Source of the DNA: Eubacterium sp.
GTDB taxonomy: Bacteria > Bacillota > Clostridia > Lachnospirales > Lachnospiraceae
Length of the DNA: 64,000 nt
Reading direction: 5' to 3'
NCBI GenBank assembly: GCA_017433825.1
Contig: JAFRGL010000003.1
Span: forward strand, 27,045 to 91,044
Below the pieces are notes generated by a model that was not told the DNA's origin, searched no databases, and was given only the letters and a program-made list of their open reading frames with translations. Shown here in pieces: positions 1 to 64,000 of this stretch (its first letter is position 1; each line of letters opens with the position of its first letter). Position numbers and translations under genes: made by a program.

Positions 1-50
1 TCGTCAAAATCCGACATGTATCCGGCAGATCCGGTTTTCTCTTCCATCAT
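1..50 (-). CDS. N-terminal fragment of an unidentified protein
   Basis: Reading the minus strand, a strong AAAGGAG site is followed by two adjacent ATG codons (50 and 47) and an open frame that leaves the left edge of the window. Spacing favours the ATG at 47. Only about 15 residues are visible (M-M-E-E-K-T-G-S-A-G-Y...), acidic at first, with no recognisable domain. It is divergent from the zinc-ribbon gene at 333. The family cannot be told from this fragment. Confidence 0.5.
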   Translation of the reverse strand, partial: MMEEKTGSAGYMSDFD

Positions 51-332
51 TTTCTCCTTTCGCGGCTTTCCGGAAAAGCCCCGCACCAAAAGGGGATTTC
101 CGTATCTTTATTTTACCTCAAATACAGGAAACAATTCAAGAAGCATCAGAGGATTATCGGGAAGTCTTTCCTGCAGATGAAATAGCCGGCGTTAATTTGC
201 TTAAAAGATTCTCACATTAAACACAACTTTATGTTATACTGAATAAAATAAGCGAAACACCGGGCTTCTGCCGGAGTTGTTTTAGGCAGGGTCCGTTAAA
301 ATAACCGACAATTTTTCTGAAAGGATAATACC

Positions 333-1976
333 ATGATCAAATGTCCTTCCTGCGGATCGGACCTCCGGTACGACCCCGCGGAAAAACAGTTTGTCTGCGA
401 TTACTGCGGTTCCCGGTTTGCCGTTCAGGAGCTTCTGGACCGCAGGATCATTACAGCGAAGGAATACCGGGAGGCAGCCGGCATCAGCGAGCCGGAAGAC
501 GAAGCTTCCGGGCAGGAGGAGGATACCTCCACTTACGAAGCTTCCGTTTTCACCTGCCCCATGTGCGGCGGCGAGCTGCTCTCCACGGATGAAACCTACG
601 TAACCTTCTGCAGCTACTGCGGCTCCTCCGTCATGCTGGACCGCACCAGGAAAAGGGTGGCTGCGCCGGATGTAATCATTCCCTTTGCCGTGTCGAAGGA
701 AGACTGCGAAGCATCCTACAGGAAGATGCTGGCCGGCGCGCCGTATGTGCCCACCGAGATGAAAACCCAGGAGCAGATCGCCAAATTCCGGGGTATTTAC
801 ATGCCCTACTGGGTGTATTCGGCGGAGGTTTCCGGCCCCTTAACGGTAAAAGGCGAAAGGGAGAAACGGAAGGGCGATTATATCTATACCGACCACTATG
901 CCATCGATACCATCCTGGACGGAAAATACGACGGTATTTCCTACGACGCGTCCTCCACCTTCTCCGACAGCTTAAGCAGCGCGGTGGCGCCTTTCAATTT
1001 CGATGAGGCGCAGCCCTTTACCCCGGCCTACATGAGCGGCTTTTACGCCGATACCGAGGACGTCCCCCGGGACACCTACGAGGATGATACGGCCCGCGTC
1101 GTCAAATCCGACGTGGTGAAAAGGCTGTACACGGACGCGGAATTCGCCAGAAACGGTGCCGGCAAGGAAGAAATCGGAAAGTCGCCGATAATCCCGAAAG
1201 TAAAGGAGCGGCTGGGCTATTTCCCGGTGTGGTTTTTGTCCTTCCGAAGCAAAACCGGCAACCGGGTAAGCTACGCCGTGGTTAACGGGCAGACCGGGGA
1301 AATTGCCGCGGACCTTCCGGTATCCTTCGGCAAATATTTCATCGGCTCCCTGCTGATCGCCGTGCCCATCTTCCTGCTGCTGACCCTCTTTGCCACCTTT
1401 ACGCCGCGGATGACGCTGCTGATTGCAGCTGCCCTAGGCGCTGTCGGCATGATTATTGCCAACAACCAGCTGAACCGGGTGTTCATGCGCGACAAAGGGC
1501 TGGACGACAAAGGCCTCACCACGGTAAATCCGCCGAAGGAAGAATCTTACGGGTCAAAGAAAAAGACCAATTATAAAAACATAGGTGAAAGTTTTTCCGC
1601 AGTAGGAACCGTCCTCATCATCGTCGGTTTCCTCGCCGGCCGGATTTTTGCCCCCCTGTTCCTCATCGTCGTGCCTGCGCTGATTTTCATCGGCATCGGC
1701 TCCCACCTGAAGACGAAGATTTCTCCCGACCGGGTTGTTTATTCCGCGCCTGCAAAGGATAAGATAAAGGTGATGTGGAAACCGCTGGTCACCATCATCC
1801 TGTGCGCGGGCATGGCCATCGTCAATCCGTTCCGGGATTATATCTGCTATGCGGGCGTTATCGCCGGCATGGCGCTGGTCTGCTGGTGCTTCCTGGATAT
1901 TATCAAGGCCCACAACTACCTGACCACCCGGAAGCTTCCCCAGCTTGGTGCGAGAGGAGGTGACGAGAATGCTTAA
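333..1976 (+). CDS. Membrane protein with two N-terminal TFIIB-type zinc ribbons
   Basis: 547 residues. Two zinc ribbons open the protein: C4/C7 with C22/C25, and C75/C78 with C93/C96, both in CxxCG form. A soluble domain follows to about residue 330, then several hydrophobic segments (about 338-359, 362-382, 425-460 and two near the C-terminus). This layout matches the loosely defined TFIIB-type zinc ribbon-containing membrane proteins of Firmicutes, whose function is not established. The start has a GAAAGGA site. The last 8 bases overlap the next gene, so the two are probably translationally coupled and may act together at the membrane. Binding of zinc rather than iron is inferred from the ribbon spacing. 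Confidence 0.8.
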   Translation: MIKCPSCGSDLRYDPAEKQFVCDYCGSRFAVQELLDRRIITAKEYREAAGISEPEDEASGQEEDTSTYEASVFTCPMCGGELLSTDETYVTFCSYCGSSVMLDRTRKRVAAPDVIIPFAVSKEDCEASYRKMLAGAPYVPTEMKTQEQIAKFRGIYMPYWVYSAEVSGPLTVKGEREKRKGDYIYTDHYAIDTILDGKYDGISYDASSTFSDSLSSAVAPFNFDEAQPFTPAYMSGFYADTEDVPRDTYEDDTARVVKSDVVKRLYTDAEFARNGAGKEEIGKSPIIPKVKERLGYFPVWFLSFRSKTGNRVSYAVVNGQTGEIAADLPVSFGKYFIGSLLIAVPIFLLLTLFATFTPRMTLLIAAALGAVGMIIANNQLNRVFMRDKGLDDKGLTTVNPPKEESYGSKKKTNYKNIGESFSAVGTVLIIVGFLAGRIFAPLFLIVVPALIFIGIGSHLKTKISPDRVVYSAPAKDKIKVMWKPLVTIILCAGMAIVNPFRDYICYAGVIAGMALVCWCFLDIIKAHNYLTTRKLPQLGARGGDENA

Positions 1977-2766
1977 AAAGATGAGAATTCTTGTTACGGG
2001 CCTTCTTTCCGCAGTACTGCTTCTGACCGCGTCCGGTGTGTCCGCAGACTTTGCGTCCGGTTACGTCAATCCGGACACCGGCTACAAGCTGCTGATTGAC
2101 GACTATGCGGATCTGCTGACGGACGATCAGGAAAAGCTCCTGGTACAGGATATGCTTCCCATTACCGATTTCGGCAACGTGGCCTTTGTCTCCACGAACG
2201 ACAACAGCTTTTCCACCTCCATGAAATACGCCGGCGACTACTGCTATCGGCATTTCGGCAATAAAAGCAGCACGGTGTTCCTGATTGATATGGCCAAACG
2301 GCAGGTAACCATTGCCTCCGACGGCCCCATGTACAAAATCATCAACACCGGCATCGCCAATACCATCGTGGACAATGTGTATTTCTATGCTTCCCAGAAG
2401 CTGTACTACCGCTGCGCCCAGGAGGTTTTCTCGCAGATAACCTCCGTCCTCATGGGCCAGAAAATCGCCCAGCCCATGAAGCACGCGGGCAATGTGCTGA
2501 TTGCGCTTCTGGCTGCCATGCTGATTAACTTCATTATCGTAAGCCGCAAGGCCAGGCTGCGCGCGGCAAAGAATGCAGAGTTTTTAAGCGCGTCGAAACA
2601 GAACTATTTGCGCTTTGCCAATCCCAGAGGCAAACTGGTAAACACCACCAGGAAATATTCTCCCCAAAGCAGAGGCGGCGGCTTCATCGGAGGCGGCGGC
2701 AGCGGCGGTGGAGGAGGCGGCGGTGGCGGCGGCTTCTCCGGAGGCGGAGGAAGCCACGGCTTCTGA
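1969..2766 (+). CDS. Secreted or membrane-anchored TPM-domain-like protein with glycine-rich tail
   Basis: 265 residues from the ATG at 1969, chosen because GAGAGGAGGTGA lies just upstream. An N-terminal signal peptide (cleavage near SGVSA-D) precedes a TPM-type domain: an initial DDYADLLT motif, then VAFVSTNDNSF and a core ending near VTIASDG. A transmembrane helix (about 180-196) and a basic cytoplasmic stretch follow, and the protein ends in a tail of about 30 residues that is almost all glycine with a few serines. TPM proteins of the YgcG type carry similar Gly-rich tails, and the family has been linked to photosystem repair and phosphatase activity; the role here is unknown. It overlaps the zinc-ribbon membrane gene by 8 nt, suggesting a functional pair. 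Confidence 0.75.
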   Translation: MLKKMRILVTGLLSAVLLLTASGVSADFASGYVNPDTGYKLLIDDYADLLTDDQEKLLVQDMLPITDFGNVAFVSTNDNSFSTSMKYAGDYCYRHFGNKSSTVFLIDMAKRQVTIASDGPMYKIINTGIANTIVDNVYFYASQKLYYRCAQEVFSQITSVLMGQKIAQPMKHAGNVLIALLAAMLINFIIVSRKARLRAAKNAEFLSASKQNYLRFANPRGKLVNTTRKYSPQSRGGGFIGGGGSGGGGGGGGGGFSGGGGSHGF

Positions 2767-2798
2767 TTGCAGTCTGATAACTGCAGCTGTTACTGAAA

Positions 2799-2833
2799 AA
2801 GGCTGCCGGACCGGCAAACGGTCTGGCAGCCTT
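2799..2833. terminator. Bidirectional terminator between convergent genes
   Basis: The arm AAGGCTGCC-x-GACC pairs with GGTC-x-GGCAGCCTT around a 7-nt loop. It is flanked by an A-run on the left and a T-rich stretch on the right, so it can serve both the TPM-like gene and tatD. Confidence 0.8.
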
Positions 2834-2837
2834 ATCT

Positions 2838-3623
2838 TTATTCTTTTATTCCCGATTTGACAAACAGCCGCAGGGCATTGGCCCTGGTGGTTTCGATGAC
2901 TTCTTCTTCGGAAACGCCCTTCAGCGCGGCGATTTCCTTTACAACATAGGGAAGGTAGAGGGAACAGTTCCTCTTCCCGCGGTAAGGCACCGGTGCCAGA
3001 TAAGGCGAATCTGTCTCCAGCAGAATCCGGTCAAGCGGCATGTAAGCTGCCGTTTCCTTCAGCTTTCTGGAATTCTTAAAAGTGACCACTCCGCCAATCC
3101 CCAGGTAAAAGCCCAGGTTCATGAACTCCCTTGCCATCTCCTTCTCGTAGGAGAAGCAGTGCACCACCCCGCCGGCGTCCTTCGCGCCGAAATCCTTCAT
3201 GCAGGAAAGCGTGTCCGCCGCCGCGTCCCGGCTGTGGATAATAACCGGAAGCTTTTCTTCCTTTGCCAGTTCAATCTGGCGGCCGAACCATTTCTTCTGT
3301 TCGTCTTTGTTGTCCTTGTCCCAGTAATAATCCAGTCCGATTTCGCCGACGGCCAGGCATTTTTTATGCCGGGAAAGCGCGCGGACTTCTTCAATGAAAT
3401 CATCATTCAGCCCCCGCGCATCGGAAGGGTGTATCCCTGCCGCACCGTAAACGAAATCATATTTCTCCATCAGCGCTTTCGTGGTTTTCAGGCTTTCCGG
3501 CGAAGCGCAGACGTTGATGATTTCCCCAATGCCCGCATCCTTCATGGATAACAGCAGGCTGTCCCGGTCTTCATCGAAGGCGTCGTCGTCGTAATGGGCG
3601 TGGGTTTCAAAAATCAGGCTCAT
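2838..3623 (-). CDS. tatD: TatD family metal-dependent hydrolase (DNase)
   Basis: 261 residues, normal for the family. It opens with FETHAHYDDDAF, the HxH metal motif of the amidohydrolase fold, and carries GEIGLDYYWD, VIIHSRDA, GGVVHCFSY and LLETDSPYLAP, the standard TatD/YcfH signatures with metal-binding His, Glu and Asp. TatD proteins are Mg-dependent 3'-5' exonucleases used in DNA repair and possibly tRNA quality control. The gene follows metG, as it does in Bacillus subtilis (metS-yabD), and is the last of a minus-strand operon ending at the terminator at 2799. The start has AAGGGGGG upstream. Confidence 0.95.
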   Translation of the reverse strand: MSLIFETHAHYDDDAFDEDRDSLLLSMKDAGIGEIINVCASPESLKTTKALMEKYDFVYGAAGIHPSDARGLNDDFIEEVRALSRHKKCLAVGEIGLDYYWDKDNKDEQKKWFGRQIELAKEEKLPVIIHSRDAAADTLSCMKDFGAKDAGGVVHCFSYEKEMAREFMNLGFYLGIGGVVTFKNSRKLKETAAYMPLDRILLETDSPYLAPVPYRGKRNCSLYLPYVVKEIAALKGVSEEEVIETTRANALRLFVKSGIKE

Positions 3624-3664
3624 ACTTCGCCCCCCTTCTGTAATATGATTTCCGGAAGTGTTTT

Positions 3665-5662
3665 TCAGCTGATGCCGCTGCCGGCTTTCAGATCTTTTTC
3701 CGGAACCATAAGGGAAAGGTTGCCCTTGTCATCCTCTGCGCACAGAATCATGCCTTCGGAGGTAAGGCCGGCCATCTGCTTCGGGGCCAGGTTTACAAGG
3801 ACCATAACCTTCTTGCCCACCATCTCCTCCGGGGAATACCATGTACGGATGCCGGAAAGGATCTGGCGTACCTGGTCGCCGATCTTCACCTGGGAGCAGA
3901 GCAGCTTCTTGGATTTTTTCACCGCTTCACAGGAAATGATTTCACCTACGGCAAATGTAAGCTTCGCAAAATCATCATAGGAAGCGGTCTCCCCGGCTTC
4001 CAGATGGATATCCGCCTCTTCTTCAGGCTTTTCCTCTTCCTTTTCCGCATCCTCCGGATTGGCTGCGGCATAGGCGGCCTTCTGGGCTGCTTTAATCTCC
4101 TCTGCTTTCGCCAGTACTTCCTTCAGGTCCTGGCGGGCAAAGAGGATTTCCGGTTTCTCCGTGACCTTATTGCCCTCCGGATACAGGCCGAAGCTGTCCA
4201 GATCCTCATAGCTTCGGATCTGTGTGTTCAGCTGAACCAGGATCTTTTCGCAGGTTTCAGGCATGAACGGGGCCAGAAGGGAAGCACCGATGGTAATGCC
4301 CTCCGTAAGATTATACAGAACGGTGGCCAGACGGTCTTTCTTCTCCTCGTCCCTGGCCAGAACCCAGGGCATGGTTTCGTCAATATATTTGTTCAGGCGG
4401 CGGAAAACAGCAAAAATCTCCGTCAGCGCATCCGCAACCCTTAATTCGTCCATCTTGTTTTCGACCTTTTCTGCCGCGGCAGATACCACCGCCTTGAGGT
4501 CTTTATCCACTTCCTCGTCCGCCTTCGGATTGCTGACAATGCCGCCGAAGTATTTATTGGTCATGGAGATGGTTCTGTTCACCAGGTTGCCCAGGATATT
4601 GGCCAGATCGGAATTGATCCGTTCCACCACCAGTTCCCAGGTAATGGTGCCGTCATTGTCAAAGGGCATCTCGTGCAGGACGAAATACCGTACGGCATCC
4701 ACGCCGAACAAATCCGCCAGATCGTCCGCGTAAATGACATTTCCCTTGGATTTGCTCATCTTGTCACCGCCCTGAAGAAGCCAGGGATGGCCGAACACCT
4801 GTTTTGGCAGGGGCAGTCCTAAGGCCATCAGGAAGATGGGCCAGTAAATGGTGTGGAACCGGATGATATCCTTGCCGATAAGGTGCAGGTCCGCCGGCCA
4901 GAACTTTTCAAATTTCTCACTGCTGCCGTCCGGGTCGTAGCCGATGCCGGTGATGTAGTTTGCAAGGGCATCAAGCCATACGTAGATTACATGGCCCGGC
5001 GCGAAGTCCACGGGAATGCCCCAGGTAAAAGAGGTCCTGGAAATGCACAGGTCCTGCAGGCCCGGAAGCAGGAAATTGTTCATCATTTCGTTCTTGCGGG
5101 AAACCGGGCGGATGAAATCCGGATGCGTATTGATATATTCAATCAGCCGGTCTGCGTATTTGCTCATCTTGAAGAAATAAGCTTCTTCCTTCGCAGGATG
5201 CACGTCCCTGCCGCAGTCCGGGCATTTGCCGTTCACCAGCTGGGAGGGGGTGAAGAAGGCTTCGCAGTCGGTGCAGTAAAGGCCTTCATAATAGCCCTTG
5301 TAAATATCCCCGTTGTCAAACATTTTTTTGACAATTTTGCGTACGGCAGCCTCATGATCCGCATCCGTTGTCCGGATAAAGCGGTCGTAAGAGGTGTTCA
5401 TCCTGTCCCAGATGGCTTTAATCTGGCTGACGATACCGTCCACGTAGGTTTTCGGTTCCTGCCCGGCCGCTTCGGCCTTGAGCTGGATTTTCTGGCCATG
5501 CTCGTCGGATCCGGTCTGGAAATAGACATCAAATCCCTGCTGTCTTTTATATCTGGCGATGGAATCCGCCAGGATAATTTCATAGGTATTGCCGATATGC
5601 GGCTTGCCGGAAGCATAGGCAATTGCCGTTGAAATATAATAATTTCCTTCTTTCTTCTTCAT
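3665..5662 (-). CDS. metG: Methionyl-tRNA synthetase with C-terminal tRNA-binding domain
   Basis: 665 residues. The class I HIGH signature appears as SGKPHIGN near residue 20, and KMSKSKGN closes the catalytic domain near residue 300. A zinc-knuckle insertion of the CxxC...CxxC type (CTDC...CPDC) lies near residues 130-150. After the anticodon-binding helices there is a lysine/glutamate-rich linker (about 520-555) and then a Trbp111/EMAP-like OB-fold domain (YDDFAKLTFAVGEI... to NLAPKQMAGLTSEGMIL), giving the long dimeric form found in Firmicutes. It charges tRNA-Met in the cytoplasm. It lies between the trmN6-like gene and tatD with short gaps. No T-box leader is visible, in keeping with co-transcription from upstream. 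Confidence 0.97.
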   Translation of the reverse strand: MKKKEGNYYISTAIAYASGKPHIGNTYEIILADSIARYKRQQGFDVYFQTGSDEHGQKIQLKAEAAGQEPKTYVDGIVSQIKAIWDRMNTSYDRFIRTTDADHEAAVRKIVKKMFDNGDIYKGYYEGLYCTDCEAFFTPSQLVNGKCPDCGRDVHPAKEEAYFFKMSKYADRLIEYINTHPDFIRPVSRKNEMMNNFLLPGLQDLCISRTSFTWGIPVDFAPGHVIYVWLDALANYITGIGYDPDGSSEKFEKFWPADLHLIGKDIIRFHTIYWPIFLMALGLPLPKQVFGHPWLLQGGDKMSKSKGNVIYADDLADLFGVDAVRYFVLHEMPFDNDGTITWELVVERINSDLANILGNLVNRTISMTNKYFGGIVSNPKADEEVDKDLKAVVSAAAEKVENKMDELRVADALTEIFAVFRRLNKYIDETMPWVLARDEEKKDRLATVLYNLTEGITIGASLLAPFMPETCEKILVQLNTQIRSYEDLDSFGLYPEGNKVTEKPEILFARQDLKEVLAKAEEIKAAQKAAYAAANPEDAEKEEEKPEEEADIHLEAGETASYDDFAKLTFAVGEIISCEAVKKSKKLLCSQVKIGDQVRQILSGIRTWYSPEEMVGKKVMVLVNLAPKQMAGLTSEGMILCAEDDKGNLSLMVPEKDLKAGSGIS

Positions 5663-5677
5663 CTTTCCCTCATTTCC

Positions 5678-6400
5678 TTATGCTTTATCGTAAATCTGTT
5701 TCACGGTATCCGTGTAATTGCCTTCTTCATCATAAACAATAACCGGAGGAAGCACCTGCATGCCTTCCTGCGCGCCTTTGACCGCTTCAATCAGTACCAT
5801 GGAAGCGGGCTTTCCCGCTTTGGGGTGGACAAAAGCCATCTTTTTGACTGCCAGATGGTTTTCCGCGCAGCCTGCGGTAATCTCCGCAAGGCGCTCCGGC
5901 CGGTGCACCATGTACAGGCGGCCCGAAGAGGCCAGGAGAAAGTCCGCTGCCTGAAGCACCTGGGAAAGGTTTACCAGGATTTCATGCCGTGCGGCAGCCT
6001 TGCCGCTGTCCGGGTTTATTTCGCCGGAACCGGCTTTCCTGTAAGGCGGGTTGGTAACCACCACCTTAAAGGACTGCCTGTCAAAAAGCTCCCCCGCTTT
6101 CCTGATATCCCCCCGGATGATGCGGACGGTATCCGAAAGCCCGTTATAGATAACGCTTTTTTCCGCCAGATCCGCGCTTCTTTCGTTGATTTCCAGTCCG
6201 GTAACCTTAAGGCCTTTGTGTCTGGCTGACAGAAGCAGGGGGAGAATGCCGGTGCCGCAGCCAAGGTCGCAGACCGTGTCGGCTTTTTTTATTCTCACGA
6301 AATCCGCCAGCAGCACCGCGTCGATGCCGAAGCGGAAATTATCGGTATCCTGGTAAATGAAGAAACCGTTCTGAAGGTCATCCAGGGTTTCTTTGGCCAT
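5678..6400 (-). CDS. tRNA1(Val) adenine-37 N6-methyltransferase-like protein
   Basis: 240 residues, class I SAM methyltransferase. Motif I is VCDLGCGTGILPLLLS and the catalytic N-P-P-Y motif occurs as VVTNPPYRKAGSGEIN, the signature of amino-group adenine methyltransferases of the TrmN6/YfiC/YabB group. The early IYQDTDNFRFGIDAVLLADF block is also characteristic. It probably methylates A37 of a tRNA, using SAM. Position supports the call: its B. subtilis counterpart yabB lies in the same holB-yaaT-metS neighbourhood. It begins 6 nt after the ricT stop codon. Confidence 0.85.
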   Translation of the reverse strand: MAKETLDDLQNGFFIYQDTDNFRFGIDAVLLADFVRIKKADTVCDLGCGTGILPLLLSARHKGLKVTGLEINERSADLAEKSVIYNGLSDTVRIIRGDIRKAGELFDRQSFKVVVTNPPYRKAGSGEINPDSGKAAARHEILVNLSQVLQAADFLLASSGRLYMVHRPERLAEITAGCAENHLAVKKMAFVHPKAGKPASMVLIEAVKGAQEGMQVLPPVIVYDEEGNYTDTVKQIYDKA

Positions 6401-6406
6401 ATTCCG

Positions 6407-7303
6407 TCAGTCCCCCATCAGCTCTGCTTCCAGCGCCTGCTCGTCTTCCTTTAATTCCACCGGTTTCTTCCGGCTGCGGTTCTTCTTCCGGTCGTTCCTG
6501 GTCTTCAGTTCCGAAACGGGCACTTCGAACATTTCCTTCTCATCGCCGTTTTCCACCAGGATTTTCACGGTCTGCATCAGCACGTTGCAGCCGGCGACCT
6601 CGCCTTTCCTGCCGTCTTTTGTCTGGACAAACTCGCCCTTGTTCGGCAGGCAGCTGTTCAGATATTCGTACGTTTCCTGTTCATTGCGCATGCAGCACAT
6701 GAGCCTTCCGCAGGTTCCCGAAATCTTCGTGGGATTTAAGGACAGTCCCTGTTCTTTTGCCATTTTGATGGACACCGGGCAGAATTCCGACAGATAGCTG
6801 TGGCAGCAAAGCGGTCTTCCGCAGATGCCGATGCCGCCGATGATCTTCGTCTCGTCCCGGACACCAATCTGCCGAAGCTCGATACGGGTATGGAAGGTGG
6901 CTGCGAGATCCTTGACCAGTTCCCGGAAATCCACCCTGCCGTCCGCCGTGAAATAAAACAGGATCTTGCTGTTGTCAAAGGAATATTCCACGTCGATGAG
7001 CTTCATTTCCAGATGGTGCTTCGCTATCTTGCCCAGACAGATTTTATAGGCTTCCTTTTCGGATGCCTTATTGTTCGCGAATTTCTTTTTATCATCTTCG
7101 GTGGCGATGCGGATAACCGGCTTCAGCGGCTGCACCACATCCTCCTCGTTCACAAGGCGGATGCCCAGCGTGGTCTGGCCGTATTCCAGTCCCCGGGCAG
7201 TCTCAACGATTACATAGTCACCTGCTTTTATTTCCAGGTTTTTCGGATCGAAATAATAATTCTTCCCCACATTCCGAAACCTTACGCCTACTACTTTAAT
7301 CAT
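6407..7303 (-). CDS. ricT: PSP1-domain protein RicT/YaaT (stage 0 sporulation family)
   Basis: 298 residues from the ATG at 7303, chosen because AAAGGA lies 8 nt upstream; it gives the usual start MIKVVGVRFRN. The PSP1 C-terminal region carries the family cysteines: CGRPLCC, then SEFCPVS and TCGRLMCC, which in B. subtilis RicT help hold iron-sulfur clusters of the RicAFT complex. That complex acts with RNase Y on mRNA maturation and with competence and sporulation phosphorelays. The gene sits directly after holB, as yaaT does in Bacillus. The C-terminus is lysine/arginine-rich and then acidic. Ligands for any cluster here are inferred from the family. Confidence 0.92.
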   Translation of the reverse strand: MIKVVGVRFRNVGKNYYFDPKNLEIKAGDYVIVETARGLEYGQTTLGIRLVNEEDVVQPLKPVIRIATEDDKKKFANNKASEKEAYKICLGKIAKHHLEMKLIDVEYSFDNSKILFYFTADGRVDFRELVKDLAATFHTRIELRQIGVRDETKIIGGIGICGRPLCCHSYLSEFCPVSIKMAKEQGLSLNPTKISGTCGRLMCCMRNEQETYEYLNSCLPNKGEFVQTKDGRKGEVAGCNVLMQTVKILVENGDEKEMFEVPVSELKTRNDRKKNRSRKKPVELKEDEQALEAELMGD

Positions 7304-7314
7304 TTGTATTCCTT

Positions 7315-8310
7315 TCAGTTGTCCCGGATACATTCCGTCAGAAGCTCCAGGGTCAGTTCCGTATTTACATTTGCCCTCAGGCGGGCATTTACCTTCTTCA
7401 GTTCCTCGATAATCCGTCCCAGGCCTTCATAGCTGCTTTCCCCCGCGCGCCGGATGATTTCTTCCTTCCGGTCGGCGAAAATCAGATCCTCCGTGCTCCC
7501 GGATGCCTTGTACAGCAGCACGTCCCTGAACCACATGGTCATCAGCTCCAGATAGAAATCAATCTCCTTCTTATCCGCCGTCATCTTTTTCACGAAATCC
7601 AGCTGTTCCGCCGCGTCCAGCCGCCTGCTGTCCGTCAGGTAGGAAATGCTCTCTTCCGTTCGTGACGCAAATGCCTCGTCCGAGGCCAGAAGCTTCGCCC
7701 TGCCGATATTGCCCCTGGCAAAGGCCGCGTACAAAGCCGCGTCGTCCTCCCGCATCCCGTAATTTGAAACGAGGTATTCCTTCACCAGGCTGTCCCGCAC
7801 CGGACGCAGGTTCAGGGTTATGCTCCGGGAGGTAATGGTAGGCAGGAAGGCATCCGCGTTGGACGCCAAAAGAAGGATGATGCAGTAGGCGGGCGGCTCC
7901 TCCAGGGTTTTTAACAGCGCGTTCTGCGCCTGCACCGTCATCCTGTCCGCTTCCGGTATGATATAAATCTTGTACCGGCTCTCATAGGGCTTTACGGAGG
8001 CATCCTTCGTCACCTGCTGCCGGATATCGTCCACGCTTAAGGTATTCGTCTTCTCCGGCTTCACCGTGATGATATCCGGATGGTTGCCGTGTTCCGCCCG
8101 TCTGCAGGAACGGCAGGCCATGCACGGCAGGCCGTCTTTCTCCTCACACAGAAGCGCCATGGCGAAAAGGAAAGCCAGCTTTCCCTTGCCGCAGCCCTTT
8201 TCCCCCTGGAAAATCCAGGCGTGGCTTACCCGGTCCTTCCTTGCAGCGGAAACCAGGAAGCGGACTGCGTCGTCATGACCGGTTAAGGCGTCATATTCCT
8301 TCCTGTCCAT
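7315..8310 (-). CDS. holB: DNA polymerase III delta-prime subunit
   Basis: 331 residues, AAA+ clamp-loader subunit. The P-loop is FQGEKGCGKGKLAFLFA; a zinc-binding cysteine set follows (LLC...PCMAC...C-R-R), then the TVQAQNALLKTLEEPP sensor region and TITSRSITLNL. Delta-prime helps load the sliding clamp at replication forks. Its first 20 bases overlap the upstream kinase-like gene, and ricT starts 11 nt after its stop, so the three are one transcription unit. AAGGAG precedes the ATG. Confidence 0.93.
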   Translation of the reverse strand: MDRKEYDALTGHDDAVRFLVSAARKDRVSHAWIFQGEKGCGKGKLAFLFAMALLCEEKDGLPCMACRSCRRAEHGNHPDIITVKPEKTNTLSVDDIRQQVTKDASVKPYESRYKIYIIPEADRMTVQAQNALLKTLEEPPAYCIILLLASNADAFLPTITSRSITLNLRPVRDSLVKEYLVSNYGMREDDAALYAAFARGNIGRAKLLASDEAFASRTEESISYLTDSRRLDAAEQLDFVKKMTADKKEIDFYLELMTMWFRDVLLYKASGSTEDLIFADRKEEIIRRAGESSYEGLGRIIEELKKVNARLRANVNTELTLELLTECIRDN

Positions 8311-8905
8311 GGTGCTCCTTCCCGGCCAGAATGGTTTCCCTTACCGCTTTCACGCAGGCGTCCAGCCCGCTGTCATTCGAATAGCTGTCCGTAATCCCGG
8401 CCGCAGCCAGCCTCTCCGGCGAAAAATCCTCTTCGTCCGCCAGGAATCTCCGGCACAGTTCCGTGTAGGAGGGCTTTTCCTGCGCCTTTTCCCGGTTCAG
8501 GGCCCTCAAAAGCCTGGTATAGCTTTCCACGGTGATGTAAAGGGGTATTACGGCTTCCGGGCCGAAATAGTCCCGGATCTTCTCATAGGAAACCAGGGTG
8601 CCGATTCCCAGATAGTCGTGTTTTTCCAGGTCCAGCCGGCCGTCGTCCGCGGTAAAATAGTACCAGTCCCCGAAAACGGTGTGATACACCCGCTCTTCAA
8701 TGATTTTCCCGGCTTTGCGCAAAGCCGCCAGCTCTTCTTCATTATTGAAGAAATACTCCCGGCCTTCCTTTTCCCCGCTTCTTTTCGGTCTGGTGGTATG
8801 AATAATAATGGGCAGAAGGCCCAGCTCACCGTCCGAAATCAGCTCTTTGAAAATACTGTCTTTACCGGAAGCAGATTTTCCGAATATATAATAAATCCTG
8901 CCCAT
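8291..8905 (-). CDS. Guanylate kinase-like P-loop protein
   Basis: 204 residues from the ATG at 8905, chosen because AAAAGGAGG lies 6 nt upstream. The P-loop reads IFGKSASGKDSIFKEL, and IIHTTRPKRSGEKEGREYFF matches the GMP-binding region of guanylate kinases (TTR-x-x-R). The C-terminal half is diverged from canonical Gmk and the protein may not phosphorylate GMP. It overlaps holB, the place usually taken by thymidylate kinase (tmk) in Bacillus, but the TTR-R motif fits the guanylate kinase family better than Tmk. It is the first gene of the minus-strand operon running to tatD. Confidence 0.75.
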   Translation of the reverse strand: MGRIYYIFGKSASGKDSIFKELISDGELGLLPIIIHTTRPKRSGEKEGREYFFNNEEELAALRKAGKIIEERVYHTVFGDWYYFTADDGRLDLEKHDYLGIGTLVSYEKIRDYFGPEAVIPLYITVESYTRLLRALNREKAQEKPSYTELCRRFLADEEDFSPERLAAAGITDSYSNDSGLDACVKAVRETILAGKEHHGQEGI

Positions 8906-9050
8906 CTGCTCCTCCTTTTCCCGCAAAGCGCGTCCTTGTATCAAAGGGATTGTTCCCCGGCCGGATAAAAGTATCTACCGATCAAAGAATTTTATCACAC
9001 AATCCGGTATACGGCAAGCTTAAAAGCGAAGGCCCCTTGCCGGTAAAAAA

Positions 9051-9072
9051 AGACAGCCCTTCCGGACTGTCT
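9051..9072 (-). terminator. Rho-independent terminator after the 4Fe-4S protein gene
   Basis: On the minus strand AGACAGTCC pairs with GGGCTGTCT (one G-U) around a GGAA tetraloop, followed by seven T residues. It lies 39 nt past the stop at 9111. Confidence 0.85.
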
Positions 9073-9110
9073 TACTTGCTTTAAATTAAGTGTAAACTGC
9101 GTACTGCCGA

Positions 9111-9497
9111 TCAGCTCTCCACGATCTCCAAGATATTCATCGGGCAGTTCTTCGCACAAATGCCGCAGGAAATACACTTGCTGGCCTTCTCGTCCTTCAA
9201 AACCATAACCTGCATCGGGCAGGCTTCCACACACTCGCCGCAGCCGACACATTTTGCTTTATTGATCATGAATACGCCGTTGGGCAGCTGCATGATGGCA
9301 TCATGCTGACAGGTTCTCATGCATTTCCCGCACTGAATGCAGGTTTTGGGCTTCGCAGTCAGATACTCTTTCCCGGGCACAATACGGATACAGGAAAGCT
9401 TTGCGTCAAATTCTTTATAAAAGGTCTCAGAACAGGCAATCACACATTCAAGACACGCATGGCAAGCGTCCGGATTGGTAACTGTAAGTCTCTTCAT
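9111..9497 (-). CDS. 4Fe-4S dicluster ferredoxin-like electron carrier
   Basis: 128 residues. Cysteines are grouped as in HycB/CooF-type polyferredoxins: CHACLECVIAC near residue 13, CIQCGKCMRTC, CVGCGECVEAC, and CISCGICAKNC near the end, enough for up to four cubane clusters. Such proteins carry electrons between cytoplasmic oxidoreductase subunits. It is monocistronic, with GGAGG upstream of the ATG and a terminator after the stop, so no dedicated partner enzyme is adjacent. Confidence 0.9.
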   Translation of the reverse strand: MKRLTVTNPDACHACLECVIACSETFYKEFDAKLSCIRIVPGKEYLTAKPKTCIQCGKCMRTCQHDAIMQLPNGVFMINKAKCVGCGECVEACPMQVMVLKDEKASKCISCGICAKNCPMNILEIVES

Positions 9498-9659
9498 TGC
9501 ATGGTCCTCCGTCAGTTGTTTATATAATGCGATTGTTAATTTTTAGTCTATCTTTTCCTATTATACCATAGTTTCGGGGAATTACCAGTAGAGAAATAAC
9601 AAATTTTCATTTAGTAATTCGTGAAAACTTGGCGGTTTATATTCAGATTCTGAATATTA

Positions 9660-10433
9660 TCAGCGGTTTTTCAGTTCCTCCACGGTCCTGGCGATTTCAT
9701 CCTGGTAGCTTTCCATCAGCTCCTGCCAGCCGTCCTCGTAATCGAAGCAGATATCATACACGTCCTCCGCATCCTCCATCCGCTTCACATAACCCTCCAG
9801 CATGGGGATATCCTTCTCATAACAGTGGAAGCTGTTGGCCCGGTGGGTGTAGGAGCCCATCTTCACGCCCAGCGCGTCCGCAAACCTTTTCTGCAGCATG
9901 ATCAGCGCGAAAGCGTTCATGAAGGTGGCCTTGCAGGCGTCATTCGACCGGAAAAGCACTTTGCAGTGCAGCGCGTCGTTCCGGATAAAATACTGGATAT
10001 GCTGCAGGCAGGCCGGATCCTCGGAGGGCATGTCCTTTGCAGCGTCCCGCACCAGGATAACAGCCCTTCGGCTGGAAGCATTCCTTTTCAGGTCTTCGAT
10101 AATGAAATCAAACTGGTTCTCCATCCTCTGGTGGTAGGTGTAGGCCCAGTTGCCCTTTTCCACTTCAAAATCCAGGATACCGTCCAGCATTTCCTGGCGG
10201 TACTGCTCCAGTTCCTTCGGGCCGCCTATGAAAAGCCTGCTGATTAAGGGCTCTGCCAGCGGAGTTTCAATGAACATGGTCATGCTGACTTCCTTCTGCC
10301 TTGTGTTCCAGTCCCCGCAGGGATATAAGCTTTCCTGTGCCGCCAGTATCTTCAGGGCTTCATGGTAGGCTTCCGGCAGGGTCTTCGCCCTGACCAGGTA
10401 TTCTTCCACGCCGCCGGTATAGTTATATTCCAT
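9660..10433 (-). CDS. Divergent thymidylate synthase-family protein
   Basis: 257 residues from the ATG at 10433, preceded by AAGGAGAG. Conserved ThyA elements can be followed: SSRRAVI (phosphate-binding Arg pair), DPACLQHIQYFI with the catalytic Cys in the P-x-C position, RSNDACKATFMN with Asp169- and Asn177-equivalents, and NSFHCYEKD with the H-x-Y pair. The Asn177-equivalent favours dUMP over dCMP as substrate, but the G-x-PFN segment is changed to A-T-F-M-N and the usual N-terminal folate region is poorly matched. Either an unusual thymidylate synthase or a relative acting on another pyrimidine nucleotide is possible. It is a single gene; no dihydrofolate reductase is adjacent. Confidence 0.7.
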   Translation of the reverse strand: MEYNYTGGVEEYLVRAKTLPEAYHEALKILAAQESLYPCGDWNTRQKEVSMTMFIETPLAEPLISRLFIGGPKELEQYRQEMLDGILDFEVEKGNWAYTYHQRMENQFDFIIEDLKRNASSRRAVILVRDAAKDMPSEDPACLQHIQYFIRNDALHCKVLFRSNDACKATFMNAFALIMLQKRFADALGVKMGSYTHRANSFHCYEKDIPMLEGYVKRMEDAEDVYDICFDYEDGWQELMESYQDEIARTVEELKNR

Positions 10434-10570
10434 TTTTCTCTCCTTATGGGTGATGTCCGGGAGTTTCCCGGACGGAAAATACTGTTTTGTATATTCTACC
10501 AATAACCGCCGCATAATGCCAGCGGTAAATTGTTTTTTGGAAAAAAGGAATCCGTCCCGGCCGTGAAAAA

Positions 10571-10595
10571 GGCAGCCTTACAAAGCAAGGCTGCC
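10571..10595 (-). terminator. Terminator of the metal-export/MATE operon
   Basis: GGCAGCCTT pairs with AAGGCTGCC around a 7-nt loop, followed by TTTTT on the minus strand. It is 14 nt beyond the MATE stop codon. Confidence 0.85.
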
Positions 10596-10608
10596 CTGAA
10601 ATCATGAA

Positions 10609-11973
10609 TTATCCGCCCGTTTCCGGATTCTTTTGTAAATGCGGCCGCAGGAACAGGAAAAAGGCAACGGCAAAGCAGGCTGCGGCCGTGGCCCAGGTTA
10701 CGGGATAAACCGCGGCCAGCGACTGCAGTGTTCCGAAATGCTTCGAAAACACCGCCAGGAGGCTGATGCGCACAGCGCAGAGGTTCGCGATAATGATGCA
10801 CATGGAGGTCAGGGAATAGCCCATGGCCCGCACCGCGCCGCCGAAGACCTCGATAAAGGGATAAATCCAGTACAGCGGGAAGGTCACCCTTGCCAGGCTT
10901 ATGGCAAGGTTCATCACCTCCGCGTCCTTCATGAACCACCGGAAAACCGTTTCTGAAAATCCCAGGATGGCCCCCGAAATACAAAGCACGATGACCGCGC
11001 CGGTAAATACCAGTGTAAGGGAGCCCTTCCGGATGCGTTTATACTGCGCCGCGCCTATATTCTGGCCGGTAAAGGCCGTGGAGGCCTGCCCAAAGGCCAG
11101 GATCGCCAGGAAATTCAGGTTCTCCACCTTATAATAGGTGGAAAACGCGGCCACCGCCGTATCCCCAAAACCGTTTATATACACCTGCACGATGATGTTC
11201 GAGAAGGTAATGATGATGGTCTGTATCCCGGTGGGAAGGCCGATGCGCAGCACCTGTCGGAGGGTTTTCCCGTCGATGTGCAGTTCCTTTGCGGAAAGCC
11301 GAAGCCTCCGTCCCGGCCTTCTTGCGAAAAGCCCGATAAGCACCGCGGAAAAGGTCTGCGTTGCCATGGTCGCGATGGCAACGCCCGCAACGCCTAAGGG
11401 GATCACCAGGATGAACAGGGCGTCAAAAGCCACGTTCAGGATTCCGCAGATGACCAGCACGACAAAGGGTGTGGAGGAATCCCCCTCCGCCCGGAAGCTG
11501 CCCGTGACCATGTTGTAGAACACCAGCATGGGCAGGCTTATCAGATAGAGGCGGATATAAACCACCGCCTGGGGGAGCACCGTCGCCGGCGTGTTCAGAA
11601 TGGAAAGGATATTCGGGGCGAAAAGCTCGCCCAGCACCAGGAGCAGAAGGCCGCCGATAAGCCCGAAGGCCACGGAGGTATGCAGGGCTTTCCTGCCCAG
11701 ATCGACCCTTCCGGAACCGATGGCCCGGGACGCCACCACCGTGGTGCCCACGGAAATACCGGTAAAAAGCCCGATGGTGATATTGATCAGCGTGGAAGAA
11801 GCGCCTACAGCCGCCGCGGCGGTTTTATCCATCACATTTCCCACGAAAATAAAATCCACGGTATTGTACAGCTGCTGGAATACGCTTCCGCCGATCATCG
11901 GAAGAATAAAACGAATCAGAGGGCCGAAAACCGGCCCTTTGGTCATATCGATTGCTTTGGATTGTCCGGCCAT
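10609..11973 (-). CDS. MATE family efflux transporter
   Basis: 454 residues from the ATG at 11973. Twelve hydrophobic segments and the early motif GPVFGPLIRFILPMIGG, then QQLYNTVDFIFVG, identify a MatE-type (NorM/DinF-like) drug/sodium or proton antiporter. Further family blocks are SRAIGSG and PTGIQTIIITFSN. It starts 11 nt after the P-type ATPase stop codon, so it is co-transcribed with the metal-export genes; a direct metal role is not implied by the family. The ribosome site is a modest GAGGTG. Confidence 0.93.
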   Translation of the reverse strand: MAGQSKAIDMTKGPVFGPLIRFILPMIGGSVFQQLYNTVDFIFVGNVMDKTAAAAVGASSTLINITIGLFTGISVGTTVVASRAIGSGRVDLGRKALHTSVAFGLIGGLLLLVLGELFAPNILSILNTPATVLPQAVVYIRLYLISLPMLVFYNMVTGSFRAEGDSSTPFVVLVICGILNVAFDALFILVIPLGVAGVAIATMATQTFSAVLIGLFARRPGRRLRLSAKELHIDGKTLRQVLRIGLPTGIQTIIITFSNIIVQVYINGFGDTAVAAFSTYYKVENLNFLAILAFGQASTAFTGQNIGAAQYKRIRKGSLTLVFTGAVIVLCISGAILGFSETVFRWFMKDAEVMNLAISLARVTFPLYWIYPFIEVFGGAVRAMGYSLTSMCIIIANLCAVRISLLAVFSKHFGTLQSLAAVYPVTWATAAACFAVAFFLFLRPHLQKNPETGG

Positions 11974-11984
11974 CGTGCGCACCT

Positions 11985-13889
11985 CTACAGATTCTTCACG
12001 AACAGGCAGCGGATGGCATTTAAAACTGCCAGAATCATCACGCCCACGTCGGCGATGATGGCAATCCACATGTTGGCGATGCCGAAGGCCGCCAGTATCA
12101 GGCAGGCAATCTTAACCCCGAGGGCAAAGGTGATGTTCTGTTTGACAATCCGCAGGCATTTGCGGGAAATTTTGATGGCCTTGGGAATCTTTAAGGGATC
12201 GTCATCCATCAGGACGATGTCCGCCGCCTCAATGGCCGCGTCCGAACCCAGGGCACCCATGGCAATGCCGATATCGGCCCGGGAAAGCACCGGCGCGTCG
12301 TTGATGCCGTCGCCGACAAAGGCCAGTTTCTTTTTATCCGTGCATTCCTTCAGCAGCTCTTCCACCGCCTCCACCTTGTCGGAGGGAAGCAGTTCCGCCC
12401 GGAAATCGGTAAGGCCCACCTCCGCAGCCACCTTTTCGGCTACGGATTTCGCGTCGCCGGTCAGCATGACGGTCTTCTCCACGCCGGCCTTTTTCAGCTG
12501 CTGCATGGCTTCTTTGGAGCTGGGCTTCAGTTCGTCGGAAATGACGATGTGTCCGGCGTATGTACCGTCAAGGGCCACGTGGATGATGGTGCCGGTATGG
12601 TGGCAGGGAATCGCCTCCACGCCTATCTTCGTCATCAGTTTTTCATTGCCGATGGCCACTTCCACGTCATCCACCTTCGCAATGATGCCGTGGCCGGAGA
12701 TTTCCTGAACGTCGGAAACCCTGGAACGGTCCACATTTCTCGCGTAGGCGTTAATCAGGCTCTGGCTTATGGGATGGGAGGAATGACACTCCGCCAGCGC
12801 CGCATATTCCAGAAGCGTTTTCTCATCAATGGGGCTGTGATGGATGGCCGTCACCTCGAAATTGCCCTTTGTAATGGTTCCGGTCTTGTCAAACGCCACC
12901 ACCCGGACCTCAGAGAGAATTTCCAGGAAGTTGGAGCCTTTGACCAGTACGCCTTCCCGGCTTGCCCCGCCGATGCCGGCAAAGAAGCTTAACGGAATGC
13001 TGATAACCACCGCACACGGACAGCTGATGACCAGGAAGGTGCAGGCACGCATGATCCAGTCACGCCACAGCAGACCGGTACTTGCATAGTTACCCAGATG
13101 GAAAGCCATGCAGATAAGGGGCGGGGCAATGGCCAGCGCCAGCGCAATATAGCAGACGATAGGCGTATATACCCGGGCAAATTTGGAGATAAAGTTTTCG
13201 GATTTGGACTTCCGGGAAGCCGCGTTTTCCACCAGCTCCAGAATCTTGGAAGCGGTGGATTCGTCGAATTCCGCCGTTGTCCGGATGTACAGAACACCTG
13301 TCATGTTAATGCTGCCGGACAGTACTTCGCTGCCCTCCGCCACATCCACAGGCCTGCTCTCGCCGGTCAGCGCACTGGTATTCAAAGCCGAATGGCCTTC
13401 CGTAACCACGCCGTCGATGGGAATCTTCTCACCGGGCTTTACCACGATGATGCTGCCGGCTTCCACTTCATCCGGGTCCACCTGCTGCAGTTCCCCGTCC
13501 ACTTCAATATTGGCGTAATCCGGACGGATGTCCATCAGTTCGGAGATGTTCCGGCGGCTTTTGCCCACCGCATAGCTCTGGAAAAGCTCGCCCACCTGGT
13601 ACAGAAGCATAACCGCCACGCCTTCGCCGTATTCTCCCAGTACGATGGCGCCTATGGTGGCGATGGTCATCAGGAAGTTTTCGTCAAAAACCTGCCGGTT
13701 TAAAATACCCTTTCCCGCTTTCCTTAAAATATCATAGCCCACCAGCAGGTAAGGTATCAGAAACAGAATGATTAATGCCGGAAGCGGCAGGCTCACCTTC
13801 CAGATCTCCTCGGAAATCAGGAACACCGGCACCCAGAGGATCGCAGCGATAATAATACGAATCAGTAGATTTTTCTGTTTTTTATTCAT
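11985..13889 (-). CDS. P1B-2 type Zn/Cd/Pb-exporting P-type ATPase
   Basis: 634 residues without an N-terminal HMA domain. Transmembrane CPC motif (ISCPCAVVIS), phosphorylation motif DKTGTITKGN, HP locus (HSSHPIS), TGDAKSVAEKVA and hinge GDGINDAPVL are intact. Lysine in the helix NITFALGVK and the D-x-G of AIIADVGVM are the metal-site residues that mark the ZntA/CadA subgroup, so Zn, Cd or Pb is likelier than Cu. It pumps metal out of the cytoplasm. The chaperone-like HMA domain, usually fused at the N-terminus, is encoded separately just upstream. A strong hairpin lies between the two genes. Confidence 0.93.
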   Translation of the reverse strand: MNKKQKNLLIRIIIAAILWVPVFLISEEIWKVSLPLPALIILFLIPYLLVGYDILRKAGKGILNRQVFDENFLMTIATIGAIVLGEYGEGVAVMLLYQVGELFQSYAVGKSRRNISELMDIRPDYANIEVDGELQQVDPDEVEAGSIIVVKPGEKIPIDGVVTEGHSALNTSALTGESRPVDVAEGSEVLSGSINMTGVLYIRTTAEFDESTASKILELVENAASRKSKSENFISKFARVYTPIVCYIALALAIAPPLICMAFHLGNYASTGLLWRDWIMRACTFLVISCPCAVVISIPLSFFAGIGGASREGVLVKGSNFLEILSEVRVVAFDKTGTITKGNFEVTAIHHSPIDEKTLLEYAALAECHSSHPISQSLINAYARNVDRSRVSDVQEISGHGIIAKVDDVEVAIGNEKLMTKIGVEAIPCHHTGTIIHVALDGTYAGHIVISDELKPSSKEAMQQLKKAGVEKTVMLTGDAKSVAEKVAAEVGLTDFRAELLPSDKVEAVEELLKECTDKKKLAFVGDGINDAPVLSRADIGIAMGALGSDAAIEAADIVLMDDDPLKIPKAIKISRKCLRIVKQNITFALGVKIACLILAAFGIANMWIAIIADVGVMILAVLNAIRCLFVKNL

Positions 13890-13923
13890 GTTGTCTCCGT
13901 ATTATCTTTATTGTAAAGCAAAA

Positions 13924-13956
13924 CGGACTGCTTCATGCCCCGCATGAAGCAATCCG
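13924..13956 (-). terminator. Intercistronic hairpin between HMA gene and ATPase gene
   Basis: A 15-bp stem (CGGATTGCTTCATGC with GCATGAAGCAGTCCG, one G-U) with a 3-nt loop, followed on the minus strand by TTTTGCTTT. It could terminate part of the transcription, giving more chaperone than pump, or stabilise the upstream mRNA. Confidence 0.6.
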
Positions 13957-13968
13957 CTTCGTTATTAA

Positions 13969-14187
13969 TCAGATATAAACTTCGCAGTCGTCTTCGACCT
14001 TTTTGCAGTTGCTGCGTACGTTTTTCATCACGTCGTCCACGTCTGCGCCGTCTTCGAATTCGACCTTCATCTTCAGCGTCATGAAGCTGACAACCGCGTC
14101 CTTTACGCCCTCCGTCTTTTTGGCGGCAACTTCCATCTTCTCGGCGCAGGCTGCGCAGTCCACATCAATCTTGTATGATTTCTTCAA
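13969..14187 (-). CDS. Stand-alone HMA-domain metal-binding protein (CopZ-like)
   Basis: 72 residues, one heavy-metal-associated fold. The metal-binding loop is VDCAACAEKME, a CxxC motif in the first beta-alpha turn, followed by GVKDAVVSFMTLKMKVEF. It probably binds the metal exported by the ATPase encoded next and hands it over. In relatives the same domain is fused to the ATPase, so this is a split arrangement. It is the first gene of the operon; its promoter lies about 100 nt upstream and carries the CG-box shared with the nickel-type operon. Confidence 0.93.
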   Translation of the reverse strand: MKKSYKIDVDCAACAEKMEVAAKKTEGVKDAVVSFMTLKMKVEFEDGADVDDVMKNVRSNCKKVEDDCEVYI

Positions 14188-14258
14188 CCGGGTTTCCTCT
14201 CTTTCTTATATTCGTCGGTTCATACGTCCGGTTACCTATGTCTTACTGCAGACAATGT

Positions 14259-14300
14259 ATTATGACATATTCTTTCCGGAAATACAAGCCCCCCGGGGGG
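14259..14300 (-). promoter_or_regulatory. Promoter with C6G6 box upstream of the metal-export operon
   Basis: Minus strand: six C then six G (14300-14289), one base, -35 TTGTAT (14287-14282), 17-nt spacer containing CCGGAAAG, and -10 CATAAT (14264-14259). A 7-bp stem (GGGGGAC, AGAAA loop, GTCCCCC) also overlaps the C-run. The same layout precedes the NikA-like operon at 35838. G/C-tract boxes are typical of CsoR/RcnR-family metal-sensor operators; assignment to that family is inference. Confidence 0.6.
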
Positions 14301-14352
14301 ACTTTCTGTCCCCCGAACCGTACCGGTATACGGCACTTGCAAACCCTGTTTT

Positions 14353-16260
14353 TTATCCCAGAGGCAGGTTAAAGCTTTTTTCGCCGCTGTTTAAGGCCGC
14401 CTGGTTTACGGCGCTGTTTTCAAATCCCTGGCCGTAGCCGATATTATAAAACGAACCGCTGCTGAATACGGCGTCCAGCGCCAGGTTAAATGCGCCCTGC
14501 GATACGTTCTGGCCGTCCACCTGGTACACGGTTTCCACGCCTTCCGCGGAATTGTTTTCATTGGTGTAGAAGGTTCTTACCGTATTAAAGGAAAAACCGT
14601 CAATCCGGTAAACCTCCGTATACGCTTCGCCGAAATACTCCACATTGGAAACAATGGTATTCTCATACGGGACAAACCGTACCGTACCGAAAGAGCCGTA
14701 ATTTCCCAGAAATCCGGCATCGCCCTGCTTATAGGTGTAAATATCCACGCCGTCCACATGGGCGCCGGCTTCCGCTATGAAAAGCTCCGGCACCAGGTCG
14801 GAATCGCCGTAAGACAGTACGAATTTCGCCGATGACGAATACCGATGCAGGATTCTGGCATAAGCGGCCCGCCAGCTTTCGTCTGCCGGCTCATCCGGTA
14901 TGACTGTCCCGCCGGGTGTTTCCGGCGCTTCGGGATGCAGGGGTGTAAAGGAATCATCCCCGGAATCCGGTTCGGGCGCTGCAGGTTCGATGGGTATTTC
15001 CACAAACAGGACCGCATCCTTGTTCCCCCGGATGGACGTGCCGGAAGGCGTGTGCGAATCGAATTCTTCAAACCACTGGTAATCCGTATGCTCCTTCACG
15101 TATATTTTGTCATTTTCGCCGAGGAGCAGTTTGGCATTTTCCAGCGAATCTCCCAGTGTACGGGCTTTTTTCAGAGCTTCCAGTTCTTCCCTGACAATGG
15201 CTAAATCGTAGACGGTGTATACGGAATTATTGTGTCCGACCACAGCCTCCGCGCCGCAGGAAAGCAGCGCGTCGCTTAAGACATAGTTGTTGCCGAAGGG
15301 TTCGTCGTCCGTCATATCCCCGAACCCGTGGCAGCTTCCCAGGTGGACAATGGCGCCCGAAAGGCCGCCGTCCCCGTAATAATACGTAAAGAAAGCCGGC
15401 GTTATCATGGTAACCAGAACCTGCTCTTCATCCGATGTCATGCCCATATAGCAGAACATACGGTCATTCATGAAATCCTCCGTGCGTTCGGGGCCGGCCG
15501 TCAATGCGGTATCGTTATACACCTGGACGCAGGTCTGCACCTTGCCGCCAACCGGGTAAAGCGCCCCGTGAAGCTCCAGGATGATCATTTCCAAGCCTTT
15601 CAGGTCATACCGCATGGCTTTCGCAGTTGCCAGGGTCACTTCACCGGTAAACTCCGGAGTAACATCGAAATAGTCCTGCAGGCTTTTGCAGTCGGCAAGA
15701 CTCCCGTTTACGCTGTGCTCCAGTGCGGAATACACAACCACGTGCGCCGAGTTTTCCCCGGAGGGTGTTTTTCTTATGCTTTCCGGTTCGTACGCGGCAG
15801 GCGCACCTAAGGTACCGTCCTCCGGTTTGCGGAAATCAACGAACATCAGGCATCCGTCCTCCTGCCGGAAGGATACCAGCTCCATGTCCGGATATTCCGT
15901 CACTGAGCCTTCTTCAATCAGGCCGGATGCTTCCATTTCCCTTAAGAAGTCTGCGGTTTTTGCCACTTTTTCCTCAGCAGGAAGCGCTTCCATTTCAGGC
16001 GCGAAGGCAAACTCTTCGATACTTTCATGCAGTTCTTCCAGGGTGGCGGGCATTTCCGGAGTCTCTGTTTCTTCCGATACGGACACCGACTCGGATATAC
16101 TGACGGCCGCGGTACTGTCTTCGTTCGAGACGGAAGAAACGCTTCCCGTGCCGCTGTCATTTTTTCCGCAGGCGGATAAACTGCCTGCCGCCAGCGCAAT
16201 AATCAGAAAAAAAGGCAGAATACGAATATGGTTCTTCTTTGCTGTTTTACCCTGCATCAT
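14353..16260 (-). CDS. Lipoprotein with predicted CHAT/caspase-like peptidase core
   Basis: 635 residues. Signal peptide with lipobox L-S-A-C (Cys31), then a Ser/Glu-rich linker to about residue 70. Residues about 170-380 follow the caspase-fold order: strand HVVVYSALEHS, strand ending in the His-Gly box LELHG (His231), and strand VHLGSCHGFGD (Cys310). The following segment (LSDALLSCGAEAVVGHNNSVYTVYD) resembles the post-Cys segment of CHAT domains. A Pro/Gly spacer follows, then a C-terminal domain beginning SWRAAYARIL with DSDLVPELF, a module common in Clostridia lipoproteins. A surface-anchored cysteine peptidase is the inference; no substrate gene is evident nearby. The second ATG (16257) has better spacing to the AAAGGA site. 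Confidence 0.6.
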   Translation of the reverse strand: MMQGKTAKKNHIRILPFFLIIALAAGSLSACGKNDSGTGSVSSVSNEDSTAAVSISESVSVSEETETPEMPATLEELHESIEEFAFAPEMEALPAEEKVAKTADFLREMEASGLIEEGSVTEYPDMELVSFRQEDGCLMFVDFRKPEDGTLGAPAAYEPESIRKTPSGENSAHVVVYSALEHSVNGSLADCKSLQDYFDVTPEFTGEVTLATAKAMRYDLKGLEMIILELHGALYPVGGKVQTCVQVYNDTALTAGPERTEDFMNDRMFCYMGMTSDEEQVLVTMITPAFFTYYYGDGGLSGAIVHLGSCHGFGDMTDDEPFGNNYVLSDALLSCGAEAVVGHNNSVYTVYDLAIVREELEALKKARTLGDSLENAKLLLGENDKIYVKEHTDYQWFEEFDSHTPSGTSIRGNKDAVLFVEIPIEPAAPEPDSGDDSFTPLHPEAPETPGGTVIPDEPADESWRAAYARILHRYSSSAKFVLSYGDSDLVPELFIAEAGAHVDGVDIYTYKQGDAGFLGNYGSFGTVRFVPYENTIVSNVEYFGEAYTEVYRIDGFSFNTVRTFYTNENNSAEGVETVYQVDGQNVSQGAFNLALDAVFSSGSFYNIGYGQGFENSAVNQAALNSGEKSFNLPLG

Positions 16261-16324
16261 GTTTTCCTTTCCACAGCTTTTTTTTCAGTATACCATATTC
16301 TGCTTCAAAAACATCATTGTTTTT

Positions 16325-17674
16325 TCAGCCGGTCTGCGCCGCTCCTTCCGCCTCCTTTTTGCCGTCTGTAACCGGAAAGAGAATTATAACGCTAAAACCA
16401 GAGCCTTTAGATTCAGAACGGCATATACCGCCCATATCCTGCATCATATTCCGGATGCTTTGAATACCTATCCCGGTACCGTCGGCTGTTTCTCCGGACC
16501 TTGCAATCGTGTTTTGGAACATAAATCCGATTTCATTGTCCCTTTTTATCTATGAAATCAGAACCGGATACTGCGGATCCGCGTATTTTACAATGTTCGA
16601 TGCGATATTGTCCATGATTCGGACAATATAATCGGTATTGTAATTCAGCTGCCCTTCCTGCCACTGAATATCCAGGCTGATGTGAAATCCCTTTTGTTCC
16701 AGATATCCGCAGACCTCGGAAAGAGGATCGTAGAACACTTCCTGAAAAGAACCCGGCTCCAGTTCCGGTTTTTCGTCCTGTACCTCTTTCAGGGAATAAT
16801 CCAGCAAACGGTCCGTCCGCTCCTTCAGCTGATGCGCTTTCTGTCCGATTTTTTCAATATACGGTCTTTGCTCTGTCTCCCCTTCTTTTTTCTTCGTCAT
16901 AAGGATTTCCGTATACAGCATAATGGCTGTGATCGGTGTCCGCAAATCATGCGACATTTCCGTAATCACCTTTTTATGACGGCGTATCATTTCTGCTTCT
17001 CTTGCCTGGCTGTCCAGAAAACTTATCCTCATATTGTCCAGGCCTTCGGCCAGAACAGAGAGTTCATCATATCCCCTTACTGTGACGGGGCAGTGAAGGC
17101 CTCCTCCTTCCAGCACTTTGACTTCATCACTCAGCTGCCTTATGTATCTCATTTTTCTGCGGATGCCGCACAATACGATTATGAGAAAGACAAAAAAGCA
17201 AACGCCTATTTCAACGATTCGAATATAACTGTAGATTTGATACAGCCATGCACCGGTCATGAGTATTTCCGCTTCTCCGTCCGCAAATATGACTTTATCA
17301 TACACAATCCAGTCATAATCAGCCGGGACTATTTCCGCATTCCATATCTGTCTGTCCGGATAGTCGGAATCAAAAACCATAATACCGTCTTTATAAATAC
17401 TTACAGAAACGAGTTTCTGTTTCTGGACCCATTTGTTCAGAGCTTCTTCGTCTCTTGCGTTTATCTGATTTAAGGTAATATACTGCTGCAGTTCATAGAC
17501 AGCTTTTCTGTTTCTGACTTCAGTATAGTCGCTCTCCTCCATATACCGGTCAACCACATATTCACCCGCCTTGTCCAGCGCCAGAAAAAGCACTCCGGCA
17601 ACCACGGCAGCGGAAACCAGCAGAATCAGCATCTGCATGTAAATAGAATGAATCCTATGACTGTCTTGTTTCAA
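16325..17674 (-). pseudogene. Sensor histidine kinase interrupted by an in-frame amber codon
   Basis: The upstream part (17674-16553) encodes two membrane helices around an extracytoplasmic loop, a HAMP-like linker, the H-box SHDLRTPITAIM and the N-box NIASNIVKYADP, then stops at TAG (16552-16550). Without any shift the frame continues to 16325 with NEIGFMFQNT and the G2-type box GTGIGIQSIRNMMQDMGG, the end of a normal HATPase domain. Skipping the amber gives an uninterrupted kinase of about 449 residues. The truncated product lacks part of the ATP-binding domain and should be inactive unless the codon is read through. Its partner response regulator is also broken. Confidence 0.85.
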
Positions 17675-18095
17675 ACCGATATCCCTTCCCCCACAGTGTT
17701 TTTATATATTTGGGATTTTTAGGGTCTTTCTCTATCTTGGTACGAAGTTTTCGGATATGTACCATTACCGTACTGTTGCAGGAATAAAAATACGGTTCTT
17801 CCCAGATACTTTCATAAAGATTCTGTGCGGAAAACGTTTTTCCGCTGTGCTGCATCATGAGAAGCAGCATTTTATATTCTATATTGGAAAGTTCCTTCTC
17901 CGTTCCTTCAACAAAAACTTCATTGTATAACCTGTTGATACGGATTCCGGATAATTCCAGATACTCTTCTGCCTGTTCTTCCCCAACAGTGGTGCTGCCC
18001 ATATATACGGTATATCTGCGGATTAACGCCTTCACTCTTCCCAACAGTTCCGCGTAGGAAAAAGGTTTGGTCAGATAATCGTCCCCGCCTGCCAT
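17655..18095 (-). pseudogene. OmpR-type response regulator lacking most of its receiver domain
   Basis: The 146-residue frame begins at MAGGDDYLTKPFSYAELLGRV, which is beta-5 and the last helix of a receiver, including the conserved Lys of LTKPF. The phospho-acceptor Asp and everything before it are missing. The winged-helix output domain is complete (NIEYKMLLLMMQHSGKTFS to TLWGKGYRFE). The upstream DNA belongs to another frame, a short start resembling an FtsX-type permease, which suggests a deletion junction near 18095. The end overlaps the kinase start by about 20 nt, as in a normal pair. Translation could still be coupled through TGATG, giving a phosphorylation-independent DNA-binding domain. 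Confidence 0.8.
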
Positions 18096-18178
18096 CAGCC
18101 CGATGCCAGCACACCCACAGCCAGCATTACAGCCCCTTTCCGATATAATCTGCGAACTGTTGTTTTAAATACTGTCAT
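18095..18178 (-). CDS. 27-codon ORF resembling the start of a permease, fused in front of the regulator fragment
   Basis: GGAGGTATTTATA precedes an ATG at 18178. The product starts M-T-V-F-K-T-T-V-R-R-L-Y-R-K-G and then runs hydrophobic before a TGA that overlaps the ATG of the regulator fragment (TGATG). Basic residues ahead of a hydrophobic helix are typical of FtsX-type ABC permease N-termini, which are often encoded beside such two-component systems. It is most likely the surviving 5' end of a deleted gene, though a coupling leader peptide cannot be excluded. Confidence 0.4.
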   Translation of the reverse strand: MTVFKTTVRRLYRKGAVMLAVGVLASG

Positions 18179-18201
18179 TATAAATACCTCCTTCAATGCT
18201 T

Positions 18202-18227
18202 GAATCGTTGAATCGATTTAACGATTC
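18202..18227. promoter_or_regulatory. 26-bp near-palindrome, candidate operator
   Basis: GAATCGTT-G-AATCGATT-T-AACGATTC is its own reverse complement except for one symmetrical mismatch pair. It sits 24 nt upstream of the start codon at 18178 on the minus strand, a typical operator position for a dimeric repressor. No regulator is encoded alongside. Confidence 0.5.
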
Positions 18228-18304
18228 TTATCATAGAATGGATACCTTAACAGATTCTGAACGATATCTAAAGGATTCTAAAAAGGGCTGCAGGCCAACC
18301 AAAT

Positions 18305-18339
18305 ACACCGCAAGTCTTCCTAAAGAGGACTTGCGGTGT
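18305..18339 (-). terminator. Hairpin after the InlB-repeat surface protein gene
   Basis: ACACCGCAAGTC pairs perfectly with GACTTGCGGTGT across an 11-nt loop, 32 nt past the stop at 18371. The T-tract on the minus side is short (ATTT), so it may be a weak terminator. Confidence 0.6.
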
Positions 18340-18370
18340 GTTCATTTAAAATGATTCGCTTACATTTCTT

Positions 18371-21316
18371 CTATTTTCTAATTCTTTTTCTTCGCAATGC
18401 TATTACTGCAATCCCCAGCAGTGCTGCTGCCATCAGCATAAACCAAAGCCCGGCCTTACTCTCATCCCCTGTCTTTGCAGCCGAAGTGCCGGTTGTGGAA
18501 GCGCCTGTGTCTTTTGAAGATGTTGTCCTTGTATCTTCTGAAGAGCTGCTGTTCTTCGTCCACTTCGCGTACAGGGTGATATCTGCCGTGACAGGATCGC
18601 TGAAATCATATTCGGCTGTACACGCCGCATCCGTATACCATCCCCGGAAGGTATATCCCTCTGCGGAAGGCTCTGCCGGTTCTGTCGCGGTATCTCCGTT
18701 CTTTATCTTCTGTGTTTCCGGAGCAGTGCCGTGTCCCTGAACGTCAAACGTAACAGCTACGTCCGCCAGCCACCGGGCATACAGTGTAATATCCTCTGTG
18801 AGCGGGGTGCTGAAATCGTATTCGCTTGTGCATTCCGAATCTGTAAACCATCCGGCGAAGCTGTACCCCTCTGCGGACGGTTCTGCCGGTTCTGTCGCAG
18901 TATCTCCGTATTTGATCTGCTGTGCTTCGGGCGCAGTGCCGTGTCCCTGGACGTCAAACGTAACGATCGGGTACGCCAGCCACAGGGCATACAATGTGAT
19001 ATCCGCTGTGACAGGGATGCTGAAATCGTATTCGCTCGTGCATTCCGGATCTGTATACCACCCGGCAAAGGTATACCCTTCGGCATACGGGTCTTTCGGC
19101 TGTGTCGCAGTGCCTCCATATGGGAATGTCTGTTGACTCGGAGCATATCCATGCCCCCGGACATCAAAAGTTACATTCACATCGGCGTACCATTTGGCAT
19201 ACAAAATAACGTCCTCGTAAACAGGCTGCGCGAAATCATACTCATTGATACATCCGGCTTCCGTATACCATCCGCCGAACGTATATCCCTTTTCCTTCGG
19301 ATCGATCGGTACCGGAGCTGTTTCTCCGTCTTTTACATACCGGGTCACCGGGTCTTCCCCGTGGCCGTTCGCATCATATTCGATCTTATGGCTTCCATAA
19401 GGAAAGATTCTGACATACTTCGCAGGTTGCGTACCTGCGCCTGAGCTGAGCGTGACATACTCTGTGTACCAGGGCGGCGGCCCCTGAACGAACGTACCGG
19501 TAAACGGGTAATCGACCACATTCGTGGGGGCGATCTCAATACCGTTCCTGGCAAGAAGTGCATTCTCTGCCTCTGCTATAACACTGCTGATGCCTCCGCC
19601 TATCCGAATAGTCCCTCTAGCCCTGAGGCCATAATCATATCCATATATCCACCATGCCTTTGAAGCATCTGCCCATACGGTCCCACCGTTAATATTGATA
19701 TCTCCTTCAGCATCGATCGGACCGAGCACTGTCCCGCCATTGATAATGACATCGCTACTATATGATTGAATACCTGTCGTATCTACATACCCGTCGTCGA
19801 TTACCACATCGTTATGTGCCCAAAGGCCGTAATCGCCTCCGGTAGCTTTCACGTATCCGCTCTTGATCACAATATAGCCGGCCGCAATCCCGCACCAGTT
19901 CATTCCCAGTGCCTCGACATGACTGTTCTGGACAGTTACAGTAGATATATCATCCGAAACGATCGGTCGAACCGGATCATCAAAGACATAATAGGCATTA
20001 TCAAAGATCAGTTCCGCACCATTCATCAGATAAATACCATCAGCGGTCCCAAAAAAATTGCCTTTGAATTCCGCCTTGCCGGTGATTGTCAGAGTGATGC
20101 CATCGATTACGATCAAAGCTTTTGCCTCAAATGGCAGATCGCCCTTCAGCACCGGATTGTCAAAGGTCATTGTCTTCGTAACAGGGTCATATTTCACGGA
20201 ACCTCCGTCATGAAGTACATCATCGCAGGTCTCACTGGTAATCTGTTCGCCGTTGAACCATACAGGATATGTTTCTGCCGGATCCGTCACTTCGATCACA
20301 TACACAATGCCGTTGATCGTTACGGTCAGGGTCTCCTTCGATGTAAAGGATTTATGAGAAATGATCCTCCATGTTCCGTCTGTATTATCAATAGAGAACA
20401 GTTCCGGCGCGCTGCTTTCGGCATTTGTCACTTCTCCCGTAAGCCCCAGAATATCCAGTACCGTTTTGAGCGAAACGGTTCCGTTTCCGGGCAGTGAATA
20501 CTTCAGGGTCCCGTAGGTAAATTCCACGGTATAGTAGGAGAATCCGTCTGTTTCTGCTTTTACCGTATTCCCTTCACAGACAGTGTCCAGTGCTTCGGCT
20601 TCTCCGTCCGCAACATGGTAGACAGACGCTTCCAGATTCCGATCCGCTGCCTCTGCTGCCGCAAAGGAAACCGTTACAGAGCGGCCGTCCGCAGGCTGGA
20701 TCTCATTTCCTTCCTGATCCAGGACCTTAATGTCGAACGTATAGGAAGCAGCGACGGTCACATCCGCGGCACGTGAATTTTCCACAGCAGATCCGACGGC
20801 CTGCTGTTCGCCGTCAGAAATGCGTTCCACAGACAGAGCAGCCCCTTCCGGGAAAATGCCTTCTCCGGCAGATACACAAACGGTAATCCCATCCACCGTT
20901 TTTTCAGCCCTGAAAGCAGGATACAGAATTCCTCCTGTCCCTGTTTTCTGCGGCCGGTCTGCTGCCGGCGTTTCTTCCGGCTGTGTTTCTGCTGTCTCCG
21001 GAGCAGCTGCAGGAGCCGGTCCGTCTTCCCGGCTGCTGTCCGATATAGCTTCCTCCGACTGTGCCGATGCCGCCTCCGGAGCAGATGCATGAGCCGATTC
21101 ATCTTCCAGACCGGCATCTGATACAGTTTCTCCCGGTTGTGCCTCTGCTGTCTCCGGAGCAGCAGCTTCCGGTTCAGCTTCCCGGACCGTCTCTGCCGGT
21201 ACTGCAGCAGAGTTTTCTTCCTCTGCACGAACAGGCAGACACGCGGCAGACAGTATCCCGAGCACCATCATGCACGCAATCAAAATGCTCATTATCTTTC
21301 TGGTCGTCTTTTTCAT
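18371..21316 (-). CDS. Large InlB-repeat surface protein
   Basis: 981 residues from the ATG at 21316, which begins a clear signal peptide (cleavage near P-V-R-A). A low-complexity Ala/Glu/Pro region follows with three related units of about 27 residues. The middle (about 260-660) contains beta-helix-like stretches (VIIDGITLTITGKAEF, VIKSGYVKATGG). Four InlB_B/Listeria-Bacteroides repeats of 70 residues come next, each with VTFDVQGHG..., EGYTFAGWYTD and DITLYAKW. The end has a Ser/Thr linker, A-K-T-G-D, a hydrophobic helix and R-R-K-R-I-R-K, a sortase-like arrangement lacking a canonical LPxTG. It is probably an adhesin exposed on the cell surface. An orphan integrase lies just upstream. Confidence 0.85.
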   Translation of the reverse strand: MKKTTRKIMSILIACMMVLGILSAACLPVRAEEENSAAVPAETVREAEPEAAAPETAEAQPGETVSDAGLEDESAHASAPEAASAQSEEAISDSSREDGPAPAAAPETAETQPEETPAADRPQKTGTGGILYPAFRAEKTVDGITVCVSAGEGIFPEGAALSVERISDGEQQAVGSAVENSRAADVTVAASYTFDIKVLDQEGNEIQPADGRSVTVSFAAAEAADRNLEASVYHVADGEAEALDTVCEGNTVKAETDGFSYYTVEFTYGTLKYSLPGNGTVSLKTVLDILGLTGEVTNAESSAPELFSIDNTDGTWRIISHKSFTSKETLTVTINGIVYVIEVTDPAETYPVWFNGEQITSETCDDVLHDGGSVKYDPVTKTMTFDNPVLKGDLPFEAKALIVIDGITLTITGKAEFKGNFFGTADGIYLMNGAELIFDNAYYVFDDPVRPIVSDDISTVTVQNSHVEALGMNWCGIAAGYIVIKSGYVKATGGDYGLWAHNDVVIDDGYVDTTGIQSYSSDVIINGGTVLGPIDAEGDININGGTVWADASKAWWIYGYDYGLRARGTIRIGGGISSVIAEAENALLARNGIEIAPTNVVDYPFTGTFVQGPPPWYTEYVTLSSGAGTQPAKYVRIFPYGSHKIEYDANGHGEDPVTRYVKDGETAPVPIDPKEKGYTFGGWYTEAGCINEYDFAQPVYEDVILYAKWYADVNVTFDVRGHGYAPSQQTFPYGGTATQPKDPYAEGYTFAGWYTDPECTSEYDFSIPVTADITLYALWLAYPIVTFDVQGHGTAPEAQQIKYGDTATEPAEPSAEGYSFAGWFTDSECTSEYDFSTPLTEDITLYARWLADVAVTFDVQGHGTAPETQKIKNGDTATEPAEPSAEGYTFRGWYTDAACTAEYDFSDPVTADITLYAKWTKNSSSSEDTRTTSSKDTGASTTGTSAAKTGDESKAGLWFMLMAAALLGIAVIALRRKRIRK
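18556..19390 (-). repeat. Four tandem 210-bp coding repeats (InlB_B)
   Basis: The period is 210 nt: the block ACGTCAAACG recurs at 18741 and 18951 and in diverged form at 19161. The two units nearest the C-terminus are the most alike in DNA, the unit nearest 19390 the most diverged. Such arrays can gain or lose copies by homologous recombination. Confidence 0.85.
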
Positions 21317-21630
21317 CTTTTCAGTTCTCCCGCAATTCCCAGAAGGATCTGTGTATCCTGCCGGCCATTGTTGTTCTGTCCGACAGGATGCACTTATTGA
21401 AAGGTACATAAGCAGCGAAATCAAAGGATGTAAGTACGTATAGCCGGTCAAAATTATCGCCGATTTTATTATAACATATTCTACACCTGCCAGCCATAAA
21501 TAGTTCTAAATACCCGCCGTTTATTTTCTTGGCATTCTGCTTCACCGTATAAAAAAAGCCGTCCTCTCAAAAAGGGGGGACGGCTTTGGTATTATATTAA
21601 CATTCCATTTTATCTCTTAACATTTCCCAA
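21317..21630. other. Intergenic region between surface protein and integrase genes
   Basis: This 314-nt stretch has no credible gene. On the minus strand it holds the integrase terminator (21555-21587) and then a possible extended -10, TG-T-TATAAT, with the hexamer at 21473-21468, about 150 nt before the surface-protein start. No good -35 was found and the remaining leader shows no structure I recognise. AT content is higher than in the housekeeping regions. Confidence 0.5.
21555..21587 (-). terminator. Terminator of the integrase gene
   Basis: AAAGCCGTCC pairs with GGACGGCTTT, followed on the minus strand by a run of T. It lies 44 nt beyond the integrase stop codon. Confidence 0.88.
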
Positions 21631-22938
21631 CTACATGCTCATATCCGGAATCTCCAGTCTCGCTGTTATAATGCTTTCAATATACTCATTTATATCTTTC
21701 CTGTTTTCATCATCATGCCAGTATACTGAGACTGTTGTTATATCATCTTTTTCCTTGAATGTATGCCCACAGTTTGCTGCCACCTGAAACTGATTGAGGC
21801 CCCCGTTCAGGCAAAGACTGACGAATGTATGCCGCAGATCATGCAGCCTAATATACGGAATCTCTTCTAATCCTGCCTTTTTACGCACATTGTTCATCCG
21901 AACCAAGAATTCATGGAATCTACGACTTACTTTTCCCGGGTGAGGAAGGTAACCATTAACCAAATTAATCTTCTGCATGTAAACATAATCTTCCCCTGTA
22001 ACCGCACGGTGTAAATATTCTTCCTGCTGAGCCTTCACGTATTCAAGCAGTGTAATTAACGGTTTTGGCAATGCCGCATAGCGCTGCTTACGTTCTTTTC
22101 TATCTTTCCCGGAATCTTTTCCACCTTTCGGAACTTTAATGATGCTGCCTGTTGAAATCTGGCACCGCTGGTATTCTACATCTATAAGCTGTGCTTCTGA
22201 ATCTATATCCTTCCACCTAACGCCGCACAATTCTCCCCTTCTCAAACCGGCAAGCACAGGAAATCCTATCATAGAAAACACTGAATAATCCTTCTCGTTA
22301 TTAATTGCATACTGGATCATGTAATTCACCTGCTCAGCCGTTAATATAGTTGCTTCAAACACTTCTTTTTCACCATAATCGGCATCCCGAACAACATTTT
22401 CCCGCACACCATACCGGCCCTGATTCTTCTTCATGTATTTCCAGACGTCAACTAAATGAACACATATTTTTTGTATTGAATTGGTTCCCAGCTTATGCGG
22501 GAAGCCTGGGTGTTCTTCGCGGCACCAGTCGAAAAAATCTTCGATATCCAGCGTACTAATCTTACGTACATCCATATCTCCGAAAAAAGCTACAGCTCTT
22601 TTGGTTTGGCTCTTCTTTTGCATAGCGTAGGAATCAGACCATTTATGTTTATAATGATTTGTATATTCCTCAATTGCTTTTGAAAACGGAACCTTTTTTA
22701 CATTGTATGACCCTTTTCTGTGCTGTTTTTCGTTGTTGTTTTCACCGATAATGGCTTTTGCCTGCTTCAATGTGTCAACCGTTCTCGTAGTTTTTACCTG
22801 TCGGAGCTCCATCTCACCGGTTGCCTTGTTAAACTTCATCATCCGGCCTAAATCCAAAGTAACAATGTACTTTCCATTACTGATTTTCTGTTTGATTCCC
22901 GGATATCCCGTGTCTTTTACATCTGATTTTTTTGACAT
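21631..22938 (-). CDS. Tyrosine-type site-specific integrase (orphan)
   Basis: 435 residues. The ATG at 22938 is chosen over one eight codons earlier because AGGAGG lies 8 nt upstream of it. An N-terminal arm-binding segment (about 10-60) precedes a SAM-like core-binding domain (about 75-180) and the catalytic domain with Arg in LAGLRRGELCGV, HxxR in LHDLRHTF, the GHTF box, and the nucleophile Tyr in SVYWHDDE. This is the phage/Tn916-type integrase family. No excisionase, replication or capsid genes adjoin it, so it is the remnant or one end of an integrated element. Codon use is more AT-rich than in neighbouring core genes. Paired direct repeats upstream are candidate arm sites. Confidence 0.92.
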   Translation of the reverse strand: MSKKSDVKDTGYPGIKQKISNGKYIVTLDLGRMMKFNKATGEMELRQVKTTRTVDTLKQAKAIIGENNNEKQHRKGSYNVKKVPFSKAIEEYTNHYKHKWSDSYAMQKKSQTKRAVAFFGDMDVRKISTLDIEDFFDWCREEHPGFPHKLGTNSIQKICVHLVDVWKYMKKNQGRYGVRENVVRDADYGEKEVFEATILTAEQVNYMIQYAINNEKDYSVFSMIGFPVLAGLRRGELCGVRWKDIDSEAQLIDVEYQRCQISTGSIIKVPKGGKDSGKDRKERKQRYAALPKPLITLLEYVKAQQEEYLHRAVTGEDYVYMQKINLVNGYLPHPGKVSRRFHEFLVRMNNVRKKAGLEEIPYIRLHDLRHTFVSLCLNGGLNQFQVAANCGHTFKEKDDITTVSVYWHDDENRKDINEYIESIITARLEIPDMSM

Positions 22939-23020
22939 TCCTACTACCTCCTGATTTTCCATTTACGATAATATGGACATTTTTTTTCACATACTTCACG
23001 CAAAGGGAGTTTGCTGAAAA

Positions 23021-23084
23021 TTTTGGTAGTTTTTTGGTAGTTTTTAAGCCATCTCTGTTTGCTATAAGCAGTCAGAAATGGCTT
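23021..23084. repeat. Tandem 11-bp repeats and inverted repeat, candidate integrase att region
   Basis: TTTTGGTAG occurs at 23021 and 23032, exactly one helical turn apart, followed by the arms AAGCCAT and ATGGCTT (23046-23083). The location directly upstream of the integrase gene fits arm-type binding sites and an attachment core. The inverted repeat is also just past the response-regulator stop on the minus strand and might act in termination. Confidence 0.45.
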
Positions 23085-23117
23085 AAATACAAGGAATGTT
23101 CAATTTTCAGAGCATTT

Positions 23118-23807
23118 TTAAATCTTAAACCGGTATCCCACGCCCCAGATGGTTTCGATGTACTGGGGTTTGGCGGTGTTCAGTTCGATTTTTTCACGGA
23201 TTTTCTTGATGTGCACCGTAACCGTGGTGATATCGCCGACGGATTCCTGGGCCCAGATTTCCCGGAAAAGATCCTGCTTGGAATACACCTTGTTCGGATT
23301 GGAGGCCAGGAATGCCAGAAGGTCGAATTCCTTGGTGGTCAGGAATTTCTCTTCGTCGTTCACCCAGACGCGGCGGGCCGTGATGTCAATTTTCAGCCCC
23401 CTCACCTCTATCATGTCATTGGCCGGCGCGGAAGAGTTGACCAGCCGCTCGTAGCGGGACATATGCGCCTTAACCCTGGCCACCAGCTCGGAGGGCGAGA
23501 AGGGTTTGGTCATGTAGTCATCCGCACCGAGACCCAGGCCTCTGATTTTGTCAATGTCGTCTTTCTTGGCGGACACCATGATGATGGGAGTGTTTTTCTC
23601 CGCCCGGATCTGCCGGCAGATCTCATAGCCGTCCACCTTCGGCAGCATCAGGTCCAGAATGTAAAGGTCGAAATTCTCCGACAGCGCCCGGGCAAGGCCC
23701 GTATCCCCGCTGCCTTCAATCTCCACTTCAAAACCGGAAAGCTCCAGATAGTCTTTCTCCAGCTCCGCAATTGCCTCTTCGTCTTCAATAATCAGGATTT
23801 TGCTCAC
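23118..23807 (-). CDS. OmpR/PhoB family response regulator
   Basis: 229 residues starting at GTG (23807) with GGGAG upstream. Receiver domain with acidic pair IIEDEEA, phospho-acceptor Asp in LYILDLMLPKVDGYE and Lys in YMTKPFS; winged-helix domain from about residue 130 ending in TIWGVGYRFKI. It is the output of the kinase encoded 18 nt upstream. In most Firmicutes the regulator comes first; here the kinase gene is first. The regulated genes cannot be told from sequence. Confidence 0.95.
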   Translation of the reverse strand: MSKILIIEDEEAIAELEKDYLELSGFEVEIEGSGDTGLARALSENFDLYILDLMLPKVDGYEICRQIRAEKNTPIIMVSAKKDDIDKIRGLGLGADDYMTKPFSPSELVARVKAHMSRYERLVNSSAPANDMIEVRGLKIDITARRVWVNDEEKFLTTKEFDLLAFLASNPNKVYSKQDLFREIWAQESVGDITTVTVHIKKIREKIELNTAKPQYIETIWGVGYRFKI

Positions 23808-23825
23808 GTCTGTTTTCTCCCTTCC

Positions 23826-25367
23826 TTATTGACTGATATTCATCTGCGTGCCCGTGCCCGCATTGTATTTCCTTAAAACAAATGTCATGACGGTACCTTC
23901 TCCTTCGGTACCTCCGGCCCAGATCTTGCCGCCGTGGTCTTCCAGGATTTTCTTCACGATGGAAAGGCCGATGCCGCTGCCGCCGCGGGTGGAATTCCGG
24001 GACGCATCGGTGCGGTAGAAACGGTCGAATATCTTCACACGGTCTTTCGCCGGAATTCCCCGGCCGTTGTCCTCTATCTCCACCTGGATGAAATCATCCG
24101 CGTCCAGCACCCGCATTTCGATAAACCGGTAGGTTTTGTCCATGTATTTGACGGAGTTGTTGACGATATTGTGGATAACCCTGGTCAGCTGCTCCGCGTC
24201 GGCGATGATTTCCGTGCTCTCGTCCACGCCGTCCACGAAGGAAAATGTGATATTCTCGGGCTCCAGCTCCAGTTCCAGTTCGGAGGCGCAGTCCGTGAAA
24301 TATTCGTGGGCGTTGACCCTGGCGAAATTATAGGGGATACGGTTCGTGTCTATTTTCGAATACAGTGTAAGCTCATTGATGAGCTTGTCCATCTCGTTTG
24401 CCTTGTTGTAAATGGTGCGGATATAACGTTCCATTTTCTCCGGCGTATCCGCCACGCCGTCCATAATGCCTTCCACATAGCCCTTCACGGCGGTAATCGG
24501 CGTTTTCAGGTCATGGGAGATGTTGGTGATCAGTTCTTTCGACTCCGCGTCGAAAATCATACGTGATTCCTGGGCTTCCTGCATCTGCTTGCGCATGTTC
24601 TCGAAACTGTCGATCAGCTCGTCAATTTCCGAAATGCCGTTGCCGCTGATGGAGAAATCCAGATTGCCGTCACGGATATTTTTGGTGGCGCGGGTCAGCT
24701 TGCTGATGGGGGAAATAACGCCCCGGTAAATCCACAGGCTCATGATAAAGCTGGTGCCCACCATGATGAGGATGAACACGTAGCCCATCTCGTAAATCCA
24801 GTGGCTGTAGCCCGCGTACAGCTGGGTCAGGTCGCTCACCAGGAAAACGCTGCCGGCCTTGTCCCCGTCGGTGAACGCTATCTGCTTGACAAGAATGCTC
24901 TCCACCGAGTTCGTCCTTGTCCATCCGAAGGAATCCGTTACGTCCGTCTTCGGCAGGATCTGCCGCATGATATTGTCGGAAATTCTCTCCGTGCCGTTGT
25001 AAATGATGCTGCCGTCTACGCGGACCACCAAAGAAGCCTGCCGTTCCGCAAGCGCTGCATTGTAATCATTCAGGTAATTCATGCTGGTCAGGTTTTCCGG
25101 ATTCTTAAGCGCCGTATTCCTTAGATTGTCAAAATCCCCGTCGGTGGCGGAGGCCAGCATCATGGAGTTGTTGAAAAGGGTGGAAAAGGAGCTGCTTTCA
25201 ATACCGTACTGGGTGCTTAAGGACCTGGTTTTCACATTTAAGAGCACAGTAAAGGAGATCATAATCAATATGATCGGGACAAGAATCATGATAAGGAATG
25301 CCATAAATATCCGGGCGGACAGCCCCATGGGCAGTCTGTTTTTGCCGCCGAACAGATCCTCAAACAT
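23826..25367 (-). CDS. Membrane sensor histidine kinase with HAMP domain
   Basis: 513 residues. Two transmembrane helices (about 18-40 and 180-205) bracket an extracytoplasmic sensor of about 140 residues. A HAMP domain follows (SKLTRATKNIRDGNLDF), then H-box SHDLKTPITAVKGY, N-box NIVNNSVKYM, G1 EDNGRGIPAKD and G2 GGSGIGLSIVKKI. All catalytic boxes are intact, in contrast to the decayed kinase at 16.3-17.7 kb. The ligand is unknown. It forms an operon with the regulator downstream. Confidence 0.95.
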   Translation of the reverse strand: MFEDLFGGKNRLPMGLSARIFMAFLIMILVPIILIMISFTVLLNVKTRSLSTQYGIESSSFSTLFNNSMMLASATDGDFDNLRNTALKNPENLTSMNYLNDYNAALAERQASLVVRVDGSIIYNGTERISDNIMRQILPKTDVTDSFGWTRTNSVESILVKQIAFTDGDKAGSVFLVSDLTQLYAGYSHWIYEMGYVFILIMVGTSFIMSLWIYRGVISPISKLTRATKNIRDGNLDFSISGNGISEIDELIDSFENMRKQMQEAQESRMIFDAESKELITNISHDLKTPITAVKGYVEGIMDGVADTPEKMERYIRTIYNKANEMDKLINELTLYSKIDTNRIPYNFARVNAHEYFTDCASELELELEPENITFSFVDGVDESTEIIADAEQLTRVIHNIVNNSVKYMDKTYRFIEMRVLDADDFIQVEIEDNGRGIPAKDRVKIFDRFYRTDASRNSTRGGSGIGLSIVKKILEDHGGKIWAGGTEGEGTVMTFVLRKYNAGTGTQMNISQ

Positions 25368-25389
25368 AACAGCAGACTCCTTGCGGAAT

Positions 25390-25415
25390 CCCCGGAAGCT
25401 TATGGGCTTCCGGGG
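25390..25415 (+). terminator. Strong hairpin with T-run on the plus strand, antisense to the gene order
   Basis: CCCCGGAAGC and GCTTCCGGGG form a perfect 10-bp stem with a 6-nt loop. TTTTT follows on the plus strand, while the minus side is GATTCC. Both flanking genes are on the minus strand, so it would stop pfp transcripts only weakly, or stop an antisense RNA rising from the kinase region. Confidence 0.6.
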
Positions 25416-25436
25416 TTTTTAAAACAGGTTGATTAA

Positions 25437-26660
25437 TCAGTCTTCCAGCACCAGGTGCTTCGGAATGCCGTCCACCATCAGGGGATAGCTCTCGCCGATG
25501 ATAAGCGGGCAGGCGTATTTCATGAACTCTTCGGACACATCGGTGCCGCCTTCGGTAATCCATTCGGCGGGAACGCAGCGCTCGTCATTGGCGATCTGGT
25601 GCACGTCCTTAAATCCGATGGTACACAGGTAGGGTTCATCTGAAACCCTTTCAAATACGGCCATCAGGCCGTTTTTGCCCTCCAGGGCGGCTTTCACGGC
25701 CGCGCCGCCGGAGGCGAAAGCTTCGTTTATGTCTGTCAGAGATGCAATGTGGGCAGCGGATCTCTGCAGGGTGGAAAGCTCGATGGCCCTGGTTTTTGCC
25801 TTGAATTTCTCACAGTAGGCAGCCAGGAAAGCGGCGGTTCCGCCCATCTGCTTGTGTCCGAAAGCGTCAACCGCCTTATCGGCAGCCGCGTATTCGCAGA
25901 TGAAGGTGCCCTTGTCATCGTGGATGCCTTCCGATACGGCAATGAGAAGGTTGTTTTTCACCTTCAGGAGGGCTTCGATGCGGGCATCGAAATCCGCCAT
26001 ATCGAAATTGGACTCCGGCAGGTAGATAAGATCCGGTCCGGTGCAGCCTTCGCCCCTGGAAAGGGCGGTGGCGGCGGTGAGCCAGCCGGCGTTCCTACCC
26101 ATGACTTCCACCACATAGATGGTCTTCTGCGTGGAGTAAACCACCTCGTCGCGGATAGCTTCCCTTACGGCGGTGGCCACGTATTTGGCCGCGCTGCCGT
26201 ATCCCGGGGTATGGTCCGTCTGGGCCAGGTCATTGTCGATGGTCTTGGGGGCGCCTACAAATTTGATATCGGAGCCCGTAAGTTCGGCATAGTCCGCCAG
26301 CTTGCGGATGGTGTCCATGGAATCATTTCCGCCGATATAGATGAAGGCTGCGATTTCCAGCTTCTTTAAGGTGGCGAAAATCTTCTCGTAGGTTTCCTTG
26401 TCCTTCTCGAAATCCGGCAGCTTGAACCGGCAGGATCCCAGGAAGGATGCCGGCGTTTTCTTCAAGAGCTCCAGCTCCAGGTCTGATTTCAAAACGTCAT
26501 CCAGAAGCACATACCGCTCGTCCAGCAGTCCCTGGATACCGTTTCTCATGCCGTATACCTTGTCCGCGCCGCATTTCTTCGCCATGGAAAAGACACCGGC
26601 CAGGCTGGCGTTGATGACCGCTGTCGGTCCGCCGGATTGTCCCACAATCACATTTTTCAT
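25437..26660 (-). CDS. pfp: 6-phosphofructokinase, pyrophosphate-dependent type
   Basis: 407 residues. Family blocks: GQSGGPTAVINASLAG, IYIGGNDSMDTIRKL, GAPKTIDNDLAQTDHTPGYGSAAKY and VEVMGRNAGWLTAATAL. The GGND phosphoryl-donor loop and the PKTIDND motif match group II/long pyrophosphate-type enzymes of Clostridia more than classical ATP-PfkA (GGDGS). It phosphorylates fructose 6-phosphate, saving ATP during fermentation; donor choice is inferred. AGGAGGAG precedes the ATG. Confidence 0.88.
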   Translation of the reverse strand: MKNVIVGQSGGPTAVINASLAGVFSMAKKCGADKVYGMRNGIQGLLDERYVLLDDVLKSDLELELLKKTPASFLGSCRFKLPDFEKDKETYEKIFATLKKLEIAAFIYIGGNDSMDTIRKLADYAELTGSDIKFVGAPKTIDNDLAQTDHTPGYGSAAKYVATAVREAIRDEVVYSTQKTIYVVEVMGRNAGWLTAATALSRGEGCTGPDLIYLPESNFDMADFDARIEALLKVKNNLLIAVSEGIHDDKGTFICEYAAADKAVDAFGHKQMGGTAAFLAAYCEKFKAKTRAIELSTLQRSAAHIASLTDINEAFASGGAAVKAALEGKNGLMAVFERVSDEPYLCTIGFKDVHQIANDERCVPAEWITEGGTDVSEEFMKYACPLIIGESYPLMVDGIPKHLVLED

Positions 26661-26728
26661 TGCAGTTCTCCTCCTGTAAACAGTTATTCTGAAATATTAC
26701 AATTATTGCTGTCTCTGTTTTATTCTTC

Positions 26729-27340
26729 TTATCTGTTCAGTGCAGTGTCCACGGATTTCAGATAAATAATGTAAACCACCAGGCCTACGATGGAAAGAAT
26801 CAGCACGGCAACGGCCATGCCGATAAGGGCCCTGAGTGAGCCAATGCTGTAGATAGCGCTGATGCCTTTTACCCTTGCGTTGATAACCTGCCCGATAACC
26901 GTCGCGATTACATAGATAATCAGGACCATGCTGCCCTTCCGGGCCACGTCGCTTCTGCCGATGTTGTTCATGACATTGTTGAAGCCCAGGATAACCATCA
27001 CGGTCAGGATAATGCTGATGATCATGCTGATGATGGTAAGGACGCTGTTTGAGAAGAAAGCATTGATGATGGCCAGGATCAGTCCGATGATAGCCAGAAT
27101 AAATGCCGTCCTCAGCATGGGCTCATCCTTGCCGCCGTTGGCGATGGCCACCAGCTGCATGATGTAGCCGACGATAACGATGACACCGCCGATACCGGCC
27201 ATTGCCAGGGTGCCGCCGATGGAATAGGTTCCGGCCATAACCACTGTGGAAAGGGACATCAGCACTGAGCCGATGAGCTGCAGGACTGTGGCGATGAAAA
27301 GCAGGTGGGCACCTTTTGCCGCGTTGTAGTAGTTGTACAT
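26729..27340 (-). CDS. Integral membrane protein of unknown function
   Basis: 203 residues, about six hydrophobic helices with short Gly/Ile/Val-rich turns. The soluble parts are very short (GGKDEPMLRT, NNIGRSDVARKG), so the fold is almost all in the membrane. I do not recognise a family. It lies 52 nt after hom and 68 nt before pfp on the same strand and may be expressed with them. AGGAGGAAC precedes the start. Confidence 0.65.
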   Translation of the reverse strand: MYNYYNAAKGAHLLFIATVLQLIGSVLMSLSTVVMAGTYSIGGTLAMAGIGGVIVIVGYIMQLVAIANGGKDEPMLRTAFILAIIGLILAIINAFFSNSVLTIISMIISIILTVMVILGFNNVMNNIGRSDVARKGSMVLIIYVIATVIGQVINARVKGISAIYSIGSLRALIGMAVAVLILSIVGLVVYIIYLKSVDTALNR

Positions 27341-27392
27341 TTTGTTCCTCCTGAAAAATAATTTGTTCTATAAACAACAGCCGGAAACGGCG

Positions 27393-28595
27393 TTATTTCA
27401 CCCTGATACAGGAAGCGTTCGGGCCGAGGGAGGCAAATGCCTGTTCGAAATCCTTCTCGGTCATCTCTTCCGTAATAAATGCGCACTGCTCGAAAATACC
27501 GGAATCGGCAAATACGATGCCCGGGAATACCTCAGCGGCCCTGGCGGCATACGCGTCCGGAATCCGCACCAGGAAGCGGTTGACGATGCCGTCCTTTGCC
27601 GTCATTTCGGGCTTTTCATCATCCCAGCCGAAGGATGCGTGTTTCCCCAGGGTCTTCGCGCATTCCAGCACGTCGCCCACTACGGCACTGGCAGTGGGCA
27701 GCTTGCCCGCGCCGCGGCCGTAGAACATGGAATCGCCCAGGATATTTCCCCTGACGAAAACGGCGTTGAACACGTCGTTGACACCGTAAAGCGGGGAATC
27801 CTTTCCTACCATATACGGCGCCACCATGGCTTCCAGTCCGTGATCGGTGACCTTCGCGCCGGCCAGCAGCCGGATCCGGCCGCCGAATGCCTTCGCGGTG
27901 GTGATATCCTCCGGTGTAATGCGGCTGATTCCTTCGGTGTAAATATCCCTGAAATCCACCCTTTTGCCGAGGGCCAGGGAAATTAAAATCGCAATCTTCC
28001 TGCAGGCGTCATGGCCTTCCACATCTGCTGTCGGGTCTTTTTCCGCATAGCCTAAGGCCTGGGCGTCCGCCAGCACCTCGGAAAAAGCGCTGCCCTCGTC
28101 CGCCATGCGGGTCAGGATATAGTTAGTGGTGCCGTTTAAGATGCCGGTGATTTCCAGAATCTCCTCTCCCGCAAGGGAGGTGGTGAGCGCCCGGATAACC
28201 GGGATGCCGCCACCGCAGCTGGCCTCGAAGAAATAGCTGCAGTTGTTTGCCTTTGCAGTCTGCATCAGTTCGTAGCCGCAGTCCGCCACCAGCGCCTTGT
28301 TGGAGGTGCACACGCTTTTGCCCTTCTTTAAAGCCGCCATCGTAAATTCGTACGCGGGATGGATGCCGCCCATGGTTTCCACCACAATGGACACCTCCGG
28401 ATCATTTTCAATGACGGAGAAGTCGTGCACCACCAGGCTTTCGAAGGGGTCGCCCTCAAAATCCCGCAGATCCAGGATGTATCTGACGGTGATTTCGTCA
28501 CCTGCCGCTTTTTTCAGCTTTTCCTTGTTGGTATGGATGGCTTCCACAACGCCGCTTCCCACGGTGCCGTAGCCCAGAACCGCTGCATAAATCAT
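27393..28595 (-). CDS. hom: Homoserine dehydrogenase
   Basis: 400 residues from the ATG at 28595; a TTG two codons earlier is too close to the CGAGG site. Rossmann motif VLGYGTVGSGV, then VETMGGIHPAYEFTM, SNKALVADCG, GILNGTTNYILTRM and DPTADVEGHDACRK are standard, and the last about 90 residues resemble the C-terminal ACT domain used for threonine feedback. It reduces aspartate semialdehyde to homoserine on the way to threonine and methionine. No threonine or aspartokinase genes are adjacent, and no T-box or SAM leader is seen in the 94-nt upstream gap. Confidence 0.95.
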   Translation of the reverse strand: MIYAAVLGYGTVGSGVVEAIHTNKEKLKKAAGDEITVRYILDLRDFEGDPFESLVVHDFSVIENDPEVSIVVETMGGIHPAYEFTMAALKKGKSVCTSNKALVADCGYELMQTAKANNCSYFFEASCGGGIPVIRALTTSLAGEEILEITGILNGTTNYILTRMADEGSAFSEVLADAQALGYAEKDPTADVEGHDACRKIAILISLALGKRVDFRDIYTEGISRITPEDITTAKAFGGRIRLLAGAKVTDHGLEAMVAPYMVGKDSPLYGVNDVFNAVFVRGNILGDSMFYGRGAGKLPTASAVVGDVLECAKTLGKHASFGWDDEKPEMTAKDGIVNRFLVRIPDAYAARAAEVFPGIVFADSGIFEQCAFITEEMTEKDFEQAFASLGPNASCIRVK

Positions 28596-28689
28596 TTTCA
28601 AAACCTCGTTACGTCTGTTGTTTCTTTAAGTCTGCTGTGTCTTTATGTTCGTTTTTAACCCTCCGTCCGTTTCCGGCAGCCGCGCCGGG

Positions 28690-31600
28690 TTATTCCACGG
28701 ATTTCAGGGATTCTATCATGTCTATCTTTTTGAAATTGCGGAACATCAGAAGGTTGACCGCCAGGGAGAACACGCCGGTCAGGACCGCGCAGATAAGGTA
28801 GCTCTTCCCGCTGACGATACGCCCGAACATCATCAGGTCCACTTCCACCGTCAGTATAACATATCTGTGGAGCAATGTCCCTAGGAATACGCCCAAAATG
28901 ATGCCGAAGATTGTGAGAATTATGTTTTCCCGGTAAACATACATGGCCACTTCGGTATCGTGGAAGCCCAGCACCTTTAAGGTTGCCAGCTCCCTTCTCC
29001 GTTCAGTCATGTTGATGCTGTTCAGGTTGTATATAACCACGAAGGCCAGAAGCGCCGCCGAAATGATGAGCACGTACATAACATAATTCAAAGCGCCCAG
29101 CATATCGTCTATCTGCTGCTCCAGGTCCGTGATAAAATACATGCTGCTGCAGGCGTCCATATCCAGGATTTCCCTGCCCAGCCGTTTCTCCTCCTCCGGG
29201 GAAAGGCCGGAATAATTCATGTAGACGGTGTCGTATTCCGGCGCCTTGCCGAACAGTTCCTCATAGGTGCCCGGCGTCAGGAAGCAGTAATGCAGCACAT
29301 AGTTCTCCACAATTTCCTTTACTTCCACTTCCACCAGCGGGGACTTGTCCGTTTCCTGGATGAATATTTTATCCCCCCTGGAAACGCCCAGCATGGATGC
29401 GGTCTTTTCGCTTAAGGCGCAGCCTGTCTCCGGAAATGCGATGCCCTCCTGGGATACACGGTCACGTAAGATCACATAGTCCGGAACGGCCGAAGGATCT
29501 TCGGGAACAAAGAGGTAGGCGTCCCTGTTTACGCCGCCTTTTTTCAGCGTTACCGGCAGTGTACAGGCTTCCAGGATGTTGTCCACTTCCTTCCTGCCCG
29601 CAATATCCTTAAGAAACTTTTCCTTCTCTTCATCCCCTGCCGTTTTATTGATGCCGGCATAGGCTTCGTAGGTGAAGATCTCCACATACTGGTTTTTCGC
29701 CACCTCGGTAATGGAATCCTCTATGCCGTAGCCCACCAGGATAAGGGCCATGCAGCCGCCCACGCCGAAAACGGTCATCAGGAACCGTTTCTTATACCGC
29801 AGAAGGTTGCGGATGGTGGCTTTGCGGGAGAATTTCAGCCTGTTCCAGATAAAGGAAACCCGCTCCAGGAATACCCTTTGTCCGCCTTTAGGCGCTTCCG
29901 GCCGCATCAGTTCCGCCGGTTTGTCCTTCAGCTTCCGCCAGCAGGCGGAAAGGGAGGCAAGCCCGGTGCAGGCAGTGGAAATCACCACCGCCATGATTCC
30001 CTGGACATAGTTCATGGGCATGTAGATTTCCGGCAGGCCCACGTAAAGGATCCGGTAAGCGTCCTGCACCACGAAGGGCAGAAGCTTCTCCCCGACAATC
30101 ACGCCGATAATGCCGCCGGTTAATGTGGCAAGCAGGGCGTACCAGATATATTTACCCGCGATGGCGGTTCCGGAAAAGCCCAGGGCTTTCAGTGTACTGA
30201 TCTGCTGCCTCTGCTCCTCGACCATCCGGGTCATGGAGGCCAGGCTGACCAGGGCAGCCACCAGGAAGAACATTACGGGGAAAACATCCCCCAGCTTGTT
30301 AATCCGTTCGGAATCCTGTCCGAAATTCGCACAGGAGGAAATCAGGCCCCTGTCCAGGATGTACCATTCCGGCACCTCCAGCTCGGCCAGTCTTTCTTCC
30401 GCATCCGCAATCTGCTTTTCCGCGTCTGCGATTTCCGCCTCGGCCTTTTCGCTTTCGGTATCGAATTCCGCCCTGGCGTCCTCGTATTCTTCTTTTTTCT
30501 CCTCCAGAAGGGCTTTTCCTTCTTCCAGTTCTTCCCTTCCGGCTTCCAGCTCCGCCTTGCCTTCTTCCAGCTGCTGACGGCCTTCCTCCAGCTGCTGCCG
30601 GCCTTCTTCCAGCCCGGCACGGCCCGCCTCCAGTTCGGCCCGGCCCTGATTCACCTGGCTTCTGCCCTCATTTACCTGGGCTTTTCCCGCAGCCAGGGCC
30701 GCTTCACCTTCCGCGATACCGTCTTTTAAAAGCTGTATGTTTTCGGCGAGGAACGCCAGATCAGCGCTGTACTGCTCGTAAAGCGCTTCATTTTCCTCCA
30801 GCTCCGCTTCCCCTTTGGGAATCTCCTCTTCCATCTGCGCAAGGCCGTTTTCCATCTCGGTTACGGTATTTTCCAGTTCCGGCAGACGGCCCTCCAGCTC
30901 TTCCTTAATCCGGAGGAAAAGGGGATTCTCCGGGTCCTCCGCAAGCTGCACCTCAATGTATTCCAGACCCAGTCTGGCAATATCCAGGGCGTCTTTTGCC
31001 GTCGGAAGCATCTGCTCAATCATGGCCTGCTGTGCCTTTGCCTCTTCCAGCTGCGCCTTGCCGTCATCCAGCTGCTGACGCATGTACGCAAGGCCTTCGG
31101 CCCCTTCGCTGTACTGCTTTTCCAGGTCTGCGAGAAGGGCTTTGTTTTTCTCAAGCTCGGCTTCTCCGGCCCTTATTTCCGCCTCGCCGGCAGCAACACG
31201 GGCTTCACCGTCCCTGACTCTTGCTTCGCCGGCGGCAAGCTCTGCCTCACCGGCGGCCAGTTCTGCTTCGCCTTCTTTAAGCTTTGCTTCATTCTCGGCG
31301 ATTTCCGCCTCGCCGTCTGCCAGCTCGGCTTCGCCTTCCTCAATTTCCTTTTCCGCGTCGGCAATCAGGTCGGCCGCTTCCGCAAGCTGCGCTCTCGCAT
31401 CCTCCAGCTGCTGCCTTGCGTCCTCAACCTGTTTCCTTGCGTCTTCTATCTCCAGGCGGGCATCCCCCTGGATACGGTCGTACCGGCGGATAACCGCGAA
31501 ATCAGCCAGTGTTTCAATGGCTCTTTCCGCATCATCCACCTTCGCGTCGTATTCTTTGGAATAGGCGATAAATTCATCCGCCCCTGCGGCTTTGACGTAC

Positions 31601-32235
31601 GCCTCCGTATAATAGTCGAATCTGAATACTTCCGGTTCCAGGACCACAAAGCCCCACAGGGTACCGTCACCGATGCTGCCGTTGCCCCTGGTCAGGTCCA
31701 TGTAATAAGGAAGGTTCCCCAGTCCGCTGACCGTAAAGACCGTACGGCTTATGGAATCGGACAGATGGTCTTTCGTCCCGGATTTCAGCACGATCCGGTC
31801 CCCGACATGAATCTGCTGTTCCGCTGCCAGCATGGTGTCCAGCACGCATTCCCGTTCGTTTTCCGGCATCCGGCCTTCGGTCAGCCGCACTTCGTTGATG
31901 CCTTCCGTCCGGGCAATCGCCAGGATTGCCGTATCCTCGTCGGACGTGCGGAGCATGACCTCCACGGTTTTGCCGCCTACAGCCTTTTCCACCAGGTCCA
32001 GCTTTTCCAGGTCCGTGATGTCTTCCTCCTCAAAGCCCAGTGTGCTTAAGAGACGGATATCCATCAGTTTGGAGGAACGGTAATACCGGTCCGCGGAAAA
32101 CCGCATGTCCGGGCCTGCGGAACGGATACCGGAGAAGAAGGCCGTACCCAGCATGACGATGAAAAAGATGGACAGGAACCTGCCTATGTTTTTCCGGATT
32201 TCCCGAAGGAAATCCTTAACCAATGCATTTTTCAT
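28690..32235 (-). CDS. Giant FtsX-family ABC transporter permease with long coiled coil
   Basis: 1181 residues. The N-terminal helix (IGRFLSIFFIVMLGTAFFSG) leads into an extracytoplasmic domain, followed at about 240-640 by a very long Ala/Glu-rich coiled coil with repeated units of the form GEAELAAGEA and EEGRQQLEEG. Two FtsX membrane blocks follow (about 670-800 and 1050-1160), each of several helices, separated by a second soluble domain. It pairs with the ATPase gene ending 3 nt upstream. MacB/FtsX-type systems transmit force across the membrane rather than move small solutes, for example to activate peptidoglycan hydrolases or export peptides. The coil may reach into the cell wall; the substrate is not evident. 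Confidence 0.88.
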   Translation of the reverse strand: MKNALVKDFLREIRKNIGRFLSIFFIVMLGTAFFSGIRSAGPDMRFSADRYYRSSKLMDIRLLSTLGFEEEDITDLEKLDLVEKAVGGKTVEVMLRTSDEDTAILAIARTEGINEVRLTEGRMPENERECVLDTMLAAEQQIHVGDRIVLKSGTKDHLSDSISRTVFTVSGLGNLPYYMDLTRGNGSIGDGTLWGFVVLEPEVFRFDYYTEAYVKAAGADEFIAYSKEYDAKVDDAERAIETLADFAVIRRYDRIQGDARLEIEDARKQVEDARQQLEDARAQLAEAADLIADAEKEIEEGEAELADGEAEIAENEAKLKEGEAELAAGEAELAAGEARVRDGEARVAAGEAEIRAGEAELEKNKALLADLEKQYSEGAEGLAYMRQQLDDGKAQLEEAKAQQAMIEQMLPTAKDALDIARLGLEYIEVQLAEDPENPLFLRIKEELEGRLPELENTVTEMENGLAQMEEEIPKGEAELEENEALYEQYSADLAFLAENIQLLKDGIAEGEAALAAGKAQVNEGRSQVNQGRAELEAGRAGLEEGRQQLEEGRQQLEEGKAELEAGREELEEGKALLEEKKEEYEDARAEFDTESEKAEAEIADAEKQIADAEERLAELEVPEWYILDRGLISSCANFGQDSERINKLGDVFPVMFFLVAALVSLASMTRMVEEQRQQISTLKALGFSGTAIAGKYIWYALLATLTGGIIGVIVGEKLLPFVVQDAYRILYVGLPEIYMPMNYVQGIMAVVISTACTGLASLSACWRKLKDKPAELMRPEAPKGGQRVFLERVSFIWNRLKFSRKATIRNLLRYKKRFLMTVFGVGGCMALILVGYGIEDSITEVAKNQYVEIFTYEAYAGINKTAGDEEKEKFLKDIAGRKEVDNILEACTLPVTLKKGGVNRDAYLFVPEDPSAVPDYVILRDRVSQEGIAFPETGCALSEKTASMLGVSRGDKIFIQETDKSPLVEVEVKEIVENYVLHYCFLTPGTYEELFGKAPEYDTVYMNYSGLSPEEEKRLGREILDMDACSSMYFITDLEQQIDDMLGALNYVMYVLIISAALLAFVVIYNLNSINMTERRRELATLKVLGFHDTEVAMYVYRENIILTIFGIILGVFLGTLLHRYVILTVEVDLMMFGRIVSGKSYLICAVLTGVFSLAVNLLMFRNFKKIDMIESLKSVE

Positions 32236-32238
32236 CTG

Positions 32239-32943
32239 CTACCACTCGATCTCCTCCACCGGCGTGGGATTTTCATTGATTTCCATGCCGGCGACCTTGC
32301 CGTTTTTGATATGGATTACCCGGTCGGCCATAGGTGTAAGCGCCGTATTGTGGGTAATCACGATAACTGTCATATTTTTCTGCCTGCAGGTATCCTGCAG
32401 CAGCTTTAAAATGGACTTGCCGGTGATATAGTCCAGCGCACCGGTGGGTTCATCGCATAAAAGCAGCTTCGGGTTTTTTGCCAGGGCCCTGGCGATGGCC
32501 ACCCTCTGCTGTTCGCCGCCGGACAGCTGGGCCGGGAAGTTCTGCTTCCTGTCGCCTAAGCCGACCTCATCCATGACCTCGGACGCGTCCCGGGGGTTTT
32601 TGCAGATCTGAAGCGCCAGCTCCACGTTCTCCAGGGCGGTCAGGTTCTGCATCAGATTATAGAACTGGAAAACAAAGCCGATATCCTCGCGGCGGTATTC
32701 CACCAGCCGTCTGGGCCGGAATTTGGCAATATCCTCCCCGTCCACCAGCACTCTGCCGCTGGTGGCGGTATCCATTCCTCCGAGTATATTCAAAACGGTG
32801 GTTTTTCCGGCGCCGGAGGGTCCGACGATAATCGCGAATTCCCCCTCGTCTATGGTGAAATCAATGCCGTCGCAGGCCTTGATCTCCACTTCTCCCATCT
32901 GATAAACCTTCGTTACATTCCGAAGCGTCACAAATTCCGCCAT
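32239..32943 (-). CDS. ABC transporter ATP-binding protein (MacB/LolD-like)
   Basis: 234 residues. Walker [15 protein letters not shown], signature [15 protein letters not shown], Walker [14 protein letters not shown]-loop VIVITHN. The type fits FtsX-like permeases, and the coiled-coil permease gene starts 3 nt after its stop. It begins 2 nt after the rsmI stop codon. Confidence 0.95.
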
Positions 32944-32945
32944 GG

Positions 32946-33800
32946 TTACTCCTTCTGCTCTTCAAGCAGCAGTGCGTAAATTTCCCTTTTTCCGATTCCC
33001 CGGTCTTTCGCGGCCTGCTTCATGGCCTCTTTCCTGTCCATCCCTTCGGAAACATATTTTTCCACATGGGCGGAAACACTTAAGGCCTCCCAGGACATCC
33101 GGGCTTCCCGTTCCAGTTCTTCGGGATTCCTTCCCCCGACAATCAGTACGCATTCGCCCTTAGGCGCCTGCTCTTTATAATGTTCCGAAAGCTCCGCCAG
33201 CGTCAGGCGCAGGACAGTTTCGTGTTTCTTCGTCAGCTCCCGGCACAGGGCTGCCTTCCTTTCCCCTCCGAAAGCGGCGGACAGCGCGTCCAGCGTTTCG
33301 CAAAGCCTGTGGGGTGCCTCGTAGAAAACCATGGTGCGCACTTCATCTTTAAGGCTTAAAAGCAGCGCTTCCCGTTCCTTCTTCTGTGTGCTCAAAAAGC
33401 CTTCAAATGCGAAACGCTTCGACGGAAATCCGGAAAGGGCCAGGGCTGTTACGCAGGCGGAAGCGCCCGGACAGACCGTCACCGGAATGCCCGCTTCAAC
33501 GGCCATGCTGCACAGCTCGCTGCCCGGATCGGAAATCCCGGGCATGCCCGCGTCGGTGATCAGGGCAATATTCTGCCCTTCCTCCAGCTTTTTGATAAGC
33601 GTGCGGCCCTTATCCCATTTGTTGTGCTCGTGGTAGCTGGTCAGGGGCGTATGAATATCAAAATGCGTCAGCAGCTTCCGGCTGTTGCGTGTATCCTCCG
33701 CGGCAATCAGGTCCGCTTCTTTTAGGATTCTCAAGACCCTTAAGGTAATATCCTCCAGGTTGCCGATGGGTGTCGCGCAAAGATAAAGAGTTCCGGACAT
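32946..33800 (-). CDS. rsmI: 16S rRNA (cytidine-1402 2'-O)-methyltransferase
   Basis: 284 residues from the ATG at 33800, with GGAGG 10 nt upstream. Family blocks: CATPIGNLEDITLR, AAEDTRNSRKLL, ALITDAGMPGISDPG and GASACVTALALSGFP. It belongs to the tetrapyrrole-methylase fold and modifies C1402 in the ribosomal P site. In Bacillus it lies between yazA and metS; here it has moved and heads an operon with an ABC transporter. Confidence 0.96.
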   Translation of the reverse strand: MSGTLYLCATPIGNLEDITLRVLRILKEADLIAAEDTRNSRKLLTHFDIHTPLTSYHEHNKWDKGRTLIKKLEEGQNIALITDAGMPGISDPGSELCSMAVEAGIPVTVCPGASACVTALALSGFPSKRFAFEGFLSTQKKEREALLLSLKDEVRTMVFYEAPHRLCETLDALSAAFGGERKAALCRELTKKHETVLRLTLAELSEHYKEQAPKGECVLIVGGRNPEELEREARMSWEALSVSAHVEKYVSEGMDRKEAMKQAAKDRGIGKREIYALLLEEQKE

Positions 33801-34053
33801 ATGCCCCAAGCCTCCGGTAAATATATAGTCAAAACTGCCGTTTTCCGGCAAATGAACAGATCTTGCCATTATCGTAAATTGTATTGTACCAAATCCGCGC
33901 ACTTTTCACAAGAAAAAACCGCAAAACCTGCATTCTTCCGGCGCCGGCAGCCTTTTGCCGGAAATCGGTTTCGTTTCCGCTTTATTCTTTCCCTCTTTTT
34001 TTATATTATGAAAGTGAACACACTGACAGGCAAAATGAAAGGTAAGGTTTTTT

Positions 34054-35223
34054 ATGTATTACAACGAAATCGCAGGCGTGAAGGTTTCCGCCTTAGGCAT
34101 GGGCAATATGCGTCTGCCCACCTTTGATGAAAATGAAAAAAATATCGACAGGGAAAAGGCGCAGGAAATCATCGACTACGCCTACAGCCACGGAATCAAC
34201 TACTATGACACCGCTTACCGGTATCATTCCGGCCAGTCCGAATTTTTCATCGGGGAGGCTTTGAGCAAATACCCGCGGGACACCTGGTACCTGGCCACCA
34301 AATTCCCGGGACATATGATTGTAAAGAAAGAAAACGGCGTAATCGGCTTTACCAGCGGCCTGACAGGCTGGCCGGATTCCACCGTTCCTGCTGTTTTCGA
34401 AGAGCAGCTGAACAAATGCAAGGTGGATTATTTTGACTTTTACCTGCTGCACAATGTGAACGAAAAGTCCCTTCCGATGTATCTGGACGAGGATCTTGGA
34501 ATCGTCCGTTACCTGCAAAGCGAAAAAGAAGCCGGAAGGATCCGGCATCTGGGTTTCTCCGCCCACGGTTCGGCGGAGCTTATCGACAGCTTCCTGACCA
34601 GGTTTGAAGGCGTCTTTGAATTTGTCCAGATCCAGCTGAACTATCTGGACTGGAAGCTTCAGGATGCGAAAAGCAAATATGAAGTGATTGTAAAACACGG
34701 CCTGAAGGTCGTGGTCATGGAAGGCGTGCGGGGCGGCCGCCTGGCAAAGCTTCCCGAAGAACAGATGGCAAAGCTTTCAGCCGTCCGTCCGGGGGATTCC
34801 GCAGCCCGCTGGGCCTTACGCTTCCTCCAGTCCCTTCCGGGGGTGGCCGTGGTGTTAAGCGGCATGACCGCCCTGGAACAGATTGTGGAGAACGTGGAAA
34901 CCTTCAGCGAACCCTGCCCGGTTACCGAAGAGGAAAAACAGCTGCTTTCCGAGGTGGCGGATTCCATGCTTTCCTGGGTGCCCTGCACTGCCTGCCGCTA
35001 CTGTACGGAAGGGTGTCCGAAGCAACTGGAAATCCCGAAAATCATTGCTGCCTACAATGGCGTGAAAAACGGGGATATGATGGCTTCCTACAGCCTGGAA
35101 GGCTGTGATCCTGCCATGGACCCGACACGCTGCATCGGCTGCGGCGCCTGCACCGGCATCTGCCCGCAGAACATTGCCATTCCGGACATCATGAAAGAAT
35201 TTGCGCAGATGCTGAAAAAATAA
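34054..35223 (+). CDS. Aldo/keto reductase with C-terminal 4Fe-4S domain
   Basis: 389 residues. Residues about 1-280 form the TIM barrel with NYYDTAYRYHSGQSE (catalytic Asp/Tyr region), YFDFYLLHNV and IRHLGFSAHG. The last about 90 residues carry CTACRYCTEGCP and CIGCGACTGICPQNI, enough for two 4Fe-4S clusters. This fusion is common in strict anaerobes and suggests electron input from ferredoxin as well as or instead of NADPH. The substrate is unknown. The ATG at 34054 is preceded by AAAGGTAAGG. It is transcribed alone and ends at a very strong terminator. Confidence 0.92.
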   Translation: MYYNEIAGVKVSALGMGNMRLPTFDENEKNIDREKAQEIIDYAYSHGINYYDTAYRYHSGQSEFFIGEALSKYPRDTWYLATKFPGHMIVKKENGVIGFTSGLTGWPDSTVPAVFEEQLNKCKVDYFDFYLLHNVNEKSLPMYLDEDLGIVRYLQSEKEAGRIRHLGFSAHGSAELIDSFLTRFEGVFEFVQIQLNYLDWKLQDAKSKYEVIVKHGLKVVVMEGVRGGRLAKLPEEQMAKLSAVRPGDSAARWALRFLQSLPGVAVVLSGMTALEQIVENVETFSEPCPVTEEEKQLLSEVADSMLSWVPCTACRYCTEGCPKQLEIPKIIAAYNGVKNGDMMASYSLEGCDPAMDPTRCIGCGACTGICPQNIAIPDIMKEFAQMLKK

Positions 35224-35234
35224 ACATTTCCCCT

Positions 35235-35292
35235 CCGGAAACAAATACCCTCCCTGCCGGTACTGCCCGGCAGGGAGGGTATTTGTTTCCGG
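35235..35292. terminator. Perfect 26-bp inverted repeat, bidirectional terminator
   Basis: The arms at 35235-35260 and 35267-35292 are exact reverse complements with a 6-nt loop TACTGC. The core is CCCTCCCTGCCGG with its partner. It lies between convergent genes ending at 35223 and 35313. The A/T-rich outer stem provides a T-rich end in both directions. Confidence 0.9.
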
Positions 35293-35312
35293 ATAATTTC
35301 TGATTTAAATAA

Positions 35313-35642
35313 TCAGTCCAGGATTTCCATCAGACGTCCGCAGCAGAAGGGAATCGGATCGCCCTTCTTTACGAACTGGGTCTTGTTGCAGACCACGCAG
35401 TAAACGTCGGTGTCGTAAGGTGCGCGTACAACCGGGATAGACTCCGCTTCCTCCTCGGTAAGGCCTGCGATGTGGAACACTGCCACATTCTTCTCGGAGG
35501 GTACGTATACGCCCATGGGCTCCAGAGCCTTGTTGCCGCCGGTGCAGTTGCCCATCTTAACCCAGAGGGCTTCCAGTTCGGTGGTCTCCACGGGATTTTC
35601 GGGGATAAATTCCGCCACATCTTTATTGATGCGAATCTTCAT
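35313..35642 (-). CDS. Small protein with C-terminal desulforedoxin-like iron site
   Basis: 109 residues from the ATG at 35642, preceded by AAAGGA. The last about 30 residues carry C-V-V-C then, after 15 residues, F-C-C-G-R-L-M-E, the CxxC...CC arrangement of desulforedoxin, which binds one iron through four cysteines. The first about 75 residues (EFIPENPVETTELEALWVKMG...) match nothing I know. It may be a small redox carrier related to the oxygen-defence proteins elsewhere in the window. It is convergent with the aldo/keto reductase. Confidence 0.8.
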   Translation of the reverse strand: MKIRINKDVAEFIPENPVETTELEALWVKMGNCTGGNKALEPMGVYVPSEKNVAVFHIAGLTEEEAESIPVVRAPYDTDVYCVVCNKTQFVKKGDPIPFCCGRLMEILD

Positions 35643-35837
35643 ATAAATGTCCTTTCTGAAGCATCTGTCATGCTTCCCATGATTGTCATATGTTTGATCA
35701 ATCATTCTCTGCATTAATTTTATCACAAACGAATCCCTGCCGCAAGAGGGCCTGAAAGCCGGAACAATGCGGCAGATGCCGGCTTGCTTTGTTTATTGTT
35801 AATAAGATTCTGCTGTGATTTTTGTGCACATTTCAAT

Positions 35838-35879
35838 CCCCCGGGGGGGTTTGTACCCCGGAAAGCCTCTGTTTATACT
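35838..35879 (+). promoter_or_regulatory. Promoter with C5G7 box upstream of the NikA-like operon
   Basis: Five C and seven G (35838-35849), one base, -35 TTGTAC (35851-35856), 17-nt spacer containing CCGGAAAG, -10 TATACT (35874-35879). The start codon follows 68 nt later. The rest of the 305-nt gap shows no gene. The arrangement repeats that at 14259-14300 base for base in spacing, so a shared metal sensor is likely. Confidence 0.65.
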
Positions 35880-35947
35880 GAAACAGGATGGTAAAATCCG
35901 GATGTTTCAGGATATCCGTTATTTACCGCGGAAAGGAAAGTGAGACC

Positions 35948-37552
35948 ATGAAAAAGAAATTTGCAGCACTTGTACTTGCTTTCGTGACCGCTGCTGCGCT
36001 TACAGCCTGCGGCGGCTCCGGCAGTTCCTCTTCTGCCGGCAGCGAAGGCACCGGCACATCTTCCGCAGTATCGGAGAACACAGCCGCCGTTTCCGAAGCC
36101 ACGGAAGAAAGCACGGCAGCCGAAGGCAAAATCCTCCGTCTCGGCGAAAGTTTTGCCTATCCCAGTCTGGACGTTCACAAAGACTACTGCGGCTGGTATT
36201 CTTCCATTTATGGCATGAGCGAGACCCTGTTTAAGACAAATGACGATCTTTCCCTGTCTCCGCTGCTGGCGGAAGGCTATTCCGTAAGCAATGATGACCT
36301 TACATGGACCATTTCCATTAACCCGTATGTGAAATTCTCCAACGGAACCTCATTAACGGCAGACATGGCAGCCAGAAACCTGGCCCGTCTTGCGGAAACA
36401 AACGAGCGGTTTGCCTATCTGGCGGATTTCGATATTTCCGCCCCCGACGACACTACCCTGGTCATCACCACGCCTGAAGTTTATCCGACCCTTCTCATCG
36501 ACCTTGCCGCCCCGGAAACCGGCATTATGGATCTGGACGGCACAACGGATTTCGACAACGCGCCTGTTTATACCGGCCCCTTTGTTGTAAAATCCTTTGA
36601 GCCGGAAGGCGATGTTGAAGTAGTAAAAAATGAGAATTACTGGAACGGTGATGTGAAGCTGGACGGCGCTGTCTTCTATTATCTGCCTGACGATGAAAGC
36701 AAGCTCGAAGCCATGCAGGCCGGCGATATTGACGGCTATACCAGCGTGACCGCGGCCGCAAAGCAGCTTTACGCTGCAGAACCGGACCGCTACACCCTGA
36801 CCGAAATTCCCGCCACCAGGCTTCAGTTCTACGTCTTGAACGAGAACCGTATGGACGATGCCGTACGCGAAGCCGTAAACCTCCTGGTTGACTGTGACCA
36901 TATCGCCGCATATCTGGGCGGAACGGTTACCGCCGCAGTCGGCCCCTTTGCCGCAACGGCTCCTTACGGCCAGGTTGAGAAGCCCGCTCCCGACGCTGCA
37001 GCTGCTGCTGCCGTCCTGGAAGGAGACGGTTATGTGAAGAACGCGGACGGCTTCTATGAGAAAGACGGCCAGGTACTGACGCTGAACGTCTGCTACTATA
37101 AGGCAAGGTCCCTGGATACCATTGCCGTCCTTATGGAAGAGGCGTTTACAAATGCCGGCATCAAGGTGACACTGACCCCCGAAGAAGACCCGGATTCCAC
37201 CTATGTCTCCACCGGCGATTTCGACATCGCGCTGTACTGCATGATTGCCGACAAGGCAGGCGATCCCTACTACTGCATCAATGCCCTGTTCAGCGCAGGC
37301 AGCCGCTGGAACATTGCAGGCTTTGCCAGCGAAGAATGTGAGGGCCTGATTCGTAAGCTGCAGTATGAAACCGATCCGGCAGAACGGGCGAAACTCGCGA
37401 ACCAGATTGTACAGATTGTCATCGATGACAATGCGTTCGGCTTTACCGGCCTGTTCAACAAGACCACCGTTACCGCTCCCGGGGTGACCGGCATTGCGGA
37501 AACCTGCCCCTTCGATTTCTACGGAATCGACAGGGACACGGATATTAAGTAA
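35948..37552 (+). CDS. Substrate-binding lipoprotein, family 5 (NikA-like)
   Basis: 534 residues from the ATG at 35948 (GGAAAGGAAAG upstream). Signal peptide and lipobox L-T-A-C at about residue 20 anchor it outside the membrane; a Ser/Ala/Glu linker follows to about 60. The SBP_bac_5 fold is shown by LSPLLAEGYSVSNDDLTWT, NPYVKFSNGTSLTADMAARN, VVKNENYWNG and the C-terminal DDNAFGFTGLF. The N-terminal lobe resembles NikA more than OppA and the metal-box promoter supports nickel or a metal chelate, but peptide binding is not excluded. It is the first gene of a five-gene ABC importer. Confidence 0.85.
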   Translation: MKKKFAALVLAFVTAAALTACGGSGSSSSAGSEGTGTSSAVSENTAAVSEATEESTAAEGKILRLGESFAYPSLDVHKDYCGWYSSIYGMSETLFKTNDDLSLSPLLAEGYSVSNDDLTWTISINPYVKFSNGTSLTADMAARNLARLAETNERFAYLADFDISAPDDTTLVITTPEVYPTLLIDLAAPETGIMDLDGTTDFDNAPVYTGPFVVKSFEPEGDVEVVKNENYWNGDVKLDGAVFYYLPDDESKLEAMQAGDIDGYTSVTAAAKQLYAAEPDRYTLTEIPATRLQFYVLNENRMDDAVREAVNLLVDCDHIAAYLGGTVTAAVGPFAATAPYGQVEKPAPDAAAAAAVLEGDGYVKNADGFYEKDGQVLTLNVCYYKARSLDTIAVLMEEAFTNAGIKVTLTPEEDPDSTYVSTGDFDIALYCMIADKAGDPYYCINALFSAGSRWNIAGFASEECEGLIRKLQYETDPAERAKLANQIVQIVIDDNAFGFTGLFNKTTVTAPGVTGIAETCPFDFYGIDRDTDIK

Positions 37553-37610
37553 CCCACTTGCTATTGTAATCCACTCACTCTAATACCTAATATGTTTCTT
37601 TAATGAAACA

Positions 37611-37636
37611 CCGGGCGCCTTTCTTAAGGTGCCCGG
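37611..37636 (+). other. Intercistronic hairpin between binding protein and permease genes
   Basis: CCGGGCGCCTT pairs with AAGGTGCCCGG (one G-U) around a TCTT loop. No T-run follows and the permease ATG is 13 nt away. It probably protects the upstream mRNA from 3' decay and lowers permease yield, as found in other binding-protein operons. Confidence 0.7.
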
Positions 37637-37649
37637 CTTACTCTATGTT

Positions 37650-38579
37650 ATGGCAAAATATATCGGAAAAAGACTGCTTCACCTTATCTGGATACTGATC
37701 GCTGTAAGCTTCCTGACTTTTCTTCTCATGTATCTGTCCCCCGGCGACGCGGCCACGAAAAAGCTGACCGCCCAGGGGATTGCTGTGTCCTCCGATGTAC
37801 TTGAGAAAACACGGGAGGAAATGGGCTTAAACCGCCCCTTCCTTGTACAGTACGGCAGCTGGGCCGCAGGTCTTTTAAAGGGCGACCTGGGAAGTTCCTT
37901 CAAGGACGGTACGCCTGTATCCGCCAAGCTGGCAAAAGGCCTGGGATATACGCTCACGCTGTCCCTGTCTTCCCTTGCACTTTCTCTTGCCGTATCCGTT
38001 CCTTTAAGCATCCTTACGGCGCTGAAAAAGAATTCCGTCCTGGATTTTATCTTCCGGGTTTTAAGTTTTATCGGTAATTCCCTGCCGAATTTCCTGATTT
38101 CAATCCTTTTAATGTATTTCCTGTGCGTTCGTTTCCGGCTGCTGCCGGTTATCGCGGAAAATAATTTCAAAGGCCTCCTGCTGCCGACGCTGGCGCTTGC
38201 CATCCCGATGTGCAGCCGGTTCTTAAGACAGTTCCGGGCGGAAATACTGGAGCAGATGAGCAAGCCTTATGTGACAGGCGCTTCCTCCAGAGGCCTGAAA
38301 TCCCGCTATATCCTGTTTTCCAACGTCCTGCACAATGCCCTTCCCGGCATGATTACCATCATCGGCCTGTCCATCGGCACCCTCTTAGGCGGCAGCGTGG
38401 TTATCGAAACCATCTTCCGCTGGCCGGGACTCGGCAAGCTGGTCATGGATTCCATTACCGCCCGGGATTACCCGGTTATCCAGGGTTTTGTACTTTTCGC
38501 TGCTGTCGTCTACGTGGTTATCAACCTTGTGACGGATATCATCCATCACAGGCTGGATCCCCGGGTTTCGGGTGTGTGA
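37650..38579 (+). CDS. ABC importer permease, NikB/DppB-like
   Basis: 309 residues from the ATG at 37650; a GTG at 37629 lies inside the hairpin arm and is less likely. No clear Shine-Dalgarno site is present at either. Six hydrophobic helices; N-terminal IGKRLLHLIWILIAVSFLTFLLMYLSPGD block and the DppB-type loop SSRGLKSRYILFSNVLHNALPGM (EAA-like) contact the ATPase. It forms the membrane channel with the next gene product. Confidence 0.92.
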   Translation: MAKYIGKRLLHLIWILIAVSFLTFLLMYLSPGDAATKKLTAQGIAVSSDVLEKTREEMGLNRPFLVQYGSWAAGLLKGDLGSSFKDGTPVSAKLAKGLGYTLTLSLSSLALSLAVSVPLSILTALKKNSVLDFIFRVLSFIGNSLPNFLISILLMYFLCVRFRLLPVIAENNFKGLLLPTLALAIPMCSRFLRQFRAEILEQMSKPYVTGASSRGLKSRYILFSNVLHNALPGMITIIGLSIGTLLGGSVVIETIFRWPGLGKLVMDSITARDYPVIQGFVLFAAVVYVVINLVTDIIHHRLDPRVSGV

Positions 38580-38589
38580 GGTGCGGCAG

Positions 38590-39429
38590 ATGAAAGAAAC
38601 GGTACAAAACAACATCAGGAAAAAGAACAGCCTCCGCCTGCGGATATTCCTCATCCTGGCAGCAGCCCTGGTCGTTATCGCCATCCTGGCGCCGTTTTTC
38701 GCGCCGCACAGTCCGAACGCCACCAGCGCCATGTCCATGAACGCGGCGCCATGCGCCGAATTCCCCTTCGGCTGCGACAGCCTGGGCAGATGCATCTTCT
38801 CCCGGGTGCTGGCAGGAGCCAGGACCTCCGTGCTGTCTGCAGTGGCACTGGTCGCCATCACCTTTTTTGCCGGCACCTTCGCCGGAATGGCAGCCGGCTG
38901 GTACGGCGGCATACTTGACACGGTAATCATGCGGATTGCGGACGTGATGCTGGCCTTCCCGCAGATGGTGCTGGCCATCGCGGTGGCGGGCATTTTAGGC
39001 GGCGGCATGGGCAACGCCATGCTGGCTTTGGGCATTACCGGCTGGACGCTGTACGCCAGGCTTGCACGCACCCAGGTGCTGGCGCTAAAGGAGGAGCCCT
39101 TCGTCAGCCACGCCCGGCTCTGCGGCTTTTCCGGATTTTCCATTTTATTTAAAACCCTCCTGCCCAATATGTCCGGCCCCCTTATCGTCAACGCCGCGAC
39201 ACAGCTGGGCACCATGATGGTGGGCATTGCCGGCCTTTCCTTCTTAGGGATCGGCGTTACCGAACCGCAGGCGGAATGGGGTAGTATGATCAGCTTCTCC
39301 CGTGCCTATATCCAGCTGGCCCCCTGGGCGGTGATGGCACCGGCCCTTGCCATTATCATCACGGTCATGATCTTCAACTGCCTGGGCGACAGCCTCAGGG
39401 ATTATCTGGATGTGGAGGCGAAGCAATGA
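38590..39429 (+). CDS. ABC importer permease, NikC/DppC-like
   Basis: 279 residues from the ATG at 38590, chosen because GAGGTG lies 6 nt upstream. The N-terminal helix and FAPHSPNATSAMSMNAAP...FGCDSLGRCIFSRVLAGARTS are typical of the second permease; the EAA-like loop is HARLCGFSGFSILFKTLLPNM. It begins 10 nt after the first permease and its stop overlaps the next start (ATGA). Confidence 0.93.
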   Translation: MKETVQNNIRKKNSLRLRIFLILAAALVVIAILAPFFAPHSPNATSAMSMNAAPCAEFPFGCDSLGRCIFSRVLAGARTSVLSAVALVAITFFAGTFAGMAAGWYGGILDTVIMRIADVMLAFPQMVLAIAVAGILGGGMGNAMLALGITGWTLYARLARTQVLALKEEPFVSHARLCGFSGFSILFKTLLPNMSGPLIVNAATQLGTMMVGIAGLSFLGIGVTEPQAEWGSMISFSRAYIQLAPWAVMAPALAIIITVMIFNCLGDSLRDYLDVEAKQ

Positions 39430-40154
39430 AAAACGGAAAGCCTCTTCTTACAGCAGAAAACCTGTGTGCCGGCTATAACGGCACCCGAATCCTGGAAAAT
39501 GTATCCTTCACCCTGCATGAGAAGGAAATCATCTGCATCGTGGGAATAAGCGGCAGCGGGAAATCCACGCTTTTAAAAGCCATAATGGGCACCTTCCCCG
39601 GCACGGAAATTTATTCCGGCGATATCCGGCTTTCCGGCGTCAGCCTGCCCTCGCTGCCGGCGCGTCAGCTGGCCAGGTTTACCACGGAGCATATCGGCAT
39701 GGTTTTCCAGAGCCCCGGCGCTTCCTTCAACCCCATCCGGAGCTACAGGCAGCAGTTTACCGAAACGCTGAAAAGCCACGGCCGTTATAATCCCGAAACT
39801 TTTTTTGCACAGGTGGACGAAACCTTCGGCAAGCTCGGGCTTACCGACACCCGAAGGATTTTATCCCTCTGCCCTTACGAGATGAGCGGCGGCATGAACC
39901 AGCGGATTGCCATTGCCCTGGCACTTTTAATGAAGCAGGAAATCCTGCTGTCGGACGAACCCACCAGCGCATTGGACGCCACAATCCAGCTGCAGGTGGC
40001 CAAAGAACTGAAAAATCTTCCGGAAAAAAGCGGTATTTCCCAGATTATCGTAACCCACAACCTGGCCCTGGCGCGTTTTCTCGCCGACAAGGTCTACATC
40101 ATGCGCGAAGGGAAACTTACCCTTGCGCCGGAAACCGGGGAGGTGGTATTGTGA
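39426..40154 (+). CDS. ABC importer ATPase, NikD/DppD-like
   Basis: 242 residues. Walker A GISGSGKSTLLKAI, Q-loop FQSPGASFNP, signature MSGGMNQRIAIALAL, Walker B ILLSDEPTSALD, H-loop THN. It overlaps both neighbours by 4 nt. It lacks the C-terminal extension with cluster cysteines seen in many Dpp/OppD proteins, again nearer NikD. Confidence 0.94.
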   Translation: MKNGKPLLTAENLCAGYNGTRILENVSFTLHEKEIICIVGISGSGKSTLLKAIMGTFPGTEIYSGDIRLSGVSLPSLPARQLARFTTEHIGMVFQSPGASFNPIRSYRQQFTETLKSHGRYNPETFFAQVDETFGKLGLTDTRRILSLCPYEMSGGMNQRIAIALALLMKQEILLSDEPTSALDATIQLQVAKELKNLPEKSGISQIIVTHNLALARFLADKVYIMREGKLTLAPETGEVVL

Positions 40155-40945
40155 CAATACTGGAATGCAGGAACCTGTACAAGCGGTATGTGCGCAATGA
40201 CGTTTCCGCGGAAGCGCTTATCGATGTGAGCATGCAGCTTGCAAAAGGCGAAGTCCTGGGCATTGCCGGCATGAGCGGCAGCGGGAAAAGCACCCTGCTG
40301 AAAATGATAAGCGGCCTGGAAAAGCCGGACAAAGGAGAGCTTTACCTGGAGGGCAGACCGCTTCTGGTTCCCCGCAGCCGCGAACAGTATCGGAAAATCC
40401 AGATGATTTTCCAGGATCCGGCCTCCTCCTTTAATCCGAGGCGGAAAATCTCCGTTTCCATCCGGGAAGCGGTACGGAAACTGAACGGCAAAGAAGCAGC
40501 CTGCGACCTTGCTGCTCTTGCGGAATCCGTGGGGCTTGATCCGGCTCTGGCAGACCGGTATCCCGGCGAGCTAAGCGGTGGTCAGTGCCAGCGTTTTGCC
40601 ATCGCAAGGGCCCTGGCCTCCAATCCGGATATCCTGCTGTGCGACGAAATCACCAGCGCCTTGGATGTAACCACCCAGGACCTTATTCTGGATCTCATGA
40701 CAGATATCTGCGCCAAAAGCAGCCTGTCCGTCATCATGGTGTCCCACGACCTGGCGGTTTTAAGCCGCATGTGCAGCCGGATTATCGTTATGACGGAGGG
40801 CCGGATTGTGGAAGAAGGCCCGACAGAGGTCGTTTTATTCAACCCGCAGGAAGAATACACAAAAACGCTGGTTGAATCCGTGCTGGCACTGGATCCGGAC
40901 GCCTTCACGCCGAAAAAGGCCTTATCCGGCATACCGCGCGAATAA
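40151..40945 (+). CDS. ABC importer ATPase, NikE/DppF-like
   Basis: 264 residues, GTG start overlapping the previous stop (GTGA), hence translational coupling. Walker A GMSGSGKSTLLKMI, FQDPASSFNPRR, signature LSGGQCQRFAIARAL, Walker B ILLCDEITSALD (Ile in place of Pro after Glu), H-loop SHDLA. The C-terminus has the usual YTKTLVESV segment. It completes the importer. Confidence 0.94.
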   Translation: MTILECRNLYKRYVRNDVSAEALIDVSMQLAKGEVLGIAGMSGSGKSTLLKMISGLEKPDKGELYLEGRPLLVPRSREQYRKIQMIFQDPASSFNPRRKISVSIREAVRKLNGKEAACDLAALAESVGLDPALADRYPGELSGGQCQRFAIARALASNPDILLCDEITSALDVTTQDLILDLMTDICAKSSLSVIMVSHDLAVLSRMCSRIIVMTEGRIVEEGPTEVVLFNPQEEYTKTLVESVLALDPDAFTPKKALSGIPRE

Positions 40946-40972
40946 ATAAACTATACGAAAAAGGAAGACAAT

Positions 40973-41704
40973 ATGCCTGAACTGGAAGCAAGAGTCAGAC
41001 AATACTGGACCGAACGGGCCGAAAGCTTCGCCCTGGTCCGTAAAAACGAACTGCACGACGCCATCAGCGGACGGTGGCTTGCGGAAATGTATAAACACCT
41101 GCCCGAAGGCCGTCCGCTTGCCATACTGGACGCCGGGTGCGGAACCGGGTATTTCTCCATTATTCTGGCAAAAGAAGGCCATAACCTTACCGGCATCGAT
41201 TTTACGCCTGCCATGGTGGAAGGTGCAAAAAAAGCAGCGGCAGAAGCGGGCGTACAGCCTCAGTTTTTCCTGATGGACGCTTCCGCCACATCTTTTCCGG
41301 ACGAAAGCTTTGACGCCGTCGTCACCCGGAACCTGACCTGGACGCTGCCGGATCCGGAGAAAGCCTATAAAGAATGGTTCCGGGTCTTAAAAAAAGGAGG
41401 CATCCTTTTGAACTTTGACGCCGCCTACGCGGATAATGTAAGAAATCACAACCAGAAAGCTTCCTACGTTACGGACAAGGACGTCTACGGCCATGTCGGC
41501 ATTACGCCGGCGCTCTCCCGGGAAAACGCGGAAATCACCCTGGCCATGCCGGCAGGCTACCACCACCGCCCCATCTGGGACCTGCTTCTTGCGGAACGGG
41601 CGGGCTTTGCCGTCTTCGGCTCGGACAAATCAGCGGGAGAACGCATCCTTCAGGAAAAAGACCTTCCGGACGCGCCGCTGTTCCTGGTATGGGCGGAAAA
41701 ATAA
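40973..41704 (+). CDS. Class I SAM-dependent methyltransferase in the importer operon
   Basis: 243 residues. Motif I ILDAGCGTGYFSIIL, motif II around ITGIDFTPAMVEGA-type residues, and the UbiE-like RNLTWTLPDPEKAYKEWFRVLKKGG block. It begins 27 nt after the ATPase gene, before the shared terminator, so it is part of the operon. A small-molecule substrate connected to the imported compound, for instance a metal-binding ligand, is a reasonable guess, but nothing in the sequence identifies it. Confidence 0.88.
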   Translation: MPELEARVRQYWTERAESFALVRKNELHDAISGRWLAEMYKHLPEGRPLAILDAGCGTGYFSIILAKEGHNLTGIDFTPAMVEGAKKAAAEAGVQPQFFLMDASATSFPDESFDAVVTRNLTWTLPDPEKAYKEWFRVLKKGGILLNFDAAYADNVRNHNQKASYVTDKDVYGHVGITPALSRENAEITLAMPAGYHHRPIWDLLLAERAGFAVFGSDKSAGERILQEKDLPDAPLFLVWAEK

Positions 41705-41720
41705 CTGCTGTGATAAAAAG

Positions 41721-41769
41721 GGAAACGCCCCGGTTTCTTCCTTAACAGAAGGAAGCCCGGGGCGTTTCC
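41721..41769. terminator. Nested bidirectional terminator
   Basis: Outer stem GGAAACGCCCCGG with CCGGGGCGTTTCC, inner stem CTTCCTT with AAGGAAG, loop AACAG. It lies between the convergent methyltransferase and membrane-protein genes. Confidence 0.85.
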
Positions 41770-41786
41770 GTCATTTTTGCGGTTTT

Positions 41787-42368
41787 TCAGGATACCGGCA
41801 GCGCTGCAGCGCCTTTTATCATCAGGAAACTGATAAGCAGCACCGCGCCGAAAAGCGCGGCCGTCCACAGTACCGTTGCCTTCTTACTCTGGCGCCTGAC
41901 CCAGAAGAAGGGATACGGGCCGTCGACTTTCCCCTGATAATTCAGGATCATCATGATAAAGCCGTAGATAAGCGTAGTCACGGGCGGAAAAAGCAGAAGC
42001 CCGGGGGAGGGGTCATTTTCCAGGAACAGGGTTGAAATGATGGACAGCCAGGGCACCAGCAGATGTACGAAGAAGCCGCTGCCCCACAGCATGTTTTTCG
42101 CGCCTGCCCCCATGGGAATCAGCACCGCCATAACCACGAAAAAGGTCATGCCCAGCATGACGGAAGACAGGAAACGCATCGCTTCCGCCGCGGGGTTAAG
42201 CCCCTGGAATTTAAACGCCAGCAGAAACAGGATGGCTGCCGCCAGGGCGGCATAATTTGAAAGCTGGGTATAAAAAGCAAAGGCCGCGGCCTTGCGCTTA
42301 CTGACAACCAGCGCAAAATTCACCGCCCCCAGTATCAGGATGATGACGTTGATGATTACTGCCGGCAT
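41787..42368 (-). CDS. Pr6Pr-like six-helix membrane protein
   Basis: 193 residues with about six membrane helices. FYTQLSNYAALAAAILF and VHLLVPWLSIISTLF match the Y-T-x-x-S-N and H-x-x-x-P patterns of the Pr6Pr family of membrane proteins. Function is unknown. It starts 11 nt after the preceding small gene. Confidence 0.65.
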   Translation of the reverse strand: MPAVIINVIILILGAVNFALVVSKRKAAAFAFYTQLSNYAALAAAILFLLAFKFQGLNPAAEAMRFLSSVMLGMTFFVVMAVLIPMGAGAKNMLWGSGFFVHLLVPWLSIISTLFLENDPSPGLLLFPPVTTLIYGFIMMILNYQGKVDGPYPFFWVRRQSKKATVLWTAALFGAVLLISFLMIKGAAALPVS

Positions 42369-42379
42369 AATTTACCCGT

Positions 42380-42574
42380 TCAGTCCTCGGAAAGCGCTTC
42401 GAAGCCGGCTTCAAAGGTATACAGGTCTATCATTACCGGCTCGGCATCCTCACCGATTAACACGATTCCGTTTTCCACCACATCCGCAACGCCGAACACG
42501 GCGCCTTTGGGGATGACAACGGGGGGATCGTTCTTATCGAAAATTATCTCTTCTCTGGTGCGTACGTGTCTCAT
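42380..42574 (-). CDS. Small conserved-looking protein of unknown function
   Basis: 64 residues, acidic (for example FDKNDPPVV, IGEDAEPV). The ATG at 42574 has CAGGAGG 8 nt upstream; an ATG four bases earlier runs into a stop at once. It may form a small beta-rich fold. I recognise no family. It shares an operon with the following membrane protein. Confidence 0.6.
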   Translation of the reverse strand: MRHVRTREEIIFDKNDPPVVIPKGAVFGVADVVENGIVLIGEDAEPVMIDLYTFEAGFEALSED

Positions 42575-42593
42575 TTCATGTTCCTCCTGATGT

Positions 42594-42619
42594 AAAAGCG
42601 GACCATACGGTCCGCTTTT
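42594..42619. terminator. Terminator after the rubredoxin gene
   Basis: AAAAGCGGACC and GGTCCGCTTTT form an 11-bp stem with loop ATAC. It has a T-run on both strands, longer on the plus strand. It separates rubredoxin from the small gene downstream. Confidence 0.75.
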
Positions 42620-42644
42620 TTGTTAAATCCGGCGGTTATCCGGA

Positions 42645-42800
42645 TTATTCCTTTGAGAAATTGTCCTTGGTCAGGCCGCAGATCGGGCAGGTCCAGTCAT
42701 CGGGCAGTTTTTCAAAAGGTGTACCGGGCTCAACGCCGTGCTCCGGGTCGCCGACTGCCGGGTCATATTCATAACCGCAGAGACATTTGTATTTATCCAT
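42645..42800 (-). CDS. Rubredoxin
   Basis: 51 residues. It starts [10 protein letters not shown] and near the end has W-T-C-P-I-C-G, so the iron ligands are C6, C8, C38 and C41. The first pair is CxC rather than the usual CxxC, an uncommon variant. Other family residues (Y-E-Y-D-P, P-D-D-W) are intact. It is a one-electron carrier, often to rubrerythrin or other oxygen-defence enzymes, consistent with the reverse rubrerythrin at 55.7 kb. AAGGAGG precedes the ATG. Confidence 0.92.
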
Positions 42801-42959
42801 GTTTGTTCCTCCTTTTTATGCTTTTAGTATCGCACAATGCATTGTTTCTTTCCGGTAAGAGCATACCATAACGGAAGCGTTACCGCAAGCTTAACCCCCT
42901 GTCCGGGCCTGAACAATCTGCACAAAAATCGACGGGCTGACCTGTTTCCCGGTTCCGGG

Positions 42960-45900
42960 TCAGTTCACGCCTGTATCGATGATAACAGGCGGATCATCCA
43001 CTTCCGTTTCGATGATATACCGCTGTTTTACATACAGGGTGCCGTATGTCACAGTAATATTATAATTTTCCGCTTTTGTATTCCCGTTCAGCGTAATTGT
43101 GAAGCTGTTCGGGCTCTGGCCCATATCCGTCTGTGAACCGGTAAACGTATAGGATGCCCCTTCTCCTTCCGCAAAGCCGTCGCCGCCTACAATAATCCCG
43201 TTATCGCCGTTCGTGAGCGGCTCGCCGTCATAGTACTTTTCCACATCGGCACTGGTCAGGGTGACCGTACGTTTGTTAACAGTCAGTGTACCGTCGACCA
43301 GTGTCACATTGTCAAAGTATTCCGTAACGTCATTTTCTTCCCGGTCGCCGATTATGTAATCTACAACTTTGTTTTCACTGGTGCCGAAGTCAGTCCGGAA
43401 TCCTTCCGTATTACCATAGGCCCAGAAAATATCGTTGTCCGGCAGGCCCTCTACAATTATTTCATCCGCTGTTAATGCAGTGCCGTCATAGGTTTTTTCG
43501 GCAGTAACGGCAGTAATTGTGATGGGCGATGTGTTTTGGGTAACCTCAAGAACGCCGTCCGTTACGGTGAACGTCACATCAAAATTGTCATTCTTGTTCT
43601 CAAACATGTCCGCGGTAAGGCCCATGGTATATTCCCCGGGTATGACTCCGCCCGCTTCTGCCGATTCACCGGTGAAAATAAAGTCTTCTTCGGTATACAG
43701 ACTGTTACTGATTTCCACGGTATAGCCTTCAACAGTGTGCTCTTCACCGTTGTATTCCGCGGTGCCGCTGTTTCCGGTAATGGTTACCGTCACCGGAAGC
43801 TTTGTGATTTCCAGCTCACCGTCTGTTACGGTGAAGGTTACGTTGAAGCCGTCATTGGTATTGGTGAACTGTTCCGCCGTCAGGCCCATCGTATAAGTGC
43901 CGATATTAAGTCCGGAGGCGGCAGCTGTGCCGGAGAAAGCAATGAATGCTTCCGTATACCGGCTGTCGCTGACGGATACTTCATAGCCTTCGACAACAAT
44001 TTCTTCGCCGCTGAACGCCCTGCTGTCTTTGATGCCTTTAATTGCAACGGTAACGGCAATCGGTGTCGGTGTGGGTTTCGGCGTAGGCGCAGGTGTGGGC
44101 TTCGGCGTAGGTGCCGGTGTGGGATTTGGCGTCGGTGCCGGCGTGGAATCCGGAAGCGGCAGCACTGTCAGCGTGCCCAGATCCTCCTGCAGCACATAAT
44201 TATTCGGGTTCGCGCTGCCCCAGTCGATTTCATATGTATTAACGCTTTCACCGGCTTCGGTCTGCGAACCTGTAGCTTTGACGCTGATGGACGGATCGAG
44301 AACGACAGGAACGAAATGCGCTTCATCCTCATCCAGCGGCCGGCTGCTGTAATTTGTCCCGCCGGCAGCAAGCTGAAGACGCAAACAGGCTGAATCCGTC
44401 ATCAGGCTGTCCCGCACAGAACCGGCAACCTGCAGATCGTTTTTCGAAACAACGATATCCCCGTCAGCTTCCGGCAGGGCTGCGATAAGCTCCTCCATTT
44501 TCTCCGGATCCCACCCGGTTTCTTCACACGCCCTGGCCAGCAGCTCCGGATTGTCCGCATAAAGGCGGAGCACTTCCTCCGGCAGCTCTTCCTCGGTAAG
44601 GGCCGCAGTCACAAACTCCAGGCTCTGCTTTTCCCCGTCATTGTGAAGGACAGCAACCAGACTCTGCCCGACGGGGAGCTCCAGGGCTTTTGTTTCCCCT
44701 GTCAGGGGATTCATACCGTAAATAAATGTGCGGCCGGATATGCCGATTATCCGCTCACTGCCTAATGCAGTCTGGGTAACAAGGGATGTGTTCGCCCAGG
44801 CAGGCGTATCAACCATCGTAACCTGTTCCGATGAATAATCAGCCACTTTGCTTACATACCCCGGAACCGTCCGTATACCGGCTTCCTCGCAGGTCAGCTC
44901 CGTACCGTCATATTCTTTTTCCGCACTGCCCGTCCATACGACCAGAGGCGCGGGGTCAACCCTCAGCATGCCGCTGATCTTTTCTATATTCGTGAAATGA
45001 CCAGTGACATTCTCGCCGGCAGAATTGAATATGGTGTAAGAACCTATGGCATTTTCACTCTGACCGGCATCTGTCCGGCTTCCGGAGGCTGCCACGTTGA
45101 TATTGAATTCTCCGGGCAGTCCGTATACCAGAACACCGGAAGGCCGGGCAAGCGGCGTACCGTCATAAAGTTTGCCTGCGCTCTGGGCTGCGAGGGTCAC
45201 CGGTCCATTCCAGGTCCAGTCACCGTCGGCAGGAAAGGGGTCCTTCGCGGCGATATCTGTAATGCCTCCCGGAATCAGGAGCAGTTCACCTTGTTCACTT
45301 CCGTTCGTTATACGTTCTTTAAGCGCCTGGTCTTCATTCACAAGTTCGGCCACAAAGCCCTGAATATCGTCGCTGACCAGGTTGGTGACAGCCGGGGTTA
45401 CCGCAGCGGTTTCCGATGCAGCCGCTTCATTGGAAACATCAGGAATGACTGCCTTGTTTCCGGCGGGCACCGGAAGTACACGGTTTGCGCCTTCCGTATC
45501 CTCATACCGGATTTCCGCGGTGCCTTCCAGCACGCCTAAGGTAGTCTGCCGGTTCTCTGCGGCGCTGTCCTGTGCGTTTTCCGCCGCAGCGGGCAGTTCT
45601 GTAGCAGGCTCAGTCGGTATATCGGATATGAAAACGATGGTTCCCCGGATATCGACGGTCATGGCTGCGGTCTGAATATCAAGGGTTTCGTCTTCTGCAA
45701 GCTTTTCCTGCACGTCCAGGAAAACCGATCCCTCCTCCAGGCTTATACGGGTATGGCCGCCTTCCCGGATAAAGGTAACGCGGGTATTGCTGTCAAGGCA
45801 GACGGTCCGGCCGTTTTCCAGACTTACGGACGCCCGGCTTTCTTCGCCTGTCTGCAATGCTTCACCACTTTCAAAAATGCCGTCATCCGCAAGTGCACGC

Positions 45901-46067
45901 GGTTTGCCGGAAGTGCTGAAGATTTCAATCTCCCCTTCATAATCGAGAAGGCATATGGATGATTCTTCATTTTCGTTTCCGTCATCAGCATAAGCGCTGG
46001 GTGGAAGTACCAGAATCAGTGCCAGCAGAACTGCCAGGCATGGAGCAAAGAACGCTTTTCGTTTCAT
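42960..46067 (-). CDS. Secreted FecR/MBG-domain surface protein
   Basis: 1035 residues. Signal peptide (cleavage near PSAYA-D), then a FecR-like domain at about 35-150 (FIREGGHTRISLEEGSVFLDV, VDIRGTIVF). Several MBG-type domains follow, marked by Y-D-G-T-x-L and by A-x-G-S-x-T-D/E-A-G-x-S-x-N motifs. A P-T-P-x-P-T-P spacer lies at about 640-670, followed by more repeats with a duplicated YTMGLTADMFEN-type unit, ending VIIDTGVN. No transmembrane anchor or sortase motif is visible, so it is secreted or bound otherwise. It is probably an adhesion or cell-wall-associated protein. The divergent gene at 46329 encodes an odd recombinase. Confidence 0.82.
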   Translation of the reverse strand: MKRKAFFAPCLAVLLALILVLPPSAYADDGNENEESSICLLDYEGEIEIFSTSGKPRALADDGIFESGEALQTGEESRASVSLENGRTVCLDSNTRVTFIREGGHTRISLEEGSVFLDVQEKLAEDETLDIQTAAMTVDIRGTIVFISDIPTEPATELPAAAENAQDSAAENRQTTLGVLEGTAEIRYEDTEGANRVLPVPAGNKAVIPDVSNEAAASETAAVTPAVTNLVSDDIQGFVAELVNEDQALKERITNGSEQGELLLIPGGITDIAAKDPFPADGDWTWNGPVTLAAQSAGKLYDGTPLARPSGVLVYGLPGEFNINVAASGSRTDAGQSENAIGSYTIFNSAGENVTGHFTNIEKISGMLRVDPAPLVVWTGSAEKEYDGTELTCEEAGIRTVPGYVSKVADYSSEQVTMVDTPAWANTSLVTQTALGSERIIGISGRTFIYGMNPLTGETKALELPVGQSLVAVLHNDGEKQSLEFVTAALTEEELPEEVLRLYADNPELLARACEETGWDPEKMEELIAALPEADGDIVVSKNDLQVAGSVRDSLMTDSACLRLQLAAGGTNYSSRPLDEDEAHFVPVVLDPSISVKATGSQTEAGESVNTYEIDWGSANPNNYVLQEDLGTLTVLPLPDSTPAPTPNPTPAPTPKPTPAPTPKPTPTPIAVTVAIKGIKDSRAFSGEEIVVEGYEVSVSDSRYTEAFIAFSGTAAASGLNIGTYTMGLTAEQFTNTNDGFNVTFTVTDGELEITKLPVTVTITGNSGTAEYNGEEHTVEGYTVEISNSLYTEEDFIFTGESAEAGGVIPGEYTMGLTADMFENKNDNFDVTFTVTDGVLEVTQNTSPITITAVTAEKTYDGTALTADEIIVEGLPDNDIFWAYGNTEGFRTDFGTSENKVVDYIIGDREENDVTEYFDNVTLVDGTLTVNKRTVTLTSADVEKYYDGEPLTNGDNGIIVGGDGFAEGEGASYTFTGSQTDMGQSPNSFTITLNGNTKAENYNITVTYGTLYVKQRYIIETEVDDPPVIIDTGVN

Positions 46068-46269
46068 GGTCTGCGATCCTTTCTGATAAGAATGTACTGC
46101 TGCTGTGTATTTTTACTGCGCATTTTTATTGTGTATCTCTGAATATTATACACCCCATCCGCCTGTTTGTATATGCAAAGGTAAAAAGAAAACGTGTATG
46201 AACGGATTTCAGTATGTCATATAAATTAATTTTCTTTTTGCAACATGTCATAATTTACTATTAATCCTA

Positions 46270-46298
46270 TCGACATACCCGTCGGAACGTGATATGGT
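46270..46298 (+). promoter_or_regulatory. Possible promoter of the recombinase gene
   Basis: TCGACA (46270-46275), 17-nt spacer, TATGGT (46293-46298), 30 nt before the ATG. Both hexamers match the consensus at four or five of six positions. Confidence 0.4.
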
Positions 46299-46328
46299 AT
46301 TTTCATTAAAACGGAGGGCTTTTGTATT

Positions 46329-46889
46329 ATGAAAGTCGGTTATGTAAAAATATCTTCCGCCGTGCCTGATGCAGGACGGCAGCTGTCTTTGCTGCAGGAA
46401 CAGAAGGTCGGACGGGTTTTTATAGACATGAAAACCGGGAACAGTACAGATGACGATGTGTTTGGGGAAATGATGGACACTGTACGCGAAGGCGATATTA
46501 TCGTCGTGGAGAGTTTTTCCAGACTTGCGGAAAACGTGAAGGATTTTCTTTCCATTGCTGCAATGCTGGAAGAAAAAGGCCTCGGCCTGATAAGCCTGAA
46601 GGAAAATATCGACACCACTGCCCCGGAATGCGGAGCCGTGCTTTTTGCCTTTTCCGCGCTGGCAGGCCTGGAACGGGAAGTTTTTCTCGCGCATCAGCAC
46701 GCGGGCATAGAAAAAGCCCGCAAAGCGGGAAAATACAAAGGCCGGAAACCCGTACAGTTTGACGAATCAAAGCTTTTGGAAGTCTGCGGACGCTGGCGTG
46801 CCGGTGAAATCACCGCTGTAGCCGCCATGAAAGAACTGAACCTGAAACCGAACACCTTCTACCGCAGGGTGAAGGAAAGGGGGCTGTAA
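46329..46889 (+). CDS. Serine recombinase/resolvase-like protein with altered active site
   Basis: 186 residues, the size of Hin/TnpR proteins, with CGGAGGG upstream. The fold is recognisable: GYVKISSAVPDAGRQLSLL, REGDIIVVESFSRLAEN, LISLKENIDTT, SALAGLEREVF, then GKYKGRKP and a C-terminal helix-turn-helix (ITAVAAMKELNLKPNTFYRRV). Compared with gamma-delta resolvase, Arg8 is Lys, Asp67 is Ser, Arg71 is Glu and no Arg is evident in the Arg45 region, although a Ser near position 9-10, Arg68 and the E-R pair remain. It may recombine poorly or act as a DNA-binding regulator. It diverges from the FecR/MBG surface gene. Confidence 0.8.
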   Translation: MKVGYVKISSAVPDAGRQLSLLQEQKVGRVFIDMKTGNSTDDDVFGEMMDTVREGDIIVVESFSRLAENVKDFLSIAAMLEEKGLGLISLKENIDTTAPECGAVLFAFSALAGLEREVFLAHQHAGIEKARKAGKYKGRKPVQFDESKLLEVCGRWRAGEITAVAAMKELNLKPNTFYRRVKERGL

Positions 46890-46901
46890 AGCCGCCCTCT
46901 T

Positions 46902-48425
46902 CTATTCCTCTCTGATTCCTAAAACAATCCACCTGCCGTTCTTTTTCGCGCCTTCGCGGGTCAAAATGCCTTTTTCTTTTAAGATTTTAATTGTCCGGTC
47001 TATTGTTGCCTTTGACAAATTTGCTTTCTTTGCAATTTGGGGTATGGATGACTCTTGATCTTCTTCAATCAGTTTTAATACCAGGCGTTCATTTTCTGTT
47101 AAAGTCTCATTTATCGCCTCATTTATCACATCATTTATCGCCTCATTTTGAGGGACATCAAACCCTTCATGCATCCGGATCACCGTAGAAAGATACACTC
47201 GCTCTTCTACGGTCTCAAATTCCGGAGCAGGAGAACCATTTGCTTTCAACGTTCTAAGAATCTTTGTAATGCCGGTTCCCTGTTTTTCGGAAAGGTCGAT
47301 CTCCTTGAACATTTCGCCAATTCTTCTATTGCGATACTTCCTGGCTCGGATCTTACCGGCAGCAAACTTATCCATGTCGATCCATCGATCCGGTCCCGGA
47401 TAGTTGATCACCTCGATCCGATCGATATAAATCCGCACATTTACCGGAACATCATCCCGATATGATTTGTGGAAGACTGCATTTACCAGCACTTCTTCCA
47501 AAGCATTATACGGATAATTGAAAAACCTCTCGGCCTCCGCTTTGCCGGTGATCTTCACAACTTTTTCAGTGATGATATTTGTATTAATGTAATCCAGAAC
47601 ATCCTGCACCTGCTTCCAAATCGGGCCGGTAAAAAGTTTTTCCGTAAACTCATCCGAGCCTTCCGCTTCTTCTGTATGGAACCAGACCAGTTCGATCGTT
47701 GCCCCTGGAATGTATTTCTCCGGATGTTCTGAAAACATAAGAACCGCTATGTTTCGCAGCTCTATGCCGGTATCGGTTTCATTTGCCACTTCAAGAGATA
47801 AAAGCAGGTCTTCCATAGACATCTGATTGATGTTTGCCACCAGAGAACTGTCGCTGATCCGCAGGAAATCCTCCAGATATCCCCGCCGTATGCATGAAAT
47901 GTCCGCTTTACGGTTCACCCGGTCATCAAAAGGAATGGAATTAAACTTCTCATACAATTCAGCAATCTCATCTTTTTTTGCCGCAACCGTAATAGATGCC
48001 GGACGGATCCAGTATTTCATTATCTTATCTTCTTTTCTATTTGAATATACATCCAACGGCGCCTGATACGGTCCGGAATCTCCCGGGGAGCATTTCAGGT
48101 AAATCAGCTGTGTATTCTCGTCCGGATAATCTACAACTTCGATCACCGGAATATACCTGGGCTCAATCCGGTTGCAATATTCAAATATCTCCTGCTGAAC
48201 GGCATCCAACTGCTCTTTTGGCACACCAATAGGCGGCAGAACCGGCATACCATCCTTTTCCGCTACACCGATTACAATATATCCGCCGTTCACGTTAGAA
48301 TAATCATTGGCGAAGGCGCAAATCGTCCGGATGGTTTCACCCGGGTTCCAACCGGCTTTGTATTCAACTCTGTTTTGTTCTACAACCTTCCCAGATAGGA
48401 GGGTTTCAATTTTCAATGGAATCAA
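46902..48425 (-). CDS. AlbA_2/Schlafen-like ATP-binding protein with winged-helix C-terminus
   Basis: 507 residues from the TTG at 48425, chosen because AAGGAG lies 7 nt upstream; an ATG at 48464 without a site is the alternative. The AlbA_2 (divergent AAA-4) domain is VEYKAGWNP...FANDYSNVNGGYIVIGV. A RecG-related HATPase_c_4 domain follows (NALEEVLVNAVFHKSY, GTGITKIL), then an Asn/Glu repeat (INEAIN-DVINEAIN) and a winged helix (IPQIAKKANLSKATIDRTIKIL). Such proteins are transcription regulators or parts of phage-defence loci, and this one ends the cluster behind the restriction system. Confidence 0.85.
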   Translation of the reverse strand: MIPLKIETLLSGKVVEQNRVEYKAGWNPGETIRTICAFANDYSNVNGGYIVIGVAEKDGMPVLPPIGVPKEQLDAVQQEIFEYCNRIEPRYIPVIEVVDYPDENTQLIYLKCSPGDSGPYQAPLDVYSNRKEDKIMKYWIRPASITVAAKKDEIAELYEKFNSIPFDDRVNRKADISCIRRGYLEDFLRISDSSLVANINQMSMEDLLLSLEVANETDTGIELRNIAVLMFSEHPEKYIPGATIELVWFHTEEAEGSDEFTEKLFTGPIWKQVQDVLDYINTNIITEKVVKITGKAEAERFFNYPYNALEEVLVNAVFHKSYRDDVPVNVRIYIDRIEVINYPGPDRWIDMDKFAAGKIRARKYRNRRIGEMFKEIDLSEKQGTGITKILRTLKANGSPAPEFETVEERVYLSTVIRMHEGFDVPQNEAINDVINEAINETLTENERLVLKLIEEDQESSIPQIAKKANLSKATIDRTIKILKEKGILTREGAKKNGRWIVLGIREE

Positions 48426-48582
48426 TACAATACTCCTTATTTTATGTGTTTTTATATCCGCCATAGAAAGCGTTGCTTTTGCTAAATACATTTGTACAAT
48501 GTATATATTGGAAACTGCATATACCGCTCTCTATCCTCCTTCGTGAATCTGTCAAAACATAATTTAGCTTGTTGCTTGTTCC

Positions 48583-49029
48583 CTAAAAGAACATTTTTGC
48601 CAAATAATACATGAATTTCGTCACAGTCAATACTTTAGCTCGGAATTTAGTCAAAGTTTCTCTCCCCACATCCGTCTTTTCACCTTTTTCGCTGGGTAGT
48701 TTGCCGATATCTTCAACAATAAAACTCATAACAGGTATCCCTTTTGTAACAGCGTAATCGTATTCCTTTTCTGTGTAGCCGACACCATCAGTAGGATCAA
48801 CCGAACCATATCGTCCGGCCAGAATCAAAATATAATAATCACACGTTTCCAGCATTTTTTTAATATAATCCATCTGGCTCATTCCGCTTGCAGGAAACTG
48901 TTCCATACCAACAGGAATACACCCTAAATCAAGAAGTGTCTGGCTTACGGCTGCGCGTTCCTCTTTTAGATCTTCATATGTGGAACTAACGAACACCTAA
49001 TATTTTTTCTCTTTCGTACCCTGTCCCAT
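48583..49029 (-). pseudogene. DUF4062 protein gene broken by an in-frame amber codon and truncated
   Basis: An ATG at 49029 with GAGG upstream opens a frame reading M-G-Q-G-T-K-E-K-K-Y, then TAG (48999-48997), then VFVSSTYEDLKEERA, the DUF4062 signature, with no shift. Relatives usually have Gln at the amber position (K-K-Y-Q-V-F-V-S-S), so a single C-to-T change of CAG explains it. After KFRAKVL the sequence departs from the family and stops early. A GTG at 48996 could start a shortened protein. DUF4062 domains are found at the N-terminus of larger, often NTPase- or TIR-linked, defence proteins, so this is a remnant next to the hsd genes. Confidence 0.8.
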
Positions 49030-49040
49030 AAAAACCTCTT

Positions 49041-50381
49041 TCATAAATCCCGTTTCAGCAGTTCCTCCGCACTTTCATCGGTGGAATCATTTGTGCCCAG
49101 CTCGCCTCGGAAAGCGCGGGCGAGGATGGCTTTCTTCATGATGTCAATCTGGCCTATGACCTGTTCCGCAGTTTCTTTGGCTTGCTTTTCCAACAGTAAT
49201 AGTTTTGATACTTGGCGAAAAATCTCTTCTTGCTCCCATAATTCAGGGAGTTTTAGTAAGATTGCACCAAGCTCTTTAGAATTGATGTTGTTAATCCCAG
49301 CAGATGATTTAGCTTTTGCAAACATTTGTGCTCTTGCATCTGTTGAATTGAGGAACTGTACTAAGTATTCTGCTTTTACTCTCTCAGACGGCTTAATTCG
49401 AATAAGGAAAGAAGCATATGCATATTCCTGATCTAATTGCGGAACGAGGGCACATTTCCCAACCAAATCACGACTTCCGTTTGACCGAATAATGAGAATA
49501 TCATTTTCGTGAATCTGATTTGTTGCTTCTACTGTTTCACTTGAAAGGTTTTTAATGTCCGAAAAATCTATCCCGTCATCGCCAATATTGGGGATTCTTA
49601 ATACGGGCATTCCCGCAAATGAATAATCACTTTTTTCCGATGTACCATATTTGAATCCGCTGACAATTTCTTTAAGCGTAACAGGTTCCCAACTATCCAA
49701 ACCAACGCCTCGTTTTTTCCGTTGTACTTCCGTTAGTTCCCCCGTAAATGCTTTATGCAGAATCGCTGCCTTGCGATTCTCAAAGCCATCCACTACGGCC
49801 TGCGCTTTTTCCTTGGCCTCGTCCAACTTGGCAAACAGGCTTTCGATGCGGTCAACAATACGCTGCTGCTCGGCAAGAGGGGGGATAGGAACAGGGTATT
49901 CTTTCACGTATTTCGGTTGAGCTCTCATGAGAGAACCTCCAACACCTGATACATTTGAAAGCATATAATCCCTAAAATAAGGCGACCTAAAACAATACAT
50001 CAAGTAGTCAGAGTTAATCAAACTGTTTCTAATGATAATCCATTCTGATGATGCCAACAAAGCGTAGTCTGTGTGCTGTGACACTTTCCAAACACGGTTA
50101 ATACAAGGATTGATTTTGCATAGCAATACATCCCCTTTTTCCACTGCTTGTTTTGTAGACCCAATGTCTTCTCCAGATACGATTTCAGGATAATTGTCTG
50201 CACTGCTTGGTACACTATAGAGTTCAAATATAGTCTCAGGCTGCTTTGCAGGATCAATACTAACTGAGGTATATTGATTAATGCACTCGACCGAAACCCA
50301 ACACCAGTTATTTGGAAGAGAGAAAGGTTGTTTTTCTTCTGGGATATATGAAATTGTTTTTTCTTTTGCTGTCCGTGCCAT
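49041..50381 (-). CDS. hsdS: Type I restriction-modification specificity subunit
   Basis: 446 residues with two target-recognition domains (about 15-170 and 215-395), each followed by a conserved helical region: PPLAEQQRIVDRIESLFAKLDEA in the middle and EQEEIFRQVSKLL near the end. The duplicated layout recognises the two halves of a split site. The gene is more AT-rich than the chromosome average, as usual for exchanged specificity genes. It begins 1 nt after hsdM ends. Confidence 0.95.
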   Translation of the reverse strand: MARTAKEKTISYIPEEKQPFSLPNNWCWVSVECINQYTSVSIDPAKQPETIFELYSVPSSADNYPEIVSGEDIGSTKQAVEKGDVLLCKINPCINRVWKVSQHTDYALLASSEWIIIRNSLINSDYLMYCFRSPYFRDYMLSNVSGVGGSLMRAQPKYVKEYPVPIPPLAEQQRIVDRIESLFAKLDEAKEKAQAVVDGFENRKAAILHKAFTGELTEVQRKKRGVGLDSWEPVTLKEIVSGFKYGTSEKSDYSFAGMPVLRIPNIGDDGIDFSDIKNLSSETVEATNQIHENDILIIRSNGSRDLVGKCALVPQLDQEYAYASFLIRIKPSERVKAEYLVQFLNSTDARAQMFAKAKSSAGINNINSKELGAILLKLPELWEQEEIFRQVSKLLLLEKQAKETAEQVIGQIDIMKKAILARAFRGELGTNDSTDESAEELLKRDL

Positions 50382-50382
50382 G

Positions 50383-51804
50383 TCACACCTCCGTGCTCTG
50401 GAGGGCTTTCAGTTCATTCACAACACTTTGGAGCAGATCGACTGCCTCTTCAAGCTGAGCAATGGCCTCTTCGCCGCTCTCAATTGGATCGGGCAAATCC
50501 TCATAATCCACGATAGAATCATCACGGATCAGGCCGAGGTCAAGGCTGTTGCCCTTTTCTGCAATCTGTGCACGGGTAAAAACGCTCCAGCGCTCATCTT
50601 GCACAGCATGACGATCAACAGCTTCATAAGCAGCTTCAAAACCTGAAAAGTCCTCCGTTTTCAACGGATTGGTCTTGCCAAAGGACGGCATATTTGTCCG
50701 CAGGTCATAGAACCACACTTCCCTAGTATTGCCTTTGTCGTTCTTACCGCGAGTAAAGAACAGCACATTGGTCTTAACGCCCTGAGCATAAAAGATACCC
50801 GTGGGCAGACGAAGGACCGTATGCAGGTTGCATTTATCCATCAGGTCAACACGGATGCGTTCACCCTCGCCGTCGGCAAAAAGAACATTATCAGGGAGCA
50901 CAACGGCAGCACGGGCTTTGCCGTCTGCTTTCAGACTTCGATAGATATGCTGCAAGAAGTTGAGCTGCTTGTTGCTGGTTGGAAAGGTAAAATCATCACG
51001 GGTCGCTCGTTCGCCGCCTTTCTTGGTGCCAAACGGCGGATTTGTCAACACAAGGTCATAACCCTTCATGCTCTTGCCCTGATTGGACAACGTATCGCCC
51101 AGCAGGATTTGTCCCTCAATATCATGCAGCATGGCGTTCATCAGTGCCAAACGGTGTGTATCATGAACAAGTTCACAGCCTGTAAAAGCCTTCTCGCGCT
51201 CAAAAGCAGCGGTATCGGCATCAAGGTCAAAGAAATCATCAGTCTGATCCTTCACGTATTGGTGAGCAGCTATCATAAATCCAAAAGTTCCGCACGCAGG
51301 ATCGTTGCACCGTTCCCCAGGCTGCGGCTTCATCAGGCGGGTCATCACGTCGATGAGCACACGAGGCGTGAAATACTGTCCAGCGCCAGACTTCTTCTCG
51401 TTGGCGTTTTTCTCAAGCAATCCTTCATACAGGTTGCCCAAACCCTCTTCGCGGGCAGAGTACCAGTCAAGGCCGTCAATCGTCGTGATAATCTTCTCCA
51501 GATTCTTTGGCTCGTCTATATTGGTGGCAGAGCCCTGATAAATCTCACGGATACGACCGGTGCAGTTATCGCCCAGGTAACTAAGCAACTCCTTATAATA
51601 CTTTTTCAGCTCAATGCCGCTCTTGGAGATAAGCACATCCCAGCGATAATCTGCAGGGATCTGGCTTTCCGCGCCAGTTTCCTTCGCCATTTTCAGAAAG
51701 AGGATATAGGTCAGCTCCGTAACATACTGGTGATAAGTTATGCCGTCATCCCTAAGCACATTGCAAAGATTCCAAAGTTTCGATACGATTTCCTGTGTGG
51801 TCAT
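50383..51804 (-). CDS. hsdM: Type I restriction-modification methyltransferase subunit
   Basis: 473 residues. N-terminal HsdM domain, then GAGQYFTPRVLIDVM, SAM motif NDPACGTFGFMIAAHQ and catalytic NPPF in LTNPPFGTKKGG. It is an adenine N6-methyltransferase working with HsdS. It overlaps hsdR by 4 nt and GGAGGAC precedes the start. Confidence 0.96.
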   Translation of the reverse strand: MTTQEIVSKLWNLCNVLRDDGITYHQYVTELTYILFLKMAKETGAESQIPADYRWDVLISKSGIELKKYYKELLSYLGDNCTGRIREIYQGSATNIDEPKNLEKIITTIDGLDWYSAREEGLGNLYEGLLEKNANEKKSGAGQYFTPRVLIDVMTRLMKPQPGERCNDPACGTFGFMIAAHQYVKDQTDDFFDLDADTAAFEREKAFTGCELVHDTHRLALMNAMLHDIEGQILLGDTLSNQGKSMKGYDLVLTNPPFGTKKGGERATRDDFTFPTSNKQLNFLQHIYRSLKADGKARAAVVLPDNVLFADGEGERIRVDLMDKCNLHTVLRLPTGIFYAQGVKTNVLFFTRGKNDKGNTREVWFYDLRTNMPSFGKTNPLKTEDFSGFEAAYEAVDRHAVQDERWSVFTRAQIAEKGNSLDLGLIRDDSIVDYEDLPDPIESGEEAIAQLEEAVDLLQSVVNELKALQSTEV

Positions 51805-54800
51805 GCGACGTGTCCTCCATCATCGTACAGATACTCATTGAGCTCCAGCACGATGCTTTCCAGTTTATTTTGAAAAACCTTATTGATCTTGGCAAAGCCG
51901 CCCTGTGCCTTAAAGCGTCCGTCCTCATCAAAAACGGATATATTCAGAACGGATTCCTCCATCAGATATTTTTCCATCCGGGCGATCCAGTTCAATTCCT
52001 GTTTGGAGAAAGAATGCGCTTTTTTCAGCCTGTCAACGGCTTTCCTGATTCTTGCCTCATGACTGATCAGCGCAGAGCCGATGGCATATCGGCGAATCAG
52101 GCTGATAATGTCGGCTGTAATCTCTTCGTTGGTCATCTGGGAGATTGCCGTATTAAGCTGCTGCGTGGTAAAGCCTTCTCTGTCCAGAGTTAAACGCAGG
52201 TTCTTCAAACTTTCCCGGGTCAGCTCCTTCGGCCTTGTGCATACGATATTCAAGGCAGCAATTTCGTTCATGTTTGTTTTGACGTATTTTGCAAAAGCAT
52301 CCAAATAGTCTTCCGGACGGCTGCCGCCGCCGTAGCCGCGTTCATGAGAGATAAGTTCATCTTCCTCTGTGGAAATTACCACCGGATTGCTGCCGTTTGC
52401 CTTGATTTCCTGCATCATCCGGATGGCATCTGCATAGGCCTTCAGTCGCCTTTTTGCTTCTTCCGGCTTATATTGCTGTATTTCCGCAATCACCTGCGTT
52501 GGATCCTTGCCGCCCGTCATACTTATGAAATGCTCCATGGCCGTTCCGCTCATGTTGCGCTTCTTCCGCTGCATTTTGGCGATAATCTGATTGATCTGAT
52601 ACTGAACCTGCTGCTCATCCTCCATAACCTCCAGGCCATCGAGGAGCTGGGCAAACGTTGTGGTCGGATTTGCCACGACCGGTTTCATTGTATTTACATC
52701 TTCCAGTGAATCATATACACCTACCGGATCATAGATTTCAAAATGGGTTTTGTGAATCTCCGGGCAAAGACGGGTAGCGCGGCCCATCATCTGTTCAAAA
52801 AGAATTCGACTCTTAATACGGCGCATAAACACCAGTGTCGTAATCTCGGGAACGTCTATACCTGTAGTCAACAGGTCTACTGTAACGGCAATACTGGGAT
52901 ATCGTTCGTTCTTATATCGTTTGATTGCCTCCAGAATCTTCTTCCGATTGCCGCCGCCCACACTGCCGGTGATTTTCATAATAGCGTCATTGTCCACGCC
53001 ATATTCGGAATATATTTCTTTTAATATCTTCACGATCAAATCGGCATGCTGGTCATCCACGGCGTAGATCAGCGTTTTTCCCTGTTCTTCCGGAGATTCA
53101 GGGTCGATGTCATGAGCAATCTCAGTCAGAACCGTACGGTTGAAGTTTTCTGTAATGACCTGTTTGTTGAAATTCTCAATATCGAAGTCCAATTCATCAT
53201 CCAGCAATTCACTGTTTATGATCTCTCCGGTAACCGGATCATACAGTATTACGGTATCTCCGTGCTGATAATGTATGCCTTCTTTGCTAAGCTTTGTCTT
53301 CAATTCATGAGGTGCATCATGATCGACCAAATACCCTTCAATTACAGCTTCCCTATATGTATATTTGAACACCGGCTGTCCGAAAATCTGCGTAGTCTGC
53401 AGCGCAGGCGTTGCCGTCAACGCAATTCTTACAGCATCGAAATATTCAATAACGCTGCGATATTTGCTCTGATAATCAAGCTGGTCGCGATACAAAATCT
53501 CATCGTCACCCATCTCTTTATCAAGAATATATCCGCGGTGCGCTTCATCGATAATTACAAGATCGTAATCTGTAACAGCGGGCATGGTTTCTTCATCGTT
53601 ATACAGGATGCGTTTGACCATGCTCTGAACCGTTGCAACCTGGATACGGGTTTCCTTGTCTATGCTCTTATCGTCCAGACCTTTGATGTTGTAAATATCA
53701 TCAAGTGTCATCAGATCTTCCAGCTTAACCTCTTTAAACACGTCTTCCGCCTGTTCGCCTAATGCATTGCGATCCACCAGGAAAAGGATACGGCGGAAAC
53801 GTCCGGTTTTCAGGAAGCGATAGATCATACCAAGGACGGTTCGCGTTTTACCGGTTCCTGTTGCCATTGCTAAAAGGATATTCTGCTGTCCATCAATAAT
53901 AGCCTGTTCGGCTGCTCGAATTGCCCTTAACTGATACTCTCTGAGGTTCAGTCCGTCTTTATCCCGCAGAAGATCATAAGACATCTCCTGTAAGCCCTGG
54001 TTTCCAGCCGCGATATTCTTCTCCAGCAACTCCATAATACCCGTCGGACTTATCCAACCATGAAGGGCTTTAGGAGCGTTGTAGGGTAAACGCAGATCAA
54101 TGAACCAGATGCCGCTTTTAGTATCATACTGTTCCAGGTATGGCCGCCCATTGGTGGCAAATGTAAACGGAACCTTAAACTCTCCCCATATACCAATCTG
54201 ATACTGCGCGTCTTCGCTGCGGATATTCCGGGAATAATCCTTGCACTGGTAATCAATAACCGAAGGAATATCTTTATGAATGGCCTTTGCCTCTATTGTG
54301 GCAACCATCTGCAGATCCACAAAAAGAGCATAATCTGCATATCCCTTGTTTCCTACGGTAGAATCTGTCGGCCATTCTGCTATAGCAATGCAGCGGCCTT
54401 TTGCAGGACGAGTTCCTTTGGAATACCGCAATTTGTCCGTGTCTGCCTCCCAGCCGACCTTCCGAAGCTGCTCGTCAATCATATACCTGGTTTCCGCTTC
54501 GGATTTGACACGCTGACTTGCAGCTTTCTGAGCTTGTTTCTTACGTGCATTAGAATCAATCTGAACAGAAGCCGCCGCTGTTTCTTCTGCTTCTTTAATA
54601 AGCTCTTCTTCTTTGTTCTCTTCTGCAGCAGTATCGGCGGGTATAGATTGTGTTGCAGGCTCAGGCATTACAAATGGCTGGTTTTGATAATTCCAATCGC
54701 CGTAGGTCTGCATGAACCACTCACAGAGGCTATAAGCCATCTGCAGCAGGGTCTTCCCTTCTTCTACAGATGCATAATTCTCATGAACGGCTTTGTTCCT

Positions 54801-55067
54801 GACTTTTCTGAGCGCATGGAGTATGTCAGAAAGGTCACGAGTAATCAGCCCCTCCCGAAGAAGCGTGTCGATACGTACAACCGCTGTGTTATCATATGGC
54901 AGAGGAATTCTATCATAGGAGAATATTAGATTTACAATCGTCTCCCCGATCATACCCAGCTTCATCAGGCAGGAATTGGAATCAGAATAGCAGTATTGTT
55001 CTGCCAGTCCTCCGAAGTTTGCCAGAACAGGAAACGTTTCTTCCAAAAACGAAAAGTTCGATTTCAT
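51801..55067 (-). CDS. hsdR: Type I restriction endonuclease subunit
   Basis: 1088 residues. The N-terminus (1-125) resembles DUF4145. A linker rich in Glu/Ala leads to the nuclease domain near 200-270, with SEAETRYMIDEQL, then GYADYALFVDLQMVATIEAKA giving the D...E-x-K motif. The SF2 helicase motor carries MATGTGKTRTVLG (I), VIIDEAHRGYI (II), ALTATPA (III), and TTGIDVPEITTLVFMR and QMMGRATRLCP (V-VI). All motifs appear intact, so a working restriction enzyme is likely. It overlaps the XRE gene by 4 nt. Confidence 0.96.
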   Translation of the reverse strand: MKSNFSFLEETFPVLANFGGLAEQYCYSDSNSCLMKLGMIGETIVNLIFSYDRIPLPYDNTAVVRIDTLLREGLITRDLSDILHALRKVRNKAVHENYASVEEGKTLLQMAYSLCEWFMQTYGDWNYQNQPFVMPEPATQSIPADTAAEENKEEELIKEAEETAAASVQIDSNARKKQAQKAASQRVKSEAETRYMIDEQLRKVGWEADTDKLRYSKGTRPAKGRCIAIAEWPTDSTVGNKGYADYALFVDLQMVATIEAKAIHKDIPSVIDYQCKDYSRNIRSEDAQYQIGIWGEFKVPFTFATNGRPYLEQYDTKSGIWFIDLRLPYNAPKALHGWISPTGIMELLEKNIAAGNQGLQEMSYDLLRDKDGLNLREYQLRAIRAAEQAIIDGQQNILLAMATGTGKTRTVLGMIYRFLKTGRFRRILFLVDRNALGEQAEDVFKEVKLEDLMTLDDIYNIKGLDDKSIDKETRIQVATVQSMVKRILYNDEETMPAVTDYDLVIIDEAHRGYILDKEMGDDEILYRDQLDYQSKYRSVIEYFDAVRIALTATPALQTTQIFGQPVFKYTYREAVIEGYLVDHDAPHELKTKLSKEGIHYQHGDTVILYDPVTGEIINSELLDDELDFDIENFNKQVITENFNRTVLTEIAHDIDPESPEEQGKTLIYAVDDQHADLIVKILKEIYSEYGVDNDAIMKITGSVGGGNRKKILEAIKRYKNERYPSIAVTVDLLTTGIDVPEITTLVFMRRIKSRILFEQMMGRATRLCPEIHKTHFEIYDPVGVYDSLEDVNTMKPVVANPTTTFAQLLDGLEVMEDEQQVQYQINQIIAKMQRKKRNMSGTAMEHFISMTGGKDPTQVIAEIQQYKPEEAKRRLKAYADAIRMMQEIKANGSNPVVISTEEDELISHERGYGGGSRPEDYLDAFAKYVKTNMNEIAALNIVCTRPKELTRESLKNLRLTLDREGFTTQQLNTAISQMTNEEITADIISLIRRYAIGSALISHEARIRKAVDRLKKAHSFSKQELNWIARMEKYLMEESVLNISVFDEDGRFKAQGGFAKINKVFQNKLESIVLELNEYLYDDGGHVA

Positions 55068-55279
55068 TTGCTTTCCTCCTCCGGCATTATTTCCACAAGA
55101 TCATCAAATGTACACTGTAATGTTCTGCACAGCTTTTCAAGAATATTTACCCTGACATCCTCATTTCGTCCCAGCTTTGCCATAGCATTTGTACTTATAC
55201 CGGCAAGATGGGTCAATTCGGTTTTGCTGAGCTGCTGCTCTGTCATTTTTTTCCAAAGCTTTTGATAGCTGACGGCCAT
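55064..55279 (-). CDS. XRE-type helix-turn-helix regulator of the restriction operon
   Basis: 71 residues from the ATG at 55279 with GGGGAG upstream. One helix-turn-helix: LSKTELTHLAGISTNAMAKLG, followed by INILEKLCRTLQCTFDDLVE-like residues typical of Cro/CI. It is the first gene of the unit and overlaps hsdR, so it probably acts as a control protein timing restriction and repressing its own promoter; the palindrome over the -10 supports this. Confidence 0.9.
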   Translation of the reverse strand: MAVSYQKLWKKMTEQQLSKTELTHLAGISTNAMAKLGRNEDVRVNILEKLCRTLQCTFDDLVEIMPEEESK

Positions 55280-55326
55280 TTCTTCTCCCCTGTAACCAGT
55301 TGGTTTTGTCGATTGATTTGTTATAA

Positions 55327-55355
55327 ATGATAACATATCAGCAACGTTTCTACAA
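55327..55355 (-). promoter_or_regulatory. Promoter and palindromic operator of the XRE-hsdRMS operon
   Basis: Minus strand: -35 TTGTAG (55355-55350), 17-nt spacer, -10 TATCAT (55332-55327). A perfect palindrome TGATA-TGT-TATCA (55340-55328) covers the -10 and a second one, GTTAT-AAATG-ATAAC, overlaps it downstream. Placement suggests repression by the XRE protein. Confidence 0.5.
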
Positions 55356-55375
55356 TGACATCTTGTGTTTTGCAA

Positions 55376-55627
55376 GTTTAAAGGACTGTCTCCCCTTCTT
55401 CTTTCTCCGGGGACTAAGGGAATTTCCGGAAACTAAAGATGTACACTTTTGACTGTACACTTCGTACATTGGAAGCAGAATATTGTTTTAAAGAATGCGC
55501 CCTTTTTGTACCCTATCATGTTATATTGAAGGCACAAAATAGTACAAGTTTTGGGATGTTTACTCCCTTTTCGTTTATGTTTTTGGATTGGGAGAACAAG
55601 AAAAGTACAAGAGAAAACAGAAAAAAA
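55376..55627. other. Intergenic stretch with short direct repeats
   Basis: About 250 nt without a gene. It contains TGTACACTT twice with a 14-nt period (55440 and 55454) followed by CGTACA, and an imperfect 19-bp repeat with CCGG and ACTAA. These could be binding sites or the scar at the edge of the restriction island; no function is assigned. Confidence 0.35.
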
Positions 55628-55655
55628 GAAGGAGCAGGATTTCTCCCGCTCCTTC
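55628..55655 (-). terminator. Terminator of the rubrerythrin gene
   Basis: GAAGGAGC pairs with GCTCCTTC around a 12-nt loop that can pair further, followed by TTTTTTT on the minus strand, 26 nt past the stop. Confidence 0.85.
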
Positions 55656-55680
55656 AAAGATGCCGTATTTAAGCACTTTA

Positions 55681-56223
55681 TTATTTGAAGTATCTCTCCA
55701 GCAGGCCCTTGAGCGCTTTGCCATGCCTGGCTTCGTCGCGAGCCATTTCATGGACGGTGTCATGGATTGCGTCAAGGTTGAGGGCTTTCGCTCTCTTCGC
55801 CAGGTCGGTCTTGCCGGCGGTGGCGCCGTATTCAGCGTCTACACGCATCTCAAGATTCTTCTTGGTGGAATCGGTGACAACTTCGCCGAGGAGCTCAGCG
55901 AACTTCGCAGCATGCTCAGCCTCTTCGAAAGCAGCCTTTTCCCAGTACAGGCCGATTTCCGGATAACCTTCACGGAACGCAACTCTGGACATGGCAAGAT
56001 ACATGCCGACCTCAGAGCACTCGCCTTCGAAATTGGAACGAAGGTCGGCTTTGATGTCTTCCGGAACATCGGAGGCAATGCCTACCACATGCTCTGCTGC
56101 CCAAACCATTTCGCCTTCCTGAACTTTGAATTTATCTGCCGGGGCGCCGCAAACCGGACATTTCTCGGGAGCGGAATCTCCCTCATGAACATAACCGCAA
56201 ATACCGCAAACATATTTTGCCAT
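55681..56223 (-). CDS. Reverse rubrerythrin (NADH peroxidase type)
   Basis: 180 residues. A rubredoxin-like iron site comes first (C6, C9, C22, C25), then a four-helix di-iron domain with [23 protein letters not shown] and MARDEARHG supplying Glu/His ligands. Domain order is opposite to classical rubrerythrin and matches the reverse rubrerythrins that reduce hydrogen peroxide and oxygen in clostridia. The peroxide sensor PerR is encoded 105 nt upstream on the same strand. Confidence 0.94.
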
Positions 56224-56328
56224 CTGATAATACCTTCTGCCCCGAAAGGGGCTGCAAATCTACAGCAGAAAGTACTGATTTGCTTTTTTCCTCTCCTAAA
56301 TATTCTTTCTGCCGGCACAGTCTTTTGT

Positions 56329-56718
56329 CTACTGTGCGTGTTTACACTCTCCGCACACACCGTAGAAGGTGAGCTGGTAATCTTCGACGTCTCCTTCGAA
56401 ATCTTCCCCCGGGAGGACTCTCGTATAATCCCGGGAACCCGGCTGCAGGTCAATAACCCGGTTGCAGCGCCGGCACACGAAATGATCGTGCGGGGTTGTG
56501 GTTGCGTCGAAGCGGAGGATACCGTCATCGGTTACTACCTTGCGGATTACATTCTGCCCGGCAAGCAACGTCAGATTGCGGTATACCGTTCCCAAACTGA
56601 TATTCGGGTATATCTGTCTGATATCCGTATAAACCATGTCCGCAGTCGGATGATCCTTCCGATGCATCAGGTTTTCCCGGATTGCCTCTCTCTGGCGGCT
56701 GAATTTGTAAGCCGACAT
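56329..56718 (-). CDS. perR: Fur-family peroxide regulator (PerR-like)
   Basis: 129 residues from the ATG at 56718, with AGGAGG upstream. Winged helix with TADMVYTDIRQIYPNISLGTVYRNLTLL, then regulatory metal ligands in HDHFVCRRC and the structural zinc pairs CRRC and CGEC. Fur versus PerR cannot be settled from sequence alone; the rubrerythrin gene next to it favours PerR. A near-palindrome of GATAATA/TATTAT over its own -10 suggests autoregulation. Confidence 0.85.
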   Translation of the reverse strand: MSAYKFSRQREAIRENLMHRKDHPTADMVYTDIRQIYPNISLGTVYRNLTLLAGQNVIRKVVTDDGILRFDATTTPHDHFVCRRCNRVIDLQPGSRDYTRVLPGEDFEGDVEDYQLTFYGVCGECKHAQ

Positions 56719-56736
56719 AGGAACCTCCTGTAAACT

Positions 56737-56781
56737 GATAATACTTATTGTTATTATATCTGAAATTATTTCCCGTGTCAA
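56737..56781 (-). promoter_or_regulatory. Consensus promoter with PerR-box-like palindrome
   Basis: Minus strand: -35 TTGACA (56781-56776), 17-nt spacer, -10 TATAAT (56758-56753), a full consensus match. The inverted elements GATAATA and TATTAT (56737-56757) overlap the -10 and start point, resembling an A/T-rich Per box. Confidence 0.75.
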
Positions 56782-56795
56782 CGAATTTATGCTTT

Positions 56796-56824
56796 TTGTG
56801 CATATTGTACATTTGTGCTACAAT
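56796..56824 (+). promoter_or_regulatory. Promoter of the esterase gene
   Basis: TTGTGC (56796-56801), 17-nt spacer, TACAAT (56819-56824). It is divergent from the perR promoter 15 nt away, so a regulator bound between them could affect both. Confidence 0.6.
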
Positions 56825-56908
56825 ATAGAAAGCATGGGATGATTCATTCCCCGCGCACCTGTCATTTCCGGCAAAGCCGGCACGCGTTATATCTCAAGGA
56901 GGAAGCTT

Positions 56909-57790
56909 ATGAGCGTACTGCAGTATAATTTCCGTTCGGTTGTCCTGAAAATGGAAACCCGGATGGTTGTAACCATCCCATCCATTCCGGATGCCCGAAG
57001 GTACCAGATACGGAGTGAGGCGAAAAAGAAAGGCATCAAGGAAATCACCGAGCCCGTCAATACAATTGAAAACACCTACCCGGCCGGCATTAAATTTCCC
57101 ACGCTGTATCTCTGCCACGGCGGCAGCGGGGACTGCATGTCATATCTTACCAATACAAATGTGGCCCGTTACGCAAATGACCGCATGCTGATGACTGTAT
57201 GTGTGGATCTGGAGGAAAGCTTCGGTTCGGATATGGTCTACGGCAAGAAATACTTTACCTATCTGACGGAAGAAGTGCCGGCGCTGGTCCAGTGCCTCTT
57301 CCCCTCTTCACCGAAGAGGGAAGACAATTTCATCACCGGGTTCTCCATGGGTGCCCACGCGGCGCTGAAGGCCGCCTTGCGCTGTCCGGAGAAATATGCG
57401 GCCGTCTGGGCAATGTCCGGGGCAAAGGATATGGTGAAAATGCGCAAAATGGCCCTCGACATGGGCTTTTCGGAAGGTGATCCGGAATTCTGGGCTTTCG
57501 GAAGCCGGGTACCGGAAGAAATGTACGGTTCCGAAAACGATCTGCTCTTCCTGGCGGAAGAACTGGCAAAATCCGGCAGGCCGCGGCCGAAGATCATCAC
57601 ATCCTGCGGCACACTGGACTACGGTATTGACCTGTGCCGCCAGATGCATGAGCATCTGAACAAATGCGGTCTTGAGAACACCTTCTACGAAATTGAGGGG
57701 CACATTCATGATTTCGAATATGCCGACGCCATGTTAAAGAGGGCCATTTACGAAGAGCTGCCTATTGTTTTTCCATCATTTCCAGCGTAG
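56909..57790 (+). CDS. Alpha/beta-hydrolase, esterase D-like
   Basis: 293 residues, ATG with GGAGGAAG upstream. Oxyanion region TLYLCHGGSGDCMSY, nucleophile elbow GFSMGAHAALKAAL (Ser), and a C-terminal His in EGHIHDFEYAD. The layout matches putative esterases of the EstA/FrmB type (acyl or carbohydrate ester hydrolysis). No signal peptide is seen, so it is cytoplasmic. The last 29 bases overlap the convergent glycosyltransferase gene. Confidence 0.88.
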   Translation: MSVLQYNFRSVVLKMETRMVVTIPSIPDARRYQIRSEAKKKGIKEITEPVNTIENTYPAGIKFPTLYLCHGGSGDCMSYLTNTNVARYANDRMLMTVCVDLEESFGSDMVYGKKYFTYLTEEVPALVQCLFPSSPKREDNFITGFSMGAHAALKAALRCPEKYAAVWAMSGAKDMVKMRKMALDMGFSEGDPEFWAFGSRVPEEMYGSENDLLFLAEELAKSGRPRPKIITSCGTLDYGIDLCRQMHEHLNKCGLENTFYEIEGHIHDFEYADAMLKRAIYEELPIVFPSFPA

Positions 57791-58991
57791 CCGTGTTGCT
57801 GTGAACCACCGGCTTCCACTGCGGATTGCGGTCCAGAAGCGCCGGGACGGCGAAAACCATGGACAGCAGGAGGAAATAGGGGAAGAAAATGATGGTCCAG
57901 ATATTTTCCCGGGGGTTCATCCTCTTCTTGATAAACAGAATCAATGTGGCCGGCAGAACGGTTATCCAGCACAGGCCGGCCATTTTCAGCGCGTAAAGGA
58001 CTGCTGCCTGCGGGCCTCCCGCAAGGCCTGCGGCAACCCCCTGCATGATCATTCCCGCAAGGGAAATCAGAAGCACCGGGTTGATCAGCAGGTCCACCAT
58101 CATTTTTACGGCGGAGCCCTTCCGTCTGGGGATAGCCTTAAAAAGCTTCGGGAAATACATCTTTAAAGCCTGATAGCCGCCGGCGGACCAGCGGTAACGC
58201 TGGCGCAGGCCCACCATCAGCTTTGTGGGCTGTTCGTCATAGAATACCGCGTCCGGTGCCAGTACAATCCTGTATCCTTTCAGGGTCATCTGGCAGGAGA
58301 ATTCGATATCTTCAATCATGGTTTTGGTGTTCCAGCCCTTCCCCAGGGCTTCCATCCGCACGCCGAATCCGGTGCCGCCGATGGTGGCCGGCAGCCGCAT
58401 GACGGTATGGGGAAGGTTCTGGCAGATCATGATCTGGTACCAGTAGGCACCGAAAAGCTCGCTCACCGGGCTTTCATAATAGTTTTTGGAATTCCGGAAG
58501 CCCTGGGCCACATCCGCGCCGCCTGCTATGGCCGCGTTGATTTCCTTCAGGAAATCCTTGCCTGCCAGGTTGTCCGCGTCAAAGACACAGAGGATGTCAT
58601 AAACCCCGGGATATTTCTTCAGGATCATTTTCGTGCCGTAACGGAGGGCCTTGCCCTTGGTCCGTTCGTCGGGATTGTTCCGGACAAATACGGTTGCGCC
58701 GTGCTCGTACGCCACCTGCGCCGTATTGTCGGTACAGTTGTGGGCCACCACGAACACGGTCATTTTATCCTTCGGATAATGCTGTGCGCTCAGGCTTTCC
58801 AGCAGGTTTCCCAGGACATTTTCTTCGTTTCTCGCACAGATAAGCACGGCGATATTGGAGGCTTTTGCTTTCGGATATTTCGGCATCCGGGAGAAAAGCG
58901 CCACCACATCGCAGATGATAATCCACGCAAAATAAACGAACAGTACCGCTACCATCACGGTAGATATTTTCTGCAATACAATAACTGCCAT
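57762..58991 (-). CDS. Membrane glycosyltransferase family 2
   Basis: 409 residues. N-terminal helix, GT-A domain with ICARNEENVLG, VFDADN (metal-binding D-x-D), EDIEFSCQM (catalytic Asp) and RQRYRWSAGG (the Q-x-x-R-W motif of processive enzymes), then three or four C-terminal helices. Related proteins make cellulose- or hyaluronan-like or poly-GlcNAc polysaccharides. No companion synthesis gene is adjacent, so the product is unknown. Confidence 0.9.
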   Translation of the reverse strand: MAVIVLQKISTVMVAVLFVYFAWIIICDVVALFSRMPKYPKAKASNIAVLICARNEENVLGNLLESLSAQHYPKDKMTVFVVAHNCTDNTAQVAYEHGATVFVRNNPDERTKGKALRYGTKMILKKYPGVYDILCVFDADNLAGKDFLKEINAAIAGGADVAQGFRNSKNYYESPVSELFGAYWYQIMICQNLPHTVMRLPATIGGTGFGVRMEALGKGWNTKTMIEDIEFSCQMTLKGYRIVLAPDAVFYDEQPTKLMVGLRQRYRWSAGGYQALKMYFPKLFKAIPRRKGSAVKMMVDLLINPVLLISLAGMIMQGVAAGLAGGPQAAVLYALKMAGLCWITVLPATLILFIKKRMNPRENIWTIIFFPYFLLLSMVFAVPALLDRNPQWKPVVHSNTATLEMMEKQ

Positions 58992-59120
58992 TAATACTCG
59001 TCTCCGCTGTCATTTCCTGTCAGAATCCGGCGCCGGAAACCTTTTCCGGCCGCCGCGGAAATATATTATACTACACTCCCGCGGATTTCACAAGGTGGGG
59101 ATGAATGGCCGGTTTTTTTA

Positions 59121-59150
59121 AAAGAGGGGAAGTCTTACCTTCCCCTCTTT
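59121..59150 (-). terminator. Terminator overlapping the end of the VWA gene
   Basis: AAAGAGGGGAAG pairs with CTTCCCCTCTTT around TCTTAC. The right arm encodes the last residues K-K-R-G-R and the stop codon lies at the arm-loop border. Only four T follow, so strength is uncertain. Confidence 0.65.
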
Positions 59151-59779
59151 TTCACGTCGTTTTCGATGGGTTCTTTCCAGCTTCTGTCAAGCTTTCTGCC
59201 GGATCTGGCGCAGGCTACCGCATCGCTTACGGTCTTGTAATTGAGCTGCGTACCGGCTGCATCGCTTTTGAAGGTGACGGCCCGGTCTTCGTCGATGCCG
59301 TATCTGGCGGCGGTTTCCACCGCGTCGATGTTGGCACCCAGGAAGAGGAATTCCCAGCCTTCCTTCTGTTTTGCGGTAATGAGCTTTTTCACTTCGTCGG
59401 AAGAATACCTCCGGCTGGCGTTTTCCAGTCCGTCGGTGGTGATGACAAATACGGTTTTCGCCGGCACGTCCTCCGGACGGATGTATCTGTGGATATCACT
59501 GATATGGCGGATGGTGTCTCCCAGTGCGTCCATCAGGGCGGTCATGCCGCCGACAGCGTATTCTTTCGCCGTCATCGGCTCAATCTGTGCAAGGCTTACC
59601 CGGTCATGAATCCGGACGGATTTCTGGTTGAAAAGCACGGTGGTCACATAGGCCGTGCCGTCTTCTTTCTTCTGGCTTTCAATCATGCCGTTGAAACCGC
59701 CGATGGTGTCGGTTTCCAGCCCGCTCATGGAGCCGCTTCTGTCCAGTATAAATACAAGTTCTGTGATGTTGTTCTTCAT
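59135..59779 (-). CDS. VWA-domain protein (TerY/TerF-like)
   Basis: 214 residues. MIDAS metal site: FILDRSGSMSG (D-x-S-x-S), the Thr in GGMTALMDAL, and Asp in FVITTDGLENAS. The fold ends with DVKKRGR. VWA proteins of this size bind partners rather than catalyse; relatives occur in tellurite/stress (ter-like) clusters. It lies near the macrodomain gene with a toxin-antitoxin pair between. AGGAGG precedes the ATG. Confidence 0.88.
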   Translation of the reverse strand: MKNNITELVFILDRSGSMSGLETDTIGGFNGMIESQKKEDGTAYVTTVLFNQKSVRIHDRVSLAQIEPMTAKEYAVGGMTALMDALGDTIRHISDIHRYIRPEDVPAKTVFVITTDGLENASRRYSSDEVKKLITAKQKEGWEFLFLGANIDAVETAARYGIDEDRAVTFKSDAAGTQLNYKTVSDAVACARSGRKLDRSWKEPIENDVKKRGR

Positions 59780-59934
59780 GGTATTATCCTCCTGTATATC
59801 TCCCGGATGGTCCGGGGTTTATGAGGCTGCATTTCCGGTTGGGTTTTGCAGCCCGTTTTTTCCTTACAGTACGGATAATACATCATGCCGGCTTCCGGCA
59901 GGTCGCCCGCCAGGCGACATTTTCCGGACGCAAA

Positions 59935-59960
59935 AACTCCGCCGCAGTCTCGGCGGAGTT
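59935..59960 (-). terminator. Terminator of the toxin-antitoxin operon
   Basis: AACTCCGCCG pairs with CGGCGGAGTT around CAGTCT, followed by TTTT on the minus strand, directly after the toxin stop codon. Confidence 0.85.
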
Positions 59961-59963
59961 TTC

Positions 59964-60230
59964 TTAATTATAAATCTCTCTTCGGTGTCCGATGGTCAGG
60001 GCAAGTATGACAAGTCTTTCGTCTTCTATGACACAGATAAGCCGGTAGTCACCTATGCGGTACCGCCACTGGCCTGTTCTGTTGGAAGACAGCGCTTTGC
60101 CATGAGCTCTGGGGTTTTCACAACCGATAAGGTTTTTCTCAATCCACGCCTTAATCATCCGTTTTGTATAATGATCAAGCTTTTTGAATTCGCGGTCAAA
60201 CCGGGCGGTTGTTTCGACGGTATAATTCAC
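59964..60230 (-). CDS. RelE/ParE-superfamily toxin
   Basis: 88 residues from the GTG at 60230, chosen because GGGAGG lies upstream and the GTGA overlaps the antitoxin stop. Typical features: FDREFKKLDHYTKRMI, GKALSSNRTGQWRYRIGDYRLICVIED and a C-terminal IGHRREIYN, as in RelE/YoeB-type mRNA interferases. It should cut mRNA at the ribosome when the antitoxin is degraded. Confidence 0.92.
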   Translation of the reverse strand: MNYTVETTARFDREFKKLDHYTKRMIKAWIEKNLIGCENPRAHGKALSSNRTGQWRYRIGDYRLICVIEDERLVILALTIGHRREIYN

Positions 60231-60448
60231 AGACCGTTTTCCTCCCAAAGTTCCTGAATCGGCCTCGATACCCTGCCCCCCTCAAGATATTCATCATAGG
60301 CTTCCTGACCGACAGTAATGTCGTATTCTTCTTCGATTTTTTCAAACAACGCATTCTTAAATGCTTCCGCCAGGGAGAACGAGTGCAGCTTTGCGTAGCT
60401 CTCTGCCAAAGCCCGCTCTTCCTTGGTCAACCGAATGGAAAACGCCAT
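60227..60448 (-). CDS. Antitoxin, RelB/DinJ-like ribbon-helix-helix protein
   Basis: 73 residues from the ATG at 60448, preceded by AGGTGA. MAFSIRLTKEERALAESYAK forms the ribbon-helix-helix, followed by an acidic toxin-binding tail (EKIEEEYDITVG...). It binds the palindrome in its own promoter and neutralises the toxin. Translation is coupled to the toxin. Confidence 0.92.
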   Translation of the reverse strand: MAFSIRLTKEERALAESYAKLHSFSLAEAFKNALFEKIEEEYDITVGQEAYDEYLEGGRVSRPIQELWEENGL

Positions 60449-60461
60449 AATAATCACCTGC

Positions 60462-60503
60462 CTTTCTGCAGTACATTGTACTGCAGAAAGTTCAGACTGT
60501 CAA
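60462..60503 (-). promoter_or_regulatory. Toxin-antitoxin promoter with central operator
   Basis: Minus strand: -35 TTGACA (60503-60498), 17-nt spacer, -10 TACAAT (60480-60475). A perfect 13-bp inverted repeat, CTTTCTGCAGTAC and its complement (60462-60474, 60478-60490), separated by 3 nt, has the -10 at its centre, so antitoxin binding should block polymerase directly. Confidence 0.88.
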
Positions 60504-60535
60504 TATGCCGGTTTAACCGTTTTGCGAAAAATGAT

Positions 60536-61645
60536 TTAAATATTCCCCAGCAGGCTCTGGTCGAAGGAGAATAACGCTTCGTTGATTTTCATCACGTCAT
60601 ACTCTCCCCGGTTGATGAAATAGGAAATAATCAGGTCGAATACATTGCTGTCGGAAAGCGCGAAGCCGGCCTTCATCAGCAGTTCGTCCAGTTCTTTCCT
60701 GGGAAGCTTCAGCGCCAGGCCTAAGGCCAGCACCGTGGGCTTGGATGCCTTGTAATCCGCGTTTGAGCGGATTTTGGAAAACAGCTTCCTGTCGATATTT
60801 GCGCGGCGGTAAACCTCCGGGTCGGTAAGCTTCCGTTCGTCGATGCAGCGGAACAGCATGGTCTGCCAGCTTTCGTCGGATTTCTTCAGCCAGTCGGAGA
60901 GGCTTTCGTCGGACAGAAAACAGGCTTCCGTCTGCTCTGCTTCAGCCTTATGAATTCCTTCCGCTGCTGTTTTTTTCTTCTGAATGTCTTTTTTCCGCTT
61001 CCTGAACAGGCCGGAAACCTGCGATTGCGGCAGGGCTCCTCCAACTGTGGGAGGTGCACTGCGGGCTTCTGTCCGGTTACCCTCAGGTGTGCGGTACCGC
61101 TCCGCTTCCATCCTGCGGCGGACCACCGCGTCACTGATATATTCCCGGATTTCGGAAAACTGCTTTTTGCTGATGGCCAGCATATCCGGGTCGAATACCA
61201 CCAGGTAAACCGTCATGTCATTGTCTTTCAGGAAATCCCGGATGACAGATACTGCCACGTCAAAGGCTTCCTGCTTCGGATAACCGTATACTCCGGCGGA
61301 AATCAGCGGGAAAGCGATGGATTCCAGTTCCTTTTCTTTCGCGATTTCCAGGGATTTCCGGTAGCAGGAAATAAGGAGCTCTTCTTCACCGTGCCGGCCG
61401 TCCCGGTAAACGGGCCCTACCGTGTGAATCACGTATTTTGCGGGCAGATCATATCCTTTTGTAATCTTGGCGTCCCCGGTTCTGCAGCCGTTTAAGGTAC
61501 GGCATTCCGCCAGAAGCCCCGGGCCCGCGGCCCGGTGAATGGCGCCGTCCACACCGCCGCCGCCTAAGAGGCGTTCATTCGCCGCGTTGACGATGGCGTC
61601 CACGTTCATCTTCGTAATATCATTTCTGACTATGTTTAAAGGCAT
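60536..61645 (-). CDS. Macrodomain protein with C-terminal XRE-like helical module
   Basis: 369 residues. Residues 1-175 form an ADP-ribose-binding macrodomain: [22 protein letters not shown], then [12 protein letters not shown]. This type removes ADP-ribose from proteins or hydrolyses O-acetyl-ADP-ribose. A basic linker (about 175-245) leads to a helical module with [39 protein letters not shown] and [14 protein letters not shown], a fold seen on many unrelated Firmicute proteins and probably a binding or regulatory domain. AGGAGGAG precedes the ATG. Confidence 0.9.
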
Positions 61646-61688
61646 CGCTTCTCCTCCTTGTCAAATATTTTTGAATATTCTATTATTG

Positions 61689-61716
61689 AAAAAAAGGCGG
61701 CAGCTTTCCGCCGCCT
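61689..61716 (-). terminator. Hairpin with T-run upstream of the macrodomain gene
   Basis: AGGCGGC pairs with GCCGCCT, followed on the minus strand by seven or more T. No minus-strand gene lies upstream, so it could be an attenuator in the macrodomain leader or the end of a small or antisense RNA. Confidence 0.6.
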
Positions 61717-61753
61717 GACTGTTTTCACATCAATTATAAGGACTGGTACGGAA

Positions 61754-62422
61754 ATGTTCAATCAGATTCTCACGGATATAACACTGGACGGTTTCGCCTG
61801 CCGGCTGTACGCGGGAAATCCCGCAGCCCCGGTTTTCCTGCTGGGCTCCGGCGCTGGGGAGAATGAATATGAAGCCATTACGGAGCTTCCGATGGGGTTC
61901 TCCCTGTTCGTCTACGGCGCGGAGGACTGGGATTACGCCTTCTCCCCCTGGGAGGCGGACGTTACAGGCCGGCATTTCGCCGGCTGCGGTACAGAAACCC
62001 TGAATTTCCTGACAAAGACTGCGATGCCTTTTATTAAGGAAAAGCTTCCCGGCGCAAAAGACTTCTTCCCCGTCGGGTATTCCCTGGCAGGGCTTTTCTC
62101 CCTGTGGGCGGCTTACGAATCGGACGCCTTTGCCGGCGCGGCCTCCTGCTCCGGTTCACTGTGGTATCCGGGCTGGAATGAATACGTTTCCGCGCGGCAG
62201 ATCAAAGCATCCGGAAGCCGGATTTACCTCTCTTTGGGCGGCAAGGAAAAGAATTCGCCGGATCCGGTTATGTCAACCATTGAGGACAAAACAAAGCTGC
62301 AGGCCAAACGTCTGCAGCAGGATAAGCATGTAGTTTCTTCCGTGCTGGAAATGAATTCCGGCGGTCATTTTGCCAATCCGCCGGGCCGGCTGGCCAAGGC
62401 CGTGAAATGGCTCATCGGATAA
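61754..62422 (+). CDS. Small alpha/beta-hydrolase
   Basis: 222 residues from the ATG at 61754; ribosome site weak (AAGGA at distance). Oxyanion region VFLLGSGAGENEYEAI, nucleophile elbow VGYSLAGLFSLW, catalytic His in SGGHFANP. The compact form fits esterases near the Fes/enterochelin-esterase group, but the substrate is open. It is divergent from the macrodomain gene. Confidence 0.82.
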   Translation: MFNQILTDITLDGFACRLYAGNPAAPVFLLGSGAGENEYEAITELPMGFSLFVYGAEDWDYAFSPWEADVTGRHFAGCGTETLNFLTKTAMPFIKEKLPGAKDFFPVGYSLAGLFSLWAAYESDAFAGAASCSGSLWYPGWNEYVSARQIKASGSRIYLSLGGKEKNSPDPVMSTIEDKTKLQAKRLQQDKHVVSSVLEMNSGGHFANPPGRLAKAVKWLIG

Positions 62423-62506
62423 AAAAAGGCTTCCCTTTAGATGGGTGTTTATAAGACAGTTTAGAACAAAAACCGATTTGGGCATCTGGCTGGCAGGGTT
62501 GGCAAC

Positions 62507-62554
62507 AAAAAGGAAGATGATCTGCATGCTCATGTGCAGGTCATCTTCCTTTTT
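62507..62554. terminator. Bidirectional terminator between convergent genes
   Basis: A near-perfect stem of about 20 bp (AAAAAGGAAGATGA... with its complement) around TGCTCA, A-run on one side and T-run on the other. Confidence 0.88.
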
Positions 62555-62584
62555 TACGGTATAGAGCTGTAATTATTAATTTGC

Positions 62585-63478
62585 TTACTTTTTTCTCTTC
62601 ACCGGCACCCAGATCGCACTGTGATAATCCGGGTCGGTCATTTCCCCGTTTACACAGTCATACCACTCAACCGTTGCATTTCCGCTCAACTCATAATCCG
62701 GATTGCCAGGTAACCATTCAGAGAAGATTCGGGTGTTCACGCTCTGCAGCGTCTGCGGATTAGGTCCGATGCAATCGAAAACCGCCCATTCATTCCTTGG
62801 GAACTCGTAGACCATCATTCCATCCGGTATTGCTCCGCCCGTGTACTTGCCCGCGATCAGATAGCGGAACTTGCCTCCGCCGATATCGTCGATGCAGACA
62901 CCGTACTCCCCGATGCAGTTGTCCACCAGGGCCTGCTCATAGGGATTCGCAGGCGCATGTCCCGCATAAACACTGTAAGCATACTTCTCACAGATCTCAT
63001 CCCAGAACTTCGGAATTTCCGCATACGCTGTTTCATTATCGAAAACCTTCTGAAAACCGATGACCTTGAACGGAAACATGGGCGAAATTTTAACATCCAT
63101 TTGACTGCCTCCTTGTACCGCTAATTTGATCGTCAAAGGAAGAAAGACTCTTCCGGCCGCTCCGCCGCGCACCTGTGATGGTGTTGAGCCATGGAACCGG
63201 GAGAAAGCCTTTGTAAAACTTTCCGGCGTTTCATACCCGTACCGAAATGCAATGTCGATCACTCTGTCATCCGTCTCCTTCAGATCCAGGGCCGCCTGGT
63301 ACAGTCTGCGGTTTCGCATGTATTCTCCGATACCGTATCCGGTCATTAGCGAAAAGCCCCTCTGGAGGAAAAACGGGGAAAGATGCACCCGGTCGGCCAC
63401 ATCCTGCGCACTGATGTCGTCGGTCAGATGCTCTTCCATATATTCGATTGCTGTACGAATACTGGTAAGCCACTCCAT
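62585..63478 (-). CDS. AraC-family regulator with GyrI-like effector-binding domain
   Basis: 297 residues. Two AraC helix-turn-helix units at 1-105: ISAQDVADRVHLSPFFLQRGF and RVIDIAFRYGYETPESFTKAF, then a GyrI/BmrR-type ligand-binding domain (KISPMFPFKVIGFQKVF... to WVPVKRKK). The combination senses small hydrophobic or drug-like molecules. The next gene upstream encodes a separate GyrI-like protein, suggesting a linked response. GGAGG precedes the ATG. Confidence 0.92.
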   Translation of the reverse strand: MEWLTSIRTAIEYMEEHLTDDISAQDVADRVHLSPFFLQRGFSLMTGYGIGEYMRNRRLYQAALDLKETDDRVIDIAFRYGYETPESFTKAFSRFHGSTPSQVRGGAAGRVFLPLTIKLAVQGGSQMDVKISPMFPFKVIGFQKVFDNETAYAEIPKFWDEICEKYAYSVYAGHAPANPYEQALVDNCIGEYGVCIDDIGGGKFRYLIAGKYTGGAIPDGMMVYEFPRNEWAVFDCIGPNPQTLQSVNTRIFSEWLPGNPDYELSGNATVEWYDCVNGEMTDPDYHSAIWVPVKRKK

Positions 63479-63560
63479 CGGCGGATCCTCCGTCCCTTGA
63501 TGGGTTCATTATATCTTTCAAAACGGAAATTGTCCTGTCATTTCCTGCCCGGATCTGTCC

Positions 63561-64000
63561 TTATCCCTTTCGGATCGGGTGCCGAATCACCGTCTTCCGC
63601 TTTTCCGGCGACACCTTACTTGCGTCGCTCAGATAGATCTCATGGTGCATTCTCTGACTTGTTATGTCCAGAACATATCCCTGGGTCTCCATGTACTCAT
63701 GCATCCGGGCAACCGTTGCGGGTTCATCGTCATAGGAACCTATATGCATGCATTGAACGCACAGCCCCTCATCATAGGTCAGGAACTCTGCCTTCGAGAA
63801 GTCTGTCTTCTTTTTTCTTGTCGCTTCCCCGACGGCCCACGCAAAATCATCTGCGGTCACGAAATCGGGCAGACGGATCACGGAGATCCACTGAAAGGCA
63901 TCTTTGTGCGCATAGTCAATGCCCTGAACCCCGTCCTGCCACCAGAAGCCTTCCAGTGGAGGAACGACGTAATCGAAATAGCCCTCGATGCGATGATCCC
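63561..64000 (-). CDS. GyrI-like small-molecule-binding protein, N-terminus outside window
   Basis: The frame runs unbroken from the right edge: visible sequence has YFDYVVPPLEGFWWQDG, QWISVIRLPDFV, FLTYDEGLCVQCMHIGSYDDEP and QRMHHEIYLSDA, typical of stand-alone GyrI-like proteins (about 200 residues). A GTG at 63881 is internal, because the conserved W-W-Q block lies before it. It probably binds or sequesters small molecules together with the AraC regulator next to it. Confidence 0.85.
   Translation of the reverse strand, partial: DHRIEGYFDYVVPPLEGFWWQDGVQGIDYAHKDAFQWISVIRLPDFVTADDFAWAVGEATRKKKTDFSKAEFLTYDEGLCVQCMHIGSYDDEPATVARMHEYMETQGYVLDITSQRMHHEIYLSDASKVSPEKRKTVIRHPIRKG

Follow-up and report, generated by a model that had tools for sequence, protein, structure and literature searches.

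A C-tract/G-tract box shared by the promoters of a NikABCDE-like importer and a P1B-type exporter in Eubacterium sp., a putative operator of an InrS-like DUF156 sensor

Two similar promoters before an importer and an exporter operon

The window, i.e. the whole stretch of 64,000 nt analyzed in this study, comes from the genome of a Eubacterium sp. and contains two metal-transport operons on opposite strands (Table 1). The plus-strand operon encodes a NikABCDE-like importer and ends with a class I methyltransferase gene, and the minus-strand operon encodes a small HMA protein and a P1B-type heavy-metal ATPase. In the importer, NikB (359.1) scored above the cut-off (350) of the NCBIfam model Opp2B for nickel ABC transporter permeases; the NikC, NikD and NikE-like proteins were under the cut-offs of the nickel models, and the best NCBIfam model of the NikA-like lipoprotein, Opp5A_nikA, gave 261.7 bits, under its cut-off of 600.

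Table 1. Features of the two window operons, and cobalamin riboswitches at related loci
Feature	Position	Strand	Basis
C5G7 core before the importer operon (putative operator)	35838..35849	+	Sequence; unique pattern; held-out profile 24.2
T between importer core and -35	35850	+	Sequence
Importer -35 TTGTAC	35851-35856	+	Sequence
Importer spacer, 17 nt	35857-35873	+	Sequence
Importer -10 TATACT	35874-35879	+	Sequence
NikA-like substrate-binding lipoprotein (SBP_bac_5)	35948..37552	+	Pfam
NikB, NikC, NikD, NikE-like permeases and ATPases	37629..40945	+	Pfam
Class I SAM methyltransferase, last gene of the importer operon	40973..41704	+	Pfam Methyltransf_11
C6G6 core before the exporter operon (putative operator)	14289..14300	-	Sequence; held-out profile 27.9
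C between exporter core and -35	14288	-	Sequence
Exporter -35 TTGTAT	14287-14282	-	Sequence
Exporter spacer, 17 nt	14281-14265	-	Sequence
Exporter -10 CATAAT	14264-14259	-	Sequence
HMA metal-binding protein, 72 aa, TTG start	13969..14187	-	Pfam HMA (scanned 13970-14187)
P1B-type heavy-metal ATPase, nearest the Cd/Zn subfamily	11985..13889	-	TIGR01512, 523.4 bits (cut-off 313.5)
Cobalamin riboswitches before NikA-type operons, one in the same genome	L081 13020-13242; L188 9723-9906; L190 14687-14868		

The architecture that the preliminary description had proposed for both promoters was borne out: each consists of a 12-bp C/G core, one further base, a TTGTA[C/T] -35 element, a 17-bp spacer and a -10 element, and the start codons lie about 100 nt from the box, as had been claimed (98 nt from the importer core to the ATG at 35948, and 101 nt from the exporter core to the TTG at 14187). 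One part of that proposal failed. The spacer octamer CCGGAAAG, which had been counted as a shared element, was rejected as a part of the motif because it occurs in only two of the 23 sites aligned below, one base out of register, and is absent from the other 21.

The claim that the likeness goes beyond chance was upheld by several searches. In the window, CCCCSGGGGG gave seven overlapping matches at two places, against 0.68 expected. In the whole 2.6-Mb genome, the pattern CCCCNGGGGGN{0,4}TTGTA was found at these two places only (three overlapping matches), and the reversed-pattern control gave no match. A held-out profile was built from 20 sites in other genera, leaving aside those of the window and of the congener. 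It placed the exporter and importer sites at the top of the window (27.9 and 24.2, respectively), ahead of displaced or reverse-strand matches to the same box (12.6 and 10.6) and of the next place, with 4.2. The controls for this profile were lower than both sites, with 16.8 as the best score among 40 Markov-1 sequences and 11.2 for the reversed window.

The site and its genes across the family

Alignment of 23 promoters from 15 genomes (49 columns) revealed a uniform build. This alignment differs from an earlier list of 24 sites in that G251_x, which faces no clear gene, and G103_duf, the other side of a box already included, were left out, and G001_nik was added. All 23 promoters aligned without a gap and had the same register from the core to the -35 element. 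The 12-bp core begins with CCCC and ends in G; it is preceded by T or A in all 23 sites (column 6), itself preceded by A in 22 (column 5), and is followed by C in 20, T in two and G in one. C and G tracts were both present in all sites, with no base between them in the two window sites and 0 to 3 bases across the set, four broken G tracts apart. Behind the G tract runs CTTRTA, and the -35 element starts with TT in 23 and with TTR in 22 of the 23 sites. Spacers of 16-18 bp were observed in the 24-site list, which reads the -35 element of the window importer one base early (spacer 18), and of 17 bp in the window. A single base separates the core from the -35 element, which therefore forms the right arm of the palindrome; this arm (TTR) is conserved in 22 of 23 sites. 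In the left arm, columns 5 and 6 are conserved as described above and columns 1-4 only weakly, and the left arms of the window sites are poor.

The box was also found at related importers. Five NikA-like orthologues with more than 50% identity were present in a 100-genome sample of the family (G071, G010, G103, G016 and G104), and all five had the box at the importer operon or at its divergent neighbor. In G103 the region's only box faces a divergently oriented hydrolase gene; G104 has an irregular core (CCCCTGGGGAGG). The congener G001, which is syntenic with the window, carries the importer box (L189 8821). For NikA homologues of 40-42% identity (G048 and G076), no box was found at the operon head. 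Pattern searches were less suitable for a wider survey: the exact pattern was too strict (0 of 40 relatives), and a looser one matched 24 of 250 genomes, but also inside coding ORFs.

A sequence-only profile (E<=0.03) was run on 250 genomes of the family, probably Lachnospiraceae, in a draw of nearly one genome per genus, and detected the site in 59 of them. We inspected 33 loci, i.e. the best match in each of 30 genomes and the remaining sites of the window's own genome, and identified the gene that follows each site on its strand by BLAST comparison with proteins of the window or of relatives and by Pfam, using longest-ORF calls of which some are false. The next gene was linked to uptake in 28 of the 33 loci, and in 16 of 19 when the 14 training loci were left aside. 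These genes were SBP_bac_5-like (7), NikB-like (2), CbiM (5), AstE/AspA-like (5), methyltransferase (6, one of them 898 nt from its site) and FecCD-type importer genes (3). The other five loci had ApbE, a LUD-domain protein, an unclear ABC ORF, a DJ-1/PfpI protein and the HMA-P1B operon of the window. The site labelled G251_lar lies behind a PP-loop gene and faces a methyltransferase gene; we take the former to be LarE-like, and the names LarE and LarB are presumptive here, as Pfam gives only the PP-loop and AIRC domains.

In the window's own genome (G000), the search found four sites, two in the window and two on contig 19, and not the many copies before unrelated genes that would speak against a regulon. 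The strongest box of the genome (C19:39666, 2e-6) precedes an operon of Peripla_BP_2, FecCD, ATPase and methyltransferase genes (L228 14747-18558), and a weaker one (C19:48753, 0.015) precedes a lone methyltransferase gene. The contig-19 sites were not in the profile; the window sites helped to build it, and their E-values are therefore too favorable. The small regulon suggested by the preliminary description thus takes the form of two importer operons, a lone methyltransferase gene and the exporter operon. Paralogous class I methyltransferases occur in three of the four boxed operons of this genome (window 40973-41704, L228 and L229) and recur beside boxes in other genera.

Among the loci examined, the exporter belongs to the boxed set in the window's species only. 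In two genomes of the same genus, G001 and G003, a NikA' operon with a cobalamin riboswitch precedes the ATPase gene. G080 has the same gene order, a NikA' operon and then the ATPase. The idea that the exporter box is the remnant of a lost nikA' operon was rejected, as the NikA'B'C' leader upstream of HMA-P1B in G001 and G003 carries the riboswitch and no box, and G001 has a separate promoter before the HMA gene. In L066, a CsoR-type site was observed behind the P1B ATPase.

It is unlikely that only the importer site is functional, the exporter box having arisen by local coincidence or by recent capture of a promoter, with the ATPase taking part in an unrelated zinc/cadmium response. Such a reading agrees with the P1B loci of other genera, where a box of the C-tract/G-tract kind was found before the ATPase in 0 of 29 and an ArsR homologue within the locus in 22 of 29 (an HMA homologue in 27 of 29), and with the HMA promoter of the congener G001, which keeps the G tract, CTTG and the -10 element, i.e. 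only the G half of the box, and lacks the C tract. However, the exporter site outscored the importer site with the held-out profile, its box keeps the register to the -35 element, and no ArsR homologue was found inside the 1.5 kb flanks of the window's exporter locus. A chance likeness of the two promoters has next to no probability: the spacer octamer is not kept in the other 21 sites, which would suit chance, but the pattern is unique in the genome, both scores exceed the control maximum, and G001 and five other genera have kept the box at the importer operon.

A DUF156 protein as candidate reader

The preliminary description saw no sensor gene in the window and expected one elsewhere, and this proved correct. 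A single DUF156 gene was found in the genome, on contig 12 (L012 7481-8032) next to the genes of a response regulator and a histidine kinase; a second copy may be absent from the assembly, whose completeness is 92.66%. The profile search of this genome gave no site belonging to the DUF156 gene itself. Its product matched PF02583 with 3.5e-25 (88.6 bits, cut-off 22.8), and the best solved structure was InrS (5fmn, 9.8e-16), followed by 6ahx (1.2e-13) and CsoR (4.2e-13). The alignment with InrS covers a His-rich N-terminus (HTHIHVH in our protein and HAHPHVH in InrS) and Cys, His and Cys positions; the nickel-site residues reported for InrS are His21, Cys53, His78 and Cys82. In a tree, the protein grouped with its G001 orthologue and with the box-linked protein of G241 (100/100; bootstrap not settled), and the copper-type DUF156 proteins of these genomes formed a separate group. 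In the window's species and in G001 (L193), the DUF156 protein is extended at its N-terminus by about 90 residues, for which no Pfam model scored above its cut-off.

Across the family, the site and such proteins tended to co-occur. Using E<1e-20 to the G010 protein as a definition, a cut-off chosen after seeing the list, we found DUF156 homologues in 69 of 250 genomes. A strong homologue was present in 51 of the 59 genomes with a site and in 18 of the 191 others and, when the profile-training genomes were excluded, in 37 of 45 versus 18 of 191 (Fisher p 6e-22), counts that are not corrected for phylogeny. Conversely, 18 of the 69 homologue-bearing genomes had no site. In G003, which is of the same genus, neither the DUF156 gene nor the site was found; this genome has a NiCo riboswitch (L190 15959-16036) near methyltransferase and AstE-like genes.

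Site and gene are neighbors in some genomes. In ten (G010, G052, G103, G120, G155, G201, G217, G225, G241 and G249), read by eye from the lists of sites and DUF156 matches, a site lies less than 1 kb from a DUF156 gene, which in G155 and G217 is a weaker copy (4.6e-19 and 6.4e-17, respectively). The DUF156 gene is divergent from the boxed gene in G010 (methyltransferase-Nik), G103 (CbiM), G120 (CbiM) and G241 (amidohydrolase), and in G103 the box has a -35/-10 pair on either side. The sites of G201 and G249 stand directly before the DUF156 gene, in the same direction. Among the 30 best DUF156 loci, taken with 1.5 kb on each side, six had a site (profile score >=18), two of them training sites, so that the DUF156 gene usually lies elsewhere, as in the window's genome. 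No CTT-type box was found in the eight PF02583 loci of the DUF156 gene search. Several further arrangements were observed. In G251, a Ni_insertion (LarC-type) domain and a His-rich DUF156 domain are fused in one 417-aa ORF within a box-bearing cluster (L145 15211-16464), and G091 has a DUF156 gene behind a Ni_insertion gene. The DUF156 protein of G093 (L238 8231-8503) has Phe at the metal-binding Cys position (RDFNDVL), and its gene is about 2.5 kb from a box facing a LUD-domain gene.

As far as sequence can test it, the earlier guess of a CsoR/RcnR-family (DUF156) operator agreed with the InrS-like gene of the genome, the co-occurrence of site and gene, their adjacency in ten genomes and the failure to find NikR in the 250 genomes. 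We thus consider it quite probable that the box is the operator of an InrS-like CsoR/RcnR-family (DUF156) sensor, with repression and likely nickel, as the whole explanation; its most likely reader would be the one DUF156 protein found in the window's own genome. The main competing view is that the box is read by another regulator, activator or repressor, that shares its genomes with the InrS-like gene. Eight of the 59 site genomes have no strong DUF156 homologue (G093, G111, G117, G144, G157, G164, G190 and G224), and the DUF156 gene of the window's genome has no site, is far from the four sites and adjoins a two-component system. On the other hand, the adjacency of site and DUF156 gene in ten genomes, an operator type that resembles those of this family and the failure to find NikR make such a regulator distinctly improbable. 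MerR-type regulators and NikR control metal-transport promoters elsewhere, and control of both window promoters by either was considered, but it is very hard to sustain. MerR-type promoters have a 19-20 bp spacer, which differs from the 17 bp of both window promoters and from the 16-18 bp of the 24-site list, and a NikR regulon was rejected because NikR (PF08753) was found in 0 of 250 family genomes, the window's own included (the control search was positive in 5 of 14).

Metal, direction of response and comparison with known systems

In the mechanism that we favor, the DUF156 protein would bind the box and repress both operons, with nickel as the signal. The -35 hexamer coincides with the base run after the core, and a bound sensor should therefore keep RNA polymerase off both operons; this overlap favors repression by occlusion, as we infer from the promoter layout. 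The predicted regulon would include at least the NikABCDE-like importer with its methyltransferase, the FecCD-type importer with its methyltransferase, the lone methyltransferase and the HMA-P1B ATPase. The metal would most likely be nickel, with cobalt possible, because of the NikABCDE-type, CbiM and Ni_insertion contexts. The NikA' operons (~30% identity) of G001, G003 and contig 18 of the window's genome are preceded by cobalamin riboswitches, the usual mark of cobalt supply (PMC7689651), so the boxed set looks like their complement.

The importer and exporter sites occupy the same promoter position, and the same direction of control is therefore expected for both. A sensor released by metal would let uptake rise with nickel, which is not homeostatic; with metal-strengthened binding, the exporter would be produced under nickel scarcity, a response that would be sensible only if it expels other metals. 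We lean slightly toward metal-strengthened binding, because the set consists mostly of uptake genes. A tentative extension, which we regard as possible rather than probable, is that in this bacterial family an InrS-like DUF156 protein acts in NikR's place as a general repressor of nickel uptake, with nickel as co-repressor, and that the P1B ATPase was added in this species, perhaps for expelling wrong metals that enter with nickel. If so, one repressor would cover NikABCDE-type, CbiM and FecCD-type importers together with the linked methyltransferase and AstE/AspA-like hydrolase, and nickel as co-repressor would be the reverse of characterized DUF156 sensors. According to a review, the known nickel sensors of the family release DNA on metal binding. 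The mostly-uptake set raises the question of whether the present sensor inverts this rule or nickel turns uptake on.

Many genomes of the family have nickel-type importers and yet no NikR was detected among the 250, so it was an open question how they control nickel uptake. This control can now be tested, given an operator defined by a profile, a promoter of fixed layout and a named family of sensors. The methyltransferase and the AstE/AspA-like hydrolase that recur beside the box may take part in uncharacterized steps of nickel acquisition. A survey of the open literature by titles and abstract openings, with most subscription papers outside its scope, found no DUF156-controlled nickel-uptake regulon in Firmicutes.

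Compared with known members of the family, the proposed system shows both shared and distinct features. RcnR of E. coli, described as a Ni/Co sensor with the operator TACT-G6-N-AGTA that controls an exporter, belongs to the same protein family and has a G-tract operator; the set described here is mainly uptake genes, and E. coli nikABCDE is under NikR, which was not found among these genomes. Operators of the DUF156 family are pseudopalindromes with G/C tracts and AT-rich flanks, and in CsoR type 2 sites the tracts are 2-4 bases apart with TAC/GTA alongside (PMC3902906). Our sites share the paired G/C tracts and in part resemble the AT-rich flanks and the pseudopalindrome, and the candidate reader is of the same protein family, whereas the window sites have no base between the tracts and CTTRTA, not TAC/GTA, behind the G tract; a classical CsoR site, ATACCCCCAGGGGGTAT, is carried by L008. 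A close parallel is InrS of Synechocystis PCC 6803, the best solved match of our DUF156 protein, which represses nrsD and also binds upstream of nik and enhances its expression (PMC7055735), and import and export under one DUF156 sensor therefore have a precedent. The two systems differ in that InrS acts in opposite directions on export and import, whereas the same direction is expected here, that our protein has an N-terminal stretch of ~90 aa in addition, and that the sites in other genera mostly stand before uptake genes.
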